Positions 1 through 33,885 of a stretch of DNA of 33,885 nt are shown here, piece after piece. Made by a program: the position numbers and the translations under genes. Location: the NCBI GenBank assembly GCA_017935905.1, contig JAGBGO010000073.1, positions 1 to 33,885 on the forward strand, given 5' to 3'. The number at the start of each line of letters is the position of its first letter. Within the stretch, counting starts at the first letter, position 1. Source of the DNA: Clostridia bacterium (GTDB lineage: Bacteria; Bacillota; Clostridia; UBA1212; UBA1255). The notes under the pieces are model-generated. The model saw only the letters and a list, made by a program, of their open reading frames with translations, was not told where the DNA came from and made no database searches.

Positions 1-3
1 ACG

Positions 4-411
4 TCACATTTTCTCCATAATCACGGCATCTTCATTGCCGGTATAATACCCTTTTCTTTTTCCGATGACTTGAAAACCCATTTTACCGTACAATGCTTGT
101 GCCGCAACGTTGGACGCCCGCACTTCCAGAAAAACCTTCTCTACACCCCGGTCATGCAAATGGGCGAGCACGCTCATTAGCAGTTGCTCTCCAATCCCCT
201 GTCTCCGATATGCCGGCATCACGGCAATACGAAGGAGTTCCCCTTCATCCAGGGACACCGAAGCGCAGGCATACGCGACAAGTTGCCCTTCCCGGGTAAA
301 AGTTTCCCAAACGTAATGCGGCTGTTCCAAACAAGACTGAACAACCCCCACAGACCAAGGGTCGTTAAAACAAGCCTGTTCAATTGCTGTAATCTCTTGT
401 GCTTTGTCCAT
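4..411 (-). CDS. rimI: Ribosomal-protein-alanine N-acetyltransferase, RimI family
   Basis: A 135-residue single-domain GNAT acetyltransferase. It is expected to transfer acetyl from acetyl-CoA to a protein N-terminus, classically ribosomal protein S18. The acetyl-CoA pyrophosphate loop is visible as RRQGIGEQLL at about residues 69-78, followed by LEVRASNVAAQALYGKMGF and the closing beta strand VIGKRKGYY, all typical of RimI. The length fits the family (about 140-150). It is the last gene of tsaE-tsaB-rimI, and its ATG shares one base with the tsaB stop, so translation is probably coupled. The stop TGA lies at bases 4-6, so the gene is complete. The true substrate in Firmicutes is less certain than the fold. 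Confidence 0.93.
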   Translation of the reverse strand: MDKAQEITAIEQACFNDPWSVGVVQSCLEQPHYVWETFTREGQLVAYACASVSLDEGELLRIAVMPAYRRQGIGEQLLMSVLAHLHDRGVEKVFLEVRASNVAAQALYGKMGFQVIGKRKGYYTGNEDAVIMEKM

Positions 412-1091
412 CAGCCCCAGTCCTTCATATAATCAATATCAATGGCGTTGCAGTCAAAGACAGATTTATCCGGTGCATCCCGGTAAATCGAAAAGGCTAA
501 ATTTGCCAAGTCTTCCATTTTTCCGGGATGATCCGCTGCATCCACAATGCGGCACCGCGCACCCAAACCCTGCATCAATATCTCCACGATGGTGGGATTT
601 AACGTACCGTCTCCGCACGCAAGCATTGTTTCGTTTTCAAATTCGCTTAAAAAGGCCTCCAGCGTGTCTCGTACGGGGCGAACGAATCTCGCACCGATTC
701 TTTCCTTGCCGCGGTAGAAAGCGCCGTAAGCCCTGGTATTTCGCGCGTCAATCAAAGGGCAAATAATTTCGTCTACCTGAGAGAAAGATGCCGCGATGGC
801 ATCTAACGTATTTACGCCCACCAAAGGAATGCGAAGCGCATAAGCCATAGTCTTTGCCGTCACAACGCCAATGCGAAGGCCGGTAAACGAGCCGGGGCCT
901 TTTGTGACCCCAATTAAGTCTAATTCTTTTGCCGCTATGCCGCAGTCCGCAAGAAGCGTTTCGATCGCCGGTAAAAGCTTCACGGAATGTCTCCGCTTAT
1001 CATCCACCGTAATTTCCTTTCGAAGCACACCGTCTTCTGTCAGTGCAACTCTTGCTAAATTACATGCTGTGTCTATCACTAAAATCTTCAT
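411..1091 (-). CDS. tsaB: tRNA threonylcarbamoyladenosine biosynthesis protein TsaB
   Basis: TsaB is the ASKHA-fold partner of TsaD and is needed with TsaE and TsaC to form t6A37 on ANN-decoding tRNAs in the cytoplasm. The product begins MKILVIDTA and carries the family signature GPGSFTGLRIGV at about residue 66. I place the start at the internal ATG (1089-1091), which overlaps the tsaE stop as ATGA and follows a GGAGGGGG stretch. The longer reading (MLTGGGTV...) merely translates the end of tsaE. At 226 residues it matches the usual 220-240. It lies between tsaE and rimI, a common bacterial arrangement; tsaD is not in the window. Confidence 0.95.
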   Translation of the reverse strand: MKILVIDTACNLARVALTEDGVLRKEITVDDKRRHSVKLLPAIETLLADCGIAAKELDLIGVTKGPGSFTGLRIGVVTAKTMAYALRIPLVGVNTLDAIAASFSQVDEIICPLIDARNTRAYGAFYRGKERIGARFVRPVRDTLEAFLSEFENETMLACGDGTLNPTIVEILMQGLGARCRIVDAADHPGKMEDLANLAFSIYRDAPDKSVFDCNAIDIDYMKDWG

Positions 1092-1543
1092 AACCGTTCC
1101 CCCTCCGGTAAGCAAATGGTAATTTCTCGATGATTCGGTGAAACGTGGTCCATCCGACGAATATCAATCTTAAAAATGCGGCCGGCCCGTTCTTCGATTT
1201 CCGGAATTAAATCCGCCCATTCAATGACACAGATCCCGCCCCGCTCTAAATAATCCTCAAAACCGATTTCAAACAGCTCGTCGTAAGAGCCCAATCGGTA
1301 AATATCAAAATGAATCAGCGGTATGCGTCCGCCGTCGTACTCATTTACAACGGTAAAAGTCGGGCTGGTAATGTAGTCTTCTATTTCCAGTGCCCGGGCA
1401 ATTCCCCCTGTAAAATGGGTCTTCCCTGCACCTAAGTCACCGGTAAGCAGCACAACGTCACCGGAAGCTAAGATTGCGCCCAAACGCGTTCCAAGCTGCA
1501 TGGTTTCTTCTTCCGTTGTTGTAGTGACTGTAAATGCTTCCAT
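1088..1543 (-). CDS. tsaE: tRNA threonylcarbamoyladenosine biosynthesis ATPase TsaE
   Basis: A 151-residue P-loop ATPase that supports turnover of the TsaBD complex in t6A synthesis. The Walker A motif GDLGAGKT is at about residues 36-43, followed by SPTFTVVNEY and the HFDIYRL segment typical of TsaE. The start ATG is preceded by AGAAGGAAGACT. It is the first gene of the tsaE-tsaB-rimI unit, and its stop overlaps the tsaB start. A hairpin at 1571-1602 separates it from rpsI. No separate consensus promoter is obvious in the short gap, so it may rely on read-through or on a promoter inside that gap. Confidence 0.95.
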   Translation of the reverse strand: MEAFTVTTTTEEETMQLGTRLGAILASGDVVLLTGDLGAGKTHFTGGIARALEIEDYITSPTFTVVNEYDGGRIPLIHFDIYRLGSYDELFEIGFEDYLERGGICVIEWADLIPEIEERAGRIFKIDIRRMDHVSPNHREITICLPEGERL

Positions 1544-1570
1544 AGTCTTCCTTCTTTGTCATTAGGCTAT

Positions 1571-1602
1571 AAGAACCCCGAAAGAAGCCTTCCGGGGTTC
1601 TT
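1571..1602 (-). terminator. Probable terminator after rpsI
   Basis: A 10-bp perfect inverted repeat (AAGAACCCCG / CGGGGTTCTT, 1571-1580 and 1593-1602) lies just downstream of rpsI. The uridines are mostly within the 3' arm and a long U-run is lacking, so termination may be partial and allow read-through into tsaE. Confidence 0.6.
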
Positions 1603-1634
1603 GCTGAACAAATATAAAAGTTGTAGGCGAAGAA

Positions 1635-2024
1635 TTAACGCTTGGAGAACTGAGGTGCTCTTCTTGCTTTCTTCAAACCGTACTTCTTTCTCTCCTTCAT
1701 TCTGGGGTCTCTGGTCAAGAAACCTTCCTTCTTCAGGTCAGCTCTCATCTCAGAATCCAATTCAAGAAGGGCTCTGGAAATACCGTGACGGATTGCACCG
1801 GCTTGGCCTGTGTAACCACCGCCTGCTACCTTGCAGTTTACGTCCAACTTACCGTTCATACCAACCAACTCCAAGGGCTGACGAACGATGAGTTTCAATG
1901 TTTCCAAACCGAAGTACTCATCAATGCTCTTACCGTTAATGGTAATTACGCCGGTACCGGATACAAGTTCAACTCTTGCGACCGACTTCTTTCTTCTACC
2001 TGTTGCAAAATAACGATCTGCCAT
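1635..2024 (-). CDS. rpsI: 30S ribosomal protein S9
   Basis: A 129-residue S9 protein of the 30S head. It starts [20 protein letters not shown], contains the family stretch [23 protein letters not shown] (about residues 66-88), and ends with the conserved basic tail RRAPQFSKR, whose terminal KR contacts the P-site tRNA. The length is normal (about 130). It follows rplM by 18 bases, the widespread rplM-rpsI operon order. A hairpin at 1571-1602 lies after its stop. The assignment is essentially certain. Confidence 0.98.
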
Positions 2025-2042
2025 TTCTGTATCCTCCCTTCA

Positions 2043-2480
2043 TCAAATCTCGTAAACTTCCGGCTTTTGTGCCTGATGCTCATGCTCTGCGCCTGCATAA
2101 ACTTTAAGCTTTCTGAACATCTGACGACCTAAAGCGTTCTTCGGAAGCATACCGCGAACAGCTTCCTCTACAGGGAGAATGGGGTGACGAACCACCATAT
2201 CCTTGTAAGTAACCTCTTTGAGGCCACCCGGATAACCTGTGTGATGACGGTACAGTTTCTCGTTTACTTTGTTACCGGTAAGTACAACCTTGTCCGCATT
2301 GATTACGATAACGAAATCGCCCATATCCTGGTTCGGTGTATACTCGGGTTTGTGCTTACCCATCAAAATCTTAGCAACCTCTGTGGAAAGTCTTCCAAGA
2401 GTCTTGCCCTTTGCATCTATGAGATACCACTTCTTGTTGGAAGCGGCAAGATCCGCTGCCTTTGCTACATACGTTCCCAT
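2043..2480 (-). CDS. rplM: 50S ribosomal protein L13
   Basis: A 145-residue L13, an early-assembly protein of the large subunit. Diagnostic segments are [21 protein letters not shown] (about 16-36), [32 protein letters not shown] (about 80-87) and [20 protein letters not shown]. An AGTAGGAGGT ribosome binding site precedes the ATG at 2478-2480 by about ten bases. It is the first gene of rplM-rpsI. The roughly 50-base untranslated leader is short; an autoregulatory L13 leader is possible, but I could not make a convincing structure. Confidence 0.98.
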
Positions 2481-2533
2481 ACTTTGATTTACCTCCTACT
2501 GATAATATGCCACCCTGCGGGGCAACGATGGCT

Positions 2534-2562
2534 ATATTACCACACATTTTTTGGATGCGCAA
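2534..2562 (-). promoter_or_regulatory. Candidate rplM promoter
   Basis: On the minus strand TTGCGC (2557-2562) and TAATAT (2534-2539) are separated by 17 bases, upstream of rplM. The -35 matches consensus only at TTG and the -10 at four positions. The placement and spacing are right for the operon, but this is a moderate match. Confidence 0.5.
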
Positions 2563-2590
2563 GCCCTTTTTGCTGTAAAATCAAAATATA

Positions 2591-2670
2591 TCTCTTTTTC
2601 TTGCTATTTCTCTTTGTTTTTCTCTTTTTCTCTTTGTTTCTCACTTTTCATTTCATTTTTCTCACTCCTT
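2591..2670. repeat. Polypyrimidine/polypurine low-complexity tract
   Basis: About 90% of the 80 plus-strand bases are C or T, mostly as repeated TCTCTTTTTC and TCTCTTTGTTT units. The tract spans the gap between the amidase-domain gene and rplM and includes the last codons of the former, where the minus strand reads as repeated GAGAAAAAG. It contains no gene. Tracts of this kind can form triplex DNA, but that is inference. Confidence 0.75.
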
Positions 2671-3133
2671 GTATTTGAAGGGCTCTCAGTTGGTAAAAAT
2701 CATAGCTTTCCAACCTTCGATCCTGTGCATCATCAGAATGCGCGCATACCAGGACCGTAGGTTTTATTTGCGTAATAAGGAGCGAATGGTAGAATTGTCC
2801 ATTTTCCCGCCCCAGTTGCACCACGTCGCCCGGTTGCAAATCAGATAGCCGCGCCTCCGTTCCAAAAGGTCCCACCCCTTTGTTGGTGGTAAGAAATTGA
2901 TATAAATACTGTACACCGCTCCAAGACGCTGATCTGGACTGCAAACTATTATAATACCATCCGGTCACCGGCGTGTAATTCATCGTTTTTGAGCCGGCAA
3001 AAATGCATTGGGAAACAAAACTAGTGCAATCTCCGCCGATTTTACTGAAATCATAGTATTTGGGATTGCGGGACAGCGCCCAAGTGCGCGCGTATTGGAC
3101 CGCTTTAGATCGGTCGTAGGGTAAAATGATCAT
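2648..3133 (-). CDS. Amidase-domain (amidase_6-like) protein
   Basis: A 161-residue protein matching the putative amidase domain family (Pfam Amidase_6), cysteine-dependent hydrolase-like proteins often linked to cell-wall peptides. The probable nucleophile is in GGDCTSFVSQC near residues 33-43. Later come LQPGDVVQL and the histidine-containing FYHSLLIT, then VCAHSDDAQDR, the usual C-terminal histidine region. I choose the ATG at 3131-3133, six bases after AGAGGTG; the longer reading begins at a GTG inside that ribosome binding site. There is no signal peptide, so a cytoplasmic or spore-compartment site is likelier than secretion. It stands alone, divergent from tRNA-Val. Confidence 0.8.
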   Translation of the reverse strand: MIILPYDRSKAVQYARTWALSRNPKYYDFSKIGGDCTSFVSQCIFAGSKTMNYTPVTGWYYNSLQSRSASWSGVQYLYQFLTTNKGVGPFGTEARLSDLQPGDVVQLGRENGQFYHSLLITQIKPTVLVCAHSDDAQDRRLESYDFYQLRALQIQGVRKMK

Positions 3134-3169
3134 AAAAAACACCTCTTGCTACTGATATATGCCCGGCTC

Positions 3170-3198
3170 TTGCAGATGTTTTTAAAATATGTTATATT
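3170..3198 (+). promoter_or_regulatory. Promoter of tRNA-Val
   Basis: TTGCAG (3170-3175) and TATATT (3193-3198) with a 17-base spacer lie 12 bases before the tRNA gene, suitable for a sigma-A promoter. Confidence 0.7.
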
Positions 3199-3209
3199 AT
3201 ATTGGCTTT

Positions 3210-3286
3210 GGAAGTATAGCTCAGCTGGTTAGAGCATTCGCTTGACGTGCGAAAGGTCTAGAGTTCGAATCTCTCTACTTCCACCA
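3210..3286 (+). tRNA. tRNA-Val (anticodon GAC)
   Basis: A full cloverleaf is readable. The acceptor arm GGAAGTA pairs with TACTTCC, the D-arm is AGCTCAGCTGGTTAGAGC, and the anticodon stem TTCGC/GCGAA encloses the loop TTGACGT with anticodon GAC. The T-loop is GTTCGAATC. The 3' ACCA is encoded in the DNA. A promoter lies upstream and an 11-bp hairpin terminator follows, so it is a single-gene unit. Confidence 0.96.
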
Positions 3287-3293
3287 GAACTCG

Positions 3294-3325
3294 AAAGACC
3301 ACCTCCTTATCAGGTGGTCTTTTGC
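3294..3325 (+). terminator. Intrinsic terminator after tRNA-Val
   Basis: An 11-bp perfect stem (AAAGACCACCT at 3294-3304 with AGGTGGTCTTT at 3312-3322) has a seven-base loop and ends in TTTT. It separates the tRNA from the downstream phosphodiesterase gene. Confidence 0.88.
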
Positions 3326-3346
3326 ATTAAAAAGGAGTGTGCCACT

Positions 3347-3865
3347 ATGAAATTAATGATTGCATCGGATATTCACGGTTCTGCCCTCTATTGCGGCAAA
3401 CTTTTGGAGGCTTTTCAACAAGAGAAAGCCGATAAATTATTGCTTTTAGGCGATATTCTTTATCACGGTCCCCGAAATGCACTGCCGGAAGAATACGATC
3501 CGAAAGTCGTGGCCGCTATGCTAAATGCCATAAAAGAGCAAATTTTATGTGTTCGGGGCAATTGTGAAGCCGAAGTGGATCAAATGATGTTGGATTTTCC
3601 CGTTATGGCAGACTACGCGCTCCTCTCTTTGGACGGTATCAATTTGTACGCAACCCACGGTCATTTAGCCGAGCCGCCTATGAACCAGGGCGACGTACTG
3701 GTGAGTGGTCACACTCACGTACCCACGTGGCAGAACAGACGTTTTAATCCCGGATCTGTTTCTATTCCTAAGGAGAATTCTCACCACGGTTACATCATTT
3801 ACGCCGAAGGCACCTTCACCTGGAAAGATTTGGATGGAAACATAATACACACACGCACGTTATAA
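3347..3865 (+). CDS. YfcE/MJ0936-type metallophosphodiesterase
   Basis: A 172-residue calcineurin-like phosphoesterase of the YfcE/MJ0936 family, cytoplasmic enzymes that hydrolyse phosphodiesters in vitro with two divalent metals. Metal-binding motifs appear in family order: SDIHG near residue 7, LLGDILYHGP near 38, RGNCEAEVD near 66, THGH near 100 and SGHTHVP near 118. The ATG at 3347 follows AAAGGAGTG; the longer open frame reads back through the tRNA and is not coding. The natural substrate is not evident. No gene follows in the same direction; the A-type double hairpin lies immediately downstream. Confidence 0.9.
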   Translation: MKLMIASDIHGSALYCGKLLEAFQQEKADKLLLLGDILYHGPRNALPEEYDPKVVAAMLNAIKEQILCVRGNCEAEVDQMMLDFPVMADYALLSLDGINLYATHGHLAEPPMNQGDVLVSGHTHVPTWQNRRFNPGSVSIPKENSHHGYIIYAEGTFTWKDLDGNIIHTRTL

Positions 3866-3871
3866 GGATCA

Positions 3872-3950
3872 TTTTGGGCGCATACGCAAAAAATTTCCTA
3901 TACGACCAAAAATTGGGCGCATACGCAAAAATTTACGTATACGCCCAATT
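3872..3950. repeat. Tandem double hairpin, copy A (probable terminator)
   Basis: Two adjacent imperfect palindromes of about 38 bases. Unit one (3872-3911) runs from TTTTGGGCGCATACG to TATACGACCAAAA. Unit two (3911-3950) pairs AATTGGGCG with CGCCCAATT and inner ATAC with GTAT. On the minus strand unit two is followed by a T run, so it can terminate proS; the plus-strand phosphodiesterase gene ends just upstream. The same design recurs at 14274-14353. Confidence 0.8.
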
Positions 3951-3973
3951 TCATTTTACCATCCAACTGATTC

Positions 3974-5416
3974 TTAGTACGCCTTGCCCCAAACCACCAT
4001 TTTCTTGGCAGGTTTGCCGCAGCAAACGCACACGTCGGACAATTCCTCTTGTTCGAAAGGCATACAGCGAGAGGTTGCCTGAGTATCTTCCTTAATCTTC
4101 AGCTCACACTCTTTGTCGCCGCACCACATTGCGCGAACGAAGCCGGGTTTCTCTGCAATGATTTCCTTAAAGGTGTCATAATCCACCGCATCATAAATAC
4201 GGCTTTCACGCATTGCCAAAGCCTTCTCGTACAAAGCATCATGCAAGGTGTTCAAAAGTTCTCCTGCCTTCTCGCCGATTTCATCCAAGGAAACAATGGT
4301 CTTCTCACCGTTGTCACGGCGAACTGCCACACACTGATTCTGTTCTAAATCTCTGGGACCCACTTCAATACGAAGAGGCACGCCTTTCATTTCATACTCC
4401 GCAAACTTCCAGCCGGGCATCTTGTCGGAATCATCCAACTTCACGCGGTACTTCTTGGAAAGTTCGTCTTTCAATGCGCGGGCGCGCTCCAAAACACCTT
4501 CTTTGTGAGCTGCAATAGGAACAATAACAATTTGAATCGGTGCAACCGCCGGAGGCAATACCAAGCCGTTGTCGTCGCCGTGTACCATAATAATGGCACC
4601 GATGGTACGGGTACTAAGGCCCCAAGATGTCTGATGTACGTACTTCAAAGTATTATCCTTATCCGTATACTGAATATCAAACGCTTTTGCAAAACCGTCA
4701 CCGAAATTGTGGCTGGTAGCAGACTGCAAAGCCTTACCGTCGTGCATCATAGACTCAATGGTGTAGGTCGCTTCTGCACCGGCAAACTTCTCTTTATCTG
4801 TCTTACGACCCTTGATAACGGGAATGGCAAGCGCTTCTTTGTAGAAGTCCGCATAAACGTCCAACATACGAATGGTTTCTTCTTCCGCACCTTGTGCGTC
4901 AGCGTGAGCCGTATGGCCTTCCTGCCAATAGAATTCCAAGGAACGAAGGAAAGGACGGGTGGTCTTCTCCCAACGGCAAACGCTTACCCATTGATTATAC
5001 AATTTCGGCAAATCTCTGTAGGATTGAATCACGTGAGAATAGTGATCGCAGAACAACGTTTCAGAGGTAGGACGAACACAAAGACGCTCGGTGAGTTTCT
5101 CTTCGCCGCCATGGGTAACCCAGGCAACTTCCGGTGCAAAACCTTCAACGTGATCCTTCTCTTTTTGAAGCAGGCTTTCGGGGATGAACATAGGCATTGC
5201 CACGTTCTCGTGTCCCAAATCCTTAAAACGCTTATCCAGAAGATGCATAATGTTTTCCCAAATAGCGTAACCGTAGGGACGAAGAATCATACAACCACGA
5301 ACACTTGCGTAGTCAATCAATTCTGCTCTTAAAACAACGTCTGTATACCACTGTGTGAAATCTTCACTCATAGGCGTGATGGCTTCTACCATCTTCCCCT
5401 TATTCTTCTCTGCCAT
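3974..5416 (-). CDS. proS: Proline--tRNA ligase, archaeal/eukaryotic-type (short form)
   Basis: A 480-residue class II synthetase that charges tRNA-Pro. Its length and C-terminus mark it as the short ProS type, lacking the roughly 180-residue editing insertion of the common bacterial form. Class II motif 2 is in the [24 protein letters not shown] stretch (about 148-171), and [22 protein letters not shown] opens the anticodon-binding domain. The C-terminal zinc-type domain carries CGDKEC and CVCCGK and ends in the conserved aromatic KAY. AGGAG precedes the ATG. It is the last gene of gltX-glnS-proS, 23 bases after glnS. Lack of the insertion implies proofreading of Ala-tRNA-Pro, if any, by a separate protein. 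Confidence 0.97.
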
Positions 5417-5439
5417 AATCGATCTACTCCTCTCTCGCC

Positions 5440-7110
5440 TTACGCTTTCTTTGCCCAGGTATCCTTCAAAGATACGGTGCGGTTAAACACAGGCTTTTCC
5501 TGCGTATGATCATCATCACTGCTGAAGAAGCCATTCCGAAGGAACTGGAAGTGGGCGTTCTTCTCACAAGCCGCTGCATAAGGCTCTACAAATGCATTTT
5601 TACAAACAACTAAGGACTCCGGATTCAGTTTTTCTTCCCAAGAGCGTCCGTCGGAATCATCCATGGGGGCGGGGTCGCTGAACAACTGATCGTACAAGCG
5701 AATTTCCGCAGGAACCGCATCGTGGGCGCTTACCCAGTGAATGGTTCCCTTTACCTTGCGACCCTCTAACCAACCACCGCGAGATGCAGGATCGTAGGTG
5801 GCGTGTACCACGGTTACGTTGCCCTCTGCGTCCGTCTCATAGGACTCACAGCGAACGTAGTACGCATATTTCAAACGAACTTCATTGCCGGGGAACAACC
5901 GGAAATACCCTTTCACAGGTTCTGCCATAAAGTCTGCCCGTTCGATATAAAGCTCGCCGGAGAAAGAAACTTTTCGCTTGCCCATTTCCGGATTCTCCGG
6001 ATTCACGTCCGCTTCAAATTCTTCAACCTGTCCTTCCGGATAGTTGTCGATCACCAAACGAATGGGATCCAAAACTGCGGAAGCACGGGGCGCCACTTTA
6101 TTCAAATCGTCGCGAATACAGTATTCAAGCAAGGAATAATCCACCGTGCTATTGCTGGTAGAAACGCCAACGGTCTGAATGAAATTCTTAATGGAGTTCG
6201 GCGTATAGCCGCGACGGCGAAGTCCGCACAGCGTAGGCATTCTGGGATCGTCCCAACCACTTACAATGCCGGTTTCCACCATCTGGCGAAGGTAACGCTT
6301 ACTCATCATAGTGTAAGTCAAATTTAAACGGGCAAATTCCGTCTGATTGGGCGCCGGATCAAAAGGTCCGCACTTCTCAACAACCCAGTCATACAAAGGA
6401 CGGTGGTCCTTAAACTCAATACTGCAAAGAGAATGGGTGATTCCCTCAAAAGCATCCTCCAAAGGATGGGCAAAATCGTACATAGGATAAATGCACCAAT
6501 TGTTACCGGTCTTATGGTGATGGGCGTGCAAGATTCTGTAAATAACAGGATCTCTCATGTTCATATTGGGGCTTGCCATATCAATCTTGGCGCGAAGTAC
6601 CCGAGAACCGTCTTCAAACTCCCCTGCCTTCATACGGGCAAACAAATCTAAGTTCTCCTCTACACTGCGGTCTCTGTACGGGCTGTTCTTACCGGGCTCC
6701 GTCAAAGTTCCGCGGTACTCCCGCACCTCGTCGGGGCTCAGTTCGCACACGTAGGCAAGGCCGCGCTTGATCAAGGATACGGCACATTCATACATACGGG
6801 TAAAATAGTCGGAAGCATAATACACGTCTCCCGCCCAGTCGTAACCCAGCCAGTGAATATCCTCTTTAATGGCATCTACGTACTCCGTGTCTTCCTTGCT
6901 GGGGTTGGTATCGTCAAAACGAAGGTTACACAAACCGCCGTATTTCTCCGCCGTACCGAAGTCAATGCACAAAGCCTTGGCATGTCCAATATGAAGATAG
7001 CCGTTAGGCTCCGGTGGAAAACGGGTGTGTACGGTCTTTCCGTAATAACGTCCGCCTTCTTTCAGGTCCTCGTCAATCATATCATGAATAAAGTTCGTAT
7101 TGTTCTCCAT
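5440..7110 (-). CDS. glnS: Glutamine--tRNA ligase
   Basis: A 556-residue class I synthetase that attaches glutamine directly to tRNA-Gln. The ATP-binding HIGH motif sits in [15 protein letters not shown] (about residues 32-46) and the KMSKS equivalent in MMSKRYL (about 268-274). The [10 protein letters not shown] block and the C-terminal beta-barrel anticodon region are as in bacterial GlnRS, and the length is typical. It starts five bases after the gltX stop, with a GGAGG site inside the end of gltX, so translation is probably coupled. Many Firmicutes lack GlnRS and use GatCAB, so its presence beside GltX is informative. Confidence 0.97.
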
Positions 7111-7115
7111 TTTTG

Positions 7116-8582
7116 TTAGCCTCCCAGCATGTCGATACCGATTTCAATTCGACGAATGGTTTCTGTCTGTCCTAAAATTTCTGCAAGCTCCGTTGCACCG
7201 CCCGGGCTTACGTCACGGCCGGAAAGCGCCGTACGAAGGGGCCACAGCAGTTGACTGTTCTTCATTTCAATAGTGCCGGCAAGTCCGCAAATTTCACCGT
7301 ACAAGTCATTGGAAGCCCAAACACCTTTGTAATTTTGGAAGAAACGAAGCAACTCTTTCAGCGCTACCAAGGAATTCTCCTCGTCCGTCTTCATCTTCTT
7401 GTGGCAGAACAGCACCGTGTCATAATCCGGTAAATTGCCAAAGAAAGAAATACGCTCCGGAATATCACTCAGAATAACGGTTCTGGGCTGTACAAGGCCG
7501 GCAATCTTGGTAAGCACGGCTTCATCGGCTGCCAATTCCTCCCCTAAACCTTCCGTAAGCCAAGGCTTCGCAGCCTCTAAGAAAGCCTTCGGACTCATAC
7601 GGCGGATGTACTCCCCGTTCATCCATTTTAACTTCTCAATATCGAAGATCGCCGGAGATTTGGAAAGACCGTCCAGGGTAAAAGCCTTCTCAAGTTCTGC
7701 CAGTGTAAAGAACTCTTCGCTGCCTCCCGGGCTCCATCCAAGAAGGGCAATATAATTCAAAATCGCTTCAACCAAGTACCCCTTGTCCACTAAGTCCAAA
7801 AAAGAAGCATCGCCGTTTCGCTTAGAAAGTTTCTGGTGAGCGTCTTTCATAATAGGCGGCAAATGGATGTAGGTGGGAATCTCCCAACCGAAAGCCTCGT
7901 ACAGTTTATTGTACTTGGGCGTCGAAGACAAATATTCGTTTCCACGTACTACGTGGGTAATCTTCATCAAATGGTCATCTACCACGTTTGCAAAATTGTA
8001 CGTAGGCAAGCCATCGGACTTCAAAAGCACCTGATCATCCAAAGTCTTGTTCTCCACGGTAATATCCCCGTATACAAGGTCGCTGAAAGTGGTCGTGCCG
8101 TCTACCGGCATCTTTTGACGAATAACGTAAGGCACACCGGCCTTCAAATTTGCCTCAATTTCCTCTTTCGACAAATTCCGGCAATGGCGGTCATAGTTAA
8201 AAGACGTACCCAACTGGCTGTCCCCTGTCTTTAAGGAATCCAAACGCTCTTTGGTGCAGAAGCAGTAGTAGGCATGTCCGCTTTCCACTAACTTCACCGC
8301 ATACTCTTTATATAAATTCCGGCGCTGGCTCTGGATATAAGGGCCGTACGCCCCTTCTTTGCCGGGACCTTCATCAAAACCGATGCCCGTGAGCGCCAGC
8401 GTGTTAAACACAGCGTCCATAGCGCCCTCTACGTAGCGCTCTTGGTCCGTATCTTCAATACGCAGCACAAAGGTACCGTCGTTTACCCGCGCAATTAAAT
8501 ACTCATATAAACATGTACGGAGATTTCCGATATGCATATAGCCCGTCGGGCTGGGTGCAAAACGTGTTCTTACATTCTCCAT
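7116..8582 (-). CDS. gltX: Glutamate--tRNA ligase
   Basis: A 488-residue class I synthetase producing Glu-tRNA-Glu. It opens with [17 protein letters not shown] (HIGH region) and has [11 protein letters not shown] (KMSKS region) near residue 253. The [17 protein letters not shown] segment separates it from GlnRS, which has [10 protein letters not shown]. The start ATG follows AAGGGGAATTTTTTC. A strong promoter overlaps the end of ligA directly upstream, making this the first gene of gltX-glnS-proS. The leader of about 35 bases is too short for a T-box. Whether it is discriminating (Glu only) or also charges tRNA-Gln cannot be told from motifs alone; the presence of glnS suggests discriminating. 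Confidence 0.97.
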
Positions 8583-8622
8583 GAAAAAATTCCCCTTCCG
8601 GTGGTAAAATATTCATTCGATT

Positions 8623-11312
<2,690 letters not shown>

Positions 11313-11324
11313 TGCGCAACCTCC

Positions 11325-12656
11325 TTACTCCGTATCGTTCTCATCCTTCTCCCGAAGTTTGAAAAGAATCGGGGTGCCTTCAAAACCAAAGCTCTTTCTT
11401 AATTGATTCTCAATATAACGCTGATACGAATAATGGAACAAGTCTTTCTTGTTACACTTGATCACAAACGTAGGGGGCTTCACCTTGATTTGGGTCATAT
11501 AGTACAATTTCAGGCGTTTTCCCTTGTCAGAAGGCGGCTGTACAGCCGTAATCGCTTCTGTCAACACGTCGTTAAGCATACCGGTGGAAACGCGTTTAGA
11601 AGCCTCTTGGGAGACTTTTACAATCGTATCATAGAGTTTCACCACCCGCTGACCTGTAAGGGCGGAAATGAACACCACAGGGGCGTACATCATAAAGTTA
11701 AACTTCTCCATCACCGCCGTGCGGAACTGATCCATGGTCTTGGTATCTTTCTCGATCAAATCCCATTTATTCACCGCAACCACAATGGCTTTGCCCTGAT
11801 TGTGGGCATATCCGGCAATCTTGGTATCCTGCTCCGTAACACCGTCCTGAGCATCCACCATAATCACCACTACGTCGGAGCGGTCAATGGCAGTCAAGCT
11901 TCGCATAGTGCTGTACCGTTCGATATTGTCTGTAATCTTGCCACGCTTGCGCATGCCGGCGGTATCAATAAAGCAGAACCGCTGTCCGTCTTTCTCCGTA
12001 TACGTATCAATAGCATCTCTTGTAGTGCCTGCAATATTGCTGACGATCACACGTTCTTCGCCCAAAATCTTGTTAATCAAAGACGATTTACCGGCATTGG
12101 GCTTGCCTACGATGGCAACGCGGATGAGTTCTTCATCTTCCTCTTCTTCCTCAACAGGCGGCAGGGCATCGTACACTGCATCCAGCACTTCACCAAGACC
12201 TAAGCCGTGGGTAGAGGAAATGGTGAAAAAGTCACCAAGGCCCAAGTTATAAAAATCATATACGTCCGCAGGAGGCTCTCCGATGTTGTCTACTTTGTTT
12301 ACAACCAAGATCAGTTTCTTTTGAATCTTCCGAAGCATAGTGGCAATTTCCCGGTCGCTGGCGGTCATACCGGCCTGGGCATCTACCATAAACAGCACCA
12401 CGTCAGCAAGGTCCGCAGCCGCTTCTGCCTGCCGTCTCATCTGCACCAAAATGGTATCTTGAGAGGTAGGCTCCAAACCGCCGGTATCTATGAGGGTAAA
12501 AGTTCTTCCTCGCCATTCCACTTTCTCATAAATCCGATCTCGGGTAACGCCGGGGGTATCCTCAACAATGGCAATTCGCTTGCCGGTAACATAATTAAAG
12601 AAAGAGGATTTCCCTACGTTGGGTCTTCCTAATATTGCTACAACCGGTGTACTCAT
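11325..12656 (-). CDS. der: Ribosome-biogenesis GTPase Der (EngA)
   Basis: A 443-residue protein with two tandem GTPase domains and a KH-like C-terminus, required for 50S maturation. Domain one has GRPNVGKSSFFN (about 9-20), DTPGVTRD and VVNKVD. Domain two has GKPNAGKSSLINK (about 184-196), GTTRDAIDT, DTAGMRKRGK and AVNKWDL. The end (RKSFGFEGTPILFKLRE) is the standard KH region. The ATG overlaps the preceding DUF512 stop as ATGA with GGAGG just before it. DUF512-der adjacency is widely conserved in Clostridia. Confidence 0.98.
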   Translation of the reverse strand: MSTPVVAILGRPNVGKSSFFNYVTGKRIAIVEDTPGVTRDRIYEKVEWRGRTFTLIDTGGLEPTSQDTILVQMRRQAEAAADLADVVLFMVDAQAGMTASDREIATMLRKIQKKLILVVNKVDNIGEPPADVYDFYNLGLGDFFTISSTHGLGLGEVLDAVYDALPPVEEEEEDEELIRVAIVGKPNAGKSSLINKILGEERVIVSNIAGTTRDAIDTYTEKDGQRFCFIDTAGMRKRGKITDNIERYSTMRSLTAIDRSDVVVIMVDAQDGVTEQDTKIAGYAHNQGKAIVVAVNKWDLIEKDTKTMDQFRTAVMEKFNFMMYAPVVFISALTGQRVVKLYDTIVKVSQEASKRVSTGMLNDVLTEAITAVQPPSDKGKRLKLYYMTQIKVKPPTFVIKCNKKDLFHYSYQRYIENQLRKSFGFEGTPILFKLREKDENDTE

Positions 12657-13987
12657 ACCGTGCCTCCAATCATTGCTTTCACAAAGGCTTCTCCGCTGTC
12701 CGGAACCGGAATCACGGGAATGCCCAATTCTTTCTCAATATCGGACACGTGAAGATCGTCTAAGAAAACGTCTTCTCCTGCCCGAAGCATATTCTGTGTA
12801 ATCAAAAGGGCGTCGCCTAAGTCCTTGCCCTCTAATTGCCGACGCAAATCCTGCCCGGTAATCAAGCCGGCCACAGTTACGTCTTCCCCAAAGAAGTGGT
12901 TCTCGATGGCCACGGTTTCTGCATGCAGGTGGGTAAAATGCTTCGATACGTATTCCGCTAACCCTCGTATCACCGGATACGCCGCTTTGCCTGTGGCTAA
13001 TGTAACCTTTCTAGGGACTGCTTGAGCATACTGCTTGGCAAGGCGCTTGCCTTCTCTTGCTATTATATCACAAACTTCAAAGTCAAGTAAGGCACACATC
13101 CCCACACCATTTTCCAATTGAGGAAAATCTTCGTAGGATTCGTATGCAGGTAGCGGCAGTTCCGCTTTCAAATACAGTTCGTCTGCTGCATATACAAATC
13201 GGGTGCCTTTCTCCTTAAAAATGCGCTGTTGCCAGCCTTCCACTTGTTCGATCACTTGGCGGCATTCTTCTTTGGTAAAAACTCGTAAAGGCGCCAGTCC
13301 CTCCCGATATTTGGTAATCCCCACAGGCACAACGGATACGCTGGCGATGCAATCTGTGCGGGCAGACAGATCCGCTAACGTTCGATCCAGTTCCGCCCCG
13401 TCATTGTAGCCGGGACAAAGCACGATTTGTGCATTGACGGCAATGCAGCCTTCCCGAAGAATATCTATTTTCTTTAATACGTCGCCTGCTTTCCTGTGCC
13501 CAAGCATTTTGACCCGGAGTTCCGGATTGGTGGTATGGACGGAAACGTTAATGGGCGACATTCTGTACTGAACGATACGATGAAGCTCCCGTTCCGGGAT
13601 ATTGGTTAAGGTAACGTAATTTCCCGTCAAGAAGGACAGTCTAGGATCATCGTCTTTAAAATAGAGGGTTTCACGCATATTAGGAGGCATTTGGTCGATA
13701 AAACAAAAAACGCAGTGATTCGCGCAAGCCCTGTCCTCTGCCATCATAGGATTGACAAATTCAAGCCCCAGATCCTCCTCTGCGTCCTTCTCAATATCGA
13801 CGTAATATTCTTCCCCGTTTGCATCCTCCAATTTCAGAGAAACGTATTCCTCTGTGGTTAAGAAACGGTAGTCAAATATGTCCTGAATCTTCTGTTCATT
13901 GACTGATAATAAACAGTCACCCGGCACGATGCCGCCGTCAAAGGCTGCACTGCCGGGTTCTACATGACTTATTAAACCGTTTCGCAT
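12653..13987 (-). CDS. DUF512 radical SAM protein with N-terminal PDZ domain
   Basis: A 444-residue protein of the DUF512 family. An N-terminal PDZ-like segment (HVEPGSAAFDGGIVPGDCLLSVN, about 8-30) is followed by a radical-SAM cluster motif CANHCVFCFIDQMP (about 88-101, CxxxCxxC). The middle contains CPGYNDGAELDRTL and the C-terminal DUF512 region has GLITGQDL. The biochemical function of the family is not established; conserved linkage to der hints at ribosome or iron-sulfur related work, which is inference. The chosen ATG lacks a close Shine-Dalgarno: GAGGAG sits about 16 bases away at the end of rpmF, so initiation may depend on upstream translation. Confidence 0.9.
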   Translation of the reverse strand: MRNGLISHVEPGSAAFDGGIVPGDCLLSVNEQKIQDIFDYRFLTTEEYVSLKLEDANGEEYYVDIEKDAEEDLGLEFVNPMMAEDRACANHCVFCFIDQMPPNMRETLYFKDDDPRLSFLTGNYVTLTNIPERELHRIVQYRMSPINVSVHTTNPELRVKMLGHRKAGDVLKKIDILREGCIAVNAQIVLCPGYNDGAELDRTLADLSARTDCIASVSVVPVGITKYREGLAPLRVFTKEECRQVIEQVEGWQQRIFKEKGTRFVYAADELYLKAELPLPAYESYEDFPQLENGVGMCALLDFEVCDIIAREGKRLAKQYAQAVPRKVTLATGKAAYPVIRGLAEYVSKHFTHLHAETVAIENHFFGEDVTVAGLITGQDLRRQLEGKDLGDALLITQNMLRAGEDVFLDDLHVSDIEKELGIPVIPVPDSGEAFVKAMIGGTV

Positions 13988-13999
13988 AGCCTGGTTTGA

Positions 14000-14182
14000 T
14001 TACTCCTCACCCATAGCTACGACTTCGCGACCCTTATAGTAACCGCAGTTTCCACATACAGTATGAGGGAGCTTGTACTCATGGCAGTGCGGACACTTCA
14101 CGATATTGGGAGCTTCAAGCTTCCAGTTTGCTCTTCTCGTGCGGGTTCTCTGTTTGGACCATCTTTTCTTCGGACAAATCAT
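14000..14182 (-). CDS. rpmF: 50S ribosomal protein L32
   Basis: A 60-residue zinc-binding L32, starting MICPKKRWSKQRTRTRRANW and carrying two cysteine pairs (CPHC near 29-32 and CGNC near 43-46) that form the zinc ribbon. The start is ATG 14180-14182, seven bases after ACAGGAGGTG. The longer frame (85 residues) begins inside the promoter -35 and cannot be right. It is the first gene of the operon that continues into DUF512, der, plsY and ligA. The second residue varies from the common MAVPKR start, but the rest is typical. Confidence 0.96.
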   Translation of the reverse strand: MICPKKRWSKQRTRTRRANWKLEAPNIVKCPHCHEYKLPHTVCGNCGYYKGREVVAMGEE

Positions 14183-14228
14183 CTTTGTAACACCTCCTGT
14201 GCCTATCGCCTGTAAAACAGACTTGCTT

Positions 14229-14257
14229 ATTATACAGACTCTCCGGGCTACTGTCAA
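14229..14257 (-). promoter_or_regulatory. Consensus sigma-A promoter of rpmF operon
   Basis: TTGACA (14252-14257) and TATAAT (14229-14234), both perfect, are separated by exactly 17 bases on the minus strand. The first codon of rpmF is about 45 bases downstream. Confidence 0.93.
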
Positions 14258-14273
14258 GTACTTTTTTCGTAGA

Positions 14274-14353
14274 TTTTGGATGTATATGAAAAATTTTCAC
14301 CATACGTCCAAAAAATGGATGTATACGAAAATTTTCACGCATACATCCAAAAA
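14274..14353. repeat. Tandem double hairpin, copy B (probable ackA terminator)
   Basis: Two imperfect palindromes, 14274-14314 and 14313-14353, each opening with (TT)TGGATGTATA and closing with ATACRTCCA. The ackA-proximal unit on the minus strand is followed by TTTTTT, an intrinsic-terminator layout. The unit shares length, loop (AAAAATTTTC) and ATACG core with the 3872-3950 element, although the outer stem bases differ. Confidence 0.8.
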
Positions 14354-14364
14354 TTCAAGCCAAC

Positions 14365-15573
14365 TTATGCCTCAACCAAAGCCTTGGTCTCTCTTGCGAT
14401 GGCCAATTCTTCGTTTGTGGGGATAATCAGAACTTTAACCTTGGAATCCGGCGTAGAAAGCTCGATAATCTCGCGAGCACGCACGTTATTCTTCTCCAGG
14501 TCAATCTTCACACCCATGTATTCAAGGCCTTCACAAGCGTCCTGGCGAACGAATACGTCATTCTCACCGATACCGCCTGTAAATACGATACAGTCAAGGC
14601 CGCCCATAGCAGCAGCGTAAGAACCGATGTATTTCTTAATCTGGTAGCCAAAGATATCGCTGGCAAGTTTGGAAAGTTCGTAATTCTCAGAAGAAGGATC
14701 TGCAACAGAAATTTCCAGATCGCGCTTGTCGCTGGAGAAACCGTCGGTCAAGCCCAAGAAACCGCACTTCTTATTTAAGTACTCACTCATGGCCTGGCCG
14801 TGAAGACCGGTAATTTCTTCCATCTTGCAAACAACACTGGGATCCAAATCGCCGCAACGGGTACCCATTACAACACCGCCCAAAGGTGTAAGACCCATGG
14901 AGGTATCGATACACTGACCGTCTTTAACTGCAGAAATAGAAGAACCGTTACCTAAGTGGCAAGTTACGATCTTCAGATCTTTTCTGCCCAGCACTTGTGC
15001 AGCCGTTTCAGAAACGTACTTGTGGCTGGTACCGTGTGCGCCATAGCGACGGATGGCATGGTCTTTGTAAAATGAATAAGGAATACCAAACATATACGCC
15101 TTCGGAGGCATAGTTTGGTGGAAGGTTGTATCAAATACAACAACGTTAGGAATAGCGCCGAACGTCTTCTGGGCACAACGAAGTCCCTGTACGTGGGCCG
15201 GATTGTGTACCGGTGCCAAAGGAGAAATCTCATCAATCTTTTGGATGATAGCTTCTGTTGCAATTTCAGACTTCTTAAAGAACTCTGCACCCTGCACAAC
15301 TCTGTGACCGATGGCTGTGATCTCACTCTTGTCTGCAACAACCTGAGACTCACCGGAGGTCATCATGTCAACCAATTTATCAAAAGCTTCTGCGTGTGTG
15401 GGGAACGGAACTTTCTCTTCGAACTTCTTGTCCCCTGTCTTGTAAGAAATACTGCTTGCAGCCGCATTTCCGATACGGTCGCAAATACCCTTACACATTA
15501 CGCTCTCGTCGTCCATATTGATCAGCTGGAATTTGAGAGAGCTGGAACCGCAGTTAATAACTAATACCTTCAT
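14365..15573 (-). CDS. ackA: Acetate kinase
   Basis: A 402-residue ASKHA-fold kinase that converts acetyl phosphate and ADP to acetate and ATP. Signatures are the N-terminal VLVINCGSSSLKFQL (about 3-17), VFDTTFHQTMPPKAY (about 146-160), the catalytic region around RRYGAHGTSHKYVS, HLGNGSSISAV (about 206-216), and FTGGIGENDVFVR (about 331-343). The length is standard (about 400). It follows pta by 19 bases and has an AGGAGG site, so the pair forms the substrate-level ATP-yielding acetate route of a fermenter. Confidence 0.98.
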   Translation of the reverse strand: MKVLVINCGSSSLKFQLINMDDESVMCKGICDRIGNAAASSISYKTGDKKFEEKVPFPTHAEAFDKLVDMMTSGESQVVADKSEITAIGHRVVQGAEFFKKSEIATEAIIQKIDEISPLAPVHNPAHVQGLRCAQKTFGAIPNVVVFDTTFHQTMPPKAYMFGIPYSFYKDHAIRRYGAHGTSHKYVSETAAQVLGRKDLKIVTCHLGNGSSISAVKDGQCIDTSMGLTPLGGVVMGTRCGDLDPSVVCKMEEITGLHGQAMSEYLNKKCGFLGLTDGFSSDKRDLEISVADPSSENYELSKLASDIFGYQIKKYIGSYAAAMGGLDCIVFTGGIGENDVFVRQDACEGLEYMGVKIDLEKNNVRAREIIELSTPDSKVKVLIIPTNEELAIARETKALVEA

Positions 15574-15592
15574 GGAATAATCCTCCTATATC

Positions 15593-16600
<1,008 letters not shown>

Positions 16601-16628
16601 TCAAATGTAACTAAATCATAATTTCAAA

Positions 16629-16676
16629 TGGACATAGTCCACAGGGTATTGTAGCACTTTAAGGCGGTGGAATCAA
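16629..16676 (-). promoter_or_regulatory. pta promoter with palindrome at start site
   Basis: TTGATT (16671-16676) and TACAAT (16648-16653) are 17 bases apart on the minus strand. The expected start of transcription falls at about 16641, exactly where a 13-base inverted repeat TGGAC-N3-GTCCA (16629-16641) begins. The repeat could be a repressor operator or a 5'-end hairpin of the mRNA. Confidence 0.72.
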
Positions 16677-16698
16677 GGGGTGACGGGTAAAAAAGGGA

Positions 16699-17181
16699 TT
16701 AAATTCCATACAAAAGACAAGCTTCTTCTAATTTAGCAAAATCGTTGCACCGTCTGGTAAGTGCAGTTGTGTTGCCGTCACGGAGTTTAAGGTTGTATAG
16801 TATAGCTGCATTCTTTGTGATTTTCTTTTGAATAGATTTAATATAATAATATTCTGCCCATAGTAACGCTTTATAATGAACATCTTGTTCACTTTGAATA
16901 TCTACGTAACGATACGCAGACGGTGGAACAGGAAACATATTATTTAAGTTAATAACGGAATACTCCTTTATTTTGATAAAGTCAATGTTTTCTTTCATCT
17001 TACGATGTTTCTCTTTGTATGAAGATAACGGCGCAAAATAGTCAAGACCGTGAATATGTAACACAATCCCTATGTATTTACGTGTATGTATTTGTTCCGG
17101 CTGTTTATTATGAAAGAGCCGCGGTTCGTAATAAGACAAATACTGAATATATCGAGGATCCACCTCGTACAATCGAATCAT
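16699..17181 (-). CDS. Type III toxin, ToxN/AbiQ/CptN-family endoribonuclease
   Basis: A 160-residue protein matching the ToxN/AbiQ/CptN endoribonucleases, which cut RNA unless bound by their own antitoxin RNA and can abort phage infection. The family core is clear: KYIGIVLHIHGLDYFAPLSSYKEKH (about residues 36-60), with the PLSS-x-K region that holds the catalytic serine and lysine in ToxN, then IDFIKI and the NLNNMFPVP loop (about 79-87). The length fits CptN/AbiQ (about 155-172). The ATG at 17179-17181 follows GGGGGAGGG. Upstream on the same strand lie a hairpin terminator and a two-repeat RNA with its promoter, the canonical type III layout. No terminator is obvious before the pta promoter. 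Subfamily placement is tentative. Confidence 0.88.
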   Translation of the reverse strand: MIRLYEVDPRYIQYLSYYEPRLFHNKQPEQIHTRKYIGIVLHIHGLDYFAPLSSYKEKHRKMKENIDFIKIKEYSVINLNNMFPVPPSAYRYVDIQSEQDVHYKALLWAEYYYIKSIQKKITKNAAILYNLKLRDGNTTALTRRCNDFAKLEEACLLYGI

Positions 17182-17200
17182 ATTCTGCTTCCCTCCCCCA

Positions 17201-17240
17201 GAAAAGCAACAAGGACAAGTAGCTTACTACCTGTCCTTGC
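17201..17240 (-). terminator. Terminator between antitoxin RNA and toxin
   Basis: An 8-bp stem (CAAGGACA 17210-17217 with TGTCCTTG 17232-17239) is extended past one mismatch by GTAG/CTAC, and TTGCTTTTC follows on the minus strand. In type III loci this hairpin limits read-through to the toxin, setting the RNA-to-toxin ratio. Confidence 0.85.
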
Positions 17241-17313
17241 AACAATCTTTCGCACTTGGCGTGGCGAAACACGCACGTAATAAATCTCTCACTTAAGGCT
17301 GAGAAACGCCTGT
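17201..17313 (-). ncRNA. Type III antitoxin RNA, copy 1 (with toxin)
   Basis: The predicted RNA starts near 17313 and ends after the 17210-17239 hairpin. It contains two diverged tandem repeats of about 36-37 bases: 17283-17318 (its first bases overlap the promoter) and 17244-17280. They align along a GYGUUUC...GCC..AAGUGMGA.AGAUU pattern. A short tandem repeat between promoter and terminator, followed by a ToxN-family gene, is the defining type III antitoxin arrangement; CptI-type antitoxins are known with about two repeats. GGCGU at the 5' end can pair with ACGCC further on, as expected for a pseudoknotted RNA, but the fold is inference. Confidence 0.78.
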
Positions 17314-17319
17314 AGTTAT

Positions 17320-17347
17320 ATTATCCACGAATCCAAAAATTTGTCAA
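17320..17347 (-). promoter_or_regulatory. Antitoxin promoter, copy 1
   Basis: TTGACA (17342-17347) and GATAAT (17320-17325) with a 16-base spacer on the minus strand. The same promoter precedes copy 2. Confidence 0.87.
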
Positions 17348-17430
17348 GAAAAATGTTTCGTCGTAATTCGTCGCGGAATCATAGAAACATACTGACCAAG
17401 CGAGATGCCAATTTTTCGATACCTAAATGC

Positions 17431-17460
17431 AGTCCCCTACCGATTCAAAAGCCGGGGACT
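17431..17460. other. Hairpin in gap between two antitoxin RNAs
   Basis: AGTCCCC and GGGGACT (7 bp) frame a 16-base loop, with CTTTATAT following on the plus strand. It lies in the 130-base stretch between copy 2's terminator and copy 1's promoter, where I see no gene. It may be a remnant terminator. Confidence 0.5.
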
Positions 17461-17475
17461 TTATATCATATAGCA

Positions 17476-17577
17476 AGAGGTCTCCCACCATCCGGCAGAA
17501 GACCTCTATTCTTTCGCACTTGGCGTGGCGAAACACGCACGTAATAACTTTCTCACTCAAGGCTGAGATACGCCTGT
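17476..17577 (-). ncRNA. Orphan type III antitoxin-like RNA, copy 2
   Basis: About 80 bases are nearly identical to copy 1: the same two tandem repeats, differing at a handful of positions. The RNA ends in its own hairpin, an 8-bp AGAGGTCT/AGACCTCT stem (17476-17483, 17500-17507). No toxin gene follows; the next minus-strand element is the copy 1 promoter. A full promoter at 17584-17611 suggests that it is expressed. Confidence 0.72.
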
Positions 17578-17583
17578 AGTTAT

Positions 17584-17611
17584 ATTATCCATAAACCATA
17601 AAAATTGTCAA
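17584..17611 (-). promoter_or_regulatory. Promoter of antitoxin RNA copy 2
   Basis: TTGACA (17606-17611) and GATAAT (17584-17589), 16-base spacer. The -35 box begins five bases past the stop codon of the upstream DUF262 gene. Confidence 0.85.
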
Positions 17612-17615
17612 CACT

Positions 17616-19700
17616 TTAATTGCGCACGAGCATAGAACTTCTTGTTTTATCTATATCTTTAACAAATGCCTCAATACAATCTTCACTCAAATTCACAGCA
17701 TAAGTTTCTCCGTTCCATTTCCATTCAAAACCGTTTGATGTTTTAGCAAACTCCAATTGATTATTTTTGACAAAATCATAGTACGAAATTTCACCCGAGC
17801 GTTTTAATTGATACACAGCATTCAAGAAAGGATTACGAATTTTATTTTTTGTCGCGCGCTCATTTTCAATAAAAACAGCACTAAACAAATCATTTTCGTC
17901 CGAAACTTTAAATTGTCCATAGGAACCACTTTGAAAGGACTCATATTTAATGAAATAATATTCCCATTGATCAGCCGAATATGAAACGTCCGATTGATCT
18001 TCAAGTTTGTTTTTTCGTAAATATTCAAGGAACCGGACATAATCATCAGAATTGTTCCAGCCTCGTAAAGAGAACAGCGATTGCAACATTTTCTCAGTAC
18101 ACGGAAGAAAGACTCTATCTGAGTAGCCATTGATTCCGCACTTAAAATAGCCAAAACCGCACGAAAGTAGACGACGAAAACAAATCGCTTTATCTGTAAG
18201 AGCAAGCCACTTAAGATTGTCATTCAAATAATCATCTTGAATATCTTTGATATTGTCGGTTGCGCCTCGTACAAGAGGATTATTCAGCAGTTCGTATTTT
18301 TTACTGTTGTTAGAATAAAACGCTTTATATTGACTCCATTCTTTGTAATTTGGGTCATCACAAATAATACCCGCAAACGATTCAACAACGTCGCCCATTA
18401 ACTCTTCGTTTAAACTGAGTTTGTCTACACTTGTTGGCGTGTTATTTGATGCACGCCACATATACAACGCCCGCATCAATAAATAATAATCATACAACGA
18501 GCGACCATTAATCACTTGGCCACATGCAACATCATATTGATAACGTATATATGCCCAAAGATAGCATCGGCTTGCCTGTGTAAAATCTTTCTCGCCGCAG
18601 CAGCACAATTTAAAGAAATCAACATCGTCACTCGGTCGTCCTTCGAATATAACAATATGATTACTTTCTATGGGTTTATCATGATCATAACGTACCAATT
18701 CATCAAAACAATCCCCTTTTACAAAATTACTTGATACCAGGTCCATAGAAAACTTAATTAAATTTATATTCTCTTTCTTATCCAGGATTTGTCTTGTCAT
18801 TTCTGCTATAGCAGGCAAATGATCGCCTTTTTTGATTTGTTTAGCCATATCTGACGTTTCCCACCATATCATTTGAACGAGGAAAGCGAAATATCGATAA
18901 AGAAAAGGATCGTGATTGATTGCAGCATATGCTTCTGCGTCAAGATCTCCATTTTCTCCACCATATTGCTTTGCCAACGCCCAAAACGTAGGTAACCATT
19001 CACCATTAATAATAGCAGCAAGATCCGGCGCTGCTTTTAATAAATCGCCCTTAATCAGCTCAAAAGGAGTAAGTTGTTTCCCCCTGGAATTCATGGCAGC
19101 ATACAATTCATCCGTTCTTTGAAATCCATCTAAAGAAATAAAAGAAAAATACATATTGTTTACTTTTTCGTACATCGGTGTCTTCTCACACGGTAACGCG
19201 TTTGCTTTTTGATCTATAGCATCAAGCATATTAAGCATATTGACAATAGTAGGATCATTCAACCACCTTTTTTTAAACTTTGTGTGATTGGTTATAACCT
19301 CCGAAGGTACACCAGCATCATCCAAAAGATGTGCGCCTTCCTCTTTTAAAAAAGCGCAAAAATCTCGAGATGAATCTCTTGTTGCATACTCCAACCGTTC
19401 TAAAAAATCAACCTTAACATTTGCTTTCTTTGCGAAATACCATTTCAAAAGGAATAACGTCGTGACTCTTTGTTGCCCATCAATAAGCACAATTCTGCCT
19501 TTGTCTGTAGGAACACCATAAATATAATTAAAGACGTGCTGTTCTTTCTCGCCGGTTAACACTTCAAAAACATCATCCAATAATTTATTTCTAACAGCCT
19601 CTGCATTCGCCCTTCCCTGGGCATAATCTCTTTGTATTTCTGGAATCCATACTATGTAATCTTCGAGAAGTTGTGAAATATTCAACAATCCATTTCCCAT
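17616..19700 (-). CDS. DUF262 (GmrSD N-terminal domain) protein
   Basis: A 694-residue DUF262 protein. The N-terminal ParB-like/NTPase motifs are IPEIQRDYAQGR (about 19-30) and VLIDGQQRVTTLFLL (about 71-85). DUF262 is the nucleotide-dependent part of GmrSD-type restriction enzymes and of several phage-defence proteins. I see no HNH/DUF1524 motif in its C-terminal half, so it may act as the non-nuclease partner of the adjacent DUF262-DUF1524 protein. I choose ATG 19698-19700, just after the partner's TAG and ten bases after AAGGAG; upstream codons belong to the partner. Lower GC than the flanking core genes suggests horizontal acquisition. The target is unknown. Confidence 0.85.
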   Translation of the reverse strand: MGNGLLNISQLLEDYIVWIPEIQRDYAQGRANAEAVRNKLLDDVFEVLTGEKEQHVFNYIYGVPTDKGRIVLIDGQQRVTTLFLLKWYFAKKANVKVDFLERLEYATRDSSRDFCAFLKEEGAHLLDDAGVPSEVITNHTKFKKRWLNDPTIVNMLNMLDAIDQKANALPCEKTPMYEKVNNMYFSFISLDGFQRTDELYAAMNSRGKQLTPFELIKGDLLKAAPDLAAIINGEWLPTFWALAKQYGGENGDLDAEAYAAINHDPFLYRYFAFLVQMIWWETSDMAKQIKKGDHLPAIAEMTRQILDKKENINLIKFSMDLVSSNFVKGDCFDELVRYDHDKPIESNHIVIFEGRPSDDVDFFKLCCCGEKDFTQASRCYLWAYIRYQYDVACGQVINGRSLYDYYLLMRALYMWRASNNTPTSVDKLSLNEELMGDVVESFAGIICDDPNYKEWSQYKAFYSNNSKKYELLNNPLVRGATDNIKDIQDDYLNDNLKWLALTDKAICFRRLLSCGFGYFKCGINGYSDRVFLPCTEKMLQSLFSLRGWNNSDDYVRFLEYLRKNKLEDQSDVSYSADQWEYYFIKYESFQSGSYGQFKVSDENDLFSAVFIENERATKNKIRNPFLNAVYQLKRSGEISYYDFVKNNQLEFAKTSNGFEWKWNGETYAVNLSEDCIEAFVKDIDKTRSSMLVRN

Positions 19701-19705
19701 TATGA

Positions 19706-21766
19706 CTATACTCCTTCCATATCTTTCAAGCACGCAACAATAGCACGTTGGTAAGCATCCGCATCTTTAACAGTCCAATAACGCCAATTATGATCTATTT
19801 CAGATGAATTTTGAGCATCCGGTAAATATTTTATATTGTAATATAACATAAACGCATTAACCGTTGCACACGGCACAAACGCACCATTTCCAATTTCCTG
19901 AATCAACCGTTCCCTTTTTTTGTACAACGTATCATTTTGGAGAGACGTGTTCAAATCTTTTTTTAACAGGGCAAGGTTCTTGATATAATGAATATCGTCC
20001 TCAAGCAGGCAATTATCAGCAAGTTTTTCAACATACTGCTCATATTGTTTTTTCTCCTTTTCATCCGCTTCGTCTGGATGCTGAGGAAATATGTGTTCCA
20101 GCGACCAAGAGCCACTTAATGCCTCCGAAAAAGGAAATCTTCTGCAAATATATTTTTTATATTTTGATTGTTTTTTATTATCAGCGGATTCAATCGTTTC
20201 ATAAACATTAAATAACCACAGAATCGCTTCTATTCGTTTCTTTTCATCACTATAAGTTAGGAAATCATTATTATATTTATCCGAATCCTCAATCAGCAAA
20301 TATATATGTTCCGGCTGTGGTTTATTTTTCAAGTCATCTTTCAGGCATAACAGAACATAGTTTTTCAATTTTTGAACAAAATCTTTTTTGGAAGGTACTT
20401 TTTCCGCCTCCAGTAATAAATCGGATAACATTTGCTGTTGCGATTTATAATTGCGATTGTATCTAAAACCAAGCTTTTGATATAACGTAAGCAAACCAAT
20501 ATAATGGTAAATTTCCACATCATCATACCATTCTTTTGTTCTATCGAAAATATCACGTATTCCCTTTAATATACGATCTGAAAAATCCGGAGTTTTCTTG
20601 CTATACGCATTATACCAATCAAACAACGCATATGGGTTGTTTGAAGATGTATCTTTACAAGTAGCATCATCACCTTTCTCTTTTCTTGCATAAACATCCA
20701 GTAAAAGATCAATTCTTGTATCCGTTTTGTATTCACCAGAAATAAAAGCCCATAGCTCATTTTCACCAAGACCACGTTCTATTTCTTCCCATTGATAGCT
20801 TTTTTGTTGTATATTTTGATTATCGCTTCGAAGTACAAGAGATTTAATTAACTCAGCATTTGTCAACGGAATTGCGCCCGAATTAATTTTCATAAACACG
20901 TCCACACTCGAAAGTTCATTAGACTCCGGCACAACATACCATAAGAAATAAACATTCCTTTTGATGCAGTTTAAAAGGCAGTTAATTTGATCAATCTCTT
21001 TCCCATCACAAACAAAGTCAAGTATTTCTTCGATTGCAGTCCGTATATAGTAAGAGTCAATCACATACGAACCACCAAAATTATCTTCATTAACAAACTT
21101 ATCCTTTACATCTGCAGCAAACTGTTCAAACCACTGTTTCTTACTTTCTTCCGTAAGTTCCGAAGTCAGCAATATGTCTCGAGTCGGAATTTCTCCACCA
21201 GAAACAGATTTTATATAATTATATATTCGGTTCGATAAAGAAAGCTCAATTTCTTCCCGTCGATATGTAATGTCATACGGATATGTCACAGGACCACAAA
21301 AAGAAGACAAAACTGTGTAAATTAAAAAAATACAGGTTAACCGCTGTTGTCCATCAATTACCTCCCAAGACTTTGAACCTAAATCTTTCACGGTAAGCGT
21401 TTGTAAACAATAAAAATCAAATTTATCATCAAAAGATTTCGAGGAATTAAGACTTGTTTTTGAGAAAAAGTCTTTGCCTTTACTTTCAGAATATGCAAAT
21501 AAATCTTCCAAAAGTTTCCTTACATTATCTTTTGCATCCCAGCGAAATCCTCTTTGATACGGTTCAATAATAAAATTCAATTTAGAACCTTCATTTTCTA
21601 AATCTTGCAGCAGAAATTTTCGTTCGTCTTCAGAAATATTTTGACCCGCATTGGCGAGTCCAATCGCGTTAAAACCACGGACAAGTTTCTGCTCACAGGA
21701 ATTTGATTCGCAAAATCTTCTGGCAGGATCAATACTTCTAAATTCCAACGTATAGTTTAAATTCAT
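19706..21766 (-). CDS. DUF262-DUF1524 (GmrSD-like, HNH nuclease) protein
   Basis: A 686-residue protein with both GmrSD halves. The DUF262 motifs are IIEPYQRGFRW (about 66-76) and VIDGQQRLTCIFLI (about 136-149). The C-terminal DUF1524 has the HNH-like SLEHIFPQH (about 555-563) followed by IKNLALLKKDLNTSLQN. GmrSD enzymes cut DNA carrying modified cytosines, and other DUF262/DUF1524 proteins act in phosphorothioate-linked defence; which chemistry applies here cannot be read from sequence. The start is ATG 21764-21766, six bases after GGAGGT. It is the first gene of a two-gene unit with the second DUF262 protein five bases downstream. The composition is AT-rich. Confidence 0.88.
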   Translation of the reverse strand: MNLNYTLEFRSIDPARRFCESNSCEQKLVRGFNAIGLANAGQNISEDERKFLLQDLENEGSKLNFIIEPYQRGFRWDAKDNVRKLLEDLFAYSESKGKDFFSKTSLNSSKSFDDKFDFYCLQTLTVKDLGSKSWEVIDGQQRLTCIFLIYTVLSSFCGPVTYPYDITYRREEIELSLSNRIYNYIKSVSGGEIPTRDILLTSELTEESKKQWFEQFAADVKDKFVNEDNFGGSYVIDSYYIRTAIEEILDFVCDGKEIDQINCLLNCIKRNVYFLWYVVPESNELSSVDVFMKINSGAIPLTNAELIKSLVLRSDNQNIQQKSYQWEEIERGLGENELWAFISGEYKTDTRIDLLLDVYARKEKGDDATCKDTSSNNPYALFDWYNAYSKKTPDFSDRILKGIRDIFDRTKEWYDDVEIYHYIGLLTLYQKLGFRYNRNYKSQQQMLSDLLLEAEKVPSKKDFVQKLKNYVLLCLKDDLKNKPQPEHIYLLIEDSDKYNNDFLTYSDEKKRIEAILWLFNVYETIESADNKKQSKYKKYICRRFPFSEALSGSWSLEHIFPQHPDEADEKEKKQYEQYVEKLADNCLLEDDIHYIKNLALLKKDLNTSLQNDTLYKKRERLIQEIGNGAFVPCATVNAFMLYYNIKYLPDAQNSSEIDHNWRYWTVKDADAYQRAIVACLKDMEGV

Positions 21767-21916
21767 TTCATACCTCCATAATAAACACCCGTGTATACGC
21801 AATGTTCTATTCGTATCTCATCCAATAAAATTACGTACCAACGTAAACAATTAAATGCGTATTAATTCTCCATATTTTGTTTTTTGTCATACAATTCACC
21901 TAGCTAATTTTCTTCG

Positions 21917-21945
21917 CCGCCGCGCCCCTACAAGGGCCGCGGCGG
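21917..21945. repeat. GC-rich hairpin downstream of TIR gene
   Basis: CCGCCGCG pairs with CGCGGCGG, and an inner CCCT/AGGG stem follows one mismatch, with a three-base loop. It stands out in an AT-rich gap of about 200 bases that otherwise holds no gene. No U-run follows on the minus strand, so it is an atypical terminator or a REP-like palindrome. Confidence 0.65.
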
Positions 21946-21970
21946 GTGGATTGATGATTGATTTAAAGAT

Positions 21971-24187
21971 TTAAGATTCAAGATTGATCCATAAAGCAGG
22001 ACGCACGGCTATACTACCACCGCTGTAGCTGACACTGATGCCATTGTCGTCGACCCCCCCATCGGGAACGACCTTTGCAGCGGAAGTACTAGCGGCACCG
22101 GGCGACCGGAGCCACCAAACTGAATTGCCGCTATTCACATTCACAGATGCACCTTGTGCTTGCGCATATGCCGTAGCCGTACATCCTCTTGCACTATTGG
22201 TAGAAAAATATTTTTCTGCTTCACGGATGGATAACAAGAAAACTTTATCCGTTGTATTATTACCACCGTCTATGCGATAGAACGAATTATCCGGATTTGT
22301 TAACTTAGTGGATGCAATCATAGATTGCTGATTAACATTAAATGCAGTGGTATAGAAAGTGGAATTTAACCAAGAACGCAATGTGCAAGTTTCCCAAGTT
22401 ACAGACGTGTAACTTGTATTATACAGCTGACAATCTAATGCGTATTTACTAATTAACAACGCTTTCCCATCCTTCTTATCTAATACAATCCATTCAATCT
22501 TCTCTTTACCATTCGTAAAGTTATTATCTTGCTCATATGTACCAAACAAAACAGATTCGCCTACTTGCATATTTGCATTTATATCATTCCATACGGTCGG
22601 TGTAGGTTCCGGTGTTCTGGTTGGTTCCGGTGTTCTGGTTGGTGCCGGTGTTCTGGTTGGTACCGGTGTTCTGGTTGGTACCGGTGTTCTGGTTGGTGCC
22701 GGTGTTTTGGTTGGTACCGGTGTTTTGGTTGGTACCGGTGTTCTGGTTGGTGCCGGTGTGCTGGTTGGTACCCACGTTTTCATAGCAGGCGTTGGTGAGG
22801 CATAAAGAGGGGGATTTGTCGATTTTATAACAACAGAGGCTGTTGGAGCTGATACCAAAACTTCTTCCGAATTATTTCCAGAAATAAAAGGTATAATCAT
22901 ACACGCGCATACACATAAGCTAACGAAGCCAACAACTAAGAAAACTGTAAGTATTGCTTTTTTTCTACTATTTTCTTCAGTGATACTAGCATATTCTACT
23001 AATGTCTGGCGCAAAGAATCATCTGCACATTGAAATGCATTCTGGTAATTACTCTTCTTCTCTAAAGACTGTGTACACTTAGCCAAGTCCTCAAAATTAT
23101 GTACGTGAAGTTCAGCCATCAATTTTCCAATATAGGCATCCGCACAGTCCGGATTAATATCTAGAACTTTCTCACAATATTCATCTGCATTAGCCCAATC
23201 TCCAACTTTCAAAAAACGTATAGTACGTTTCAATAATAATTCTGTAGAATCATTCCTTTCCACCATAGGGTTCACTACTGTTTTTTCGGCACTTTCCCGC
23301 TGAAGTATTTTCTTAATCCCCCGTATCAAATCCTGCATAAATCCAAGTTTGCTCATATCCTGGGCTTGTAAGTTGGCAAATTCCGGGGGTAAATAGTAGG
23401 GATCCATATCTTTGTACGCAGGGATCAACGTCTTCTTACCGTCTTTTGTTAATGCTAAGAAACGGCTCCATTCGTTCTTGACCCATACCGCATTGAAGTA
23501 TTCCTGCTTTGTGCCCAGTACCACCATAACCTTGGCAGAGTTTAAGGCGGCAAATATGTAAGGTTCATAGGCAGAACCTAACTTGTCTTCCAACGTAATA
23601 CGGGCGAAGAATACTTTAAACCCTTCTTGGGTGAGTTGGTGGTAGAGATCATTGGCGAGCACCGAGTCCGGTGTTCTGCGGCCGTTGTTGTCCGTTTCTT
23701 TGTAGCAGATAAACACGTCGAAAGGCTCTTCTTTTTGAGAAATCGCCAAGATGCCTTTTTGAATTTCATCAATAGCTTTGGCTTCTTCTTCGTAAACCGT
23801 TCTTTGGTAGCCGTCTGCGTGTTCTAAGGCTGCCTGGTAGTCTGCATCCGCATAAATAGACGTAAACTGGGCACGGTTTACCGTAGGCACCCGCTTACGG
23901 GTTGCAGGGTCTTCTACGTATTCAATGCCGTAGCGGCAAAGTACTAAAGACCAATAGGCTTCGGCGTCCTTTCCGTCTTCGCTTAGGATTTGTTCATAGA
24001 TCGCAGCAGCTTTATCAAATTCGTTGTTCCGGCGAAAATGGTTGGCGCGGTCATATAAATTTGCCCGTTTCTCGTCGCCCAAACGAGGCAAGGTTTGTTT
24101 AGTACCGCAATATTCACAGGTTGCGACCGTTTCGTTATTTTGAATTTCTAATGTGCCACCGCACATTTTACATTTGAAGATGGACAT
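21971..24187 (-). CDS. Membrane-anchored TIR protein with zinc ribbon and DUF6273 domain
   Basis: A 738-residue multidomain protein. In order: an N-terminal zinc ribbon (CKMC and CEYC, residues 6-27), a TPR-like helical segment (about 42-80), a TIR domain (about 155-295) starting FDVFICYKE, a second helical repeat region (about 315-400), one membrane helix (about 411-436) preceded by RKK, a Pro/Thr linker of repeated TRTPxP (about 475-530), and a C-terminal domain with WWLRSPG and VRPALWI that matches DUF6273. E239 in WVKNE aligns with the catalytic glutamate of NAD-cleaving TIRs. The charge pattern puts TIR inside and DUF6273 outside. AGGAGGAATCT precedes the ATG. It is last of four same-strand genes with the SPFH, membrane and cyclase-like genes. 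NADase activity is inferred. Confidence 0.85.
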   Translation of the reverse strand: MSIFKCKMCGGTLEIQNNETVATCEYCGTKQTLPRLGDEKRANLYDRANHFRRNNEFDKAAAIYEQILSEDGKDAEAYWSLVLCRYGIEYVEDPATRKRVPTVNRAQFTSIYADADYQAALEHADGYQRTVYEEEAKAIDEIQKGILAISQKEEPFDVFICYKETDNNGRRTPDSVLANDLYHQLTQEGFKVFFARITLEDKLGSAYEPYIFAALNSAKVMVVLGTKQEYFNAVWVKNEWSRFLALTKDGKKTLIPAYKDMDPYYLPPEFANLQAQDMSKLGFMQDLIRGIKKILQRESAEKTVVNPMVERNDSTELLLKRTIRFLKVGDWANADEYCEKVLDINPDCADAYIGKLMAELHVHNFEDLAKCTQSLEKKSNYQNAFQCADDSLRQTLVEYASITEENSRKKAILTVFLVVGFVSLCVCACMIIPFISGNNSEEVLVSAPTASVVIKSTNPPLYASPTPAMKTWVPTSTPAPTRTPVPTKTPVPTKTPAPTRTPVPTRTPVPTRTPAPTRTPEPTRTPEPTPTVWNDINANMQVGESVLFGTYEQDNNFTNGKEKIEWIVLDKKDGKALLISKYALDCQLYNTSYTSVTWETCTLRSWLNSTFYTTAFNVNQQSMIASTKLTNPDNSFYRIDGGNNTTDKVFLLSIREAEKYFSTNSARGCTATAYAQAQGASVNVNSGNSVWWLRSPGAASTSAAKVVPDGGVDDNGISVSYSGGSIAVRPALWINLES
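22604..22772. repeat. 18-bp minisatellite inside the TIR gene
   Basis: About nine tandem copies of an 18-base unit (plus strand GGTGCCGGTGTTCTGGTT and variants) encode the TRTPxP linker. Being a multiple of three, loss or gain of units changes linker length without a frameshift. Confidence 0.93.
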
Positions 24188-24233
24188 AGATTCCTCCTAT
24201 AAAAAAAACTTCTATTTTACATTGAGCATTTCA

Positions 24234-24938
24234 TCATTCTTTTTCAACAAGAAAGTATTTAGTTTCGCTTTTCAATTCGTATTGTACTTTTTGTTTTTTC
24301 CCAAAATAATCATTTACCTTTTCAATCACCCAGTTGATTTTATCCAAAACAGGGCCATCAACATATGATTTATTGAGATTATTGATGTATTTTTTAATAC
24401 CTTCAATACATCCATTCAAATCTGGCGCACTACTTGGTTGTACCATAAATAAATCCACGGTATTAGTAAATATCATTTTATCATTTTCAAATAACGTTCT
24501 GAATTGATCATCAACAACCACGCTTGGCTCTTTGTGTGATTGCTCCATTTCAACAACTTTGATCAAATCCAAACCATATACAAGGTTGTCAGTATAATAT
24601 ATCGTGCCATATGTTATAGCGCCTCTTGTTAATATACCAGTAAGCAAAAATTGATATTGAATATACGATGCAACAAACATAAGATTTCTCAAATCACTAA
24701 TGTTTTCCCTATCAGACTCATATACAAAAAGAAAATTGTCCGAGAAAAATCTTTGAAACATTTTCTTCTTGTTATAACACTGTCCAAAAGCTAATGTAAA
24801 ATTTAGATTTAAATATACTTCAGTAATATGTTTAAGTACGCTTTTCAATCTTTCATCTTCTTCACTATTATTCTTATTTAATATATCTTTGTAACCCAAT
24901 AAATCAATATAAAGTAAGAAACCTGATTTTTCTTTCAT
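24234..24938 (-). CDS. Class III nucleotide-cyclase-like protein
   Basis: A 234-residue protein I read as a divergent class III adenylate/guanylate-cyclase fold. YIDLLGYKDIL (about 10-20) resembles the first metal-binding strand (FxDxxGF), FSDNFLFVYE (about 65-74) the second metal aspartate loop, and RGAITYGTIYY followed by VYGLDLIKVVEMEQ (about 105-133) the RxGIHxG...AxRLE region. The two candidate metal aspartates (D12, D67) are present; the Asn-Arg pair of active cyclases is not obvious. Pycsar defence uses class III cyclases that make cCMP or cUMP to trigger TIR or membrane effectors, and both effector types flank this gene. Start ATG 24936-24938 follows AAGGAG. AT-rich. The fold call needs a profile search. 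Confidence 0.5.
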   Translation of the reverse strand: MKEKSGFLLYIDLLGYKDILNKNNSEEDERLKSVLKHITEVYLNLNFTLAFGQCYNKKKMFQRFFSDNFLFVYESDRENISDLRNLMFVASYIQYQFLLTGILTRGAITYGTIYYTDNLVYGLDLIKVVEMEQSHKEPSVVVDDQFRTLFENDKMIFTNTVDLFMVQPSSAPDLNGCIEGIKKYINNLNKSYVDGPVLDKINWVIEKVNDYFGKKQKVQYELKSETKYFLVEKE

Positions 24939-24976
24939 TTTGTACTCCTTATAAAACTCAAAAACTAACACGATAC

Positions 24977-25681
24977 TTATCTTTCCGCTTTCAAGATTTT
25001 ACAGTTTTCACTGCGGTCCGTAATATACCCTTTGATTTCGTTTGCAAGAGCGCCGGCAGCTTCCTCTTTTTCTTGAGAGACCGCTTCTGCGAAGGCATCA
25101 AAGCTGCGGCTAATTTGGTTTTCAATAAAATTCAAAGACGGATGACCCATAGGATCCGTGTAGCGAACAGCTTCGTATACGTCTTTACACATTTTACGAA
25201 GATTGGGGTTCGTCGTTTTTGTGTAAAGGCATTGGGCATCCGCAGTAAGGGCACGAATAAAGGCTGTATCCGTTGCAATTTTATCGTCAATATCTTCTAC
25301 AATATCTGCAGCTGCAGACGCTTTCAAAAGAGAAATGCCATTAAAGCCCAGAATGAGCAAGCAAATAACGGCACCAATCCAAGCAGGAAGGCCTGGAACT
25401 GCCATAAATACGCTGCCTACAAGAAGCGTAAGCACTAAGCCCACTTTAGCAATGCGCATTAAAGGAATCCGGTAAAATAATTTCTGTGCATTTTCAGAGT
25501 TAAATACGCGGTGCGCAATCAGGATTAAACCAAAGAACGCAATCAGGATGAACACGTATCCCACAAAAAAGCCCGCGTCCAACGTCGGACGCAGATTTCC
25601 GCCTACAAGGAATGTTATTAAATGAAATAACAGAACGCTAATAAACCAACCAATTGTATAATATCCAAATGTATTCTTCAT
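24977..25681 (-). CDS. Four-helix membrane protein with cytoplasmic tail
   Basis: A 234-residue protein with four hydrophobic segments at about 5-27, 35-57, 76-95 and 98-118, then a soluble, mostly helical C-terminal half rich in Asp, Glu and Lys. I do not recognise a named family. The start ATG at 25679-25681 follows ATGGAGGCG; the longer frame reads into the SPFH gene. It starts 14 bases after the SPFH gene, so the two are probably co-transcribed and may cooperate at the membrane. The topology (four helices plus soluble domain) resembles membrane effectors of nucleotide-signalling defence systems, but no ligand-binding domain is recognised, so this is only suggestive. Confidence 0.7.
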   Translation of the reverse strand: MKNTFGYYTIGWFISVLLFHLITFLVGGNLRPTLDAGFFVGYVFILIAFFGLILIAHRVFNSENAQKLFYRIPLMRIAKVGLVLTLLVGSVFMAVPGLPAWIGAVICLLILGFNGISLLKASAAADIVEDIDDKIATDTAFIRALTADAQCLYTKTTNPNLRKMCKDVYEAVRYTDPMGHPSLNFIENQISRSFDAFAEAVSQEKEEAAGALANEIKGYITDRSENCKILKAER

Positions 25682-25695
25682 CGTATACGCCTCCA

Positions 25696-26880
25696 TCACA
25701 ATTTTTGTCCGCATTCTAAGCAGAATTTCCCTTTTGCAACCGTTTTACCGCAGCCGGGACAAATTATCGTTTCTTCAGCAGGTGCTCCGGCAATCGGGTT
25801 TCCGCAGGAGAAACAGAATTTAGCGCTTGCCGGCAGAATTGCGCCACAACTGCAAGTAACCGTATTGTTCTGCGTAAAGTTGGCGCCTCCGGGCATAGCT
25901 TGATTCATGGCATTTCCTACTGCGCCGCCTACCATACCGCCTACCGCGCCGCCTACGCCGACCATGGTGCCAAGGCCTACACCCATATTGGTAAATTGGC
26001 CAACGGCTTCATTTCTGGCTACGTCGTGAGCTACATCAAATCCCCGCTCTTGCTGATACGTGTAGCCTTCCTGTGCCCGTTTGGTAGCCATAGCTTGGGA
26101 CTCGATAATGGTCTTTTGTGCTTCGGTTTGGGCGTAAATCAAATCCGTTTGCTGACGAAGTTTAGCTTCCGCAATGTCTGCGTACTGGCGGAAATGAAGT
26201 TCTTTGAATTTCTCGAATTGGCGTTCGCCGTCCGGTTTGACTACGTTTGCAACAAAGAAACGCTCCAGTGCAATACCGTAGTCTGCAAAGTCCGGTGCCA
26301 ATTGTGCAAGCAATGCATCCGAGAATGCGGTTAAATGCTCGTCAATTTCAAAAATGCTTACGGCATTGTTCTTCATATATTGAGCAATATAGGTCTTCAC
26401 ACGGGTCATCAAGATAGAGCGGAAGAAACCCACTAATTTTTGCTGACTGAGATAATTCTCTGTGCCAACTAATTTAAGGAGCAATTTCCGGCTGTCTTCT
26501 GCCCGCAGGCTCATCTCACCGGAGGCGCCGATGGAGATGGGAAAGCCGTAGGTGGGCTCTATGTACTGCACTTTGCTGTCTGTGCCCCATTTGATTGCCA
26601 TCTGCTCGGTCTTGTTGATAAAGTATACTTCGCAGTGGAAAGGTGTATCGCCGCCCGTAGTGCGGTTTAAGATCTTTCCAATTTTCGGAATATTCTGTGT
26701 TTCCAAGGTATAGCGCCCGGGACCAAACAAGTCCAGCGCCTGCCCGTTCATAAAGAAAATAGCTTCTTGACTTTCGTGTACAATTAACTGGGTAAGACTG
26801 TTAAAGTCTTCCGATGGATGTTTCCAAATAAAGGTACTGTTGTCCCCTTCATACATAAGAATTTCTGCGATTTTTGCCAT
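25696..26880 (-). CDS. SPFH-domain protein with C-terminal double zinc ribbon
   Basis: A 394-residue protein of the YdjI-like SPFH group. The SPFH (prohibitin/flotillin-like) domain spans about residues 30-240 (with RYTLETQNIPKIGKI and LVGFFRSILMTRVKTYIAQY). A helical stretch follows, rich in Gln, Ala and Glu (AEAKLRQQTDLIYAQTEAQK), then a Gly-rich hydrophobic region (GVGGAVGGMVGGAVGNA, about 300-320) and two zinc ribbons (CSCG..CFSCG and CPGCG..CLECG). Such proteins scaffold membrane microdomains. The start ATG is 26878-26880 after GGAGTTGATCTT; the longer frame begins upstream of this site. It is first in the run to the membrane, cyclase-like and TIR genes. Confidence 0.85.
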   Translation of the reverse strand: MAKIAEILMYEGDNSTFIWKHPSEDFNSLTQLIVHESQEAIFFMNGQALDLFGPGRYTLETQNIPKIGKILNRTTGGDTPFHCEVYFINKTEQMAIKWGTDSKVQYIEPTYGFPISIGASGEMSLRAEDSRKLLLKLVGTENYLSQQKLVGFFRSILMTRVKTYIAQYMKNNAVSIFEIDEHLTAFSDALLAQLAPDFADYGIALERFFVANVVKPDGERQFEKFKELHFRQYADIAEAKLRQQTDLIYAQTEAQKTIIESQAMATKRAQEGYTYQQERGFDVAHDVARNEAVGQFTNMGVGLGTMVGVGGAVGGMVGGAVGNAMNQAMPGGANFTQNNTVTCSCGAILPASAKFCFSCGNPIAGAPAEETIICPGCGKTVAKGKFCLECGQKL

Positions 26881-26925
26881 AAGATCAACTCCGTTGTCCA
26901 TTGATTATGAATGATTCATTAAGTA

Positions 26926-26962
26926 ATTATACTATATGGGTTTTCAAAAGTACTGTGCACAG
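26926..26962 (-). promoter_or_regulatory. Candidate promoter of the SPFH gene
   Basis: A perfect TATAAT (26926-26931) lies about 45 bases before the SPFH start, with no good -35 at 16-18 bases. A 10-base palindrome CTGTGCACAG (26953-26962) sits upstream, where an activator could bind. Confidence 0.45.
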
Positions 26963-26992
26963 AGCATAATTTAAAAATATTTTTTAGCACAA

Positions 26993-27094
26993 AGAGGTCT
27001 CCAGCCATCTGGCAGAAGACCTCTATTCTTTCGCACTTGGCGTGGCGAATCACGCACTTTGTAACTCTCTCACTCAAGGCTGAGAAACGCCTGT
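26993..27094 (-). ncRNA. Orphan type III antitoxin-like RNA, copy 3
   Basis: A third copy of the two-repeat RNA, about 9.5 kb from copy 2. It has the same repeats, the same AGAGGTCT/AGACCTCT terminator stem (26993-27000, 27017-27024) with a well-paired inner CCAG/CTGG, and the same GATAAT -10 (27101-27106). The -35 position holds GAGGAT, inside the stop region of the lipoprotein gene, so the copy may be weakly expressed or served by read-through. No toxin gene follows. Confidence 0.7.
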
Positions 27095-27120
27095 AGTTAT
27101 ATTATCCACGAAACTACACC

Positions 27121-27720
27121 TTATCCTCCAAATGCCATTTCTTCTAAGCAGAAGCCGGCGGAAACGCCCTCATCATAGATTTGAAGATCAACACAATACC
27201 AAGCACCGTCAATCTTCACGACACCGATATCCATCGCATCTTCACCGGGTTCCGTTCCGTGGAAGACAACCTTCACTTGCAGTGAATACGCTGCCGTAAC
27301 CTTGTTCTTATTGATTCCATACCGCTGAGAAAGAGTCTCACCAATGCGCGTAACGTCAGCAGCACCGATGGCGCTTTCTGTAATTTCAAGGGTAACTGTA
27401 TAATCGTCACCAAACTGTGCCTTGTAATTCTCATTGTATGCACCAACAACGTATTCAGCAGTTTCAATCAAAGAATCTTTCGTCATACCGTTTTGCTGAT
27501 AGTAATCCCATAATGCTTTCGGTGCAAGGGATTCAATCACATCTTTGTTGCCACGGTACATCGCATCTGCAAATAACTCAACAGCAGCCTTGTAGTTATT
27601 GCCACTATTTCCACCGGAGCCACCATTTCCGCCACTACCGGCAGTTTCCTCACCATCGCCACAAGCAGCAAAGGAGAACACCATAACCAGAACCAATAAA
27701 ATCGACAAAATTTTCTTCAT
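27121..27720 (-). CDS. Small secreted lipoprotein
   Basis: A 199-residue lipoprotein. The signal is MKKILSILLVLVMVFSFAAC with a lipobox ending in Cys20, then a Gly/Ser/Asn spacer (about 28-42), and a C-terminal domain of about 155 residues with a mixed alpha/beta pattern resembling small DUF-type lipoproteins of Clostridia. I do not recognise the family. The product would be anchored outside the membrane. GAGAGGTAGG lies upstream of the ATG at longer than usual spacing. The gene diverges from a MerR regulator and its promoter has a 19-base spacer bearing a palindrome, so it is probably the regulator's target. Its stop codon abuts antitoxin copy 3. Confidence 0.85.
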   Translation of the reverse strand: MKKILSILLVLVMVFSFAACGDGEETAGSGGNGGSGGNSGNNYKAAVELFADAMYRGNKDVIESLAPKALWDYYQQNGMTKDSLIETAEYVVGAYNENYKAQFGDDYTVTLEITESAIGAADVTRIGETLSQRYGINKNKVTAAYSLQVKVVFHGTEPGEDAMDIGVVKIDGAWYCVDLQIYDEGVSAGFCLEEMAFGG

Positions 27721-27769
27721 ACTATTACGCCTACCTCTCTTGTTTTCCTGAATTTATTTCGGTAAAATA

Positions 27770-27800
27770 AGTATACAATGAACATCGATGTTCATTGCAA
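27770..27800 (-). promoter_or_regulatory. MerR-type promoter and operator
   Basis: On the minus strand TTGCAA (27795-27800) and TATACT (27770-27775) are 19 bases apart, the over-long spacer that MerR activators compensate by twisting DNA. A 22-bp perfect palindrome centred on ATCGAT (27776-27797) fills the spacer. It also overlaps a possible TACAAT -10 of the plus-strand merR gene, so the regulator may repress itself. Confidence 0.85.
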
Positions 27801-27821
27801 GCGTTTGAGGTGAAATATTTT

Positions 27822-28598
27822 ATGAATTCCAAACAAGATTTACTTTCTGTAGGCGAAATCGCCAGAACAATGGGACTTACCCGCAGAATTATTTTAAATT
27901 ATGAATCCCACGGTTTGATTCATGCAGACACAAGGGGCGACTCCAACACCGGGTATCGCTACTATTCCATGGACACATTAGCCCGGATTCGCACCATTCG
28001 TACGTACCAAAAGTTAGGATTGTCTTTAGATGAAATTAAGAATTATTTAGATGACAGCGCCGATTTAACTCCTATGTTAAAACGTTTAGAAGCATTGCGG
28101 GACGAACTTGAAGTAAATATTGCACAACTTAGGGAACGAACGAAGCAACATAAGCAAAGTGAAATTTTCTTCACGACGTTTCCCGCCTATACGGTGTATG
28201 CCCAACGTGCAAAGGATGAAACCTTAGAACGCAAAATCAATCGGCTGAGAGACACCGCCTATGCGGCCGTTACAAAACACGGTACCGATACGTCCAAACG
28301 TATGTATTTTACAGAATCAAGTCTAAACGATCCCGATACAATCACGTATTGCGCTGCCGTACCAAAAAGTTCAAAAGGCGACGAAATCGTTGAACGGCCC
28401 GAGACCAAGGCCATTGTTAAATATCACTACGGCAGTTATACCCATTTACCCGAGGTACGGCAAGAACTCCTTACCTACGCCGGAGATCACAAGCTTCAGC
28501 TGTGCGGCACGTGCCGATATATTTATTTAGAAGGACCTCCCCAGCATAAGGATCCGGAGAATTATATCACGTTGGTAGCTTTGTTGTTGGAACGATAA
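27822..28598 (+). CDS. MerR-family regulator with GyrI-like effector domain
   Basis: A 258-residue MerR regulator. The winged helix is LLSVGEIARTMGLTRRIILNYESHGLI (about 6-32), with TGYRYYS after it and a dimer coil (about 85-115). The C-terminal half (from about 120) resembles the GyrI-like/BmrR ligand-binding domain that senses small hydrophobic molecules in BmrR and BltR. The start ATG at 27822 follows GAGGTG by about ten bases; upstream in-frame starts fall in the operator. The gene diverges from the lipoprotein gene, and the palindrome between them is the likely binding site. The ligand is not evident. Cysteine-rich metal-site motifs of metal-sensing MerR proteins are absent. Confidence 0.9.
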   Translation: MNSKQDLLSVGEIARTMGLTRRIILNYESHGLIHADTRGDSNTGYRYYSMDTLARIRTIRTYQKLGLSLDEIKNYLDDSADLTPMLKRLEALRDELEVNIAQLRERTKQHKQSEIFFTTFPAYTVYAQRAKDETLERKINRLRDTAYAAVTKHGTDTSKRMYFTESSLNDPDTITYCAAVPKSSKGDEIVERPETKAIVKYHYGSYTHLPEVRQELLTYAGDHKLQLCGTCRYIYLEGPPQHKDPENYITLVALLLER

Positions 28599-28609
28599 AA
28601 TGCATTGAA

Positions 28610-28674
28610 TTTGGGCCAAAACCGCTATTTTTTTGGGGTATACTCCCCCTATTTTACAGCCATTTTGACCCAAA
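28610..28674. terminator. Convergent inverted repeat, likely two-way terminator
   Basis: Arms of 17 bases (28610-28626 and 28658-28674; TTTGGGCCAAAA... and ...TTTTGACCCAAA) match with three differences. An inner GGGG/CCCC hairpin sits near 28635-28648. It lies between the convergent merR and coat-protein genes. Confidence 0.65.
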
Positions 28675-28693
28675 ATCACAGATCACATTTTAC

Positions 28694-28957
28694 TCAGTTA
28701 TTCTCATGTGCCTTTTGAAGTGCCTGGGCAACTTCCGGCATCGGTGCATTCTTAACCGGATACCAGCCACGGGCCTTCATAGCATTAAATACCTCAAACT
28801 GTACCTGCTGGCTCTCTGTAATAATGCGCATAATCTCGCCTCGGGTATTGGGGCACGCCGCTTCAATTAAGAAAGTCGTATATAAAGACAGCATCTGTTT
28901 CTCGTCATACAAACAATCTTTGGTCATATCCTGTTCAGTAAGTTGTGATTGATCCAT
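28694..28957 (-). CDS. CotF-like spore coat protein (1)
   Basis: An 87-residue protein of the CotF-like spore coat family. The signature is in DCLYDEKQMLSLYTTFLIEAACP (about 14-36), a four-helix-bundle segment common to clostridial coat proteins, followed by RGEIMRIITESQQVQFEVFNAMKARGWYPV, which also recurs in the family. There is no signal peptide. It lies 13 bases downstream of a second coat gene on the same strand, suggesting a sporulation operon active in the mother cell. Sigma-factor specificity cannot be assigned from what I see. Confidence 0.88.
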   Translation of the reverse strand: MDQSQLTEQDMTKDCLYDEKQMLSLYTTFLIEAACPNTRGEIMRIITESQQVQFEVFNAMKARGWYPVKNAPMPEVAQALQKAHENN

Positions 28958-28970
28958 TTTACAGCCCTCC

Positions 28971-29252
28971 TTAGCACATGCCGCCTGCAGACGGTGCAGG
29001 CTTGTTTCCGGCTACTAAGCAGCCGGTTAAAATATCTTGGTGACGGTGGTGCATCAGCTCCGCACGCTCAAATAATGCCTTCAAATTGGGATCCGACGCC
29101 GCCATACCGTAAGCTTTGTACTTCTTAACCATCAATTTCTCATAATCAATCAGTTCCGAAGCAAAGCCAAGTTCCTTAGCGGGCATTGCAGAATCCTCCG
29201 GCTTACAGGGCTGAGGAGGCTGTTGGGTGGTATTAGGTGAAGTCTGAACCAT
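28971..29252 (-). CDS. CotF-like spore coat protein (2)
   Basis: A 93-residue partner of the preceding coat gene. After a Pro/Gln/Ser-rich N-terminus comes the helical region LGFASELIDYEKLMVKKYKAYGMAASDPNLKALFERAELMHHRHQDILTGCL, which has the ferritin-like helix pair of CotF-type coat proteins, and a short Pro/Gly/Cys end. I start at ATG 29250-29252, after AAAGGA; the longer frame adds a non-homologous stretch. It precedes the 87-residue coat gene in the same transcript and lies divergent from the DUF421 gene. Confidence 0.83.
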   Translation of the reverse strand: MVQTSPNTTQQPPQPCKPEDSAMPAKELGFASELIDYEKLMVKKYKAYGMAASDPNLKALFERAELMHHRHQDILTGCLVAGNKPAPSAGGMC

Positions 29253-29349
29253 ACAATCAAATCCTTTCAGAAATTTTACCGGTATTTTCTGCAAGAAACG
29301 CATACTTTATACCCGGAAAGCCAAAATAATTCTGTAAAGGAGGTTATCA

Positions 29350-30024
29350 ATGGTCGGCTTTGTGCGCACAATTTTCATGTACACTTTAGTGATTATTATC
29401 CTGCGTTGCATGGGCAAAAGGCAAATCGGGCAGCTCCAACCCTACGAATTTGTGATAGCCTTGATGATTTCCGACGTAGCCTCCATTCCCATGCAGGACA
29501 TTGCAGTACCGCTTTGGAACGGCATCATTCCCATTCTGTCCCTGCTTTTCCTCCAGCTCATCCTCTCCTTCCTCATTATGAAGCACAAAAGCATCCGAAA
29601 CATTATCTGCGGCCGCCCCTGCGTCCTCATACGCCGTGGCACCATTGTGGAAAGTGCCCTGCGAAACCAAATGTACAATTTAGACGATTTATTAGAGGCC
29701 CTTCGTGTAAAAGGCTTCCCAAAAGTGGACGACGTGCTGATGGCGGTGTTAGAAAATAACGGGGAGCTCAGCGTCCTTCCCTACAGCCGGACGGAAGCGC
29801 CTCAGCGCAGCGATTTTGGCATGCAATCCCCGGAGAACCTCATTACGGACTTAATCGTAGGGGGCTACCTGCTGCGGGACAATCTGGCACTGTGCGGCAT
29901 TTCCAAGGAGATGCTCAAGGGCGAGATCGTAAAATGCGGCGGTAAATCCTTTGACGACGTTTTCTACTGCTACGTGGATAGCGAAGGCGTTTTCTATACT
30001 CAACTAAAGGAGCAAGCGCGATGA
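29350..30024 (+). CDS. DUF421 (YetF-like) membrane protein
   Basis: A 224-residue YetF/DUF421 protein. Three N-terminal helices (about 1-20, 35-50, 56-76) include the family element LRCMGKRQIGQLQPYEFVIALMISDVASIPMQD, which is among the most conserved in the family. The cytoplasmic C-terminal part starts with IICGRPCVLIRRGTIVESALRNQMYNLDDLLEALR. The function is unproven; several members are produced in forespores and affect germinant receptors. AAAGGAGG lies six bases before the ATG. It overlaps the DUF4363 gene by ATGA, a recurrent pair in spore-formers. Confidence 0.92.
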   Translation: MVGFVRTIFMYTLVIIILRCMGKRQIGQLQPYEFVIALMISDVASIPMQDIAVPLWNGIIPILSLLFLQLILSFLIMKHKSIRNIICGRPCVLIRRGTIVESALRNQMYNLDDLLEALRVKGFPKVDDVLMAVLENNGELSVLPYSRTEAPQRSDFGMQSPENLITDLIVGGYLLRDNLALCGISKEMLKGEIVKCGGKSFDDVFYCYVDSEGVFYTQLKEQAR

Positions 30025-30416
30025 GATTATACAGAATTACCTGGATTTTTATATTGGCTTTAATCATACTGGTCAGTTTGGTGATCCTACCCACCACCCT
30101 TTTTACCCGCATGCTTCGGAAAGACATTGAGAAGTTTGAAGACGGGATGAACCGGATCAATCAGCAGTTGGTGGAAGGACAAAATCCGGGAGAAGCCTGC
30201 GACGATTTAGAGCGCCTGTGGCATTCCCATCGCCGCCACTGGAGCTTCTACGTGCATCACAACATCGTAGATAACTTAGACATGCTGTTTTCCGCCTATC
30301 TTGCGGAAAGCCGAAACCAAAACGTAAAGGCGGCTCTTTCCGAAGCCGCCCGCATTGATAGTTTATTAAGAGCCGCAGAAGAGAATGACCGCCTCTCCTG
30401 GTACAACGTATTCTAG
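30021..30416 (+). CDS. DUF4363 membrane-anchored protein
   Basis: A 131-residue protein with one N-terminal membrane helix (WIFILALIILVSLVILPTTLF, about 7-27) and a soluble helical region outside, matching DUF4363. It begins inside the last codon of the DUF421 gene (ATGA overlap), so translation is coupled. Its stop TAG overlaps the stop of the convergent methyltransferase gene in a shared CTAG, leaving no space for a terminator. The function is unknown; partnership with YetF is inferred from the recurrent gene pair. Confidence 0.88.
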   Translation: MRLYRITWIFILALIILVSLVILPTTLFTRMLRKDIEKFEDGMNRINQQLVEGQNPGEACDDLERLWHSHRRHWSFYVHHNIVDNLDMLFSAYLAESRNQNVKAALSEAARIDSLLRAAEENDRLSWYNVF

Positions 30417-31579
30417 TCTTTGGAGATGGATAAAGACACCCCAAGGCGGCTGCAAATAGCATCAAACTCCGCCATTTTACCCGCATCGTACCCTTTGGTC
30501 TTCACGCACCGCATCATGAGATTCTTGGGCGTATCCAAGGGAGAAATGTACTCCAGCATAGAAACCTCGTAGCCCATAGCCTCTAAGTAAAGCGCCCGCA
30601 GGCCGTCCGTCAGGCTGTCTGCAATCCGGGCGTTCAGGATACCGTGGCGTAAAATGGATTCCAAGCCTTCAATGGTATACCCCTGCTTATTCATCTCCTT
30701 GTGGCAGCACGGCACACACACCACCGATTTTACACCCCGGTTGATGGCAAAACGCAGCGCCTTGTCCGTTGCCGTGTCACAGGCGTGCAAGGTAATCATT
30801 AAGTCATAATGGCGATCAGGCACGTACTTCATAATATCTGTCTGCACAAATTGCATATTCCGATAGTCCAGTTCTTGGGCAATCTTCTTGGAGTCTTCAA
30901 TGACGATTTCATTGTAGTCCAGCCCCGTAAAAGAACAAGGATGATTCAGTACTTCTCGAATATAGTAGTTCAGTGCAAAAGACAGATAGGATTTCCCGCA
31001 AGCGCAGTCCACCACATAAATAGGCTCTTTCTTCCCTTTGACGGTCCGCTCGTCACAAAGTTTCCGCAGCATGGGATCCATCAGCTCGATAAAATGGTCG
31101 ATTTGGTTGTATTTGCGAATCTTATCGTTCCGGACTTTCCCATTGCCCCCCAGCATACCGATTGCCTTCAAAAGGGCGCCTGCCCGCTCCGGTTTAATGA
31201 AGTAGGCACGGTTGCTCATAGAGGTTGCCCGTACTTCGTCTTCTTTCGCCTCTGTCCGGGCTTTCGACTGAGTCACCGCCCGTTTTTCATCTGCTAAAAT
31301 GACCGTTTCCCGGGTGCGCTCTTCCATCACAATTTCCGCACTGTCAAATTCCGGAATCCTTTGTACAAGAAAATTGCTGAACTCCGGGAAATTCATGGTA
31401 TAGCTATTACCGGTAAAATGGAACTTTAATTGTTCCCCTTCTCGCGTAGCTTCTAAGGCATACTTCTTAAGCCCCGACGTAAACGTCACGCGAATGCGGC
31501 TGATTTCATCACTTTCTTCAAATCTTCCCTGCAGGCCCATCAGGAAAAAGGCTACTTGATCTGCTATTTGTTTCTTCAT
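30413..31579 (-). CDS. SAM-dependent methyltransferase (Methyltransf_32-like)
   Basis: A 388-residue class I methyltransferase. The SAM-binding region is VVDCACGKSYLSFALNYYIRE (around residue 190), with FTGLDYNEIVIEDSKK as the acidic second strand and MITLHACDTATDKALRFAI as the catalytic neighbourhood. CVPCCHKEM and the N-terminal part fit the Methyltransf_32-like proteins. The substrate is unknown; RNA is plausible because the gene is the third of a translationally coupled set with rRNA-modifying enzymes (ATGA overlap with the RsuA-family gene). Its ATG follows a GGAG in the end of that gene. The stop TAG overlaps the convergent DUF4363 stop. Confidence 0.85.
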   Translation of the reverse strand: MKKQIADQVAFFLMGLQGRFEESDEISRIRVTFTSGLKKYALEATREGEQLKFHFTGNSYTMNFPEFSNFLVQRIPEFDSAEIVMEERTRETVILADEKRAVTQSKARTEAKEDEVRATSMSNRAYFIKPERAGALLKAIGMLGGNGKVRNDKIRKYNQIDHFIELMDPMLRKLCDERTVKGKKEPIYVVDCACGKSYLSFALNYYIREVLNHPCSFTGLDYNEIVIEDSKKIAQELDYRNMQFVQTDIMKYVPDRHYDLMITLHACDTATDKALRFAINRGVKSVVCVPCCHKEMNKQGYTIEGLESILRHGILNARIADSLTDGLRALYLEAMGYEVSMLEYISPLDTPKNLMMRCVKTKGYDAGKMAEFDAICSRLGVSLSISKD

Positions 31580-32277
31580 AACAACCGCTCCATTTCTTCT
31601 TGTGTCAATTCCCGGTATGCTCCCGGCTGCAGGGTTTCATCTAATGGAACGCCGCCGATGGAGATTCTCTTTAAGTATACCACTTCATTGTTTCTGGCTA
31701 AGAACATCTTCTTCACTTGGTGAAATTTTCCCTCGTGAATGGTGACAAATGCCGTGTTGGGTTCTGCACCCGCTTCTAATTTTGCCGGTCTGCACAGGGT
31801 TCCGTCTTTGAACTGTATCCCCGCTTGGAATGCTTCTTGGTCTTCCGACGTGATGCTTGTGCGAAGCCGCACAAAGTATTGTTTCTCCACGTGCTGTTCC
31901 GGTGTAATAATTCGATGGACAAAAGGACCATCGTTGGTGAGGAGTAAAAAGCCTTCTGCGTCCTTATCCAGTCTTCCCGCGGGGCCCAAGTTATAGAAGT
32001 TAAAGTCGTCGCCGATTAAGTCTGTGGCTACCGGTCCGCCTCGCCCGTCTTCCGTGGCGGATAAATAGCCGGCGGGCTTGTATAACATTAAGTATACAAA
32101 GGGTTTGTAGGCGATGTTTTGTCCATTTACTTGAACGTTGGATACGCCCTCTTGGATTTTGGCGTCCGCAGCTCGCACCACATGCCCATCTACGGTGACA
32201 ACGCCGCTTCCGATGATCCCCCGCGCGTCTTTTCGAGAGCCAAGTCCCATATTGGATAAATACTTGTCTAATCTCAC
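31576..32277 (-). CDS. RsuA/RluB-family rRNA pseudouridine synthase
   Basis: A 233-residue pseudouridine synthase with an N-terminal S4 RNA-binding region (RLDKYLSNMGLGSRKDARGII) and the RsuA core. The catalytic aspartate is in AGRLDKDAEGFLLLTNDGPF (near residue 103), and the family end FHQVKKMFLARNNEVVYLKRISIG is intact. It probably modifies 16S or 23S rRNA; which position cannot be told. I choose GTG 32275-32277, which overlaps the preceding stop as GTGA and is eight bases after GGAGG; the upstream ATG would begin inside that site. It is the middle of a three-gene coupled set. Confidence 0.9.
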   Translation of the reverse strand: MRLDKYLSNMGLGSRKDARGIIGSGVVTVDGHVVRAADAKIQEGVSNVQVNGQNIAYKPFVYLMLYKPAGYLSATEDGRGGPVATDLIGDDFNFYNLGPAGRLDKDAEGFLLLTNDGPFVHRIITPEQHVEKQYFVRLRTSITSEDQEAFQAGIQFKDGTLCRPAKLEAGAEPNTAFVTIHEGKFHQVKKMFLARNNEVVYLKRISIGGVPLDETLQPGAYRELTQEEMERLL

Positions 32278-33647
32278 AGCATGCGCCTCCATCCTTTAGG
32301 ATATGCGTTTTTGAGCACGCCGCCGCGAAGGTCACCCACGCCTAAGATATATCCTTCCACCCGGACGGCGTTAAGGCCGTCTTCCCCGGAAAGGTTTAAG
32401 GATTCACCCCGCACGTATCTTCGAACTTCGTCGCTGTCCCAGGATAAGTCTACGTTTCGTTTAAAAGCGTCTTTGGGCAGGCTCATAATAAAGGACTGGG
32501 CAGGCTTTAATTTGCCGTAGGCAATGGTGCCTACGTGAACGCCCATGCGAAGTACTTTGAGACCGTCAATGGAAAGCGGCTCAAAGGGACAGGAGAAAAG
32601 TTGTTCTCCAATGGTATAGTAATATAGATCTTCCTGGAGCGGAATGGTTAAATTTTCTTTGTAGAATGCTTTTAACTCTTGTGGAGTTTCTTTGAGGCGC
32701 TTGTAACTTTTGGAAGGTTTGGCCATTTTACCGGCATCCGTTTCCCCTGCGCCCTTTTCCAAAACCGCTGTAAAATGCCCTTCTCCTCTTAATTTGTGAG
32801 GCCACAGCCGGGCCGTCTGGGTAAGGCCGAAACCGTCTGCGATCCCCCCGGGCTTCTTGGGTTCAACCAAAGTGTAATCCGGGTGGGCGGTCATGAATTC
32901 TTGAATCATACCCTCGTTCTCCCGAACGTCAAAGGTGCAAGTGGAATAGACGATGCGACCGCCGGGCTTGAGCAGCGCATCCGCATGCGCAAGGATTTCC
33001 CGCTGCATTTCTACGCAGGTTTCATTCTTAAAGTTTCCCCAACTCTTGATAGCTTCTTCGTCTTTCCGGAACATACCTTCTCCGGAGCAGGGTGCATCAA
33101 TTAAGATTTTGTCAAACCAATGGGGAAAATAATTCGCCAGTCTTTCCGGGCTTTCATTGGTGACTACTGCATTGGGAACACCGGCAAGTTCTAAGTTATA
33201 TAATAAGGTGTTGGCTCTGGGGGCGCTGATGTCATTGGATACAAGGACGCCTTGTCCTTGAAGGCAAGCAGCAATTTCTGTACTCTTGCCCCCCGGTGCT
33301 GCGCACAGGTCCAGGACCTTGTCTCCGGGCTTCGCTTCTAAGACTTCTGCGGGATACATGGCGCTGGGCTCCTGGATATAATAAAGGCCCGCCAAGTAAT
33401 ATGGAAGCCGTCCCGGCATACGACCGGAAGAAGGGTCAAAGTACATCCCGTTGTGACTCCACGCCACGTCTTCTTTCATAGTGATAATGGGCGCTAAGAT
33501 CGGGCGCAACGTTTCTTTGTCAATTTTGAGTTCGTTGGGGCGAAGGCCGTAGGCCCGTTCTTCTTCCAAGGTGCGTTCATATTGGGCGAATTCTGTTTCG
33601 CCTAAAAGCTTCACGATTTTCTCTTTGAATTCCTGCGGAAGTTGCAC
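32274..33647 (-). CDS. RsmB/RsmF-family rRNA cytosine-C5 methyltransferase
   Basis: A 457-residue m5C rRNA methyltransferase of the RsmB/RsmF/NOP2 group. The SAM loop is VLDLCAAPGGKSTEIAA (about residues 109-125). The catalytic cysteine is in LIDAPCSGEGMFRKD (about 184-198) and the second cysteine in VYSTCTFDVRENE (about 236-248). A C-terminal region of about 170 residues follows, resembling the RsmF/PUA-like domain rather than plain RsmB. The start is GTG, 33645-33647, after AAAGGGGG. It is first in a coupled set with the pseudouridine synthase and methyltransferase. The exact rRNA site is uncertain. Confidence 0.9.
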   Translation of the reverse strand: MQLPQEFKEKIVKLLGETEFAQYERTLEEERAYGLRPNELKIDKETLRPILAPIITMKEDVAWSHNGMYFDPSSGRMPGRLPYYLAGLYYIQEPSAMYPAEVLEAKPGDKVLDLCAAPGGKSTEIAACLQGQGVLVSNDISAPRANTLLYNLELAGVPNAVVTNESPERLANYFPHWFDKILIDAPCSGEGMFRKDEEAIKSWGNFKNETCVEMQREILAHADALLKPGGRIVYSTCTFDVRENEGMIQEFMTAHPDYTLVEPKKPGGIADGFGLTQTARLWPHKLRGEGHFTAVLEKGAGETDAGKMAKPSKSYKRLKETPQELKAFYKENLTIPLQEDLYYYTIGEQLFSCPFEPLSIDGLKVLRMGVHVGTIAYGKLKPAQSFIMSLPKDAFKRNVDLSWDSDEVRRYVRGESLNLSGEDGLNAVRVEGYILGVGDLRGGVLKNAYPKGWRRML

Positions 33648-33674
33648 GTGGTTGCCCCCTTTGTTTGTAGAAAC

Positions 33675-33704
33675 AAAAAAGGCGTCTGCTTTACGCTGAC
33701 GCCT
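33675..33704 (-). terminator. Intrinsic terminator after tRNA-Glu
   Basis: On the minus strand AGGCGTC (33698-33704 complement) pairs with GACGCCT (33680-33686 complement) around a loop of about 11 bases, followed by TTTTTT. It lies between the tRNA and the methyltransferase gene, 28 bases before its start codon. Confidence 0.9.
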
Positions 33705-33712
33705 CTGTTTGC

Positions 33713-33787
33713 TGGTGACTCATAGGAGAATCGAACTCCTGTTTCCGCCGTGAGAGGGCGGCGTCTTAGCCGCTTGACCAATGAGCC
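33713..33787 (-). tRNA. tRNA-Glu (anticodon CTC)
   Basis: A complete cloverleaf on the minus strand. The acceptor GGCTCAT pairs with ATGAGTC (one G-U), the anticodon stem CCGCC/GGCGG encloses the loop CTCTCAC with anticodon CTC, and the T-loop is GTTCGATTC. The 3' CCA is encoded. It has its own consensus promoter and terminator. Confidence 0.95.
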
Positions 33788-33798
33788 AGAACGTGTAT

Positions 33799-33827
33799 AA
33801 TATACAGCATCAAAGGGATTGTGTCAA
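33799..33827 (-). promoter_or_regulatory. Promoter of tRNA-Glu
   Basis: TTGACA (33822-33827) and TATATT (33799-33804), spacer 17 bases, about 12 bases before the tRNA. Confidence 0.88.
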
Positions 33828-33862
33828 GTGTTTTTTGAAAATTATTTTAGGGAGGTTTCGGC

Positions 33863-33885
33863 ATGTACGAAGTGGATATTAAAGG
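33863..33885 (+). CDS. Start of an unidentified plus-strand gene (truncated by window)
   Basis: ATG at 33863-33865 follows GGGAGG by eight bases and opens MYEVDIK before the window ends. It is too short to identify. It diverges from the tRNA-Glu gene. Confidence 0.55.

Follow-up and report, generated by a model that had tools for sequence, protein, structure and literature searches.

A predicted membrane-spanning TIR protein family with swapped C-terminal domains, encoded beside an SPFH gene in Clostridia

Introduction

In bacteria, TIR immunity is best known in the form of cytosolic sensors. In Toll and Toll-like receptors a single membrane helix is located between the ectodomain and a cytosolic TIR domain, and the Thoeris system contains a TIR protein as well. 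DGR-diversified C-type-lectin sensors combine a lectin-type binding domain with effectors such as TIR and concentrate their variation in the binding face (PMC10907252; PMC7159879). Among phage proteins, tentaclins and other DUF6273 receptor-binding proteins show a variable C-terminal part (PMC10743442, PMC11792537). Published models placed DUF6273 in the C-type lectin fold via DALI (PMC10743442), and the variable repeats of DGRs map to the C-terminal end of DUF6273 in phage proteins (PMC11792537). In B. subtilis, the SPFH protein YdjI of the pspA-ydjGHI operon needs the membrane proteins YdjG and YdjH to act (PMC8581546).

Here we describe a TIR gene found in a stretch of 33,885 nt from a Clostridia bacterium (GCA_017935905.1, contig JAGBGO010000073.1), which is called the window in the following. 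Its product shares with Toll receptors the predicted single helix between ectodomain and cytosolic TIR domain, and some of its bacterial relatives carry LRR ectodomains. However, the bacterial TIR domain is N-terminal (residues 158-280) and the ectodomain C-terminal (573-735), and the bacterial side has a zinc ribbon, TPRs, a swapped C-terminal domain and an SPFH operon, with no known adaptor. The resemblance to animal Toll receptors, proposed earlier in a sequence-only reading, is apt as a description of the way of working and becomes closer through the TIR-TM-LRR relatives, but by its domain order the protein is not a member of the class. Lectin-type binding domain, TIR effector and concentrated variation recall the DGR-diversified sensors, whereas STAND NTPase, MoxR and vWA parts are missing here and no reverse transcriptase was found in the own genome. 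With the phage proteins it shares DUF6273 and the variable C-terminal part; these are structural proteins of phages, whereas here DUF6273 is joined to a bacterial TIR domain. The operon and B. subtilis pspA-ydjGHI both combine a Band_7_1 SPFH gene with genes for membrane partners, but the Clostridia operon has no PspA and adds the TIR protein. The chances are, in our judgement, about even that these genes represent a membrane-spanning TIR receptor family in an accessory, probably immune operon together with SPFH and a small membrane protein.

Results and Discussion

The TIR gene is intact and encodes 738 aa from an ATG preceded by a good ribosome site (Table 1). The Pfam TPR_14 match spans residues 43-79, weak TPR matches were obtained at residues 326-348, and DUF6273 (PF19789) was matched at residues 573-735 with 109.2 bits at a cut-off of 23.5. 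E239 is located within WVKNEW, in a TIR fold with the glutamate at a WxxxE-type position. The AlphaFold2 model of residues 1-409 (pLDDT 85.5) shows a TIR fold flanked on either side by helical repeats, as had been expected from the sequence, and matches TPR and TIR structures. For the C-terminal domain, whose structure prediction had been suggested, the AlphaFold2 model reached a pLDDT of 97.3, and the sole match of the DUF6273 model in a Foldseek comparison with solved structures was the IgA protease 9qa6, itself a DUF6273-bearing protein. The stalk consists of 65% P+T, and its DNA (22605-22772) repeats an 18-bp unit 9.3 times in frame, so that the stalk length is changeable without frameshift. 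Matches of the protein to the PADLOC nuclease and PD-T4-6 models and to NCBIfam GltJ fall on the helix or the stalk and were rejected as composition artefacts. Every part named in the sequence-only reading, including one membrane helix, the cysteine pairs C6/C9 and C24/C27 and the position of E239, was recovered by Pfam, sequence and AlphaFold2 analysis. Because more than 100 homologs show these features again, chance is excluded and the gene anatomy is confirmed as real.

Table 1. Features of the TIR gene and the adjoining operon genes in the window
Feature	Positions	Strand	Remarks
Putative TIR receptor gene: zinc ribbon-TPR-TIR-TPR-TM-P/T stalk-DUF6273, 738 aa	21971..24187	-
Ribosome-binding site AGGAGG	24193..24198	-	5 nt upstream of ATG
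N-terminal zinc ribbon, residues 1-35, C6/C9/C24/C27	24083..24187	-	cysteines 93/93; beta hairpins in model
N-side TPR, residues 43-84	23936..24061	-	Pfam TPR_14 E 1.1e-6; helices in model
TIR domain, residues 158-280	23348..23716	-	Pfam TIR_2 E 7.5e-13; fold matches TIR structures
E239 codon, putative catalytic glutamate	23471..23473	-	invariant 93/93; aligns with TLR glutamate
C-side helical/TPR repeats, residues 313-408	22964..23251	-	all-helical in AF2; weak Pfam TPR
Single membrane helix, residues 414-436, RKK on inner side	22880..22948	-	predicted
Pro/Thr stalk, residues 453-540	22568..22831	-	18-bp tandem repeat
DUF6273 region, residues 541-738	21974..22567	-	Pfam E 2.6e-31; AF2 pLDDT 97.3
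Most variable DUF6273 patch, residues 698-726	22010..22096	-	entropy 2.86 vs 1.55 elsewhere
Variable-slot gene between MEM and TIR, 245 aa	24234..24971	-	without family match
MEM245, small membrane protein, conserved partner	24977..25714	-	adjoins TIR in 52/75 loci
SPFH (Band_7_1), C-terminal double zinc ribbon, YdjI-like, conserved partner	25696..26901	-	Pfam E 1.2e-38

A scan of GTDB genomes yielded 210 relatives; 76 loci were kept, 117 homologs were read from all loci, and 93 of these are complete. In the Clostridia relatives (more than 100) the N-terminal half is near-constant, and none of the 93 aligned N-terminal halves deviates at E239 or at any of the four cysteines. A membrane helix after residue 380 is present in 77 of the 93 complete homologs and DUF6273 in 54. 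The C-terminal domains seen elsewhere include BspA LRR, RCC1 repeats, MORN, YARHG and Listeria-Bacteroides repeats. TIR-TM-LRR proteins were found at four loci (L103, L105, L122, L124); in these BspA-LRR proteins TIR, membrane helix and LRR follow each other on one chain as in a Toll receptor read backwards. The own genome encodes two paralogs which are 79% and 66% identical over the first 405 residues and then diverge, one of them continuing with a membrane helix, a Thr-rich stalk and an RHS/YD-like end, the other ending at a contig edge. At another locus (L110, 4342-5973), a TIR-less relative with zinc ribbon, TPR and RCC1-like repeats adjoins a TIR gene.

The split between both halves is also seen in their sequence identity. 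When 1485 pairs of DUF6273 members were compared in both domains, mean identity was 84% for TIR versus 47% for DUF6273, and DUF6273 was the less identical part in 99.9% of the pairs. The presence of DUF6273 requires 27 changes on the tree of N-terminal halves by parsimony, compared to a mean of 26.4 for shuffled labels; this lack of tree signal fits frequent swapping of the C-terminal domain, but some of it may stem from limited resolution in a tree of close relatives. The proposed joining of a conserved signalling half to a ligand-binding half is supported. Of the 20 most variable sites of DUF6273, 16 fall into residues 698-726, which make up 27 of the 195 sites (p 4e-13), and restriction to TIR proteins and well-filled columns still gives 14 of 20 (p 2e-10); both p values have to be read for an interval that was picked after the list of variable sites had been seen. 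Residues 698-726 coincide with the C-terminal DUF6273 end that is mutated by DGRs in phage proteins. In the 92%-complete own genome, neither a PF00078 (RVT_1) match for a reverse transcriptase nor a second copy of the C-terminal DNA as template repeat was detected, and DGR diversification of this gene is thereby ruled out for this genome.

The orientation in the membrane was deduced from charges and from related proteins. The single hydrophobic helix of the window protein, with its hydrophobic core at residues 414-432, is flanked by ENSRKKAIL on one side and GNNSEEV on the other, with RKK before it and no K or R in the 15 residues after it. In 79 relatives with one helix, the 15 residues before the helix contain 525 K+R versus 129 in the 15 residues after it, and in all but one (78/79) the excess is before the helix. 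Two further proteins of the own genome carry P/T stalks: in one (L008) a signal peptide precedes the stalk and a C-terminal anchor follows it, and the other (L007 622-2076, contig C16) consists of zinc ribbon, membrane helix, P/T stalk and LRR_5 without TIR. The latter has the same outer layout as the window protein and a different inner end. The charge bias, together with P/T stalks outside in the same genome, makes a predicted topology with the N-terminus inside and the C-terminus outside the best reading, in agreement with the earlier proposal.

Six relatives (at L055, L069, L071, L081 with two, and L118) have the TIR half fused to DUF6273 without a membrane-helix-like stretch, and two LRR relatives lack the helix as well. 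In the six, DUF6273 must be cytosolic, barring some other export route. Therefore DUF6273 also works inside cells; it serves for binding on both sides of the membrane and is no obligate ectodomain, so that the external DUF6273 of the sequence-only reading holds as a prediction for the window protein but is no rule for the family. The helix-free relatives, which mostly share the same operon context, would also agree with a family that is cytoplasmic throughout, in which the helix would anchor the protein or form a hairpin and an internal ligand would be sensed by the C-terminal domain. However, the strong one-sided charge bias at the helix and a P/T stalk of the kind used externally in the same genome render this very unlikely.

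The genes are ordered SPFH, MEM, TIR on one strand. Of 75 loci, 54 have SPFH and 52 have MEM beside the TIR gene; many of the remaining loci end at a contig edge, although 13 show neither of the two in a complete upstream sequence. A second SPFH-MEM pair is located on contig C4 of the own genome. MEM245 was assigned to no Pfam family across 36 homologs. As the operon of SPFH, membrane protein and TIR is conserved, the earlier term of a one-chain sensor/effector is too simple.

The SPFH partner belongs to Band_7_1, the family of B. subtilis, where YdjI depends on its membrane proteins (PMC8581546), and the TIR protein starts with a zinc-ribbon motif, as does YdjG judging from a published primer. 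This would suit a role in envelope stress, with TIR as scaffold or stress signal in a YdjGHI-like surveillance complex and C-terminal domains that sense the state of wall or membrane. However, there is no PspA among the operon neighbours and the only match in the own genome is sub-threshold and located elsewhere. Patchy spread, ectodomain swapping and HEPN/nuclease-type slot genes also fit a conflict better than envelope stress, which we regard as possible but doubtful.

Tandem TIR genes, 2-4 copies and often with different C-terminal domains, occur in 20 loci. Some loci have a short gap between MEM and TIR, and about half carry a locus-specific gene there. Such slot genes include RiboL-PSP HEPN, pEK499_p136 HEPN (four matches, below the curated cut-off), DUF4365, DUF2971, TIR_2 and several without family; in the gaps surveyed from L053 to L128, possible SIR2-like genes were noted at L063 and L112. 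For the slot gene of the window, no match was obtained in Pfam, PADLOC, NCBIfam or PDB. Its motifs YIDLLGYKDIL and SDNFLF give it, as an impression only, the look of a class III cyclase. The TIR_2 slot gene at L084 encodes a ThsB-like protein and is, besides the TIR protein itself, a likeness to Thoeris. However, Pfam and PADLOC gave no ThsA match among seven neighbours (four upstream, three downstream), and the ThcB4 and ThsB models matched the TIR protein weakly, below cut-off (ThcB4 26.3 bits versus 220; ThsB E 0.028). Membership in Thoeris is ruled out by the missing ThsA and these scores.

As the family was mostly obtained from gut and rumen assemblies, recognition of contact or kin has to be considered, in which swapped and quickly diverging ectodomains would read neighbour cells or host glycans and TIR would relay a non-lethal signal. 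Other proteins use LRR_5 (BspA), RCC1 and DUF6273 for surface binding, and DUF6273 occurs in the secreted IgA protease (PMC12402451) that was found as fold match. However, the same domains stay intracellular in relatives without the helix, and the slot genes look like effectors; we consider this explanation unlikely.

At the genome level 16 of 291 Clostridia carry the module, at the genus level 14 of 181, and it is thus accessory. In the window, GC drops to 0.34-0.43 between 17 and 26 kb, versus 0.48 around, and next to this stretch lie a pair of GmrSD-like genes and one gene of AbiQ/ToxN type. Low GC and these neighbours favour a defence-type role, as circumstantial evidence. The adjacent GmrSD_N (DUF262) genes at 17616-19733 and 19706-21802, of which only the second has a GmrSD_C match, likely form a paired type IV restriction-like system adjoining the TIR operon. 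Upstream of the ToxN/AbiQ gene (16699-17181), two 102-nt copies at 17246-17347 and 17510-17611, 90% identical, 264 bp apart and each with a promoter-like TTGACA...ATAAT, are candidate type III antitoxin RNAs, though non-tandem and without Rfam match. GmrSD, AbiQ and the 245-aa slot gene were discarded as fixed parts of the system: none of them recurs in related loci. PADLOC defence models gave no full-length match to the window TIR protein. Phage and plasmid records gave no match of the TIR half, and carriage by phage or plasmid was accordingly dropped.

With regard to the chemistry, sequence comparison with solved structures gave one good match, a TLR15/TLR2 chimera (E 3e-5) that has Glu in the E239 column and is the nearest solved TIR. 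The TIR domains of TLRs act as scaffolds, and TLRs are not known as NADases. Therefore glutamate and fold do not settle the choice between enzyme and scaffold; NAD+ cleavage or nucleotide signalling is putative and somewhat on the probable side.

For an immune receptor we propose the following mechanism. The constant cytoplasmic half, composed of zinc ribbon, TPRs and TIR, would be held in a membrane complex by SPFH and the small membrane protein, as suggested by the conserved operon and by B. subtilis YdjI/YdjG/YdjH. The P/T stalk would take the C-type-lectin-type DUF6273 binding domain through the wall. Binding of an assumed ligand, clustering or envelope disturbance may then bring TIR domains together, and the assembled TIR would, under the assumed chemistry, consume NAD+ or produce a nucleotide signal; the gene in the variable slot may serve as second effector. 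The receptor reading is the best explanation for what was observed, namely the anatomy, the split into constant and variable halves, domain swapping, the operon and the patchy distribution. Counting against an immune role, the SPFH partner family is tied to envelope stress rather than immunity in B. subtilis (PMC8581546). The helix-free DUF6273 relatives, the lack of a full-length PADLOC match and the glutamate shared with TLRs also count against an immune Toll-like reading, as do GmrSD, AbiQ and a slot gene not common to other loci and the absence of the TIR half from phage and plasmid records.

Conclusions

No description joining TIR with DUF6273 was found in the literature, of which subscription journals were thinly covered, and no operon combining TIR with SPFH and a zinc ribbon, or TIR with SPFH and anti-phage activity, was described there. 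The new part is the family pattern of a constant TIR module, swapped diversifying tips and an SPFH operon. Tentatively, and with less confidence than in a membrane-spanning receptor family as such, these genes might be a germline Toll-like repertoire of Clostridia, in which a constant cytosolic TIR and one helix are combined with swapped diversifying tips (DUF6273, LRR or RCC1) in tandem arrays beside an SPFH/membrane-protein pair and an effector slot, for sensing phages or rivals at the envelope. A one-chain family of TIR, membrane helix and ectodomain, TIR-TM-LRR proteins included, would be a bacterial counterpart of Toll. It would make two questions testable, namely whether attackers are sensed at the surface before entry and which part SPFH scaffolds play in immunity.
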